This document shows, in pieces, positions 1 through 39,434 of a stretch of 39,434 nt of DNA (the first letter of the stretch is position 1; each line of letters begins with the position of its first letter). The stretch comes from Actinomycetes bacterium (lineage in GTDB: Bacteria > Actinomycetota > Acidimicrobiia > Acidimicrobiales > Ilumatobacteraceae): the NCBI GenBank assembly GCA_025359865.1, contig JANYDH010000135.1:1-39434 (forward strand). The letters are read 5' to 3'. A model generated the notes under the pieces. It made no database searches. It saw only the letters and a list, made by a program, of their open reading frames with translations, and had not been told where the DNA came from. The position numbers and the translations under genes were made by a program.

Positions 1-149
1 ACCACCTCATCCACCGACCAGGCTGGACCCTCCAACTCGACCCCAACGGCGACCTCCACATCACCAACCACGCCGGACAAACCCGCACCACCCACCCCTA
101 CACATACCCAGCCACCGGACCACCCACCACCGGACCACCCGCCGCCTAA
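1..149 (+). CDS. C-terminal end of a DUF222/HNH endonuclease-type protein (5' end outside window)
   Basis: The frame beginning at base 3 is open from the window edge to a TAA at 147-149. It reads HLIHRPGW, then LQLDPNGDLH, then a Pro/Thr-rich tail. This is the usual end of the actinobacterial 13E12/DUF222 proteins, in which an HNH nuclease motif is followed by a His-rich stretch and a G-W-x-L-x-L-D-P-x-G segment. The catalytic HNH residues lie outside the window, so the call rests on the tail alone. These genes are multicopy and often repeat-associated in actinobacteria; the role is unknown. Confidence 0.6.
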   Translation, partial: HLIHRPGWTLQLDPNGDLHITNHAGQTRTTHPYTYPATGPPTTGPPAA

Positions 150-264
150 AACGCAAGTCGCCCGAACCTACGCGTCGATTGCGAGGCCGCCCGCCGCGCT
201 GGCGTGACAAACTCCATGCGGCGCAGCGCCAGCCGGCGGAGCCGAGGGCCTACGGGACCGTCCA

Positions 265-2133
265 GTGGAGGATGTCACCACCGCGACGTTCCGTGTGACA
301 GCCTGTGTCGTCGTGAACCGTCGTCAACACCACGTTCGATCGAGCAGGTCGGCGTCGTCGGTCGTCCTGATGACCCTCGTCGCCGCCGTCGTTGTGGGTG
401 CCGGCGTCGGTGGTGGAGTCGTGCCGGTTGGTATCGCCCGAGCGAACCCTTCCGGAGCGGTCACTCCCGTATCGGTGAACGGACTTCCGGCTGGCGCCGA
501 TGCCGTACTGGTCAACATCGCCATGGTCGATGGCACATCGCCCGGCTATATCGCCGCCGACCGGTGTAGCGCCCTCGTGACCGGAGCACCGAACCGGGCC
601 AACGGCAACTTCGACGCACGGGCGGCGATCGCCAACCTCGCCGTGGTCCCGGTCGCTCCCGATGGGCAGTTCTGCATCTACAACCAGGCACCGGTCCAAC
701 TCGTCGTCGACCTTCAGGGAGCCTTCGCGCCGGTGACAGACGGTGGCGAACTGTATGTGCCAGATACGGGTCGGCGGGTACGTGACACCCGCACCACCTC
801 GCCGACACCTCTCGCTGCTGGCTCGATCACGGCTGTCGACACCGGTCTGCCCGCCGGAACCGACGCGGCTCTGGTCAACATCGCCATGGTCGACGGGACA
901 GCGCCGGGCTACATCACCGCCGACCGGTGCAGCAGTCTCACCGCCGGACCACAAACCCGGGCCAACGGCAACCACCTCGTCGACACCGCCATCGCCAATC
1001 TGGCCGTCGTGCCCGTCGACGGCGGCGGGCGGTTCTGCATCTACAACCAGGCACGCGTGCACCTCATCGTCGACGTGCAGGGCTCGTTCACTCACGATTC
1101 ACCTGCGGGACTGGGATTCGCGCCGATGACCGGTGGGAGGGTGAGCGACACTCGCACCGCGTCGTCGACGCCACCGGTTGCCGGTTCGATCACGGTGGTC
1201 GACACCGGCGCCCCGGCGGGCACCCAAGCAGTGCTCGTCGACATCGCGATGGTCGACGCCACCTCGCCGGGCTATATCACCGCCGACCGCTGTAGCACCC
1301 TCGCCGCCGGACCGCAGACGCGAGCCTCCGGCAACCACGCCATCGGCGCCGCCATCGCCAATCTGGCCGTCGTGCCCGTCGACGCCGGCGGGCGGTTCTG
1401 CATCTACAACCAGGCACCCGTGCACCTCGTCGTCGACGTGCAGGGTCGCTTCGCCGCTGATGCACCCGACCGTTTCGTGTCGCTCACGTCGGCGCGTCTG
1501 CTCGACACCCGCCCGGCGGCACCGGTCGCGCAGGTCGCTGTGCCGGGAACCACCTCATGTACGTCAGTCGTCCACATCGGCGACTCGACATCAGTCGGCC
1601 TGATCGCCTCATCGATGCTCCACAACCCCGACGACCGGATGCCAGCGCAGTACCGGCGGGTGGGCGTGTCCGACCCACGGATGGAAATCTCGGGAGCGCG
1701 TTCGATCGTCGAGCGACTTCCCGGCCAGGAGAATGCCTACGAGGTGGCGGTCCGCCTAAAGGCCAGCGGCTACCACGGATGCTGGGTTCTCGCGTTGGGC
1801 ACCACCGACTCGGCCAACATCGCCGCCGGGTCATCTATCGGACGGGCATGGCGGATCGACCGGATGATGTCGGTCCTCGGTGCCGACCCTGTGCTGTGGG
1901 TGAACGTGAAGACCACCGAGGCCGCTGGACCGTGGTCGAACAACGCGATGGCCCCGTGGAACCTGGCGCTGGTCGAGGCCGCGGTGCGCTATCCGAACAT
2001 CATCGTCTACGACTGGGCTGCAGCCGCTCAAACGTCATGGTTCTCGACCGATCGAGTTCACTACACGTCCGAGGGGTTCCGGATCCGGGCCCAGCTCATC
2101 GCCAACGCGCTGGCCGTTGCCTACCCGGCCTGA
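265..2133 (+). CDS. Secreted three-repeat protein with C-terminal SGNH-hydrolase-like domain
   Basis: The protein is 622 aa from GTG 265. In-frame GTG 313 or ATG 370 would give a tighter signal peptide: an Arg-rich n-region, then a hydrophobic stretch (VVLMTLVAAVVVGAGVGGG) and an Ala-x-Ala end. Three repeats of about 110 aa follow (roughly residues 65-165, 170-285, 285-395). Each has LVNIAMVD or a variant, PGYI-AADRC, a Cys in FCIYNQA, and ends in VVD-QG-F; each following unit opens with a (R/L)xxDTR motif. The last ~190 residues carry SGNH marks: GDS near residue 438 (HIGDSTSVG), GTTDS as a divergent block III, and DRVHYTSEG near 595 giving the Asp/His pair. Known family: esterases or acetylhydrolases acting on carbohydrates or lipids. 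Inferred: an exported surface esterase, with the repeats as wall- or glycan-binding units. The substrate cannot be told. Confidence 0.7.
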   Translation: MEDVTTATFRVTACVVVNRRQHHVRSSRSASSVVLMTLVAAVVVGAGVGGGVVPVGIARANPSGAVTPVSVNGLPAGADAVLVNIAMVDGTSPGYIAADRCSALVTGAPNRANGNFDARAAIANLAVVPVAPDGQFCIYNQAPVQLVVDLQGAFAPVTDGGELYVPDTGRRVRDTRTTSPTPLAAGSITAVDTGLPAGTDAALVNIAMVDGTAPGYITADRCSSLTAGPQTRANGNHLVDTAIANLAVVPVDGGGRFCIYNQARVHLIVDVQGSFTHDSPAGLGFAPMTGGRVSDTRTASSTPPVAGSITVVDTGAPAGTQAVLVDIAMVDATSPGYITADRCSTLAAGPQTRASGNHAIGAAIANLAVVPVDAGGRFCIYNQAPVHLVVDVQGRFAADAPDRFVSLTSARLLDTRPAAPVAQVAVPGTTSCTSVVHIGDSTSVGLIASSMLHNPDDRMPAQYRRVGVSDPRMEISGARSIVERLPGQENAYEVAVRLKASGYHGCWVLALGTTDSANIAAGSSIGRAWRIDRMMSVLGADPVLWVNVKTTEAAGPWSNNAMAPWNLALVEAAVRYPNIIVYDWAAAAQTSWFSTDRVHYTSEGFRIRAQLIANALAVAYPA

Positions 2134-2309
2134 GGCCTTATGGATAGGCGGTTTGGCCATTGCTGACCTGCACCAGGAAGCCACGCATGCCCTGGGGCCA
2201 TGCCCCGGTGAACAGCACGGCGAACCAACCGATCAGGGCCTCCACCGAAGTGCTGTTGGCGGTTTTCCGCAGCATGGTCCGCGTCTGCGTCACACCTCAC
2301 GTACGCCGC

Positions 2310-2474
2310 TCAGTGTGGAACACGTTCGGCGGCGATCGGGGCCCCCGGAGCGGCTTTGACAGTGGTCGGCGCATCGTCTGCTTCGCCGCCTAACAAGAAT
2401 GAGCCGACCATGATCACGCCCCACACGGTGAGGAATGACATTGCGATCCCGACGTAGAGCACCAAGGAGGTCAT
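2310..2474 (-). CDS. Small membrane protein, 54 aa
   Basis: Starts at ATG 2474-2472 behind AAAGAGGTG and overlaps the stop of the upstream 72-aa gene by ATGA, so the two are translationally coupled. One hydrophobic helix (VLYVGIAMSFLTVWGVIMVG) spans residues 5-24, followed by a polar Ala/Pro-rich tail. I recognise no family. It is the last gene of a minus-strand run of tiny membrane proteins. Confidence 0.6.
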   Translation of the reverse strand: MTSLVLYVGIAMSFLTVWGVIMVGSFLLGGEADDAPTTVKAAPGAPIAAERVPH

Positions 2475-2689
2475 ACCGACACCTCTTTGCGAGCACGGCG
2501 GGCTGGCTCGACAACCTGACAGACGAGGAGCGTGCCGAGCGAGTGGATCGACGGCACCCAGAGGCCGACAAAGATCCCGGCGGAGGTTTCGTCCTTGACG
2601 AAGTACAGCCAGACCGAGAACAGAAACGACAGGAAGCCAGCGATGACAAACGGCAGCTTCAGTCGGAGGGAGGTGGGAAGTGATTTCAT
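2471..2689 (-). CDS. Small two-helix membrane protein, 72 aa
   Basis: The ATG at 2689 has a GAAAGG ribosome site about 9 nt upstream. A basic N-terminus (KSLPTSLRLK) leads into two hydrophobic segments, at about residues 11-30 and 37-57, joined by a short KDET loop. The ending ARRARKEV is basic, so both ends are probably cytoplasmic. It couples to the 54-aa gene by an ATGA overlap. The function is unknown; no family recognised. Confidence 0.6.
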   Translation of the reverse strand: MKSLPTSLRLKLPFVIAGFLSFLFSVWLYFVKDETSAGIFVGLWVPSIHSLGTLLVCQVVEPARRARKEVSV

Positions 2690-2800
2690 TTACGGGGCCT
2701 TTCGTCGACATGGACGCCGACTTCAACCCTGTTTAGTCGTATTTATTCCACGGCTGCGCACCGCTTACCATGTTCAACGAAATCAGCCCGACCGACGCGG

Positions 2801-2974
2801 CTAGGCGGCAGCGAATGCGTTCCACATGAAGACGAACACGAAGAAAGCGAGGCCGAAGCCGATCAGGTTCTTCTTGCCCGGAGTGATCGAGAACCCGGCG
2901 GCCACGAAGAGCGCTACCGCAATGAGGAAGAAGATCCCCTGAACCGACGCACTCATAGTGCTGATTGCAAACAC
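2801..2974 (-). CDS. Small membrane protein, 57 aa
   Basis: GTG at 2974-2972 is chosen because AAGGAG lies 6 nt upstream; the in-frame ATG at 2956 has no ribosome site nearby. Two hydrophobic helices (IFFLIAVALFVAAGF and LIGFGLAFFVFVFMW) flank a short turn TPGKKN. Compact two-helix proteins of this type are common in actinobacterial stress and envelope operons. I cannot assign a function. Confidence 0.55.
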   Translation of the reverse strand: MFAISTMSASVQGIFFLIAVALFVAAGFSITPGKKNLIGFGLAFFVFVFMWNAFAAA

Positions 2975-3029
2975 GACTGTCTCCTTGGTGTGTGAAGCGG
3001 ATGAAGGTGAACGGGGAGGCCGGTGGCGC

Positions 3030-3113
3030 TCAGCGACGGTCCCGACGGCTGAAGCCGTAGCTTCCGCCCGTCAGCACCAGCACGAGAAGAATCACCAACA
3101 AGATGGTCAACAT
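3030..3113 (-). CDS. Very small membrane peptide, 27 aa
   Basis: Starts at ATG 3113-3111 with GGAGAG 4 nt upstream and ends at TGA 3032-3030. The peptide is one hydrophobic helix (MLTILLVILLVLVLTGG) followed by SYGFSRRDRR, a basic cytoplasmic end. It resembles DUF3309-like hydrophobic mini-proteins, but that is a resemblance by eye only. A GTTT-N16-GGGTAC promoter ends about 28 nt before the start codon, which argues that it is a real, stress-regulated gene. Confidence 0.55.
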   Translation of the reverse strand: MLTILLVILLVLVLTGGSYGFSRRDRR

Positions 3114-3141
3114 GATCTCTCCGTTCCTCGTCGTGGTGGCT

Positions 3142-3167
3142 GTACCCGCACGTGCGGGGACTCAAAC
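3142..3167 (-). promoter_or_regulatory. Sigma-B/F-type promoter for the 27-aa gene
   Basis: On the minus strand GTTT (3167-3164), a spacer of exactly 16 nt, then GGGTAC (3147-3142). This matches the known actinobacterial and Bacillus general-stress sigma consensus (GTTT, 15-17 nt, GGGTAT). Expected start of transcription is near 3135. Confidence 0.65.
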
Positions 3168-3184
3168 GTCGTAGCGGTCTTCGA

Positions 3185-3337
3185 TCAGCCGGTGCGCGGT
3201 GCGTCGGTTGCCGCGAAGATGGCCAGCCACCGGCGTGATGCCTCGTCTCGGCCGAACTCGGTGACCAAATCGGTCCAGATCCGTGACCGGTCAGCCTCAT
3301 CTGCTGCTCGCACATCCGCTGCGTCAACGTCATCCAT
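3185..3337 (-). CDS. Small acidic helical protein, 50 aa
   Basis: ATG 3337 follows AAAGGTG, and the start overlaps the DUF2231 stop (GATGGATGAC read in two frames), indicating coupling. The sequence is charged and helical: MDDVDAADVRAADEAD, then RSRIWTDLVTEFGRDE and a short hydrophobic end. There is no signal or membrane segment. Function unknown. It sits inside the stress/envelope gene train, directly after the DUF2231 gene. Confidence 0.45.
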   Translation of the reverse strand: MDDVDAADVRAADEADRSRIWTDLVTEFGRDEASRRWLAIFAATDAPRTG

Positions 3338-3915
3338 CCGCTGCACCTTTATCACGTGGGCGATGCGCGAGTGGGTCGGGAGTCCTGCTGGTGCCGGCGA
3401 CTTCGGAGTCGGCCAGCAGGTCGGCAGGCGACATCTGATCCTCGACCGGGGCTGGATCACCGGGCATCATGTCGGTCTCTGACACGTGCCACGCCGGGCT
3501 GTCGCCGGCGGTCTCCACATTGAACCCATGCTCGAACACGAGGCTTCCGCCGAAGGTCGCACCGATGGCGACTAACGCTGCGACCACGATCGAGATGACC
3601 AAGATCGGTACTGTGGCGTCGGGCCTGGGTGCCTTTCTCCGTGGAGCGCAGCCAGTCCCAGAAACCCGTCAGGGCAGCAAACACCGACACGACGGCACCT
3701 CCGATGAAGACGAAGGTGCCGGCTCGGAAGAAGTCGCGACTCCAAGCCTGATGCCGACCCACGACGGCGATCACGTCGAAGGTCGCCCCGAGGATGTACG
3801 CCGCCACGGGAACGTCGGTCAGCGGTGGGTGTGTCGGCTTGCCCGACCAGCCGCGCAGACCCTTGAACATCCTGCCGCGCAGTGTCATCGTCGGTCGTAT
3901 GGAGAACTTGCGCAT
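3330..3915 (-). pseudogene. DUF2231 membrane protein, frameshifted
   Basis: From ATG 3915 one frame reads GWSGKPTHPPLTDVPVAAY, then a helix, then FFRAGTFVFIGGAV and LTGFWDWLRSTEKGTQARR. These are the hallmarks of DUF2231, a four-helix membrane domain of unknown function often linked to redox or haem proteins. Just after ARR (about 3610) the family's next helix (TVPILVISIVVAALVAIGAT) is in another frame, which runs to TGA 3330-3332. The short conserved stretch expected between ARR and that helix seems missing, so a small deletion with loss of frame is likely. The C-terminal tail is Asp/Pro-rich. Confidence 0.65.
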
Positions 3916-4041
3916 ACTCGTTCATCCGATCTCGAAAGGTGCTCCGGTTTATCGGGAGCGAGTGTGATGGGCATCGCGGATCACCTCTACCCGATGTCAC
4001 TGCCCGCAAGACATGACTCATGGTCAAGCAGGGTGGCACCG

Positions 4042-4921
4042 TCAACGAACAGCCAACGTGATCACGAACGGGAGATGATCGCTGCCGCCGGGTTTCAAGT
4101 TGCGGATCTCTAACGCGCAGATCTGGTCGTTCACCAGCGCCTGGTCGATGCGGGCGATGACACCGAGGACGTCGAGTGGCCAGACCGACTTCAGCGAGAA
4201 GGACGGCTTCCAGGCCTGCCCCAGCGAAATCGATCGCGTCGTCCAGCCCGACCTTGCGCAGTTCTTCGAACTTCGGCCGGAATCGGGTGCCGTTGAGATC
4301 TCCCGCCACCACCAATGGACCGGGCACCGTGGGGACGCAGGACTTCAGTTCGTCGATCTGGTCCTTCCAGATCTCGTGACCCTCCTGGTCAAACGTCGAC
4401 CTCGGATTCAGTGCAGCGATCGTCGTGAGGATGCCGCCGATCTGCACCTCGGCAACGGCGAGACGGAACTGCGGGGCAGCTTGAACCCAGGATGGGACGC
4501 GCTGGGAGACCAGCCTTGGGATAACGAGCACGCTGTGGTACGCGGTCAGCGCCGCGCCAGCGAAGGCGAGCAGTAGATGTCCGCTGATCACGGCCGCGAT
4601 GGAGATCACCGGCGCTAGGAAGAGCACGAGCGGCAAGACGTCGTACGCGATTGCGAGCACCGAGCCCTCATCGACCGTGAACCAGATCTGCAGGCGATGG
4701 GTCACGACAACTGCCGCCAACGACGCGCAGACGAGCCAACCGATCGCGGGAAACACCGGCACGGTTCTGCTGCTGAACTCGTCAGCTGAGCCGTCGATGT
4801 GACGAGCGATGAACGGGAGCACCACGACGAGCACTCCGCCGATGATGGCGCAGACGAATGCGGGGAAGCCGCGACTCGGTCGCTTCGACGCAGCGGTCGT
4901 CGCGCCCAGTCCCGCTGTCAT
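4042..4921 (-). pseudogene. Endonuclease/exonuclease/phosphatase (EEP) family membrane protein, decayed
   Basis: ATG 4921 overlaps the stop of the DAG-kinase-like gene (ATGA). About 130 residues with several hydrophobic helices precede an EEP domain with LNPRSTFDQEG, then PGPLVVAGDLNGTRFRP (the GD-N motif), then IDFAGAGL. After GAGL (near 4213) the frame is lost; the next frame resumes WKPSFSLKSVWPLDVLG, IDQALVND and GGSDHLPFVI, the C-terminal catalytic SDH motif, ending at TGA 4044-4042. The first half of the catalytic domain (N-terminal Asn and the Glu of the QE motif) is also absent: RLAVAEVQIGG runs straight into ILTTIAALNP, so I infer an internal deletion of about 80-100 codons. The family includes DNase I-like phosphodiesterases and lipid phosphatases. 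Confidence 0.65.
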
Positions 4922-5699
4922 CGGGGCACGGTCGAGCGGCTCACCGGAGACGGCACGCGAATCGTCACCGCATGAGGGACGACGTGGACCCGCAGCTTGT
5001 TCGCCTTCTCACGCGCTCCTCCATCGAGTTCGTACGGCCAACGTTTGCGGGTCTCGACCGTGATCTTGGTGGCCTGGGTCATCTGGACCAGGGGTGACTT
5101 TTCGGCGTGTCCGACGGACGCACGGGTGAGGGTGCGCAGCTGGCAGTATCATCGAACCAGATGTGACCGTCGATGCGGACGGTGGTGCGCACCGGCGTCG
5201 AGCGGACGTGTCGGGCACCGCTCCAAATGTAGGCCACCCGGCCGAAGCGGTCCTTCATCCCGGAGTCGGCGTCGCGGATCATTAGCGCGTCGAGACCGAT
5301 GCCGGCCATGACGGCGAAATGCTCGCCGTTCATCTTCTCCACGTCAATCGTGTGATTGTTCCCATGCAGGCCGACTTCGACGGCCGCTTCGAGGTCGATC
5401 GGGATGCCGAGGTTGTTGGCCAACAGGTTGGCCGTCCCTGCGGGAATGATCGCGAGCGTGACGGGTGATCCCACGGCGGCATCGATGCAGCGTTGGACGC
5501 TGCCGTCGCCACCCCACACGAAGATGAGGTCCGCACCCTTCGTGAACGCTTCCTTTACGCAGGCGGGCACCTTGCGGCTCTTGGGCACCTCGAGCCAGAT
5601 CGGATCGGTGACTCCTTGCTCGGTAAGCACGTCGCGTAGCCGACGGAGGCCGCCGCCTAGCACCTTGCCGCTATGTGCGACGACGGCTACGGAGGTCAT
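4918..5699 (-). pseudogene. Diacylglycerol/sphingosine kinase-like protein (DAGK catalytic), internally deleted
   Basis: ATG 5699 has CAAGGA 8 nt upstream. The N-terminal lobe shows the DAGK signature: VWGGDGSVQRCIDA, then IIPAGTANLLANNLGIP, then MAGIGLDALMI. The open frame runs past WFDDTASC into unrelated residues and stops near 5079. The expected C-terminal part is in another frame: QLRTLTRASVGHAEKSPLVQ, then KITVETRKRWPYELDGG and LRVHVVPHAVTI, ending at TGA 4920-4918. The 40-50 residues normally between them (VLVGN to VVTA) are missing, so I infer a deletion that also shifts frame. The family phosphorylates lipids (YegS/DgkB type). The stop overlaps the EEP start. Confidence 0.7.
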
Positions 5700-6343
5700 G
5701 GTCGATTCCTTGAGGTTGCGCGAACGGGGGTGTCCGCAGGGGCTGATTCGGTGGAGAGAACAGCGCTGGCCTGTTCGACAGGTGCACCGAAATGCAACAG
5801 CCGACCGCCGCACGCGATCGAAGACAGTGCGAAGCAGGCCCATCCCAGTGCCACACCGGCGAGTACATCCGTGAGCCAATGAGCCCCGAGCAGGACACGA
5901 CTCATCGCGACTGCGACGGTGATTCCACCCGCCGCTCCGGCCAGGAGGGCCTTGGTGCGACGGCCGCGGCGACGGCCCACGACCAGAGCGATCGCTGCGT
6001 ACGCGGCGGCGCTGGACGCGGTATGGCCGGACGGGAACGAGAAGCCTGATGTCGAGACGAGCCGGGCAACGTTGGGCTGTTCACGACCCACGGCCACCTT
6101 GATCAGGTTGGTGACGATGAGTTGGCTCACTGCCACCGTAGCTAAAAAGGCAGGCACCGCCCGCGTGGGAAGACGGCGGTACTCGACAATCGACACACCG
6201 ATGCAGAACACGATGACCACTGGCGTACTGCCGAGTTGGGTGACAACACGCAGGACCGACTCGGCCGGACCGGTGGTATGCGCCGCGCCCCAGCGGGCAG
6301 CGGCATCGTCCCACCGCGCGAACCCTTGGTGTGTCTGGACCAT
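5696..6343 (-). CDS. PAP2-superfamily phosphatase (first copy), probably N-terminally damaged
   Basis: The 215-aa frame carries the PAP2 signature in order: KVAVGREQP, FPSGHTAS and SRVLLGAHWLTD, between membrane helices. The first motif is normally K-x6-RP; here the Arg is Gln (CAG in place of an Arg codon), which may disable phosphate binding. ATG 6343 is mid-domain: coding-like residues continue upstream in frame (GVGAITGLALAVGLLLE), and a further helix (LPVPILIAVAVAVATVVV) lies upstream in a second frame, so the natural start was probably near 6480, followed by a frameshift around 6405. The stop overlaps the DAGK-like start (ATGA). Known role of the family: lipid or undecaprenyl phosphate hydrolysis at the membrane. 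Confidence 0.6.
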   Translation of the reverse strand: MVQTHQGFARWDDAAARWGAAHTTGPAESVLRVVTQLGSTPVVIVFCIGVSIVEYRRLPTRAVPAFLATVAVSQLIVTNLIKVAVGREQPNVARLVSTSGFSFPSGHTASSAAAYAAIALVVGRRRGRRTKALLAGAAGGITVAVAMSRVLLGAHWLTDVLAGVALGWACFALSSIACGGRLLHFGAPVEQASAVLSTESAPADTPVRATSRNRP

Positions 6344-6501
6344 CTCGAGGAGCAGGCCGACTGCGAGCGCTAGACCGGTGATCGCTCCGACGCCCGTGGC
6401 GTGCCACGAGGGTGAGTACGACAGTCACCACCACCGTGGCGACAGCGACAGCGACAGCGATCAGGATCGGCACCGGCAACCTCCACCCGACAAACGCGAC
6501 A

Positions 6502-7028
6502 TCACACCACGATCCGATCACCCTCGGCCGATTCCAGCGCTCCCGCGGTCGGGCCGTCGACCTCAACGCTCGGATCGACAACTGCGGCTCCCTCAGGCGA
6601 CCGTGTCAGCACTACCGCAGTCAGCACGACCGCAGCACCGCCCAGGACCGCACCCAACGCTTGCGGGTGTGCCAAAACACCACCACGGCGATCGCGACGT
6701 ACGCGGCGGCCGCCGCGGTGTGCCCGCTCGGGAAACTGGAACCCACCGTCGAAGCGTCCAGTCGGGCCACGTCGGGTCGATCGCGCCCAACGACAGTGGT
6801 GACCACGATGCATGCCGCCGCCTCAACGACAACAGAGACAACGAGAAACACCGGTTCGAACCAGCGTCGCCACAGAATCAGCATGATCAGAGCTACCAGC
6901 GCCGTCACCACAACTTTTGTGGACGTTTCTGCCAAGAGCGACCCCCACACGGTGACATGATTCCACGTCGGGGTTCGCTGGGCGACCATCCACTGCGCCA
7001 CACGCTCTGATGCCGATGCCCCGGCCAT
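6502..7028 (-). pseudogene. PAP2-superfamily phosphatase (second copy), frameshifted and truncated
   Basis: From ATG 7028 the frame gives VTVWGSLLAETSTK, a helix, then VVGRDRPDVARLD and SSFPSGHTAAAAAY (PAP2 motifs 1 and 2), then FWHTRKRWVR. There the frame is lost; the following frame reads LGGAAVVLTAVVLTR and then leaves the family. The third motif (SR-x5-H-x3-D), which holds the catalytic His, is not found in any frame before the next gene, so it was probably deleted. A coupled pair of PAP2 genes within one operon is unusual. Confidence 0.6.
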
Positions 7029-7092
7029 GTCGCTCGAAGGCCACCACTGGAGTCGGTCACGGGGCTTGCAGTTCGCGATGGGTGAACGTCAG

Positions 7093-7920
7093 TTAACAGA
7101 ACAGACCATACGCGCTGAATCCGACACCGATGGCGACCACCACCCAGACGCCCCAGGTCTCAGTGGCCAAACGGCGAAGGGCACCATCTAGGCCGGTGCC
7201 CTCCGCAGGGTTGTACGTTGCGGCCGCGCGGAGCAGAAAGAAGCCGATCAGCCCGATGCCGAGGCCGCGCCCGATCTCGCCGACCGAACCGAGCCGCACC
7301 GTCAAACGGCGCCGCTGCGCCGAAAGCGCGGACAGGTCGAGCTCCTCAGTGACATCGCCACGGACGCCTTTGACGAGCCGGTACAGCCCCGCCGCGATGG
7401 TGATCGCTCCCACGACGCCGATCACGACACGGCCGCCGGAGTGCGCCATAAGACTGTCCGACAGCGACGTCACCTTGGAGTTACCATTTGGGTTGGCGCG
7501 TCCGCTGCGGGCGAGCGAGATCGCCGTCATCGCGAATGTGGTGTAAATCACAGCAGAGACCAGATAGCCGACGCGCATGACCCACGCCTTGGCATCACTG
7601 CCGCCAGGAAGCAGCGCAGAGACCACACGCCACGCGGCGTACGCCAGCATCCCCCCGGCCAATACCCACATCAGTAGCGCACCGCCCGACATCTGAGCAA
7701 TCGTCTTCAACGCACCCGTCGGACTCGCCTCCGGATTCGGTGCGGTAACCGCACTGGACCAACCCGATGCCTTGGCCGCAATAAACAGCGCCAACACGCC
7801 TGTCATGAGAGAGACGACACCCTTTGCGAACCAGCCGGCACGACCGAACTTCACGACCGCCGGGTGGTCGCTCGCGAGACGACCAACAGGGTTGTGCGGC
7901 AATGCGTGAGCTTTTGACAT
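7093..7920 (-). CDS. DUF1206 multi-helix membrane protein, 275 aa
   Basis: ATG 7920 is chosen because GGAG lies 8 nt upstream and a stress-type promoter ends 28 nt upstream; the open frame extends 270 codons further without family features. Three similar two-helix units follow one another. The first starts FGRAGWFAKGVVSLMTGVLA, the second MRVGYLVSAVIYTTFAMTAI, the third EIGRGLGIGLIGFFLLRAA; each opens with a Gly-rich helix, as in DUF1206. The end (SAYGLFC then TAA) is a few residues shorter than usual. Function of the family is unknown; the promoter implies induction in general stress. It heads the minus-strand train of lipid-related genes. Confidence 0.75.
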   Translation of the reverse strand: MSKAHALPHNPVGRLASDHPAVVKFGRAGWFAKGVVSLMTGVLALFIAAKASGWSSAVTAPNPEASPTGALKTIAQMSGGALLMWVLAGGMLAYAAWRVVSALLPGGSDAKAWVMRVGYLVSAVIYTTFAMTAISLARSGRANPNGNSKVTSLSDSLMAHSGGRVVIGVVGAITIAAGLYRLVKGVRGDVTEELDLSALSAQRRRLTVRLGSVGEIGRGLGIGLIGFFLLRAAATYNPAEGTGLDGALRRLATETWGVWVVVAIGVGFSAYGLFC

Positions 7921-7947
7921 GAGGACACTCCATTCGAGGGAGCAGCT

Positions 7948-7973
7948 GTACCCCGATGTGCCCAACGGCAAAC
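7948..7973 (-). promoter_or_regulatory. Sigma-B/F-type promoter for the DUF1206 gene train
   Basis: Minus strand: GTTT (7973-7970), 16-nt spacer, GGGTAC (7953-7948). The spacer length is identical to that of the other four sites in this window. Predicted transcription start is near 7941, leaving a leader of about 20 nt before ATG 7920. Confidence 0.65.
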
Positions 7974-8119
7974 CCGTGCGCCAACGCCATCCCGGCGAGG
8001 TGCTCCTCGCGGGGGTAAGTTCGGGTGCGTCGTGTCCTTCGGTGCTGCATTCGGTGCTGGCCGGTCTGCGCCGCACGGAGCCGTTCGGGTCCGACCCCGA
8101 GTTCTCCTCGGATGACAGT

Positions 8120-8567
8120 GTGCCGACGCTCGATCTGGTGGTGACGTCATCGCCGTGGAACCCGCCGAGGGACCACGCGATGCGGCGACGTTGCTGTTCC
8201 CGTCGCTGATCGTGCGGCCCGGCGGCACCATCGCCATCGCGGACCTGTTCTCGGCCACCGGCAGAACGCTGTGGAGCGGGCCAAATGCGTTCCGTAGCAT
8301 CGATCAGGTTGTCACCATGCTGGCGAGCGCGGCTGGGCCACTGTCGAGGTCGGCATGGGGACCACAGCGTCGGACCCTCAGTGGGCGTCCGCTGGAGCGC
8401 TCGTAGACGACTGGATCCGCGAGTACCGCAACGACCAGCCAGCATTCCCGAGGTGGGATGCCGATCAAGCACACCTGCGCCGCCACATCGACCAGGGCGA
8501 CCTGGTCGCCGGATGGGTGGTCGCCCGCCGGCCCGCGCTTCATTCTGGTGTTCCCCAGCTGAGATGA
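8120..8567 (+). pseudogene. Broken gene, possibly SAM-dependent methyltransferase-like
   Basis: Two plus-strand frames join into one plausible protein. The first reads DVIAVEPAEGPRDAATLLFP, then LIVRPGGTIAIADLFSATG and IDQVVTMLASA. Near 8330 it must shift to continue GWATVEVGMGTTASDPQWAS, then LVDDWIREYRNDQPAFPRW and a closing GDLVAGWVVARRP, ending at TGA 8565-8567. The RPGG-T-AI and GWATVEVG pieces look like the last strands of a class I methyltransferase fold, but no clear SAM-binding motif is present, so the family call is weak. The 5' part is degraded and overlaps the promoter of the divergent DUF1206 gene. Confidence 0.3.
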
Positions 8568-8574
8568 TTCGTGC

Positions 8575-9855
8575 GTGACATCCCGAGCAGCTTCCACGCG
8601 AGTGCATCATCGGCGTCGGGGATCCTTGCGAGGGCACGGCTACTTCAAGCGATTGGGGCCCGGTATCGTCACGGGTGCTGCCGACGATGACCCGTCCGGG
8701 ATCGGTACCTATTCGCAGGTCGGTGCGGCGCAAGGGCTGTCGCTTCTGTGGATGGCACCGTTCCTTCTGCCCCTGGCCGTAGGGGTCCAGGAAGCAACGG
8801 CTCGTCTAGGACTGGTGACCGGTAAGGGCCTCGGCTCCCTGATCCGAGAGCGGTTTCCCCGCTGGGTGCTCATCGGCGCGGTCGTGTTGCTGGCATCGGC
8901 CAATACGCTCAACATCGCTGCCGACCTCGCGTCGATGGGCGCTGCGCTCAGCCTGCTGGTGCCGCTGCCCACGGCCGTTGGTGTCATTGGGTTCGCCGTG
9001 GCGATGGCTGTAGCTGAGGTCGTTGTGCCCTACCACCGCTACTCGCGCGTGTTGCGCTGGTTCGCGCTGTCGCTGGTGGCCTATGTGTTGGTACTTGCCG
9101 TGGTTCACGTCGATTGGGCGACCGTGGCAGCCCGCACGTTCCTGCCTCGCTTCCACTTCGACGCAGCGAACATGATCGCTCTGACCGCAATCGCCGGCAC
9201 GACCGTATCGCCGTACCTGTTCTTCTGGCAGGCCTCAGAAGAGGTCGAAGAACGCAACGACGGCCCAACGGACCCGGTCGACCGACCCCACATCGTTGCC
9301 ATGCGCGTCGATGTCTGGACAGGGATGCTGTCCGGCGTCATCACGATGTTCGCGATCATGTGCACTGCAGCAGTGACGCTCGGAGCATCGGGCCCGGTCA
9401 ACATTGGAACCGCGGAACAGGCAGCCAAAGCCCTGGAGCCGTTGGCTGGGAGCTTCGCCAAGGTGCTGTTCTCCGTCGGGATCGTCGGCCTCGGCCTGCT
9501 AGCAGTGCCGGTACTGGCCGGCTCGACCGCCTACGCCGTCGCCGAGGCGCTCCATTGGAACGAAGGGTTGAGCCGCCGCTTGCGGGATGCTCCGGGCTTC
9601 TATGCGGTGATCGTTGCTTCGATGGCGATCGGCCTCGCGATGGTCGCGATCGGTGTGAATCCGATCCGAGCGTTGTACCTGGCCGCGATCTTCAACGGTG
9701 TCACCGCGCCGCCACTGATCTTGCTGATCGTCATCCTCGCCCGCTCACAGGGCGTATTGGGCAAGTTCCGGTCGGGATGGGCATCCCTCGCGGCCACCTC
9801 GATCGCCGGTGTCGCCATGACAGCCTTTCCCCTGATCGCCCTGCTCAAATCGTAG
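8575..9855 (+). CDS. NRAMP (SLC11)-family transporter with non-canonical metal-site motifs
   Basis: 426 aa from GTG 8575, with about eleven hydrophobic helices; it appears full length and intact. Helix 1 begins GPGIVTGAADDDPSGIGTYS and helix 6 contains AGTTVSPYLFFWQASEEVEE. In canonical manganese/iron NRAMP proteins these positions hold DPGN and a conserved Met in MPH; here they read DPSG and TTVSPY. Known family: proton-coupled divalent metal uptake, with divergent members that carry other ions such as magnesium. I infer a divergent member, substrate uncertain. A ribosome site is weak. The gene lies just after a broken gene and 127 bp before the kinase. Confidence 0.8.
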   Translation: MTSRAASTRVHHRRRGSLRGHGYFKRLGPGIVTGAADDDPSGIGTYSQVGAAQGLSLLWMAPFLLPLAVGVQEATARLGLVTGKGLGSLIRERFPRWVLIGAVVLLASANTLNIAADLASMGAALSLLVPLPTAVGVIGFAVAMAVAEVVVPYHRYSRVLRWFALSLVAYVLVLAVVHVDWATVAARTFLPRFHFDAANMIALTAIAGTTVSPYLFFWQASEEVEERNDGPTDPVDRPHIVAMRVDVWTGMLSGVITMFAIMCTAAVTLGASGPVNIGTAEQAAKALEPLAGSFAKVLFSVGIVGLGLLAVPVLAGSTAYAVAEALHWNEGLSRRLRDAPGFYAVIVASMAIGLAMVAIGVNPIRALYLAAIFNGVTAPPLILLIVILARSQGVLGKFRSGWASLAATSIAGVAMTAFPLIALLKS

Positions 9856-9948
9856 GGCTGAACGTCGAACTGACGAAGAAAGGAAAGCAAACTGCTGTCA
9901 CATTCTGCACTTCCCGCACGCACCTGAGCACTGACTCGGTCGGGGACT

Positions 9949-9974
9949 GTTTGGAATACCCCCTCACGGGGTAT
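9949..9974 (+). promoter_or_regulatory. Sigma-B/F-type promoter for the kinase gene
   Basis: GTTT (9949-9952), 16-nt spacer, GGGTAT (9969-9974), a full match to the general-stress consensus. Expected transcription start is about 9981, only a few bases before GTG 9983 and ATG 9989, so the message would be leaderless or nearly so. An inverted repeat (ATACCCC/GGGGTAT, 9956-9974) overlaps the -10 element. Confidence 0.65.
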
Positions 9975-9982
9975 CACGCGCG

Positions 9983-11157
9983 GTGCAGATGACCCGTCGA
10001 GTGGCAGATCGGTACGAGTTAGCCGAACAGATCGGCACAGGTGGGTCCTCGCGCGTGTTCGCTGCGGTCGACGAGCGGCTCGGGCGGCGCGTGGCCGTGA
10101 AGGTGCTTGACGCCCGGCTCGCCGAATCGGCCGATCCGCGCAGCCGCGAACGGTTCTTGCTCGAAGGCCCGACCTCGGCCTCGTTCCTGCACCGCCACGC
10201 GGTCGCCGTGTTCGATGCGGGCATCGTGCACTGCGACGTGAAGCCGGGCAACATCCTCCTCGCCCTGCCGGCGATGCCAAGCTCGCTGATTTCGGAATCG
10301 CCAAGCGGTTCAACGACATCGAGGAGTCAGTCACTCACACGCTCACGACCATCGGCACCCCGGGCTATCTCACGCCCGAGCAGGCGACGGGCAGCGCGCT
10401 GTCGCCTGCCACCGACGTGTACGCGGTCGGCGCGGTGCTGTTCGAGATGCTCACCGGACGGACAGCGTTCCGCGGCGACTCGGCGGTGGCCGTGGCGCTG
10501 GCCCAGCAGCTGCATCCCGCGCCCGACGTGCGCGAGTTCCGCGCCGAAGTCCCCCCGGCCCTCGCCGGCATCGTTGCGCGAGCCTTGGCGCGATTGCCGG
10601 CCGATCGGTACGCGACGGCCGCCGAGATGGGCAGCGCCCTCGCAGTGCGATCTGGTGACACGGCGATCATGCCGAGCGCCCGCATTGGGATGACCGATCC
10701 CGAGCCACTGCTGTCTCCGGCGCCACCGCATCGCTCGCGCGTACTGATCGCGATCGTCGCAATCGCGCTCGCCGTGCTTGTACTGGTCGTCGTCATGCGT
10801 AGCGGCGATGAGCGTTCATCCGGCACCTCGTCCATCACCACAGTGGCACCGGCGACGGTGGCCGCGACGGCGTTGATCGTCGACGAGATCATCCCTGGCT
10901 TCCGGCGGACCGACGATCTGGTGACGTTCCTCCGTCAGATCGAGAACGACCCAGCGCTCGTGGGTCCGGCGGCAGCCGAACTGGCGGCCGAGCTCGATCG
11001 ACTCCTCCCCGGGAATTCGGCCCACAAGCAGCGCGACCGTGCCAAGGCGCTTATCAGCCGGGTCCAGGTCTGGGTCGATGCGGAGCAACTCGACCCTGCG
11101 ATCGCCCAGGCGCTCACCGAACTACTCGCACCGTTGGCCGGAAAGAGCAAGCCCTGA
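9983..11157 (+). pseudogene. PknB-type serine/threonine protein kinase with transmembrane helix, damaged
   Basis: The N-lobe is clear: DRYELAEQIGTGGSSRVF (glycine loop), VAVKVLDARL (ATP-binding Lys) and RERFLLEGPTSASFLHRHA. It then runs from VAVFDAG directly into IVHCDVKPGNILL, so the hinge and helices D-E (about 60 residues) are missing although the catalytic Asp (HCD, normally HRD) is kept. After NILL (near 10260) the frame is lost by one base; the next frame continues GDAKLADFGIAKRF (DFG motif), TIGTPGYLTPEQA and the rest of the C-lobe. A membrane helix follows at about 10737-10800 (LIAIVAIALAVLVLVVVM), then a 120-residue outer domain with helical LDRLLPGN and LTELLAPLAG segments. Intact relatives sense the cell wall or stress. 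This copy is unlikely to be active. Confidence 0.7.
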
Positions 11158-11223
11158 CGCCGGCACAAGGCTGAGTGAGGGGGCCGGGCTTCACCGCGCT
11201 GTCCGCAATCACCTTGCGTTCCT

Positions 11224-11760
11224 TCACCGATTCGCGAGCATTCGTAACCGAGCAACGCGTGGGTCGTCGCCGAGCAGGCCGCCGAGTCGATCAGCGGCAA
11301 GATGGAGATCGATGGCGTTGCTCTCGACCATGGCTTCGATGTCGGCCCAGTCCTTGGTGCGGTCGAACAGCGCTTTGAAAACTGCGAGGTCCTCGGCCGA
11401 CAGAACCTTGATGCGGAGACCTTCGAATGGCACGGCACGACAGCGAGCCGCCACATCGAAGTGGAACTGATCTGCAGCGAAGAACACATCAATCGGCGTC
11501 GCATCCCACCACAGGCGGACCTGATCGCGCGTGCCTGCCTCGACAACGTCAGCGGCGCTGAACGCGACCCCGGCAGGCAGCGCGGCAAATACCGCAAGAG
11601 CGTCCCCAGAGCCGACGAACACGTTCACATCGATGTCGCGGGTGCCTCGCGGTTCATTCGTCGCGTACGCCAGGGCAAGCGCTCCACCAAGCGCCCACGG
11701 GATGCCGGCCCGCTCGAGCGACTCGCAGACAGCGACCACGCGCTCGACGAGATTGGTCAT
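11224..11760 (-). CDS. Nucleotidyltransferase-fold protein, AbiEii/MNT-like, paired with an XRE regulator
   Basis: 178 aa. The first residues hold the nucleotidyltransferase signature: WALGGALALAY and, 14 residues on, TRDIDVNVFV (the D-x-D metal ligands). Further conserved pieces are LWWDATPIDVFF, VLSAEDLAVFKALFDRTKDW and DIEAMVE, as in AbiEii-type toxins and related DUF families. ATG 11760 overlaps the stop of the upstream XRE gene by 4 nt (ATGA), the usual toxin-antitoxin layout. Known family members inactivate tRNA or proteins by adding nucleotides. I infer a toxin-antitoxin pair; other roles are possible. Confidence 0.65.
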   Translation of the reverse strand: MTNLVERVVAVCESLERAGIPWALGGALALAYATNEPRGTRDIDVNVFVGSGDALAVFAALPAGVAFSAADVVEAGTRDQVRLWWDATPIDVFFAADQFHFDVAARCRAVPFEGLRIKVLSAEDLAVFKALFDRTKDWADIEAMVESNAIDLHLAADRLGGLLGDDPRVARLRMLANR

Positions 11761-12044
11761 CGTCGCGCCGAGGCGAGGGGTCGAGGTTGGTACGGGAGTG
11801 CCTCAGCGAGTTCGAGCACATCACGCAATCGGCGGGCCTGCTCGGAGGGATCGAGCACGAAGTCGAACTTCACCGCATATCCGAGAACGTCGATGATGCG
11901 TGACGCCGCAGCCAGACTGGGCTGACGTCGTCCGCGTTCGTATGCGCTGAGCACCGACGCAGGGATGCCCGCTGCAGCTGCGACGTCGGCCTGAGTGCGG
12001 CCAGCCCGGTGCCTCAAGGTGGCCAGGAAATCGCCGGTGATCAT
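11757..12044 (-). CDS. XRE-family HTH regulator (probable antitoxin), 95 aa
   Basis: ATG 12044 is preferred over an upstream in-frame start because it brings the HTH to the N-terminus, as is usual in the family. The helix-turn-helix spans about residues 6-60: LRHRAGRTQADVAAAAGIP, then SVLSAYERGRRQPSL and AASRIIDVLGY. The C-terminal third (FDFVLDPSEQARRLRDVLEL) would bind the partner. It is coupled to the nucleotidyltransferase gene downstream. Related XRE antitoxins repress their own operon. Confidence 0.7.
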   Translation of the reverse strand: MITGDFLATLRHRAGRTQADVAAAAGIPASVLSAYERGRRQPSLAAASRIIDVLGYAVKFDFVLDPSEQARRLRDVLELAEALPYQPRPLASARR

Positions 12045-12113
12045 CTGACCATCATAGCGGATCCGCTTAGGCAAGAGAAGGGAGCGTGCTGTGCAGGAGG
12101 TGGTGAACGAAAT

Positions 12114-12139
12114 GTTTGATACCGGCAACGGATGGGTAA
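12114..12139 (+). promoter_or_regulatory. Sigma-B/F-type promoter for the ferritin-like gene pair
   Basis: GTTT (12114-12117), 16-nt spacer, GGGTAA (12134-12139). Predicted start near 12146, giving a leader of about 100 nt before ATG 12249. The -35 element lies about 70 nt upstream of the divergent XRE gene start at 12044. Confidence 0.65.
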
Positions 12140-12248
12140 AAACTCAAACAATCTGCCGTTGCTCTAAACCCTGGTGATGCGTCGATTGGGCGGTACTGAT
12201 GATTCGTTTCGCCCATCACACCCCTGACTACACAAAGGAGTACCAGTT

Positions 12249-13118
12249 ATGGTCATGATGACCAAACCCAACCAAGTTGACGAACGTGCGTTAGATCAAC
12301 TGATCGAGGAGTCGGAAGATCTGCATGCCGACGCAATGGGCGTCGCGCGGTCAACGCTGCCCGACTTGGCAGACTATTCGGCTGACCGTCGGCGATCTTA
12401 CGTCCCGGACGACTCCGTCGCGTTCGTCGAGTTCGACCAGGCCCGACAGACGTTGATCCGCCGTCTCACGCTGGCCATTGGAGGCGTGTTCGGTGCTGGT
12501 GCAGTGAGTTCGGTCTTTGCTCGAAGCGCTGCGGCAGCCGATGGCGACATCGACGTGATGCAGCTACAGACCGCGGTGTCGCTAGAGCTGCTCGCAGTTG
12601 CCACCTACGGTGCGGCGTTGACGTTGCCGTTCATCAAGGACGGCAACCCGGTGATCGTCAAGTTTGCCGAGACCACGATGAAACAGCACGACGAGCATCG
12701 TCAGGCGTTCTCCGCTCAGACCAAGGTGTTGAAAGGTACCGATCAGACGGCCACGAACCCGACGTACACGCCGGTCGTCGAGGCTGCCAAGCCGAAGTTG
12801 CTGAAGCCGATCGATGTCGTCAAGCTCGCCGCAACGTTGGAGCAGGTGGCCACTGAGACCTATCTCGCCGACTTGAACCGTTACACCGACGTGACGTCAC
12901 GGGTGTTGATGGCCAGCGTGATGGGAGTCGAGTGCCAACACCTGGCGACGCTTCGCGCCGTTGGCGCATTGCTCGAAGGCGGTGCACCGGAATTGATCAA
13001 AATCCCGATCGGCGCCGACATCGTCAAACTCCCCGCAGCGGCTGGCAGCGTCGCCTTTCCTGATGCATTCGAAGGCATCACGATGGCCAGCCCACCAGAA
13101 GAAGGAGCCGTCTCATGA
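12249..13118 (+). CDS. Ferritin-like (Ferritin_2-type) exported protein, 289 aa
   Basis: ATG 12249 is preceded by AAAGGAG at 9 nt. About 70 polar residues precede an RR motif and a hydrophobic stretch (RRLTLAIGGVFGAGAVSSVF, about residues 73-92), an internal Tat-like or anchoring segment. The mature part is helical, with two Glu/His-containing repeats typical of ferritin-like domains: AVSLELLAVATYGAAL, MKQHDEHRQAFSAQTKVL, LAATLEQVATETYLADL and MGVECQHLATLRAVGALL. Known family: secreted proteins of the desiccation-related group, function unsettled. The gene overlaps the next one by ATGA and follows a stress promoter, suggesting protection of the envelope. Confidence 0.75.
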   Translation: MVMMTKPNQVDERALDQLIEESEDLHADAMGVARSTLPDLADYSADRRRSYVPDDSVAFVEFDQARQTLIRRLTLAIGGVFGAGAVSSVFARSAAAADGDIDVMQLQTAVSLELLAVATYGAALTLPFIKDGNPVIVKFAETTMKQHDEHRQAFSAQTKVLKGTDQTATNPTYTPVVEAAKPKLLKPIDVVKLAATLEQVATETYLADLNRYTDVTSRVLMASVMGVECQHLATLRAVGALLEGGAPELIKIPIGADIVKLPAAAGSVAFPDAFEGITMASPPEEGAVS

Positions 13119-13813
13119 ACGAGCCCACCACAACCAGCCCGATGCTTACCCGCCGCCACATCCTCGCGGGAGCCGCAGCGATAGGTGCTGGCCTCGTCGC
13201 CGCCGCTTGCGGCAGTGACTCCGCCGACACAAAAACCTCGACCACGATCGGCACCGGCACCACAGCCGGGACGCCGCCGGCCGCCACGACGATGGACACG
13301 ACGACAAAGACCACAGCCGCCGGGGACGGGAGCATTGACCTGAAAGTCGCCGGCCTTGCTGCCGGTTTGGAAGTCCTTGCCGTCGGCACATACAAAGCGG
13401 CGCTCGACGCTGCCGGTACTGGCGGGCTCGGCGAGGTTCCCCCCGCTGTCGCCGAGTTCGTCACCACCGCAATGGGCCAGCATCAAGCGCAGTTGGACGC
13501 TTGGAACAAGGTGCTGACCGGTGCAGGCATGAAGGCGGTGACCGAGCCGAACGCAACGTTGAAGCCAACCGTCGACGCCGCCTTCGCCAAGGTCACCGAC
13601 GTCACCGGTGCAGCAAAATTGGCGTTGATGCTCGAGCAGATTGCTGCAAGCACCTACCTGAACGCACAAAACGTGCTGACCGACAAGGACGCGATCATGT
13701 TGGCTGGCTCAATTCAAATCATCGATGCCCAGCATGCTGCGATCCTGCTCTACGTCCTTGGCGAGTATCCGGTGCCGGACGTGTTCGCCAAGACCGACCT
13801 TGCTGCAGCCTGA
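13115..13813 (+). CDS. Tat-exported ferritin-like lipoprotein, 232 aa
   Basis: The leader has a Tat motif (LTRRHILAG), a hydrophobic run and a lipobox ending at Cys32 (GLVAAAC). A Thr-rich linker (residues 35-70) leads to a four-helix ferritin-like domain with VAGLAAGLEVLAVGTYKAAL, FVTTAMGQHQAQLDAWNKVL, LALMLEQIAASTYLNAQ and IQIIDAQHAAILLYVLG. The E/H spacing resembles the previous protein, so the two are paralogues. Translation is coupled through ATGA at 13115. I infer a membrane-anchored partner on the outer face. Confidence 0.75.
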   Translation: MNEPTTTSPMLTRRHILAGAAAIGAGLVAAACGSDSADTKTSTTIGTGTTAGTPPAATTMDTTTKTTAAGDGSIDLKVAGLAAGLEVLAVGTYKAALDAAGTGGLGEVPPAVAEFVTTAMGQHQAQLDAWNKVLTGAGMKAVTEPNATLKPTVDAAFAKVTDVTGAAKLALMLEQIAASTYLNAQNVLTDKDAIMLAGSIQIIDAQHAAILLYVLGEYPVPDVFAKTDLAAA

Positions 13814-13846
13814 CCACTGACTTTTGGCGCGATCCGTGAACACGCA

Positions 13847-13880
13847 ACGGTCTGACCGGCAACGCCGCCGGTCAGACCGT
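13847..13880 (+). terminator. Hairpin after the ferritin-like genes
   Basis: A perfect 14-bp stem (13847-13860 with 13867-13880) around a 6-nt loop lies 34 nt after the stop at 13813. No T-run follows, which is common in high-GC actinobacteria. A role in termination is inferred. Confidence 0.6.
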
Positions 13881-13972
13881 CTCGTGTCCAGAAAGAGTCC
13901 AGTGTTGCATTTTCATTCAAGCCATTTGTCGCTCCAGACCTCGGCGATACTGCATCCGAAAGTGAGGGTCGC

Positions 13973-15379
13973 GTGAAAACGACATCGGGCTATACAAGTA
14001 GTGACACCCGAGCGGCCGTCATTCGGGATCGTCCGCATCCGCTGCAGGCAACGTTCGCCCAGGGAGGATTCGATGATCTTCCCGTTGCGGTGCTGTGCTT
14101 CGACGGTGGCGGACTGATCGACGTCAACGCCGAATGGGTCGCAGCGACCGGATACGACGTGTTCGCGTCCGCAGGTGACAGCTGGCTGACCGCGATCCAT
14201 CCAGACGATCGCGACGATGCGTCGTCATGCGTTCGAACGGCTGAGTCTGCTGCAGACACAGAGATCAATCTGCGGCTACTCGGTGCCGGCGGCTCCGCGC
14301 ATTGGTTCCGCGGACATGTCCGTTTCGTCGGCGGAGACGGCGACGTGATGCGGTTGTTGACGTTGACCGCAGTCGGTGTGCATCGCAGCAACGAGGCCCG
14401 ACTGTTGCACATGTCCACGCATGACGGCTTGACCGGTCTCGCCAATCGTTCCAAGTTCGTTGGCCAGATCAAACGTGAAATGGCCGCCAGTACTGGCCTG
14501 GCGGGCATGTTGTTCATCGACCTCGACCATTTCAAGGATGTCAATGATCACCTCGGACACCGCTACGGCGACGCAGTCCTGCAGGCAGCATGTAAACGCG
14601 TCGAAAAAACGATCCGAGACGCCGAGCTCGCAGGACGCCTCGGGGGCGACGAAATCGGCGTGTTCTGCCCACAGATCGAGACTCGCATCGACATGTTCGC
14701 GCTCGCCGAACGCATCGGCGAGTCATTGGCCACACCATTTCAGATCGGGACCGAGATCGTGATCATCGACGCGAGCATCGGCATCGCGTTCACTGACGAT
14801 GACAATGTGACCACGGTCGAATCGCTGATCGAGGCCGCTGATCGAGCGATGTACTTGGCGAAGGCCGCCGGCGGCGGACGATGGGCCACCCTCGACGAAC
14901 AGCGACCGGCACCCACCCACATCGATCTTGATGGCGACCCGTTCCTGGTGCCAATCCGGGCTGGCGTCGACGTCGCCTCAGCGAGCGACACCATCGTTGA
15001 CCACCGTCCAGCGCGTTTGCATGCCGACCTTGAGGCCGGAATTGTGATTGCACAGGCCACAGGGATGATTGCCCAACGTACTGGTTGCGAGACTTCGCAG
15101 GCCGCGTTGCTCCTTCGGGCGTTTGCGACGACCAGAAATGTCACGGTTGTGAACGCAGCAAGAATGGTCGTCAATCGCGAAACCGAGATCGACACGGACG
15201 CGACTACTCGCCGGTCGCAGCGTCTCGAGCACCCCTCCACAGGGCCGACTCAGATCGAATCTCGTCAGCCGGAGAGTCCGGAGCGGCTCGCGGTCAATTG
15301 CACAAAATCTACGGGGAGCATTCAGCGGCCGACTACGGGTGTGCCGCATTCATCTGTGGTGCCGACGCGACCATGGTGA
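13973..15379 (+). CDS. PAS-GGDEF-ANTAR signalling protein, 468 aa
   Basis: Residues 30-135 form a PAS-like sensor (LPVAVLCFDGGGLIDVNAEW, then WLTAIHPDDR). Residues 145-310 form a GGDEF domain: HDGLTGLANRSKF, MLFIDLDHFKDVNDHLGH, and LGGDEIGVF near residue 224. The signature is GGDEI, with Ile in the fifth place, so activity is possible but unsure. Near residues 345-400 an ANTAR-type RNA-binding segment appears (AGIVIAQATGMIAQRTGC, ALLLRAFATTRNV). The last ~60 residues are polar and disordered. Known: diguanylate cyclases make c-di-GMP and ANTAR domains bind paired hairpins to prevent termination. The fusion would tie a sensor and cyclase fold to antitermination. Confidence 0.75.
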   Translation: MKTTSGYTSSDTRAAVIRDRPHPLQATFAQGGFDDLPVAVLCFDGGGLIDVNAEWVAATGYDVFASAGDSWLTAIHPDDRDDASSCVRTAESAADTEINLRLLGAGGSAHWFRGHVRFVGGDGDVMRLLTLTAVGVHRSNEARLLHMSTHDGLTGLANRSKFVGQIKREMAASTGLAGMLFIDLDHFKDVNDHLGHRYGDAVLQAACKRVEKTIRDAELAGRLGGDEIGVFCPQIETRIDMFALAERIGESLATPFQIGTEIVIIDASIGIAFTDDDNVTTVESLIEAADRAMYLAKAAGGGRWATLDEQRPAPTHIDLDGDPFLVPIRAGVDVASASDTIVDHRPARLHADLEAGIVIAQATGMIAQRTGCETSQAALLLRAFATTRNVTVVNAARMVVNRETEIDTDATTRRSQRLEHPSTGPTQIESRQPESPERLAVNCTKSTGSIQRPTTGVPHSSVVPTRPW

Positions 15380-15493
15380 CCGTGGAGGCGTTCGTGACCT
15401 CCGATCAACCGCAACGCCCAGATGCTGTGCGCCCGGACGCATCAGATGCTCGATCGAACCAACGACCACCACCCAGAAACAAAGGTGTGATTC

Positions 15494-16258
15494 ATGTCCG
15501 ATGACGCCCTCGCCAAAGCCGATATCCGCCAAACCCTGACCGCGACGACGTTCGTTGAAATCGTAGACACCCTTGTCGGTGACTTCGACGTCATCGACGT
15601 TCTCACCGTACTGACCTCACGGTGCACCGAACTTCTCGGCGCGGCCGCTGCAGGAGTCCTTCTCGCCGACAGCGACGCGCATCTCCGTGTGGTCGGCGCA
15701 TCAAGCGGAGAGATCAATCTGCTCGAACTGTTCCAGATCCAAAACGATCAAGGACCGTGCCTGGACTGCTACCACTCCGGCCACGTCGTACTCCACTCCA
15801 ACCTCGACGAACCGTCAGCATGGCCGTTGTTCGCCGACGAATGCACACAAGCCGGGTTTGCGTCTGTGTGCGCAGTCCCATTGCGTTTGAAAGCAACCAC
15901 CCTCGGCTGCCTGAACATGTTCATCTCCGAACCCGGTGGCTTGTCCGCCTCCGACGTCGCGCTCGCCCAAGCCCTCGCCGATGTCGCCAGCATCACCATC
16001 ATCCAAGACCAACTCACACGCGACTCTGCGATCCGTGAAGGGCACCTGCAGCATGCGTTGACCAGCCGAATCGCGATCGAGCAAGCCAAAGGAATGATCG
16101 CCGAGGGCCACCACACCGACATGGACGAGGCCTTCTCCCGGTTACGTGCCCAGGCCCGAAACGCCAACCGGGGACTCACCGAACTCGCCGAATCCGTTGT
16201 CGCCGGCACGACCACCGTTGACCGCTTCCAACCCGCCGCCAGTCGACGACAGGCGTAG
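15494..16258 (+). CDS. GAF-ANTAR regulator, 254 aa
   Basis: A GAF domain occupies residues 20-165 (TTFVEIVDTLVGDFDVIDVL, LLEL-FQIQNDQGPCLDCY, CAVPLRLKATTLGCLNMFI), followed by an ANTAR domain (residues 185-240: LTSRIAIEQAKGMIAEGHHT, DEAFSRLRAQARNANRGL, LAESVV). The QGPCLDCY motif has two Cys that could sense redox or bind a cofactor. ANTAR proteins bind tandem RNA hairpins. The gene is similar along its whole GAF-ANTAR length to the protein encoded at 16955, so the two arose by duplication. Confidence 0.8.
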   Translation: MSDDALAKADIRQTLTATTFVEIVDTLVGDFDVIDVLTVLTSRCTELLGAAAAGVLLADSDAHLRVVGASSGEINLLELFQIQNDQGPCLDCYHSGHVVLHSNLDEPSAWPLFADECTQAGFASVCAVPLRLKATTLGCLNMFISEPGGLSASDVALAQALADVASITIIQDQLTRDSAIREGHLQHALTSRIAIEQAKGMIAEGHHTDMDEAFSRLRAQARNANRGLTELAESVVAGTTTVDRFQPAASRRQA

Positions 16259-16340
16259 CGGGCTTCGCTCGATTTGGCGGCTCTCCGGGTTGCCAGAACC
16301 ACCCCGGTAGACTCGCCCGACTACGGACCGAGGAGCCGGC

Positions 16341-17075
16341 ATGGGCGCCGCAGAGCAGACCCCGAACGACGAGTTGCTCGGACGGTCTGTGCGCGCCCTG
16401 CTGGAATCGCGCCAGCAGTACGGTCCGTCGGACATCTGTGGCGTGGTCGACACGGCCCGGGCTCTGCTGGGGGCCGAACGAGCCCATCTGCACGTCGCCG
16501 ACTACGCACTCAACTCTTTGTGCGTGCTCACCTCGGCCGGCCCTCTTGGTGAGTCATACCCGCTCGAGGGAACAATGGCTGGACGTGCCTTCACCACCGG
16601 CGAGGTCGTCGCCACCGACACCACCGTCTGGATCCCGCTGGTGGATGGCCGCGAACGCCTCGGCGTGCTCACCCTCTACCAACATGACGAAGGCGAGTTG
16701 ACACAAGAACAACACGACGACAGCCTCGCTCTCAGCGAGGTTGTCACCGAAACACTGCTGAGCATGCAAGACGCCGCCCCTGTCGGCACGCTCAGTGCGG
16801 GGTTCGACGACGCAGTTGCCTACCGGGCCGAGACATACCAGGCGTCAGGCATGATCGCCATCCAACTGCAGATCCCAGCATCCGAAGCGCTGCTTCGGAT
16901 CCGCGCACACGCCTCGACAACGACCGCAGCCAACCCGACGAGATGGGCTGACGAATGTCCGACACCTCACAACAACGCTCACCCGCACAGCACTCCCGCA
17001 CAGCGAACACCTTCGTCGAGATCCTCGACACCCTCGTCAACGACTTCGATGTCATCGACGTACTCACCCAGTTGA
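16341..17075 (+). CDS. GAF-ANTAR protein with a damaged C-terminus
   Basis: ATG 16341 opens a GAF-like domain (residues 5-145: DICGVVDTARALLGAERAHL, YPLEGTMAGRAFTTGEV, WIPLVDGRERLGVLTLYQ). An ANTAR-like segment begins YQASGMIAIQLQIPASEALL, RIRAHAS. The open frame then runs 120 nt into the next gene as Thr/Pro/Ser-rich residues that look non-coding. One frame over, the reading is DNDRSQPDEMG and ends at TGA 16949-16951, just before the ATG at 16955. I infer a frameshift or small deletion within the ANTAR helices, with the true end at 16951. Confidence 0.6.
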   Translation: MGAAEQTPNDELLGRSVRALLESRQQYGPSDICGVVDTARALLGAERAHLHVADYALNSLCVLTSAGPLGESYPLEGTMAGRAFTTGEVVATDTTVWIPLVDGRERLGVLTLYQHDEGELTQEQHDDSLALSEVVTETLLSMQDAAPVGTLSAGFDDAVAYRAETYQASGMIAIQLQIPASEALLRIRAHASTTTAANPTRWADECPTPHNNAHPHSTPAQRTPSSRSSTPSSTTSMSSTYSPS

Positions 17076-17971
17076 CCTCGATATGTGTTGATCTTCTGAA
17101 CATCAAGGAAGCGGGCATCCTCCTCGCCGACGCAACCGGCCACCTCCGCATTGGCGGCGCGTCCAGCGAACAAATCCGACTGCTCGAACTGTTCCAACTT
17201 CAAAACGAACAAGGTCCTTGTTTGGACTGCTACACCACCGGCGAAACCGTCGCCGCTCCCAACTTGACCGCTCCTACACCCTGGCCGAAATTCGCTACCG
17301 CCAGCGTCAACGACGGGTATCGCTGGGTCTATGCACTCCCCCTCCACCACAACCGTGTCACCCTCGGCTGCCTCAACTTGTTCAAAGCCGACGCCGAACC
17401 CCTCGCGCCCAGCGATATCGCGCTCGCCCAAGGGTTCGCCGACGTAGCCAGAATCGCCATCATGCAAAGCCACGCCAACCAGCAAACCGACGACCGTAAC
17501 GGCCGCCTGAATCACGCTCTTGGAAGCCGCATCACCGTGGAGCAAGCCAAGGGTATGGTCGTCGAGCATTTTGCTGTCGACGTACACGACGCGTTCGAGA
17601 TGTTGCGTTCGTACGGATTCGCCAGCAACCGCAGCCTTCTCGAAGTGGCAACGTCCGTGAGAGGACGGCATCGCCTCGTGCGGATCGGGGGAGAACTCGA
17701 CCTCGCCACCCGAGACGCCTGCTTCAACGCATGCGTCGTGGCTGGCGGCGAATCAGTCGACGTCGACATCTCCGCGATCACGTTCATGGACGGCAGCGGC
17801 TATGGCGCACTTATCGCAGCACGGCGCGCGCTCGAACAGCAGGGCCGCTCACTGTCTGTCAGTCACGCAGCCAACCAACCGGCATATCTCCGTCGGCTAC
17901 TCGCCGAATACGAGTACGCCGCCCCGACTCAACCGTCGAGCCACACAAACGACGGCACAAGCGTCATTTGA
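16955..17971 (+). CDS. GAF-ANTAR-STAS fusion regulator, 338 aa
   Basis: Residues 20-165 are a GAF domain close to that of the gene at 15494 (TFVEILDTLVNDFDVIDVL, FQLQNEQGPCLDCY). Residues 185-238 are an ANTAR domain (LGSRITVEQAKGMVVEHFAV, AFEMLRSYGFASNRSLLEVA). Residues 240-325 form a STAS domain as in anti-sigma-factor antagonists: HRLVRIGGELDLATRDACF, VDVDISAITFMDGSGYGAL, ARRALEQQGRSLSV. Ser281 in MDGSGYG aligns with the serine phosphorylated in SpoIIAA/RsbV-type proteins. The architecture couples an RNA-binding antiterminator to a sigma-factor switch. It ends 3 nt before the convergent CorA gene. Confidence 0.8.
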   Translation: MSDTSQQRSPAQHSRTANTFVEILDTLVNDFDVIDVLTQLTSICVDLLNIKEAGILLADATGHLRIGGASSEQIRLLELFQLQNEQGPCLDCYTTGETVAAPNLTAPTPWPKFATASVNDGYRWVYALPLHHNRVTLGCLNLFKADAEPLAPSDIALAQGFADVARIAIMQSHANQQTDDRNGRLNHALGSRITVEQAKGMVVEHFAVDVHDAFEMLRSYGFASNRSLLEVATSVRGRHRLVRIGGELDLATRDACFNACVVAGGESVDVDISAITFMDGSGYGALIAARRALEQQGRSLSVSHAANQPAYLRRLLAEYEYAAPTQPSSHTNDGTSVI

Positions 17972-17974
17972 CCG

Positions 17975-18946
17975 CTACAACCAGTCGCGTTTGCGGAACA
18001 CGGTATAGAGCCCGCCCGACACGACAACGACCAGCAGCGCCGCGAGCCACACACCCCAAGTCTCTCCGTAGCCAGGGTAGGGAACGTTCATCCCGTACCA
18101 GCCGGTGATCAGGGTCGGGACTGCGATGATCGCAGCCCAACTCGTGACCTGCTTCGCGATCTGGTTGGTTCGGTAGTCGCGCAAGCTGAGGTTGGTCTCC
18201 ACGATCGTCGAGATCAGATCACGCAACGCATCCGTTGACTCCGTCACCCGCAACACATGGTCGTAGACATCTTGATAGTACGGGTACAGATCGTCGGTGA
18301 CCGTCGAGTGCTCACGTCGCATCAGACCACTCACCGCTTCACGCATCGGGACCACCAGGCGGTGGAACCGGATCAACGCCTGCCTGGTCTGGAACCAGTG
18401 TTTCTGTTCCGACGGCGGGATCGGCTTCTCGGCGAAGATGCCCTCACTGATCTTGTCGTAGAACTCGTCGAAGCCTTGGACCGCGTCGAAGTAACTGTCG
18501 ACCACGGCATCCAACAGCCCGTACAACAAGAAGCTGACGCCGTGCACAGCCAAGTCGGTCGATCGGTCCCAACGGGCGATGACCGGGTCGAGCGGGAAGT
18601 TCTCGTCCTTGCGGACCGTCACGAGCCAGCGCTTGTTGATAAACGCATCGATCTCAGTCTCGAGCAATGTCCCGTCCTCAGCGTTCAACTCGACTGCATG
18701 GCACGCCAGGAAGTTGTGCGACGCATAGTGATCGAGCTTCGGACGCTGATGCGGACCAAGCGCGTCCTCAACGGCGAGTTCGTGCAGCCCGAGCTCTATC
18801 GCGAGTTCATCCAACTCCTCCTTCGTCGGATCACAGAAATCGACCCACACCACCGTGTCCGGACGATCGAGATGCTCGGAGATGTCAGCGACCGGGAAGT
18901 CCTCTGCCTCCAGGATCCCTTTGCAGTACACGCGTGTCCGAGCCAT
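17975..18946 (-). CDS. corA: CorA-family magnesium/cobalt transporter, 323 aa
   Basis: The N-terminal cytoplasmic domain (residues 1-250) includes VWVDFCDPTKEELDELAIEL and GLHELAVEDALGPHQRPKLD, both CorA signatures. A long helix follows (DHVLRVTESTDALRDLISTI). Two C-terminal membrane helices flank the diagnostic YGMNVP (GMN near residue 285), and the end RKRDWL is typical. Full length, no damage seen. It forms a homopentameric channel for divalent cation uptake in this family. It is convergent with the GAF-ANTAR-STAS gene. Confidence 0.9.
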   Translation of the reverse strand: MARTRVYCKGILEAEDFPVADISEHLDRPDTVVWVDFCDPTKEELDELAIELGLHELAVEDALGPHQRPKLDHYASHNFLACHAVELNAEDGTLLETEIDAFINKRWLVTVRKDENFPLDPVIARWDRSTDLAVHGVSFLLYGLLDAVVDSYFDAVQGFDEFYDKISEGIFAEKPIPPSEQKHWFQTRQALIRFHRLVVPMREAVSGLMRREHSTVTDDLYPYYQDVYDHVLRVTESTDALRDLISTIVETNLSLRDYRTNQIAKQVTSWAAIIAVPTLITGWYGMNVPYPGYGETWGVWLAALLVVVVSGGLYTVFRKRDWL

Positions 18947-19022
18947 TGACCACTTCCTCGAAGAATCGTCTGCGCAGCCGATTGTCGCACACCAGACCGG
19001 CCGACTGCGGGAATGGATCAGC

Positions 19023-19492
19023 CTAAACTACTTGCGCGCCGCTCCGTCGACTGACGACGCTGGTCCTGCCGTACCCGATGAAGATATCCAAGGCGGTAAC
19101 GATGCTCGCGTCGACCGCCTCGACGAGTTCCGCCTTGTTCATCCGACTCCGACCGATGACGTCAAGCCGCTTGCCTAGGTCGAGCAGATGGATCTTCGAC
19201 GCGAATAGGCGTTCACTCCGCCAGCGGTTGGCGTGTCACTGTTGAGAGCTTCGGCGCCCAGCTTTGCGTCCTGCGCGTCGCTCGGCCCTGGTTCGTCCTT
19301 GGGCTCCCAGTGATCGCCGACCTTCTCAAAGGAGTGCTTGAGCGATGCCAAAGCGATTTGGTGGGCGGCCTCGCCGTCTTCGTGCGCGTTCTCAGCTGCT
19401 TCCAGCGTGTGCATCTACGTGGCTTGAGCCTTCCGTGAAGATCTCGCCAGCGTCGCCGGCAGACGCTCCACTTCCTTCTTGCTGAGGACCAT
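19023..19492 (-). pseudogene. ChaB-like protein with Rho-N/SAP-like tail, broken
   Basis: ATG 19492 has an excellent ribosome site (GAGGAGG, 7 nt). The frame reads MVLSKKEVERLPATLARSSR, KAQAT, then an in-frame TAG at about 19417-19415, and resumes MHTLEAAENAHEDGEAAHQI, LASLKHSFEKVGDHWEPKDE, GPSDA, the ChaB core. A TGG-to-TAG change would explain the stop. At about 19205 the frame shifts to ASKIHLLDLGKRLDVIGRSR, MNKAELVEAVD, a Rho-N/SAP-like DNA- or RNA-binding segment found in longer actinobacterial ChaB proteins. It ends at TAG 19025-19023. ChaB is associated with cation regulation. The stress promoter lies 43 nt upstream of the start. Confidence 0.7.
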
Positions 19493-19534
19493 CGCGGAAC
19501 CTCCTCGCATCGTCGGTCTTGTCCTGTCATCGTT

Positions 19535-19560
19535 CTACCCGCGCTGGTCCCGTCCGAAAC
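19535..19560 (-). promoter_or_regulatory. Sigma-B/F-type promoter for the chaB-like gene
   Basis: Minus strand: GTTT (19560-19557), 16-nt spacer, GGGTAG (19540-19535). Predicted start near 19528, leader about 36 nt including the strong GAGGAGG site. Confidence 0.6.
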
Positions 19561-20020
19561 GTCACACTTTTCAAGTTGAAGCTGGCCCCAGATCCCAGAT
19601 CCGAGCATCGTTGCTGGGAACTCAAGGTCAGTCGGTTGCAGGCCGAGATCGCACAGAGCAGCAGGCGGGGTCGATCTTCCCAGTCAACTACCGACGACAA
19701 GGCAGCGCCTGGTGATCGTTGCTGTGCAGGCGGTCGCGAGAAGCAAACCCTTGGCTAGCGACCCCACGGTGAACAAGTCGGCAACGGCGTCATGTTCACT
19801 TGACATGGTTGTCGAGCTGAGTTGACGGATCTCGGAAATGTGCTTGCCCCCTTACTCACCCCACCCCAACTCGCCACTCCGGCTGGTGGCGCCTCGCAGA
19901 AGTTCGAAACACTGATCGGCGTGACACATCACATGGCCCGGCGCCCGTGCATCAAGGCTGACCTTTGGCGTTGGGCTGTTGTCAACAGGTTGTCGCAAAA
20001 TGCGGGTGGGGTTGGCGGTA
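19561..20020. other. Stretch without recognisable genes
   Basis: Short frames exist on both strands but none has a family motif, a plausible ribosome site or coding-like residue use. It marks the boundary between the stress-gene region and the mobile-element region. Confidence 0.5.
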
Positions 20021-20090
20021 CCCGATCCCGATCCCGATCCCGATCCCGATCCCGATCCCGATCCCGATCCCGATCCCGATCCCGATCCCG
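20021..20090 (+). repeat. Hexanucleotide microsatellite (CCCGAT), 11.7 units
   Basis: Seventy bases of uninterrupted CCCGAT units (11 full units plus CCCG). No unit has a substitution, which implies recent expansion. In translation it gives Pro-Ile, Asp-Pro or Arg-Ser alternations, but no supported gene covers it. It lies at the left edge of the first mobile module. Confidence 0.95.
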
Positions 20091-20197
20091 GCCGTGCGGT
20101 CGCGCTGCAGCGTGAACGTTCGTTGCACGACAGGCGGGGGTGGCGGAAGTCTGCATCAGCGACCACGCCGGCTGTGTGGGCAGGATCGCGTCGACTT

Positions 20198-20884
20198 TCA
20201 TGTCGCCAGCCCCGATAACTCGACGCGACTCGGCACCGCAACAGCGGGTAGGCCCGGCGGGTGTGCTGTCAGTCGCGGGCCGAGCGTTTCGTTGCGTGAG
20301 TCACCGCCTTCGCCACCGCCTGACGATTCACCAACCCGGTCGACCTCGTCGATCGTCGCGCCGTCGGTGGCTCGCTCGGCCAGATCGCGTAGCGCTTCGA
20401 GACGAGTGAACGTCGACTTCTGGTGCGTCAGTCCTTTCGGGCTCAGCGCGTTCGGGATCTCGTCGTCGAGCACGAGGACCCGCCAGGGACGGTCGAGTAG
20501 TCGGTCGAGCGATGCCCGGTCGAAGCCGATCGACTCGGCCTCGCGGTGCCACCGTTGTGGCCGCGTCGGCTGAAGCAGGCGTTGTTCTCCAGCCAGGCGA
20601 TCGACCAGGCAACGGCGATCTCTCAGGCGTCGACGATCTGTTCCGACAGCTCCGGGCCGGAGTGCGGCGAGCACCGACACCGACTTTTGTACCGAGCAGG
20701 TGAGGTGGAAGCCGGGCACGGTTCGGTTCCCCGCGCCGAGCATCGAGCCGTCAGGTGCAGTGCCGGCGAGGATCTCCCGCAGCGCCTCGGGCGTCACCTC
20801 ACCGTCGAGGCCGAGCAACTCGGCGCCCCGGCCGGCCCAGTACCCCGGCGCCTCGCCGCGACCGAGCTTCGCGAGCGACAGCAT
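20198..20884 (-). pseudogene. MobF/TrwC-type relaxase remnant (copy 1)
   Basis: Starts MLSLAKLGRG at ATG 20884 and follows the relaxase at 33321 (copy 2) with deletions. Relative to copy 2, the 24 residues with both catalytic tyrosine pairs (YYLD and DYYV) are gone, cut between two 7-bp repeats CGACCGA. After SVLAALRPG the frame is lost. A second deletion, at a CACCG repeat, removes the HWH metal-binding region and joins to WHREAESIGFDRASLDRL. Past IDEVDRV the match to copy 2 ends; the remaining residues are unrelated, though an alternative frame gives THATKRSARD, which may be the original C-terminus. No function can remain. Confidence 0.8.
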
Positions 20885-21128
20885 CACAACCACCCCAACG
20901 GGCCGAACGCCGATCGACAGAACGGGCGCGATCCGGCGGTGCCGGACGAGACAGAAAGTGGACGCACTTGCATCACGGCTGCGCCGCCGTCGGGAGGTGG
21001 CCGCGCAAGGGAGGGCGTGGTGGCCATCGAGTCGGGTGGAGCGAGGAGCTGCGCATGAGGACCTCCGTCGCGTCGAGGCCGACCCAGTGCCGGCTCAGGG
21101 CTCGAACGTGCGCCGATGGTGTTGCTCA

Positions 21129-21156
21129 CCACGCGACTGCGCACACAGTCGCGTGG
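21129..21156. other. Candidate oriT hairpin (copy 1)
   Basis: A perfect 10-bp stem, CCACGCGACT with AGTCGCGTGG, around an 8-nt loop lies between the relaxase remnant and the excisionase-like gene. The same stem with a different loop is found at 33675-33702 in copy 2. Position beside a MobF relaxase and conservation of the stem but not the loop point to a relaxase recognition site; the nick position is not identified. Confidence 0.5.
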
Positions 21157-21311
21157 ACGGTCACGTTTCTGTGGCGCGATCGCGTGGTCAATCGCGTGAA
21201 GGCAACGCGACTACCGAAGCGATCGCGTGAGAAATCAGCCGAAGGAGTGCTGCGCCCGGGCGAATCCCTGCTCTGTATCCCTGTGTACTCCACGATCAGA
21301 GGGAGCGCCCG

Positions 21312-21647
21312 ATGCACGCCACCGGAACTGACTTCGCCGCCCTAGACGACGATCTCCGACTCGTCACCCTGCCCGACGTCGCCCGGTTCCTCTCCGTCAG
21401 CCGCGGCTCGCTCTACGACCTGTTGACAACAGGCCAGCTCGCATCGGTCCACATCGGCCGCTCACGCCGGATCCCGATGGGTGAGCTCCGCCGCTACATC
21501 CGAGGACGTATCGAGCGGCCGATGGAGTCGTTGCGGTCGCCGTCAGGAACTCTCTCGGATCAACTGCCGTTCGGGGCAATCGTCGAACACCGTGTCATCG
21601 CTGACAAGCGTCAGGCCTCGCCGGACGGCGGTTGCCGCTATCTATAA
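21312..21647 (+). CDS. Excisionase-like HTH DNA-binding protein (copy 1), extended tail
   Basis: ATG 21312 follows GAGGGAG. Residues 15-62 are an HTH_17/MerR-like excisionase domain: LRLVTLPDVARFLSVSRGSL, YDLLTTGQLASVHIGRSRRI, GELRRYIRGRIE. The first ~60 residues are nearly identical to the gene at 33859. After RGRIE the sequences differ, and this copy runs 45 residues further into non-matching residues, so a deletion or rearrangement has replaced its natural stop. Such proteins aid excision by an integrase or control transfer genes. Confidence 0.7.
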   Translation: MHATGTDFAALDDDLRLVTLPDVARFLSVSRGSLYDLLTTGQLASVHIGRSRRIPMGELRRYIRGRIERPMESLRSPSGTLSDQLPFGAIVEHRVIADKRQASPDGGCRYL

Positions 21648-21843
21648 GTCGCCGGTGTGGATCTTCTGGTGGAGCGGGTGGCCCGTGTGCTCGCAGGCAA
21701 GTCGCAATCGGGCGAACGCCGTCGCCGTCAGGTCATCGGGCGACAAGTCGAAGGCCGACCGGAGCAGCCGCTCGAGGTCCGCTACTCGACGGCTACCCCA
21801 GCCAGCACGCCGGTGTCGACGCAGACGGCGGTCTCGCGAGCCG

Positions 21844-21987
21844 TCACTCGCTCAGTGCCGCAACGAACCGATCCCACTCATCATCGGTGAGATCCTCGAT
21901 GACAAACTGGTCGGGACCCTCGTAAGGCTTGACGGTTGCGAGCATCGATTCGAGGTCGGTATCCAACCAGCACACGTCATCAATCAA
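21844..21987 (-). CDS. Small acidic protein (copy 1), about 47 aa
   Basis: The reading gives WLDTDLESMLATVKPYEG, then FVIEDLTDDEWDRFVAALSE and a TGA at 21846-21844. The same frame in copy 2 (34112-34279) keeps WLD-DLESMLATV-PYEG, F-IEDLTD-EWD-FVAAL, with differences mostly conservative. That pattern shows a protein under selection although it is tiny. The start is unclear: TTG 21987 or GTG 21975, with no good ribosome site. It precedes the HTH gene in both copies. Function unknown; no family recognised. Confidence 0.5.
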   Translation of the reverse strand: MIDDVCWLDTDLESMLATVKPYEGPDQFVIEDLTDDEWDRFVAALSE

Positions 21988-22029
21988 CGCCGCCGATCAA
22001 CACCCACCCATCACCAGATACTCAGGCCG

Positions 22030-22458
22030 CTAACACACGTCGTCTCGTTCGTTGTGGTTCAGCAGTGTGGTGAACGGCGACATCTTGAGCAGCTCGACGT
22101 CGTGCTCGCCGGTCGACAGCAACAACCGGACGATGTCGGATCGAGGTCCGTCAAGCAGGCGCCGCCACGTCTCGATGTAGGACGAGCTTCGCTTACCCAG
22201 CGACCGTTCGAGCACGCGTAGCCGACTGCGTCCGAAGTCAATGACGTGGTCGGGATCATCGAGGAGGATTCGTTCCAAGGTGTCGATGCTCGGGCTGCGG
22301 CGGCCGTGCTCGTACATCGACAGCACCGGCTGCGGAATACCCGTCAGCTTGCTGAGCGTCGTCTGAGAGAAGCCGTGTCGGCCCCTGAACTCCTTGACGA
22401 CCTCCGGCGAGTTCCTGGAAGTGACTATATCGCAGTAGATATAACTCGACGATCGCAT
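22030..22458 (-). CDS. XRE-family HTH protein with conserved C-terminal domain
   Basis: The N-terminal part has the XRE helix-turn-helix: EFRGRHGFSQTTLSKLTGIP, QPVLSMYEHGRRSPSIDTLE. A C-terminal domain (about residues 65-140: DHVIDFGRSRLRVLERSLGK, SYIETWRRLLDGPRSDIVRL, LLKMSPFTTLLN) is shared with the C-terminus of the fused protein at 34379, where the HTH is missing. In copy 1 it is a separate gene downstream of the nucleotidyltransferase gene. The start at 22458 overlaps an A/T-rich inverted repeat, so the true start may lie inside, near the SRNSPEVV segment. Inferred to be the antitoxin or repressor of the module. Confidence 0.65.
   Translation of the reverse strand: MRSSSYIYCDIVTSRNSPEVVKEFRGRHGFSQTTLSKLTGIPQPVLSMYEHGRRSPSIDTLERILLDDPDHVIDFGRSRLRVLERSLGKRSSSYIETWRRLLDGPRSDIVRLLLSTGEHDVELLKMSPFTTLLNHNERDDVC
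22426..22443. promoter_or_regulatory. Inverted repeat at the XRE gene start
   Basis: TATATC, 6-nt gap, GATATA: perfect arms in an A/T-rich patch within GC-rich DNA, overlapping the first codons of the XRE gene as called. A likely operator or -10 region, which would argue for a later start codon. Confidence 0.4.
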
Positions 22459-22621
22459 TTAGCTGGCACGCCGCTATACGATCTGTGATGCAGGGTCGGG
22501 CATCAATGCTGGACCGTAGAGGACGCCACCAGCGCCCCGATATGCGAAGCAGATTCCCGGGCTCGCTAAGCCGACGTTCGCGCGCATTCGGCGCAGTACT
22601 TCGACCCGTCCAGTGCCGAGA

Positions 22622-23305
22622 TCAGCGCCGAGGACTCGGCTTGGGCGCTGTCGACGGCGCGGGCCGTCGTCGAGGCAGTCGGGCGGCTCTTGGCAGCGGA
22701 TCCTCCGGATCTGTTTGAGTAGTCGTCAGTGGTACCGGCACCATCGGGCGTCCAGCGACGGTGCCGTGGAACGTGCCGCTGCCCTCGGTCAGCCAGTCTG
22801 TTGATCGGATGGTGACCTGAACGGCTCGCCCGAGTCGGCGCTCGGTAGAACTGGCAGCGGCGTACAACTCGTCGCGGTCCGGCCCTCCGAGTACGAGGAG
22901 GTCAATGTCACCCACTGGCCGATCGCCGTCCTCACCGGAGAACCTTGCCGCCCAGGACCCATAGACGTACGCAGCGTCGATCCCGCTGACGCCGGCGAGC
23001 GCCTGGCCGAGCACCCATGGAACGCCGAACGCCTTGACGAGCACATCCGACAGCCCGCTGAAGTACGGGCTGGCCGGGTCGGCGATGATGAGCCGTGTCC
23101 TTCCGACGAGCCGACTCGTCACCAGACCCGCGGCCACGGCGCGTTCAACCTCGCGGTGGACGGACGCATACGGGATCCCGGTTCGCTCGGTGAGCTGAGC
23201 GAGGCTGTGCTCGGTCGACGGGTCGCCGAGGATGAGCGCCAACAACTCGGCCTGCTGCTGTGACCGGAAGATCGGCAGGAGTGAAGGTGTCGGTGCTCTA
23301 TCCAC
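22622..23305 (-). CDS. Winged-helix/nucleotidyltransferase (MNT-like) protein (copy 1)
   Basis: GTG 23305 is chosen because VD-APTPSLLPIFRSQQQ follows it in both copies, while the upstream ATG lies in an operator. Residues 5-75 are a winged-helix domain (ELLALILGDPSTEHSLAQLT, GIPYASVHREVERAVAAGLV). A nucleotidyltransferase core follows: AAYVYGSWAARFSGEDGDRP, VGDIDLLVLGGPDRDELY, with the GS and D-x-D motifs. The reading after MVPVPLTTTQ becomes Pro/Arg-rich; one frame over gives AAKSRPTASTTARAVDSAQ and KYCAECARTSA, so a frameshift near 22715 is likely. A sensing or toxin role with the XRE partner is inferred. Confidence 0.65.
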   Translation of the reverse strand: MDRAPTPSLLPIFRSQQQAELLALILGDPSTEHSLAQLTERTGIPYASVHREVERAVAAGLVTSRLVGRTRLIIADPASPYFSGLSDVLVKAFGVPWVLGQALAGVSGIDAAYVYGSWAARFSGEDGDRPVGDIDLLVLGGPDRDELYAAASSTERRLGRAVQVTIRSTDWLTEGSGTFHGTVAGRPMVPVPLTTTQTDPEDPLPRAARLPRRRPAPSTAPKPSPRR

Positions 23306-23320
23306 AAACTGGATGGTATC

Positions 23321-23335
23321 TCTCATTTCGTGAGA
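23321..23335. promoter_or_regulatory. Conserved operator TCTCA-N5-TGAGA (copy 1)
   Basis: Perfect arms TCTCA and TGAGA, 5-nt spacer, 16 nt upstream of the GTG start. The same arms with a different spacer lie at 35405-35419 before the copy 2 gene. Conservation of the arms only supports an operator, perhaps bound by the winged-helix domain of the gene itself. Confidence 0.5.
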
Positions 23336-23407
23336 AGTCGAGCAACGCATCACCCCCATCAACTTGAAGCTGCCTGCGCTGGCCATCGGTCAGGTCTTCA
23401 CGTTCAG

Positions 23408-23776
23408 CTACTCGCGGAAAGCTGCCGTTGCCGATGACGACAAGTGAAGCAAGAGGTCAACGTCATCGTCATCTTCATAACCCAGATCGTCATACCGTCC
23501 TGTCGGGGCATCATCGGGCGCAATCAAGGACTCGCCGATCACGAACGGCGCGGGCCTCGGGCCACCCCAGAGCGATCCTCACAGCGACTCGTCCCACACG
23601 GCCGTCTCAACGACCTTGCGCCCGGCGAAGCCAATCTCGAATCCGCGCTCTCGTTCAGTGACACTGATGGAGGCGAAGTCATGCGGCGTCCCTTCGAGCC
23701 GCTTCGAAAGCTGATCGATCTGATCTGCGTCGATGAGGTTGGTGTCGAGTGTGATCAGCAGCACTGGCCTAAACAT
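23408..23776 (-). pseudogene. PIN-domain-like protein with an in-frame stop
   Basis: From ATG 23776 the frame reads MFRPVLLITLDTNLIDADQI, EGTPHDFASISVTERERGFE, with the LDTN start and SVTERE stretch of PIN-like nucleases. A TGA at 23581-23579 interrupts it, but the same frame continues GSLWGGPRPAPFVIGESLIA, YDDLGYEDDDDVDLLLHLSS and ends at TAG 23410-23408. The downstream part is coding-like, so a nonsense mutation is likely. It lies in an accessory region; related PIN proteins are often toxins. Confidence 0.5.
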
Positions 23777-23932
23777 TGGAGGCGGGGCGACGGTACCTAC
23801 GTTGCGGTACGTGGCACCAGGCAACGCTCACCTCGTTCAGCGCTCTAAAGTCATCTGCCTGGCGACGCGCCGTTCTCGAGCCTTTCAGCCAGGCCATTTC
23901 TGCAAAGTTGGCTTGCATGCGAGGCTGGGAGC

Positions 23933-24412
23933 ATGATCACGCCTTCCCAAGTCGCCGAGTTCCTATCCGAGGACTTGCGGATGGCACAAGTAGCGGCGGT
24001 GTCGTATTCTGGCGCTCCTCTACTCGGCAGCGTGTGGTTCGTATTCGGTGACGATCGCTTCTGGTTCAGCAGTCACCCATCGAGCCCGCTCGTGGCCGCA
24101 GCGGCACGTGCTGCTGACCTTGCAGTGCTGATCGATCAATTCGACCCTCCGGATCGCATTCGACAGGTCCGGGTGCGCGGTCCTGGGCGGGTCGAGACCC
24201 ACCACCCCGAACGAGTGCAGCAGATCTACGAGCGATACCTCGGCCGCGACGTCAGCGCGTGGCCTGACTTCTTTCGTGCGCGTGTCAACGACGACTCGTG
24301 GATTCTGTGGTCGGTGTCGCCGCATCGGGGCGTCGCAACGATGAATCCGAACTTTCACGAGGAGTCGACCCGGTGGGATTGCTTCGCCGAGAGCCCATTC
24401 GCACCTTCATGA
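23933..24412 (+). CDS. PPOX-class (pyridoxamine-5'-phosphate oxidase-like) flavoprotein, 159 aa
   Basis: Split-barrel features are visible: VAEFLSEDLRMAQVAAVSYS, LLGSVWFVFGDDRFWFSSHP, AAARAADLAVLIDQFDPPD, VRVRGPGRVETHHPERVQQI, YERYLGRDVSAWPDF. The motif W-F-x-F with S-x-x-S and a later RVRGPG is typical of FMN- or F420-binding PPOX proteins. Length fits the family. The end NPNFHEESTRWDCF is intact. An F420 cofactor is possible in actinobacteria, but this cannot be fixed by eye. Confidence 0.65.
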   Translation: MITPSQVAEFLSEDLRMAQVAAVSYSGAPLLGSVWFVFGDDRFWFSSHPSSPLVAAAARAADLAVLIDQFDPPDRIRQVRVRGPGRVETHHPERVQQIYERYLGRDVSAWPDFFRARVNDDSWILWSVSPHRGVATMNPNFHEESTRWDCFAESPFAPS

Positions 24413-24709
24413 CGGCGGACTCAAACACATAGACCGGAATCGATGCCCGCAGAACAAAGGAGAACCTGCCACGCTCTGGCAACCCATGGTTCTTCGCGAT
24501 GTTCCCCCGGAAGACCAGCCTCCAATGGTCTGACGCGCTACGAGGGGCGGCCGTTAGCGCCCACCAGGTGCCGTTTGTCGATGCTGCTGCTGTTCTCATC
24601 GCAGGCACTCACCGTGGGGGCGACGTGCGCACTATCCGTGTCGCGTAGCCAGCGGTAGGGGACGCGCCCAGATCAGTTCACCTGTGTCCTTTGCTGATTC
24701 GGGTCTAGG
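24413..24709. other. Stretch without recognisable genes
   Basis: Only short overlapping frames with atypical residue use. No motif, ribosome site, tRNA-like segment or clear repeat seen between the PPOX gene and the integrase remnant. Confidence 0.45.
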
Positions 24710-25412
24710 TCACACGTGGTGCGTTCCAGCCGCTCCAGCGTTCTTCGTCTGCCCCAACACCATGCCCTCGCCATCCACGTAGACGGCTGCGCGGCGGACA
24801 AGCGTCACGCTTCCATCGAGGTCGAGGTCCTCCCACGCGAGACCTAACATTTCGGACACGCGCCAACCTGCACGAACAACAACGCGACCGCTGCACCCAG
24901 TCGGTCGGTAGACGCCGTCTCCACCAATCGACGCGCCTCTTCCGATGTCAGCGCCCGCGCCGACTTGTGTGTGACCTTCGGCGCAGCCACGCGATCGACC
25001 GGGTTCGACGCGATCAGCTCGTGGGTCACCGCCTGTTCGAGCACTTAGTGGAGCGTCACCCGAACGTCGGCCACGGTGCCTGACGCGAGGCCTGACTTGA
25101 GCAGGTCCGGATTGCCAGCGAGCCACACGCTCGGGCTTCACCGACCGGACCGGCATGACGCCGAGGGTGTCGGTGATCCTCTGGACGCGGTCGCGATATG
25201 TGCCGAACGTCGACGGACGCACGCGATGGCGGGCGACAACATCCAGCCACCACGCAGCCAGCTCGGCGACGGTTGCGTCGCGGTAAAACGTCGACGACTG
25301 GATCTACGACAGCTCCTCCAGCTCCTCCAGCTTCACCGTCCGGCGAGCGATTGCCTCCTCACGAGTCTTGCCACGAACGCGACGCGGCCGACTCTCACCA
25401 GGTACCGAGTAC
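24710..25412 (-). pseudogene. Tyrosine integrase remnant
   Basis: Phage/ICE-type integrase pieces occur in order in several frames: VRGKTREEAIARRTVKLEEL (AP2-like arm), an in-frame TAG, then FYRDATVAELAAWWLDVVAR and RPSTFGTYRDRVQRITDTLG (core-binding domain), then in another frame LEQAVTHELIASNPVDRVAA and ARALTSEEARRLVETASTDR, then back to WRVSEMLGLAWEDLDLDGSV and GMVLGQTKNAGAAGTHH. R-x-S-E (catalytic Arg) is kept, but the H-x-x-R and Tyr region is absent. At least one stop, two frameshifts and a truncation. Possibly the former integrase of one of the neighbouring modules. Confidence 0.7.
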
Positions 25413-25440
25413 GTCGGTGGACTTCGGTGGACTTCGGTGG
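25411..25440 (+). repeat. Three tandem 10-bp repeats
   Basis: ACNTCGGTGG three times in a row (first unit ACG, then two ACT), followed by ACGTCC. It lies at the 5' edge of the integrase remnant. Could be a slippage product or an integrase arm site; nothing settles it. Confidence 0.6.
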
Positions 25441-25625
25441 ACGTCCAGAAACGTCCCTGGCGGAACGGGAGGGATTCGCAGATCGGCGGGCTCGTAGGCG
25501 CGTCGTTCCTGGTCAGCGGTGATATCGAGCTGAGGTCGACCGTCGAGATCGGGAGCAACCCGGGAGCAACGCCACGCCGGGGCGACAACGACCCGCGACT
25601 CCCACGTCCGAGCACGATAAGCATC

Positions 25626-25668
25626 TTGACGAACATAAGCACTGTGCTTATAGTGACGAGGTGCTTAT
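25626..25668 (+). promoter_or_regulatory. Promoter with internal palindromic operator for the AbiEi/AbiEii-like pair
   Basis: A -35 TTGACG (25626-25631), 17-nt spacer and -10 TATAGT (25649-25654) make a strong sigma-70-type promoter. A perfect palindrome ATAAGCAC-T-GTGCTTAT (25635-25651) fills the spacer and overlaps the -10. A further full half-site GTGCTTAT sits at 25661-25668 and a partial ATAAGCA at 25617-25623. Transcription should begin near 25661, at GTG. Repression by the downstream winged-helix antitoxin is inferred, as known for AbiEi. Confidence 0.65.
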
Positions 25669-26686
25669 GACGCTGCTGAACTCGCTCCGCAAGGCCGGAC
25701 TGTCGGTCGAGGCAGTCCGCGACGCACCCGCGACGACCGGTGTTCGGGTGGACGCGGTGATGGACGTGGAGGGATGCTCGTTCGTCGTCGAGGAGCGCGG
25801 GCGGGTGCCCTATCCGAGCGAGCTGGACAAGTTGGAGGTGCTCCGAGCGCGGCTTGCTGAGGTCGGGACCCCGCTCCTGGTCGTGCCGTTCGTCTCGGAC
25901 GGGGTGGGGGACTCGTTGCGGCGGGCGGGATGGTCGTGGGCCGATGACGCCGGGAACTACGACCTTCGCGCTGCGGGGTTGGTGCTCCGGCAGCGAACTA
26001 CCAACATCTCTCCGCCCGTGAAGAGCACGGCGCTCCCCCAAGGTTCGGGCAGCCTCGCGATCATTCGCTCACTGATCGGGTTCAGCGACGACGAAACCGA
26101 GGAAGCGAGTGCGACGACTCTGGCCGCGCAGGCGAACGTCAGCCAGCCACGGGCCTCGCAAGTGCTCAGCCAGTTGCACAGGTATGGGTTGGTCACACGT
26201 ACCGGTCACGGTCGATGGCTCCCCGACCGGGCGGCGCTGCTCGACCGGTTCCTCAGCGAGTACAAGGGCCCAGGTGGCTCGGAGCGCTACCTCTACTCGC
26301 TGGACCCGTCGACCGAGGTTGCAGTGTCGTTGGCGACCGTTGCCCCGGCCGGCTCGGTGGCCGTTTCCGCGGACGTCGGGCCCGACCTGATCCGGGCTTG
26401 GAGGCGCCCCACCATGCTCATCGTGTACGTCCGTGATCCGATCGTTCCTTGGACGACCAGCGGGCTGGTCGATGCGCAAGGCCGCGACGACGCCAACGTC
26501 ATCGTGCGATCTCCGCGCGACACATCGGTGTTCCCGCGACACCAACTGGTGGCCGGCGTGCACGGGGTCGAGGTGCCGCTCGCTGATCCGACGCAGATGA
26601 TCTGGGATCTGCATCAGCTCGGCGGACAAGACCGGCTCGAGGCAGCGGAGGTGATGCGCGAATGGATCCTGCGCGACCACCCTTGA
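25661..26686 (+). CDS. AbiEi-like winged-helix antitoxin, 341 aa
   Basis: GTG 25661 would be leaderless; ATG 25667 is an alternative. The N-terminal part resembles a nuclease-like fold (VDAVMDVEGCSFVVEERGR, LDKLEVLRARLAEVGTPLLV). A winged helix lies at about residues 125-190 (GSGSLAIIRSLIGFSDD, ATTLAAQANVSQPRASQVLS, LHRYGLVTRTGHGRWLP). The C-terminal part (APAGSVAVSADVGPDLIRAW, VEVPLADPTQMIWDLHQLGG) fits longer AbiEi-type antitoxins. The gene overlaps the nucleotidyltransferase gene by 25 nt. Known pairs: AbiEi represses the operon and neutralises the toxin. Family assignment by eye. Confidence 0.6.
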   Translation: MLMTLLNSLRKAGLSVEAVRDAPATTGVRVDAVMDVEGCSFVVEERGRVPYPSELDKLEVLRARLAEVGTPLLVVPFVSDGVGDSLRRAGWSWADDAGNYDLRAAGLVLRQRTTNISPPVKSTALPQGSGSLAIIRSLIGFSDDETEEASATTLAAQANVSQPRASQVLSQLHRYGLVTRTGHGRWLPDRAALLDRFLSEYKGPGGSERYLYSLDPSTEVAVSLATVAPAGSVAVSADVGPDLIRAWRRPTMLIVYVRDPIVPWTTSGLVDAQGRDDANVIVRSPRDTSVFPRHQLVAGVHGVEVPLADPTQMIWDLHQLGGQDRLEAAEVMREWILRDHP

Positions 26687-27498
26687 ATCGTCTCGTCCTC
26701 AGTGCCGGATCGGTGGCAGACGACGTCGGTTTCGTCGCCCTTCGTGACCTCGGCCGCGTCGTGGCGGGCGACAACTACTGCATCATCGGTGGGCACATGG
26801 TGATGATGCTGGTCGCACGCTGGGCGCTCGGCCCCGACCTGTACCGCCAGACCCAGGACACCGACCTCGGCGTGCCGCCGACAGCCGTCGCGAACCCCGT
26901 GATCATCGACCGTCTGACAGTGCTCGGCTACGAGCGCCGAGCCGGCAACCACTTCGCCCGCCCGATGTCCGACATTCCTGTCCGGCTGATCGGCGCGGAT
27001 GCGCCGAAGCCGGAGGCAGTCGTCGACATCCTCGTCCCGAGCTACACCAGCCGGCTCCGCCAGAACCGCAGGTTCGGTGACCATCTGGTGACCACCGAGG
27101 TCCCGGGCTTGGCATCCGCGCTGCAGAACCCGGCCATCGAGATGTCACTCGAGCTCCATCGGCTGAACGGTGATCTGCTCGACGTCGAGGTCTCTGTCGC
27201 CGACGAGGTGTCGGCGTTGGTGCTCAAGGCACACGCGACCACAGTCCGATCGAAGGCGACCGACGTCGTCGACATCTGGCGGTGCCTCGAGGTGTGCTTC
27301 GCTGCCGGCACCGACCCGGCGCAGTTCACCGGGCCCGAGCGCGTCGCTGCTGTGACCCGCGTGCGAGAGGTCTTCGGCAGTCGCTCCGGCCCCGGCATGA
27401 CGAGCCTCATCGACGAGCAGCGGCTCACGCCGCGGGCGGCCGACGAGCGCTACACGCGCATCCGGGCACTGGTCGACCGGATCGTCGCCTGGAAGTGA
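26662..27498 (+). CDS. AbiEii-like nucleotidyltransferase (probable type IV toxin), 278 aa
   Basis: The nucleotidyltransferase motif reads YCIIGGHMVMMLVARW, then TQDTDLGVPP (D-x-D near residue 75). LVLKAHATTVRSKATDVVDI, WRCLEVCF matches the AbiEii pattern of a helix carrying K and D residues. Length (278 aa) fits. Start ATG 26662 overlaps the antitoxin gene; a TTG inside the overlap is possible. Related toxins transfer nucleotides to tRNA acceptor stems and block growth in phage defence. It ends 15 nt before the convergent relaxase end. Confidence 0.65.
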   Translation: MDPARPPLNRLVLSAGSVADDVGFVALRDLGRVVAGDNYCIIGGHMVMMLVARWALGPDLYRQTQDTDLGVPPTAVANPVIIDRLTVLGYERRAGNHFARPMSDIPVRLIGADAPKPEAVVDILVPSYTSRLRQNRRFGDHLVTTEVPGLASALQNPAIEMSLELHRLNGDLLDVEVSVADEVSALVLKAHATTVRSKATDVVDIWRCLEVCFAAGTDPAQFTGPERVAAVTRVREVFGSRSGPGMTSLIDEQRLTPRAADERYTRIRALVDRIVAWK

Positions 27499-27513
27499 GC
27501 AGGTCCCACACAT

Positions 27514-28431
27514 CTATCGATCGATGGCAAGCGCGTCGCTACGGGATCGATGCAGCGTGCGACCGAGCAACGCCTCAACGCTGAGGCTCTGGCTTTCGCT
27601 TGCGTGACTCAGGTCGATGCTCGGGTCGTCACTGAAGTCATCAGCGACGACGTAAACGCGCGTGTCGAAGCGGGCGCGACTCAGGGCGGTGTACCCGGCC
27701 TCTTGGTACAGATCATCGGTGGCGAGGACGAGGGCTTCATCGGCGGTGAGCCCTTGCGTCTTGTGCATCGTCATGGCGTAGCCGTGGTCGAGGTGGCCAT
27801 CGTCGAGGTAGTTGGTGGGCACGGCCCGGTCGGTTCCGTCGGTCAGGCGCACGGTCACCGATCGAGCCTCAGGATCGATCGATGCGACCACGCCTCGCAT
27901 GCCATTCAGCAAATCGTCCGCACGCTGATTCCTCAGGCACACCACGCGATCGCCGGTTCGGAACTCGCGGTCGCCGACGATGAGAGCCTCAGAGCCAAGT
28001 CGTCGGCCATTGAGCATCTCTTGTCGTGCAAGACGGTTGAGGTCGGCGACATCATCGCGGCGGAGGGCGAGGATCGCGACGTCGCGCTGGAAGCGAAGCT
28101 GGGTCGACCAGTGGGAGATCAGTTGCTGCTTGGCACTGTCGGCTGTGTCGCCGATGTGGATGCGACCGTGAGCTTGGTAGGCGGTGAGGAAGCGACCCAC
28201 CTCGCCGGCGCGCAGGTCGGCGAGCGTGGTGCGTTCCCAGGCATGTTTCTGTCGGCGGTTCTCGGTGAGGCCGATCGTCGGCATGCGCTTCTCGAGTCCG
28301 CGCAGCACGCCGCCGGCTTCGATCGACTGGAGCTGGTGGGGATCGCCGACCAGGATGAGTCGTGAGCCGCCGGCATCGGCCGCGTCGAACAGCCGGGCGA
28401 GGGCTCGGGTGCCGACCATCGCGGTTTCGTC
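27514..28431 (-). pseudogene. MobF/TrwC relaxase-helicase, C-terminal half (copy 2, split by RIT element)
   Basis: Starts within Walker B: DETAMVGTRALARLF, directly after the inserted element; the other half ends VLVID at 31753. It holds the RecD/TraI-type helicase motifs: LILVGDPHQLQSIEAGG (motif III), GLTENRRQ, AILALRRDDVADLN, GDRVVCLRNQ, HGYAMTMHKTQGLTADEALV (motif V) and YTALSRAR (motif VI). The end LHRSRSDALAIDR with TGA is natural. No frameshift or stop in 305 codons, so the pair would make an 828-aa protein if the insert were gone. The helicase motor drives strand transfer in relatives. Confidence 0.85.
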
Positions 28432-28433
28432 CA

Positions 28434-28455
28434 CTTATGCGGAGTTCCGCATAAG
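28434..28455. repeat. Short perfect palindrome at the edge of the RIT insertion
   Basis: CTTATGCGGA, GT, TCCGCATAAG: 10-bp arms with a 2-nt gap. It lies between the relaxase sequence and the left terminal repeat of the RIT element, is absent on the right side, and resembles the element's terminal motif TTATGCCGG. It may be a leftover of another insertion or part of the true element end. Confidence 0.7.
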
Positions 28456-28460
28456 TTGAC

Positions 28461-28545
28461 TTATGCCGGGTTCCGGATTATGCCGGGTTGTGGGGTGTTG
28501 TGCCTGGTAGGGGTGGGTGTGGCAGTGTCTTGGTTCGGCATAATT
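28461..28545 (+). repeat. Left 85-bp terminal inverted repeat of the RIT element
   Basis: Pairs with 31668-31752 in inverse orientation with two mismatches by my reading. It contains TTATGCCGGG at 28461 and 28478 and CGGCATAA at about 28536-28543. Its inner edge overlaps the stop codon of the third recombinase gene (TAA at 28546-28544). Confidence 0.9.
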
Positions 28546-29543
28546 AGAGGGCTTCTAGGAAGGCGAGGAGTTTGTCTGGTGGGCGGTATCGGCCTGGTGT
28601 TGTGTTGGGCGGGGTTGTTCTGGTGATGGCTTGTTGTTTGATGGTCATGTCGGCGTGGAGATACATTTGGGTTGCTTCGATATCTTCGTGGCCGAGCCAC
28701 ATGGCGATGACGGAGATGTCGACGCCGGTGTGGAGTAGTCGCATTGCACAGGTATGTCTGAGCGTGTGTGGGCTCACGGTTTTCGTTTTCAGGGTCGGGC
28801 AGCGTTGCCGGGCAGTAGCAGCGTGTTTCGTGACGCGGTCCTCGATTGCGTCACGGCTGAGGTGGCCACCGGTTCGGGTCGGGAACAACGCGCTGTCGGG
28901 TTGGTCGTGGTGTTCTTTCATCCAGACGCGGAGCACGGCAACGGTTTGGGTTGTGAGTGGGGTGCAGCGTTGTTTGCGGCCTTTGCCGTTGCAGGTCACG
29001 TTCGGTCCGACGCCGAGAACGATGTCGGCACGGTTCAGGCTGGCGAGTTCGGATACTCGCAACCCGGTTTGAATCGCGACGATGAGAAGGGCGTGGTCTC
29101 TGCGACCGATCCAGGTGGTCCTGTCTGGAGCGGCGATGATCGCGTCGACTACGGCGGTCAACAGCGGGTTCGAGGAACGACACGAGGCGTTTGTCGAACC
29201 GTTTTTGGGCGATCGCGAGGACACGCTGAATGGTGGCGGCGTGTTCGGGGTGTTTCATCGCGGCGTAGCGGAACAGCGAACGGATCGCTGCGAGGCGTGC
29301 GTTACGGGTCCGCGGGTTGTTGTGGCGTTCAGTCTCGATGTGGGTAAGAAACCCGTTGATCAGTGTGATGTCGAGATCGGCGACGTCGAGATCGGTGGGA
29401 TGTTTCCCGGTGGTCGTCTGAGCGAAACCGAGTAGGAGACGGAACGTGTCGCGGTACGCGGCGATGGTGTTGGGACTGGCGTGGCGTTGCGTCATGAGTC
29501 GGTCCGTGAAGAACGACTGCAAGGTCGGTGCGAACGAGGTCAT
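28544..29543 (-). pseudogene. Third tyrosine recombinase of the RIT element, frameshifted
   Basis: ATG 29543 overlaps the second gene's stop. Residues 1-130 are a SAM-like core-binding domain (LQSFFTDRLMTQRHASPNTI, AAYRDTFRLLLGFAQTT, RNARLAAIRSLFRYAAMKHP). At about 29180, after RLVSFLE, a one-base shift is needed to reach PLLTAVVDAIIAAPDRTTW and the catalytic domain: TGLRVSELASLNRADI (Arg), GKGRKQRCTPL (Lys), HTLRHTCAMRLLHTG (H-x-x-R), WLGHEDIEATQMYLHAD (H and Tyr). Apart from the frame all catalytic residues are present. About 332 aa if repaired. Confidence 0.8.
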
Positions 29544-30392
29544 GATGGCACCGTCAACGCGTGTTCGACCCTGCGGGCCGCCAAGGCCATCAACTCCGGC
29601 GACGCGGTCAGATATCAGTATGTGGAGACCGGTCCGGCATGACCGAGGTAGGTCGACAGCCACGCTAACCGCGGTCCAATGTCGAGATCCTGGGAGTACC
29701 AATCGGTCAGAGTGTTCACCGCGAAGCTGTGGCGTAGCGAATGGATCGTGGGGCGACACGAACACGGCCGGGCTCACAGATTGTGGGCAGTGCCGATCGC
29801 GTACGTCGAGATAGGCGGCGAGCGCGGCGAGCGCGGCGAGCGCGGCGAGCGTGGATAGTTGCACCGCGACGTCCCGAGATTTCCCGAACTTCGATTTGCG
29901 GACCACGACCAGGGCGGCCTGCCAGTTGATGTCGTTTCGGTCTAAACGGATCGCTTCGCCTCGTCGCATGCCGGTAACGGCAAGTAACCCGAACACGGTC
30001 TCATACGTCGCGGCGCGTAGGGGTGTGGGCAGCGTCGATGCTGCTGCCATCAACGCGCTGATTTCAACGGCCGAAAACAGGTAAGGAACCACCCGATGCT
30101 TGTGGTTCAGGATCAGACCGACCGGTGGAATCTCACAAGCGGGATCGATCCCGTGGAGATACTTGCTGAACCCGCGGACCGCTGTCATCGGGCGGGCGTG
30201 AACGGTGCTCCCATGCTCAATCGCTGGGATTGTGGACCACGCCAACGCCAACGCCACCGTCACGACTTGATGACCGCTCGCGTCCATCCAGTCAACAAAG
30301 CAGGGTAGTAGACGTGCCGCGTCGTCAAGGTTGTGGCCCAACGCTCTGCGGATCGTGAGATAGTCGATAACAGTTCCATCGAAGCCGCTCAT
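29540..30392 (-). pseudogene. Second tyrosine recombinase of the RIT element, deleted and with a stop
   Basis: ATG 30392 overlaps the first gene's stop. Core-binding part: DYLTIRRALGHNLDDAARLL, TAVRGFSKYLHGIDP. Catalytic part: GLLAVTGMRRGEAIRLDRND (Arg) and VVRKSKFGKSRDVAVQ (Lys), then a run STLAALAALAALAAYLD from 9-bp tandem repeats. After PAVFVS (about 29755) the frame changes and roughly 30 residues seem missing; the correct frame then reads TIHSLRHSFAVNTLTDWYSQ, LSTYLGHAGPVSTY, followed by TGA where the family has Trp, and YLTASPELMALAARR. So one deletion with frameshift and one nonsense change. Confidence 0.75.
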
Positions 30393-31607
30393 GACCCGCT
30401 CCTCGGCCAGGGGCGAGCCAACGATCCCAACGACACCCGGTCAACCTTGGCGTAAACAGCGGTCGAGGCCAGATCACGATGCCGTAACAACTGCGCAACC
30501 TCGGGCAAACCGGCACCCGCAGCCAACAACTCAGCAGCGAGCGCGTGACGTAACCGGTGCGCACCCATCGTTGCCAGCCCGGCTCGACGACACGCGAAAT
30601 GGACCACCGTGGTCACCGTTGTCGAATCGATCCCGATCAACGGTGCCCGCCGCCGCAAAAACACCTCACGACAACTCACCACGGGCCGGCCCCCGTTCAA
30701 ATATCCGACAAACGCGTCACCGACATCGGACGGCATCGGACGGCATCGGGAGTCGATCGACCCGATTGCCCTTGCCTCGCACCACGATCTCGCCGGCCCG
30801 CCAATCCAGATCCTCCAACCGCAACCCGGCAACTTCAGCTGACCGTAAACCCAACCGAGCCAACAACGTCACGACCGCGAAATCACGTCGGCCAGTCACC
30901 GTGCCACGATCACAACTGTTCAACAACAACACGACCTGTGAAGCATCGATCGTTGGCGGCAACACCGTGCCATGCCACACAGCGACACCAGGCACCGTGT
31001 CCGCCAACGAAAACGGAATACGGCCATCGAGATACAAGAATCGCAACAGCGACCTGAGTTCGCCGACATGAACCTTTGCTGACGCAGCCGACCGGCGCGT
31101 GCACAAATCCAACACGAACCGCGTTACATCGGCGCCGCACAAGCCCTCGACCCCTGACCCCGAGCCGGAGCCTCGGCGGGCACTCAAAAACCGTTCAGCC
31201 AAAAGGCCAAAACGAGCAACGGTCCGCGATGCCAACACCCGCTCCTCAACAAGACATCGGTGATACGCCCCAAGCACCTCGCCCAGCGCAGTTGAACACA
31301 TGACAACAGCCGGCACAACCAGAGCTTCCGCCACGAAGAACCTGACCAACGGAGCCAACCCTGCCACCGTCACATAACGGCGATGACCCGCAACCCGGCG
31401 CGCCTCACCAAAGCTGGCGACCTGTGCTCCGGACCACTCACCCGCAGCCAAACGCTCACCAGTCAACCAGCGATTCAGGTGCCACCACACCGCCAACAAC
31501 GCTTCCATCGAGTTCGCCGAGTACCCAGCCTCACCCAACGACGACCGGAACCTCGCCCCCAACCCCGACAACGGCCCCGACCTCGAACCAACCGGATATG
31601 CACTCAT
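30389..31607 (-). pseudogene. First tyrosine recombinase of the RIT element, broken by a 10-bp duplication
   Basis: ATG 31607 (or 31610) follows AAGGGAGG. The frame runs through VARFGLLAERFLSARRG, LRSLLRFLYLDGRIPFSLAD and VVTLLARLGLRSAEVAGLRL (Arg), VVRGKGNRVDRLPMPSD (Lys) and then fails. At 30724-30743 the unit CATCGGACGG is present twice in tandem; removing one copy restores VDRLPMPSDVGDAFVGYLNG and the rest, with GAHRLRHALAAELLAAGAG (H-x-x-R) and LLRHRDLASTAVYAKVD (H and Tyr). About 402 aa if restored. The cause of inactivation is therefore visible directly. Confidence 0.85.
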
Positions 31608-31667
31608 CATCTGCCTCCCTTGCCGAAGCGACCTGCCCCAAGCAAACAAAGCGTTCACCAACCACCG

Positions 31668-31752
31668 AATTATGCCGAACAAAGACACTGCCACACCCAC
31701 CACTACCAGGCACAACACCCCACAACCCGGCATAATCCGGAACCCGGCATAA
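31668..31752 (-). repeat. Right 85-bp terminal inverted repeat of the RIT element
   Basis: Inverted match of 28461-28545. Its outer end (CGGCATAA, 31745-31752) abuts the relaxase codons GTC ATC GAT with no spare sequence, unlike the left side. Confidence 0.9.
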
Positions 31753-33321
31753 ATCGATGACGAGCACCGTTCGGTCGTCGAACTGCTCGGTACCACGGTC
31801 GAGGTCGATCGGCAGCTTGGCGATCGTGCGCGACGGGGTGTGGGCCTGGTCCTCCAGCTCCTTGGCCGCCCGGGCAGCGAGCGAGGCGCCGATGACCCGG
31901 TAGTGGCTCCCCTCCCACATCTCGCGGGCGAGGTTGAGGCTGTACGTCTTCCCGCTCCCGGCCGCCGCGATGAGACAGTCGACGAGCCGCTCACCGGTGA
32001 GCAGACGGTGCACGGCGGCGCGCTGTTCACCGGACAGGCCGGGCTTAGTGGCGAGCACGAGCCTCGTGACCGAGGGAAGAAGCTGAGGGCGAGGAGTCGT
32101 GCTGCGCCGAACAGCGAGGTCGATGATCCGCTGCTCCAACGCCAGCAGCTCGCGGGTCGAGTAGCGGCGAGTGACCGTGCCGATCCGCCGGCCGGAATGC
32201 AGCTCGACGTCCTCGCTGCCATTCGTGTCGACGCCGAGGTCGACCGCTTCCGGACCTTCGAGCAGCCGTGAGGTGACCCGCTCGACCTCGTCGATCGTTG
32301 CTCCGTCGATCGCCCGCTCGGCGAGGTCGCGCAGCGCGTCGAGACGAGTGAACGTCGACGTCTTGTGCGTCAGTCCCTTCGGGCTCAGCGCGGTCGGGAT
32401 CTCGTCGTCGAGCACGCCTACCCGCCAGGGACGGTCGAGCAGTCGGTCGAGGCTCGCCGGGTCGAAGCCGATCGACTCAGCCTCGCGTTGCCACCGCTCA
32501 CGCAGGGTCTGATCCGACTCCGGGTCCGCCTTGCGGTCGCGGGTGGCGAGCGCCGCGACCTGCGCGGCCCGACCGCTGGAGTAGCCCTTGATCGCGAGCC
32601 GGTCCTCGATCTGGCTCCGCCGCTTGGAGAAGTGCCACAACACCGCGGCGGGAGCGCCGTCGATCTCGGAGATGCCGTTGCGGGCCGGCCGCCACCGGAC
32701 GCCGAAGCGGTTGGTCAGCTCGTGGCGCATCTCGGCCTCGAACAGGAAGCCCGCAGTTCGCAGCGCGGGGTACACGCGGGTGCCGTCGAGCGTGCGCCAC
32801 CGGCCGTCCGGCCCGCGGGTCGTGTTGGCGACGAGCACGTGCCAGTGGAGCTGCGGGTCGCCGGCCCGGCTGGTGCGGTGCCGGAACGCGGCAGCGACGT
32901 AGCCGTCACCGTCGACGTGCTCGACACCGTTGTGACCGCGCCGGCTGAAGCAGGCGTTCTCCTCCAACCAGGCGATCGACCGGGCGACGGCGATCTCGCA
33001 CGCGTCGACGATCTGTTCCGACAGCTCCGGCCGCAGCGCGGCGAGCACCGAGACCGACTTCGGCACGGAGAAGGTGAGATCGAAGCCGGGCACGGTTCGG
33101 TTGCCCGCGCCAAGCATCGAGCCGTCGGGAGCAGTGCCGGCGAGGATCGCCCGCAGCGCCTCGGGCGTCACCTCACCGTCGAGGCCGAGCAGCTCGGCTC
33201 CCCGGCCGGCCCAGTACCCCGGCGCCTCGCCGCGACCGACGTAGTAATCCTCCGCACCCTTCGCGACTGCGTCGAGGTAGTACCCCTCACTGCCCCGACC
33301 GAGCTTTGCCAGCGACAGCAT
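31753..33321 (-). pseudogene. MobF/TrwC relaxase-helicase, N-terminal half (copy 2, split by RIT element)
   Basis: ATG 33321 (MLSLAKLGRG; GTG codons just upstream are alternatives). The relaxase domain has two tyrosine pairs near residues 13-27 (EGYYLDAVAKGAEDYYVGR), LTFSVPKSVSVLAALRP, and the three-His metal site FRHRTSRAGDPQLHWHVLVA (near residue 160). The helicase domain begins around residue 430 with GLSGEQRAAVHRLLTGERLV and Walker A AAAGSGKTYSLN (near 453). It ends VLVID at the element edge. 523 codons without a stop. Read on into the element it would add about 70 foreign residues and stop at 31531. Confidence 0.85.
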
Positions 33322-33674
33322 CACGACCACCCCAGCGGGCCGAACGCCGAGCGGCCAAACGGGCACGAGCCGGCGGTGCCGGACGAGACAGAAAGTGGAC
33401 GCACTTGCATCACGGCTGCGCTGCCGATGCGGCGGCCACAGTCGCGTTCGCAACTGGCTGCCGATGTGCCGGCCGCCTGCCGGCAGGGCTGGTGGGTTCC
33501 GGTGGCCAAGGGTGCCTCGGCCTGAAGTGCCGTCGTTGGCACGTAGCCGTGCCAGAGAACGCCTGTTGGGCATCGAGACGGGTTGAGCGAGGAGCAGCGC
33601 ATTAAGACCTCCGGCGCGTCGAGGCCGACCTGGTGTCGGCTTGAGGGCCGAAGGTGCGCCAGCGATGTTGCTGA

Positions 33675-33702
33675 CCACGCGACTGCGACCACAGTCGCGT
33701 GG
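33675..33702. other. Candidate oriT hairpin (copy 2)
   Basis: Same 10-bp stem as in copy 1 (CCACGCGACT with AGTCGCGTGG), loop changed in three places. It lies in the 530-bp interval between the divergent relaxase and excisionase-like genes. This interval (33322-33858) shows no gene but keeps other shared G/C-rich repeats such as GCGATCGCG. Confidence 0.5.
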
Positions 33703-33858
33703 GCGATCGCGTTTCTGTGGCGCGATCGAGTGGTCAGTCGCGTGAAGGCAACGAGACTACCGACGCGATCGCGCGAGAAATCAGCCGAAGGAGTGCTGCG
33801 CCCGGGCAAATCCGTGCTCTGTATCCCTGTGTACTCGCACGATCAGAAGGAGCACCCG

Positions 33859-34080
33859 ATGCACGCCACTGGAACTGACTTCGCCGGCCTCGACGACGAC
33901 CTCCGACTCGTCACCCTGCCCGACGCCGCCCGGTTCCTCTCCGTCAGCCGTGGTTCGCTTTACGACCTGCTGACCACAGGCCAGCTCGCCTCGGTCCACA
34001 TCGGCCGGTCACGCCGCATCCCGCTCCGGGAGCTTCACCGGTACATCCGCGAGCGCCTGGAACGCGAACGCTGCAACTGA
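33859..34080 (+). CDS. Excisionase-like HTH DNA-binding protein (copy 2), 73 aa
   Basis: ATG 33859 has AAGGAG 7 nt upstream. Residues 12-65 are an HTH_17/excisionase domain (LRLVTLPDAARFLSVSRGSL, YDLLTTGQLASVHIGRSRRI, RELHRYIRERLER). Length is typical for excisionases and for conjugation-linked regulators. Intact, in contrast to the altered tail of copy 1. It is transcribed away from the relaxase and may regulate it or assist excision. Confidence 0.8.
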   Translation: MHATGTDFAGLDDDLRLVTLPDAARFLSVSRGSLYDLLTTGQLASVHIGRSRRIPLRELHRYIRERLERERCN

Positions 34081-34111
34081 TCGGTGTCCAGTACGGCGCC
34101 CTTGCAGGCCG

Positions 34112-34279
34112 TCACTCGCGTAGTGCCGCGACGAACCCATCCCACTCCTCGTCGGTGAGGTCCTCGATCGCAAACTCGCCGGTGCCCTCGTAGGGCTGCA
34201 CGGTTGCGAGCATCGATTCGAGGTCGGCATCGAGCCAGAATCCCGTGGCGGAGAAATCGGCGTCGTCGAAGTCCTTCAC
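34112..34279 (-). CDS. Small acidic protein (copy 2), about 55 aa
   Basis: From GTG 34279: VKDFDDADFSATGFWLDADL, ESMLATVQPYEG, FAIEDLTDEEWDGFVAALRE, TGA 34114-34112. The C-terminal 45 residues match the copy 1 protein at 21844. Most base differences between the copies are silent or conservative, which supports translation. No ribosome site is evident, and the frame is open a little further upstream without ATG. Function unknown; position next to the HTH/nucleotidyltransferase gene is kept in both copies. Confidence 0.5.
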   Translation of the reverse strand: MKDFDDADFSATGFWLDADLESMLATVQPYEGTGEFAIEDLTDEEWDGFVAALRE

Positions 34280-34378
34280 GAATCCGATCGTAGGCGGCGT
34301 GCATGACCAGTGCCCGTCGACGTTCGAGCCGAACGGCGCAGTGCCGCTTCCTCATTCGCGTTCGGACTGTCGAGCTGA

Positions 34379-35389
34379 CTACGGGGCTGACGAGCGTCGG
34401 ACCTTGGATCGTTGCGTCACCTCTGCACGCTCGTCCTCGTTCAGCATGGTCGTGAACGGCGACATCTTGAGGAGTTCCACATGACCCTCGTCGGTCGACA
34501 TCAGCAGTCGCACAACGTCAGACCTTGGGCCATAAAGAAGGCGATGCCACGACTCGATGTAGGGCGCGCTGCGCTTGCTCACTGATCGCTTGAGGGTGAC
34601 CAGTCGGGCTCGTCCGAGATCGAGCACCCGGTCGGGATCGTGGAGGAACTTCTCCAGGACGATTCGATGGATCTCGATCGTCTTCGAGACAGACCGGTCG
34701 TCTTGTCGGGCCGGACGAATCGACGTCGGAACCGGCGAGCCTGTCGGTTGTCGTCGCTTCGACCGACCGGCGGCCGGTGAGCGATCCTTCCCTCCTGTGT
34801 CCATGGCCCTCATCGACACCGGCACCATCGGTCGTCCAACGACGGTGTCGTGGAACGTGCCGCTTCCGTCCGTGAGCCAGCTGGCTGATCGGATCGTCAC
34901 TTGGACTGTTCTGCCCAGCCTGCCCTCAGACTCGCTTGCCGCCGCGTACACCTCGTCGCGGTCAGGTCCACCGAACACGAGGAGGTCGATGTCACCGACC
35001 GGCCGCTCGCCGTTCTCGCCTGAGAATCGCGCCGCCCAAGAGCCGTAGATGTACGCGGCCTCGATCCCGTCGACGCTGCTAAGCGCCTGGCCGAGCACCC
35101 ACGGCACGCCGAAGGCCTTGACGAGCACGTCGGACAGTCCTTCGAAGTACGGGCTCGAAACGTCGGCTCGAATGAGCCAGGTTCGCCCGACGCGTCGGCT
35201 CGTCACGAGGCCTGCAGCCTTCGCCCGTTCGACTTCGCGATGCACCGACGGATACGGGATGTTGGTGCGCTCGGCGAGCTCAGTGAGGCGGTACTCCGCA
35301 GCCGGGTCGCCGAGGACAAGCGCAAGAAGCTCGGCCTGCTGCTGCGAACGGAAGATCGGCAGGAGCGACGGTGTCGGTGCTTTGTCCAC
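34379..35389 (-). CDS. Winged-helix/nucleotidyltransferase fused to the XRE partner's C-terminal domain
   Basis: GTG 35389 (upstream residues RDIVHVV also match copy 1 but lack ATG). Residues 5-75 form a winged helix (RSQQQAELLALVLGDPAAEY, PYPSVHREVERAKAAGLVTS). The nucleotidyltransferase core has AAYIYGSWAARFSGENGERP and VGDIDLLVFGGPDRDEVY. After MVPVSMRAMD a basic linker leads to IHRIVLEKFLHDPDRVLDLG, SAPYIESWHRLLYGPRSDVV, ELLKMSPFTTMLN, equivalent to the C-terminal domain of the separate XRE protein in copy 1 (22030-22458). The HTH itself and the intergenic part are missing, so a deletion seems to have fused two genes. 336 aa, no stop. Confidence 0.7.
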   Translation of the reverse strand: MDKAPTPSLLPIFRSQQQAELLALVLGDPAAEYRLTELAERTNIPYPSVHREVERAKAAGLVTSRRVGRTWLIRADVSSPYFEGLSDVLVKAFGVPWVLGQALSSVDGIEAAYIYGSWAARFSGENGERPVGDIDLLVFGGPDRDEVYAAASESEGRLGRTVQVTIRSASWLTDGSGTFHDTVVGRPMVPVSMRAMDTGGKDRSPAAGRSKRRQPTGSPVPTSIRPARQDDRSVSKTIEIHRIVLEKFLHDPDRVLDLGRARLVTLKRSVSKRSAPYIESWHRLLYGPRSDVVRLLMSTDEGHVELLKMSPFTTMLNEDERAEVTQRSKVRRSSAP

Positions 35390-35404
35390 AACATGTACGA
35401 TATC

Positions 35405-35419
35405 TCTCAGGTTGTGAGA
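35405..35419. promoter_or_regulatory. Conserved operator TCTCA-N5-TGAGA (copy 2)
   Basis: Same arms as at 23321-23335, different spacer, 16 nt upstream of GTG 35389, as in copy 1. The remaining interval to the methyltransferase (35420-35686) shows no supported gene. Confidence 0.5.
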
Positions 35420-35686
35420 CTGATCCAGCGAGCATGGACTTCGGTCGGAGCTTTACGCCGCTGGCCTTCGTCGTGGCGAGCTCCACCCGATGGGCCCTTC
35501 GTTAGGCCATGATGGTGGACGTGTCCCCGCTCATCCGCCACTCCCCGAGCGCCACATGCGCAGGAGCTCGGGACCGCAGCCGCTGGGTCTCTGTGTCACA
35601 CCCCCTGCGTACTGTGCTCGGACATGAGGGGATCGCGGTACGACACACGCCGAACCGGGTTGCAGTTACGCCTACTGGGGGCCGAC

Positions 35687-36820
35687 ATGGTTAGCGCTAC
35701 GCGACAGGTGGCCCAGAAGCGCTCCGGCATGGTGAAGGGTGGTGCGATCTCACTCTTCTCGGGGGCCGGAGGCCTTGACCTCGGGATCGAAGCGGCTGGT
35801 TTCCAGACGCTCGCCGCAGTCGAGTGGGACGAGGACGCAGCCGACACGATGGAGAAGAACGCCCCAGCATTCTTCCCAGCGTTGAAGGAGGTCCTGCGGG
35901 CAGATCTCTACCCGCTCGCCACGGGTGACGGAGTCGGAATGACCACGAGGGATCTCCTCCGTGCTGCCGGGCTCGGCGCGCGCGAGAAGCCGGACCTCCT
36001 CGTCGGTGGTCCGCCGTGTGTTGCGTTCTCCAAGTCAGGCTTCTGGCTCGACTGGAAGCGTGACGCTGTCGACCCAGCAGCGAGCCTCCTCCAGGCGTAC
36101 ACGAAGGTGCTCGCCGAAGCTCGGCCGCGGTTCTTCATCCTCGAGAACGTGTACGCGCTGACGTTCGACAACAAGGCGAGCAGGCCGGCGTTCACGCGGC
36201 TTCTCGCCGAGATCGAAGCTGCCGGCTACAAGTTCAAGTGGCAGGTGCTGAACGCTGGCGACTACGGCGTGCCGCAGCTGCGCCCACGCCTGTTCATCGT
36301 CGGCGCCCGTCGAGGCGACTCGGTCCCCGAGCTTCCCGAACCGACGCACTTCGGAGACTGGGAACGCCGGACGAATCAGGGCACCGGCCCGCTCCCGCAT
36401 GTCACCACCGGCCAAGCGCTCAACGGCCTTGTCACCACCCCCGAGTCGGAGGAAGTGGTCCGAGGCCAATGGGGCCACCTGCTGCCTGGAATTCCGCCCG
36501 GCGAGAACTACCTCTACTACACCGCGAAACGCGGGCATCCCGATCCGTTGTTCGAATGGCGCTCGCGGTACTGGTCGTTCTTGCTGAAGCTCGATCCAAA
36601 CCGAGCGGCGCCGACGATCCAGGCGCAGCCGGGACCCAACGTCGGTCCCTTCCACTGGGAGAACCGTCGGCTACGGGTTCCCGAGCTCCGCCGGCTCTTC
36701 ACGTTTCCCGATGAGTTCGAGTTTGTCGGCAAGCGGATCTCCGTGCAAGCGCAGGTCGGCAATTCCGTTCCTCCGCTCCTCGCGCAGCGGGTCGCCGAGC
36801 AGGTCGCTGCTCAGCTCTGA
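35687..36820 (+). CDS. C5-cytosine DNA methyltransferase, 377 aa
   Basis: Start ATG 35687 has GGGGG 5 nt upstream; an in-frame ATG at 35624 would add 21 residues. Motifs in order: I ISLFSGAGGLDLGIEAAGF (residues ~21-39), IV LLVGGPPCVAFSKSGFW with catalytic Cys near 110, VI FFILENVYAL, VIII QLRPRLFIVGARRG, IX and target region, X QAQVGNSVPPLLAQRVAEQV (near 358). Complete. It methylates cytosine at C5 in a site set by the 240-330 region; the site cannot be predicted. It is convergent with, and overlaps by 10 nt, the nuclease gene, the usual layout of a type II restriction-modification pair. Confidence 0.9.
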   Translation: MVSATRQVAQKRSGMVKGGAISLFSGAGGLDLGIEAAGFQTLAAVEWDEDAADTMEKNAPAFFPALKEVLRADLYPLATGDGVGMTTRDLLRAAGLGAREKPDLLVGGPPCVAFSKSGFWLDWKRDAVDPAASLLQAYTKVLAEARPRFFILENVYALTFDNKASRPAFTRLLAEIEAAGYKFKWQVLNAGDYGVPQLRPRLFIVGARRGDSVPELPEPTHFGDWERRTNQGTGPLPHVTTGQALNGLVTTPESEEVVRGQWGHLLPGIPPGENYLYYTAKRGHPDPLFEWRSRYWSFLLKLDPNRAAPTIQAQPGPNVGPFHWENRRLRVPELRRLFTFPDEFEFVGKRISVQAQVGNSVPPLLAQRVAEQVAAQL

Positions 36821-37980
36821 GGGCCGCCGCGCAGAAGTTCTTCGAACGACAGCGCCCAGCTCTCGTCGATGCGTTGGACGGGCTTGATCCGCGCGGGATC
36901 GCTGGGCCAGGGATCGAGATCCTTCGTCCAACGGAACCGGTACTCCCAGATGCCTGTCGCGGAGAACAGGCAGGCAGCGAGGACGTCGAACTGATCGAAC
37001 GTGTACTGACGCCCCGCGCCTGAGTCTCTGGTCTTCTGCGCCTCAACCTTGAATGCACCGTCCTTGTACCGGTGGGCACTGGCTGTCTTGCACTCGATCA
37101 GCACCTCGCGACCGTCGGGTGTGGTGACCAGGAAGTCGGGCTGACCATCGGCATCGATTGGGATAGCCGACGCGACCGATGGATCGCCCCTGAGAACGCG
37201 CTCGAGGTGCCGCTCGGCGACGCCGCCGCGCACGGCAACTCCGAGACGGAAGTTGGACTCGATGATGTCGAGAATCTCCTTGGACCCGAGGCCGAAGAAG
37301 CCTTCAAGGCGATGTGGCCCGGTCGCCGACGTGAGGAACTCGCGTGCCAGCGAGCCGCGAAGCGCCGGGTTCAACCCGAGAGCGCTCGCACGCGCTTCGA
37401 ACCTCACGTAGTCGAGCAGCCGATGCGGACGGAACCCGACCATGGTCTCCAGCTCGACGATCCGCGAACGCCGGCTTCCGCCCGTCTTGTCGCGCTCCCA
37501 AACCGCCCACCCGTGTTCGTCGGCCTCGCTGACGTTGTGGTCCCGGTAGTACACCGAGATACCCATCGGAAGGTCCTCGTACACGAGCGGGTCCAGGCCG
37601 ACGATGAACTGGAGCTCCGGGTCGACAGTGAGCACGAGAGTGACGTCGACGCCGGCGACGTCACGCGCGATGGTGTTGCTCTCGTTGCGCGTTCGCGTCG
37701 GGTCGCTGAGGCGGATCTGCGCTCGGTGCTCGTCCACCGGCCGGCCCCCGGTCAGCCGCTTGGTCGCACGAAATGGGTAGACGAGAAGCCCGTAGCGTGC
37801 GCCGGTGCCATCTTCGGCTCCGATGTAGATCGGCGCGACACGTTGATCGCGAAACGAGCTGTAAACGACGCGGCCGCCGCTGGCCTCGATCCCTTTCTCC
37901 AACAATTCCACCACCGACGCGCGGTCAGCGTCGATGTTGTAGAGCTTCGGGATGTAGAGCCGGCCAGCGAGTTCAGGCAC
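36811..37980 (-). CDS. Probable type II restriction endonuclease (PD-(D/E)XK), 389 aa
   Basis: GTG 37980 start. The N-terminal part (YIPKLYNIDADRASVVELLE, IYIGAEDGTGARYGLLVYPF, VAGVDVTLVLTVDP) resembles restriction enzymes of this size. Near residues 280-297 lies the nuclease motif: DADGQPDFLVTTPDGREVLI, ECKTAS, that is PD, 14 residues, then E-C-K. The C-terminus has FDQFDVLAACLFSATGIWEY, common in such enzymes. It converges on the cytosine methyltransferase gene, so a cognate pair is likely. The recognition site is unknown. Confidence 0.75.
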   Translation of the reverse strand: MPELAGRLYIPKLYNIDADRASVVELLEKGIEASGGRVVYSSFRDQRVAPIYIGAEDGTGARYGLLVYPFRATKRLTGGRPVDEHRAQIRLSDPTRTRNESNTIARDVAGVDVTLVLTVDPELQFIVGLDPLVYEDLPMGISVYYRDHNVSEADEHGWAVWERDKTGGSRRSRIVELETMVGFRPHRLLDYVRFEARASALGLNPALRGSLAREFLTSATGPHRLEGFFGLGSKEILDIIESNFRLGVAVRGGVAERHLERVLRGDPSVASAIPIDADGQPDFLVTTPDGREVLIECKTASAHRYKDGAFKVEAQKTRDSGAGRQYTFDQFDVLAACLFSATGIWEYRFRWTKDLDPWPSDPARIKPVQRIDESWALSFEELLRGGPQS

Positions 37981-38105
37981 ACGACGATCGTCGCGCAGTT
38001 AGCGGCCTCGAACGGGGTCTTCGTCGCAGCGTCTACCATTCGGCGGGCGGCCGCGCCGTAGGCTCCGGCTCGCTGCACCATCGATCGAAGGGTTGAGACA
38101 CAAAC

Positions 38106-38501
38106 ATGGCGACAATAGGCAAGACCGGAAAGAGTGGACCTCGGGCGATTCAAGTGACGCTCTCGAAGACGTCGGTCACCGTCTACGCCGGACCGAAGGT
38201 TCTCGATGCATTGGAGGAAGTCACTGCAGAGATGACCTTGTACCACGGTGTCCGGCTCGCTCAAGTCATGGAGGCGCTCTACTTGCAGGGCCAGAAGGAT
38301 GGGCGTCGTGAGGTCTTCGAGGAGTTCGACAAGCTCAAAGCGCGGCCCGAGCTAAAGCATGGCAACCCTGGCCGACCTACCAAGAAGAACGCGAAGAGGG
38401 TCGCCGCCAAGAAGGCGCCTACGAAGAAGGCATCTACGAAGAAGGCAGCGGCACGCACGGGCGCCGTACCTGTCAAGAAGGCAGCGGCAAAGCCCACCTG
38501 A
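38106..38501 (+). CDS. Small protein with Lys/Ala-rich histone-like tail, 131 aa
   Basis: Residues 1-80 look globular: AIQVTLSKTSVTVYAGPKVL, DALEEVTAEMTLYHGVRLAQ, VMEALYLQGQKDGRREVFEE. Residues 85-131 are Lys/Ala-rich with GNPGRPTKKN (an AT-hook-like GRP) and repeated KKAPTKK, KKASTKK, KKAAA units, as in histone H1-like or HU-tailed actinobacterial proteins. DNA binding is likely. It is divergent from the nuclease gene and convergent with the TIR-like gene. It might be a partner or regulator of the defence genes, or an independent nucleoid protein. Confidence 0.65.
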   Translation: MATIGKTGKSGPRAIQVTLSKTSVTVYAGPKVLDALEEVTAEMTLYHGVRLAQVMEALYLQGQKDGRREVFEEFDKLKARPELKHGNPGRPTKKNAKRVAAKKAPTKKASTKKAAARTGAVPVKKAAAKPT

Positions 38502-38513
38502 ACGTATGGACGT

Positions 38514-39359
38514 CTACTCCAAGGCGAGATTGGCGTCGGCGTTGATACCGGCGGCCTTCAGTTCCGCGACGAGGGGAAGGTGCCAGCCGCCGGCGAACGG
38601 TATGAACTGCACCCCGTAGTAGTCACTTGGAAGCTCGACCCCATCTTCGTAGAGCACACAGACTCGGTCGCGACCGAGCTTTCCGATCGCATAGCCCAGT
38701 TCAAAGACAACGTTCTGCCGGGCTCGCAGTCGCAGGTCAGACTCGCCACGTAGACGGCCCTCGTCGTCGACGGTCATGAGCACCACCACGAACGCGGCGC
38801 GACCGAGGTGCGTTTCGAGCTTCTCGATGATCGTCTGTCCCTTGCCTGGCTGGTCCGCCAGCACGACAACTATGGAGCCGGTGACGCGCTCAAGGAATCG
38901 GCGTACAACTTCTCGGGCGGCGGTGTCACGACCATGAACGAGGAACATGGTCAGCGCCCCTTCAGACTCCTTATGGCCCTCTGCTGGCGCGGCGTTTGCG
39001 CTGCTGATTTCATAGATTGCGAGCGAGTCAAGTAGAGACTGCAGATTGCGTGCCTTTTCGTCTGCCACGCTTCCGAGTAGCGGCGCCTTGTCAGCCGTAA
39101 GTTCGTCAATCAGCTTGATCTCGATCTCCTTCAAAACCGAGTACTCGGACTTCGGGCTCGACGCGTGCCAGGCAACGGGCTCGAAACTCTGATCGAGCAG
39201 TCTTCGGTTTCTCTCGTCCCACGTGCGGAACGCAGCGAGCAGAGCGGCACGCTCGGCTCCAGTGTCAGCGGACATTTGGCGCATAGCCCGATAATTCTCG
39301 AGCGACACGCGCAACTCCCCCTCAAGCCAGGATCGCGGTACAGCCAGTCTCGTGGGCAC
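38514..39359 (-). CDS. TIR-like (CAP12/PycTIR-type) predicted nucleotide-binding effector, 281 aa
   Basis: GTG 39359 start. Residues 1-135 form a helical N-terminal part of unknown type (LENYRAMRQMSADTGAERAA, EYSVLKEIEIKLIDELTAD). From residue 137 the TIR-like domain is clear: MFLVHGRDTAAREVVRRFLE, LADQPGKGQTIIEKLETHLG, FVVVLMTVDDEGRL, RARQNVVFELGYAIGKLGRD, VCVLYEDGVELPSDYYGVQF. The Glu in VFELGY (near 219) matches the catalytic Glu of NAD-degrading TIR enzymes. Known relatives act as NADase effectors in CBASS and Pycsar. No cyclase gene is within the window, so the trigger is not known. Confidence 0.8.
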   Translation of the reverse strand: MPTRLAVPRSWLEGELRVSLENYRAMRQMSADTGAERAALLAAFRTWDERNRRLLDQSFEPVAWHASSPKSEYSVLKEIEIKLIDELTADKAPLLGSVADEKARNLQSLLDSLAIYEISSANAAPAEGHKESEGALTMFLVHGRDTAAREVVRRFLERVTGSIVVVLADQPGKGQTIIEKLETHLGRAAFVVVLMTVDDEGRLRGESDLRLRARQNVVFELGYAIGKLGRDRVCVLYEDGVELPSDYYGVQFIPFAGGWHLPLVAELKAAGINADANLALE

Positions 39360-39383
39360 TCGACCACGATAGGGCAGCCAGAC

Positions 39384-39434
39384 TCATGCGTGGTCCGATG
39401 CCAGCGCACGAGGGTCGAGCATCGAGGCCGCCAT
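39384..39434 (-). CDS. Possible C-terminal end of a gene entering from the right edge
   Basis: The minus frame is open from the window edge (MAASMLDPRALASDHA) to TGA 39386-39384. It may be the end of a longer gene or only a short chance frame. It lies 25 nt upstream of the TIR-like gene on the same strand, so a shared operon is possible. Confidence 0.2.
   Translation of the reverse strand: MAASMLDPRALASDHA

Follow-up and report, generated by a model that had tools for sequence, protein, structure and literature searches.

The last gene of a regulatory cluster in the window (the whole 39,434-nt stretch of DNA that was analysed) raises the question of what a protein does that carries a GAF sensor, an ANTAR domain and a STAS domain in one chain. 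The preliminary description had proposed that this protein, P0001, could release a stress sigma factor and prevent transcription termination from a single sensor. The cluster and the parts of P0001 are as follows.

13973-15379, + strand: PAS-GGDEF-ANTAR protein, head of the cluster (Pfam)
15494-16258, + strand: copy B1, an ordinary GAF-ANTAR protein and a paralogue of P0001 (Pfam; 76% identical to copy B of G248)
16341-16922, + strand: copy A of the GAF-ANTAR pair, degenerate (ANTAR 12.7 bits, below the cut-off; end branch 1.6; composition)
16955-17971, + strand: P0001, GAF-ANTAR-STAS protein, 338 aa plus stop (open reading frame, Pfam, coding signature)
17048-17461, + strand: GAF sensor domain, aa 32-169 (Pfam PF13185/PF01590; full-length model, block pLDDT 94-98)
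17504-17659, + strand: ANTAR domain, aa 184-235 (Pfam PF03861; profile matches to PAL, EutV and NasR)
17636-17662, + strand: aa 228-236, at the junction (one model closes the ANTAR domain with it as a helix; the other makes aa 230-236 the opening strand of STAS)
17678-17902, + strand: STAS domain, Pfam match aa 242-316 (Pfam PF13466/PF01740; model and PDB matches)
17792-17794, + strand: codon of Gly280 at the phosphoacceptor position, in D279-G280-S281-G282 (alignment with SpoIIAA chains 1th8_B and 1tid_B)

P0001 is a genuine three-domain GAF-ANTAR-STAS protein. All three domains scored above their Pfam cut-offs (GAF, PF13185, 39.5 bits vs. 28.6; ANTAR, PF03861, 41 bits vs. 27.3; STAS, PF13466, 41.9 bits vs. 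29.2), bearing out the original description of an ANTAR domain followed by a STAS domain in one chain with a sensor. A coding signature resembling that of the adjacent gene B1 was present on either side of the junction, with G+C at codon positions 1/2/3 of 0.62/0.43/0.73 in the GAF-ANTAR part and 0.69/0.51/0.71 in the STAS part. The STAS domain adopted a SpoIIAA/RsbV-like fold in the predicted structure, as that description had supposed (block pLDDT mostly 94-97 in the model with STAS rows; top PDB matches SpoIIAA, RsbV, and TM1442), and was 35-48% identical to the seven other rows of its alignment, A1. Its score against the NCBIfam anti-sigma factor antagonist model (TIGR00377), 29.5 bits, fell under the cut-off of 53.45.

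The residue on which a sigma-factor switch would depend is a different matter. The preliminary description read the motif MDGSGYG as keeping the phosphorylatable Ser; however, M-D-G-S-G of P0001 aligned without gaps with M-D-S-S-G of SpoIIAA (pairwise matches were weak, E 0.035-0.68), placing Gly280, which follows Asp279, in the column of SpoIIAA Ser58 and pairing Ser281 with SpoIIAA Ser59. Counting along chain 1th8_B put Ser58 immediately after Asp57, chain 1tid_B differed by an Ala in exactly the Ser58 column, and the family alignment of STAS agreed with the placement of Gly280. Ser58 is given as the phosphorylated residue of B. subtilis SpoIIAA in the available part of PMC3517971, and Ser56 as the phosphorylation site of RsbV in that of PMC7340262. 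On the alignment with SpoIIAA and its mutant chain, the reading of a phosphorylatable Ser in P0001 was rejected.

The A1 profile, run over 221 genomes of the family, recruited a tight clade of 12 STAS loci scoring ≥95 bits, spread over 9 genomes; the next match scored 78 bits. The acceptor residue in these 12 members was Cys in eight, Ala in two, Gly in one, and Phe in one, with Ser or Thr in none; the absence of Ser from all 12 stood out against other STAS domains (P 0.0002), and the Ser is therefore not conserved in this clade, an outcome that the preliminary description had named as refuting its reading. Ser-bearing distant cousins of the clade exist, among them G249:C220, which has D-S-R-G. 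More broadly, Ser occupied the acceptor position in 4/14 ANTAR-linked STAS vs. 35/62 other STAS (Fisher P 0.08), the latter drawn from 60 hand-picked stretches away from the 27 GAF-ANTAR loci described below, with a few doubtful motif alignments and with one member (L205; G084:C213, Ser) lying near a weaker GAF-ANTAR match outside the 27. From sequence comparison, this appears to be a tendency only: a minority of ANTAR-linked STAS keep Ser, and a non-Ser acceptor was common elsewhere (27/62). An earlier comparison set (43/52 Ser) was replaced because it was made of best-scoring matches and was thereby skewed towards canonical STAS. Ten of the 62 formed a recurring group with D-D-x-[GA], with an acidic residue at the Ser place (e.g., L056:4944-5270), and the stand-alone STAS of the window’s own genome likewise has an acidic acceptor place.

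A search of the genome for sigma-switch partners gave a similar picture. In the assembly, which is 96.6% complete, no RsbW-type kinase was found: all 16 matches to PF13581 (HATPase_c_2) lay in frames of 344-851 aa, the best at 34 bits, and the three that were scanned proved to be histidine or hybrid kinases. Relatives, by comparison, gave PF13581 matches of up to 87 bits, with frames of ≤250 aa in 10 of 11; in G001, which belongs to the same genus and carries a STAS gene beside a GAF-ANTAR pair, PF13581 matched in kinase-length frames only. No protein in the assembly passed the SigB/F/G family model (best 143.5 bits vs. a cut-off of 234.35), and that best-scoring protein passes the RpoD model. 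Given the incompleteness of the assembly a kinase or sigma gene could have been missed; nonetheless, RsbW and SigB/F/G are probably absent from the genome. The remaining STAS matches were a sulfate transporter and a stand-alone protein, the latter with D-D-T-G, and the SpoIIE model had two matches, C190 (94 bits, with one TGA in frame) and C154 (a PP2C).

With neither acceptor Ser nor RsbW-type kinase nor SigB/F/G factor over the cut-off, a sigma-factor switch by P0001 is unlikely, and the release of a stress sigma factor proposed at the outset is not supported here. In its full form, that account gives the STAS domain the task of freeing a SigB/F-type factor bound by an RsbW-type kinase, and the ANTAR domain that of preventing termination. 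The STAS fold near SpoIIAA and RsbV speaks for it, as does the setting of the Ser-bearing cousin in G249, where a SigB/F/G sigma gene (243.4 bits vs. 234.35), the STAS gene G249:C220, an RsbW-like match (57 bits, 139-aa frame), and a SpoIIE gene lie within about 4 kb. A Ser-bearing STAS also adjoins a GAF-ANTAR pair in Miltoncostaea oceani, with a sigma-70 gene nearby. That G249 module is the canonical case in this family, however, and the setting of P0001 is unlike it, so that partner switching of the anti-anti-sigma kind by P0001 seems very improbable.

The same account draws on promoter-like motifs in the window. Five GTTT-N16-GGGTA motifs were found by pattern search, each with a 16-nt spacer:

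3143-3167, - strand: GTTT-N16-GGGTA motif
7949-7973, - strand: GTTT-N16-GGGTA motif
9949-9973, + strand: GTTT-N16-GGGTA motif
12114-12138, + strand: GTTT-N16-GGGTA motif
19536-19560, - strand: GTTT-N16-GGGTA motif

These compare with 0.25 expected from shuffles for GTTT-N13-17-GGGTA, and the clustering of 5 of the genome’s 41 motifs in 39 kb had a P of about 2e-5 (about 0.002 allowing for 126 windows). The motifs described earlier as sigma-B/F-type promoters are thus present in the window, and clustered there; their reading as such promoters fared less well, as the genome-wide total of 41 equalled what a reversed-pattern control produced (40) and no SigB/F/G factor was found to read them. One of the motifs precedes a ferritin-like gene (12249) by about 110 nt. 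Between 13700 and 18200, no sigma-70-like promoter was detected, and one terminator-like site was found vs. 3.0 in shuffles.

Gene neighbourhoods in relatives bear on the other half of the proposal, the functional link between ANTAR and STAS that a single chain implies. A separate STAS gene lay within 2 kb at 13 of 27 GAF-ANTAR loci (G001, G004, G016, G018, G030, G041, G061, G063, G064, G065, G073, G088, and G090), each of them passing the Pfam cut-off for PF01740, compared with an expectation of about 0.24 loci (142 STAS matches in 24 genomes of about 90 Mb, with rounded sizes), corresponding to a P of about 1e-18 if the loci are independent and the relatedness of genomes is ignored. The 27 loci in 24 genomes comprised 24 of the 29 GAF-ANTAR loci listed in the relative search, the window’s own apart, and three further matches there; weaker GAF-ANTAR matches were left out, and some of the loci were cut by contig ends or held single copies. 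No STAS lay within 2 kb at the other 14 loci, some of them cut by contig ends, or at five further loci with flanks of at most 1.5 kb (L036-L040), and among five loci of named genomes one was found within 2 kb only in Bailinhaonella thermotolerans (L006; none at L007-L010). GAF-ANTAR proteins were often paired as divergent copies A and B. The orientation of the STAS gene varied, being downstream on the same strand in G001 (GAF-ANTAR, GAF-ANTAR, STAS) and divergent, convergent, or upstream elsewhere. The order seen in G001 recurred on one strand of a plasmid of Miltoncostaea oceani (class Thermoleophilia; NZ_CP064357.1), with the sigma-70 gene further on, and no STAS was found within 4 kb in four other annotated plasmid stretches, for which the gene table describes itself as incomplete. 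A functional ANTAR-STAS link is therefore supported by gene neighbourhood in relatives. Separately, the stretches L123 (G002) and L124 (G001) have five gene families in common around the STAS gene; the GAF-ANTAR pair is in G001, and what was recognised in G002 was limited to the STAS and part of a second STAS.

The fusion itself was far rarer. Searches looked for single matches spanning both domains, in samples that overlap: none was found among the matches listed in 99 other relatives, in 395 other genomes of the phylum, or in 396 others of the order (E ≤ 1e-9), and none of the 56 plasmid records with a match covered 80% of the query. Some weak matches in the phylum search extended partway into the adjoining domain and were not taken as fusions, and a match in G341 was rejected (25% identity, a stop in frame, query positions 21-123 of 142). 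The fusion is thus a single-genome observation in these samples.

The phylogeny of the cluster suggests how it arose. P0001 is the last gene, followed by a CorA gene on the opposite strand, and three of the genome’s five ANTAR matches at E ≤ 0.001 lie in this cluster. The GAF-ANTAR part of P0001 fell within the copy-B clade (7 rows, support 95/99), in which B1 is a close relative of G248 copy B; its branch length was 0.67, compared with 0.19 for B1. We favour, with about as much confidence as doubt, the reading that P0001 is a diverged copy-B paralogue that absorbed a STAS neighbour, and that this STAS works without Ser phosphorylation. Since the fusion sits on a fast-evolving second copy, there is room for a competing account in which it is a by-product of decay in a duplicate, the fused STAS having no selected role (an assembly chimera was considered as part of the same account). 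The occurrence of the fusion in one assembly only, among the genomes searched, speaks for decay. The state of copy A fits as well: its end branch measures 1.6 (0.13 in the G248 counterpart), its ANTAR domain is missing the end, and the frame continues to 17075, into the P0001 gene, without a coding signature, the composition falling out of frame at its end. P0001, however, is an uninterrupted frame of 338 codons; its GAF-ANTAR part and its STAS part each carry a coding signature, all three domains score over their cut-offs, and its STAS domain retains the identity to other A1 rows given above. Decay is a serious contender, though on balance an unlikely one.

Whether the ANTAR domain of such a paralogue could still bind RNA was judged from the contacts of EutV, as given in the accessible part of PMC8934654. 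In an ungapped profile alignment with an inferred numbering offset, P0001 kept Arg192 (EutV Arg142), Lys199 (Lys149), and Arg218 (Arg168), with Phe214 for Tyr164, and differed at the places of Lys143, Lys147, Glu160, Met172, Asn173, Arg175, and Arg177. Compared with its own family, P0001 has Gly221 (Ala in 32/34), Phe222 (Arg in 27/34), and Arg236 (V/I/L/A in 34/34). RNA binding by P0001 is therefore plausible from its sequence, perhaps in altered form. A simple pattern search for dual hairpins with A1/G4 hexaloops gave three on the + strand of the window and none on the - strand, vs. 0.9 expected per strand, none of them near the cluster; upstream of genes, one such pair was found in 37 regions vs. 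0.46 in shuffles. The window had no Rfam match at gathering scores and no tRNA by ARAGORN.

Genes other than GAF-ANTAR also adjoin members of the tight STAS clade. Its STAS domains are fused to GAF-ANTAR genes or lie ≤2 kb from them in 5 of 9 genomes (G000, G001, G004, G182, and G248), and GGDEF genes adjoin them in two (PAS-PAS-GGDEF in G250 and GAF-GGDEF in G018). In G250 (L114:6633-8323), the STAS reading frame, with Cys at the acceptor position, overlaps as called the end of the PAS-PAS-GGDEF gene, which suggests translational coupling of the STAS to a diguanylate cyclase. The cluster of the window itself begins with a PAS-GGDEF-ANTAR gene, and STAS proteins can bind diguanylate cyclases, as described for HsbA and HsbD in the available portion of PMC5085249. 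The STAS of P0001 could accordingly act on a different partner, for example a c-di-GMP enzyme, as a constitutive, unphosphorylatable antagonist or scaffold, with the ANTAR domain acting mainly as a dimeriser. The Pfam score of the ANTAR domain, above the cut-off, and the survival of several RNA-contact residues in it argue against this role, as does the preponderance of GAF-ANTAR over GGDEF neighbours in the clade, and we consider it improbable.

The junction between ANTAR and STAS lacks a linker. In an alignment with stand-alone STAS proteins, the first STAS strand overlaps the last ANTAR helix of P0001. AlphaFold2 run with STAS rows (A4, the ANTAR-STAS part) placed residues 230-236 in a strand (block pLDDT 86-95) of a confidently predicted STAS fold, with an unreliable ANTAR part, whereas the run with GAF-ANTAR rows (A5, full length) predicted 228-236 as a helix (block pLDDT 86-94) with an unreliable STAS part. 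Since each alignment holds one family over the junction and favours that family, the models show that segment 228-236 can satisfy both helix and strand patterns and do not imply switching. Two whole-chain alignments were discarded, A3 for placing STAS-only rows on the GAF domain and A2 for identities that were equally low.

Under the favoured reading of an absorbed STAS neighbour, the ancestor of P0001 would have been a copy-B paralogue that fused in frame with the type of STAS that related clusters encode separately. The GAF domain would sense a signal, a dimer of GAF and coiled helices would position the ANTAR domain for its target RNA, in antitermination or in control of translation, and the STAS domain, without the canonical acceptor Ser, would tune RNA binding independently of phosphorylation, by docking or allosterically; RNA binding, dimerisation, and the action of STAS on ANTAR are all inferred parts of this proposal. 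As the Ser needed for a sigma switch is missing, the STAS of P0001 is more likely to adjust the RNA regulator to which it is fused than to operate a classic sigma switch. In a bolder and rather doubtful extension, a branch of STAS proteins in these actinobacteria would have exchanged sigma factors for RNA as its target, the STAS proteins beside GAF-ANTAR pairs being dedicated switches of ANTAR antiterminators, here without Ser phosphorylation, and the fusion joining the pair. Since segment 228-236 is able to finish off the ANTAR bundle as well as the STAS sheet, competition between the domains might make it a helix/strand switch that gates RNA binding.

Compared with known systems, P0001 shares GAF and ANTAR domains, up to 54-55% identity, and a gene-pair context with the one-component GAF-ANTAR regulators of Actinobacteria (copy B), and differs from them in its C-terminal STAS, joined directly, and in the unusual residues 221, 222, and 236. 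The best PDB match of its ANTAR domain was PAL (PAS-ANTAR-LOV, 6hmj), which likewise has a mid-chain ANTAR and a folded C-terminal domain according to the available part of PMC12797116; the C-terminal domain of PAL, however, is a light sensor. SpoIIAA and RsbV share the STAS fold with P0001, but P0001 lacks their acceptor Ser, is fused to GAF-ANTAR, and comes from an assembly in which neither RsbW nor SigB/F/G was found. HsbA-HsbD of Pseudomonas aeruginosa resembles the present case in that a STAS has a partner outside the anti-sigma kinases and in the GGDEF genes near some clade members, whereas HsbA and HsbD are separate proteins, for which the available portion of PMC5085249 makes no mention of ANTAR.

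Among open-licence PMC full texts, no paper contained both “ANTAR domain” and “STAS domain”, the few using both acronyms appear, from their titles, to list proteomes or to treat unrelated subjects, and the searches turned up no published STAS partner of GAF-ANTAR pairs. To our knowledge, little is known about how GAF-ANTAR proteins are controlled. A STAS neighbour that recurs, and that is once fused, is a concrete candidate partner for them, and suggests that a STAS module once serving sigma factors has been recruited to the control of RNA.

Elsewhere in the window, the region 27514-37980 resembles a mobile element, with a TrwC relaxase with a helicase part, a further RecD-like helicase part, a phage-type integrase, a C5 cytosine methylase, and an MTaX1 protein, and a short simple-sequence run at about 19965-20090, read in several frames, gives alternating residues such as RSRSRS.
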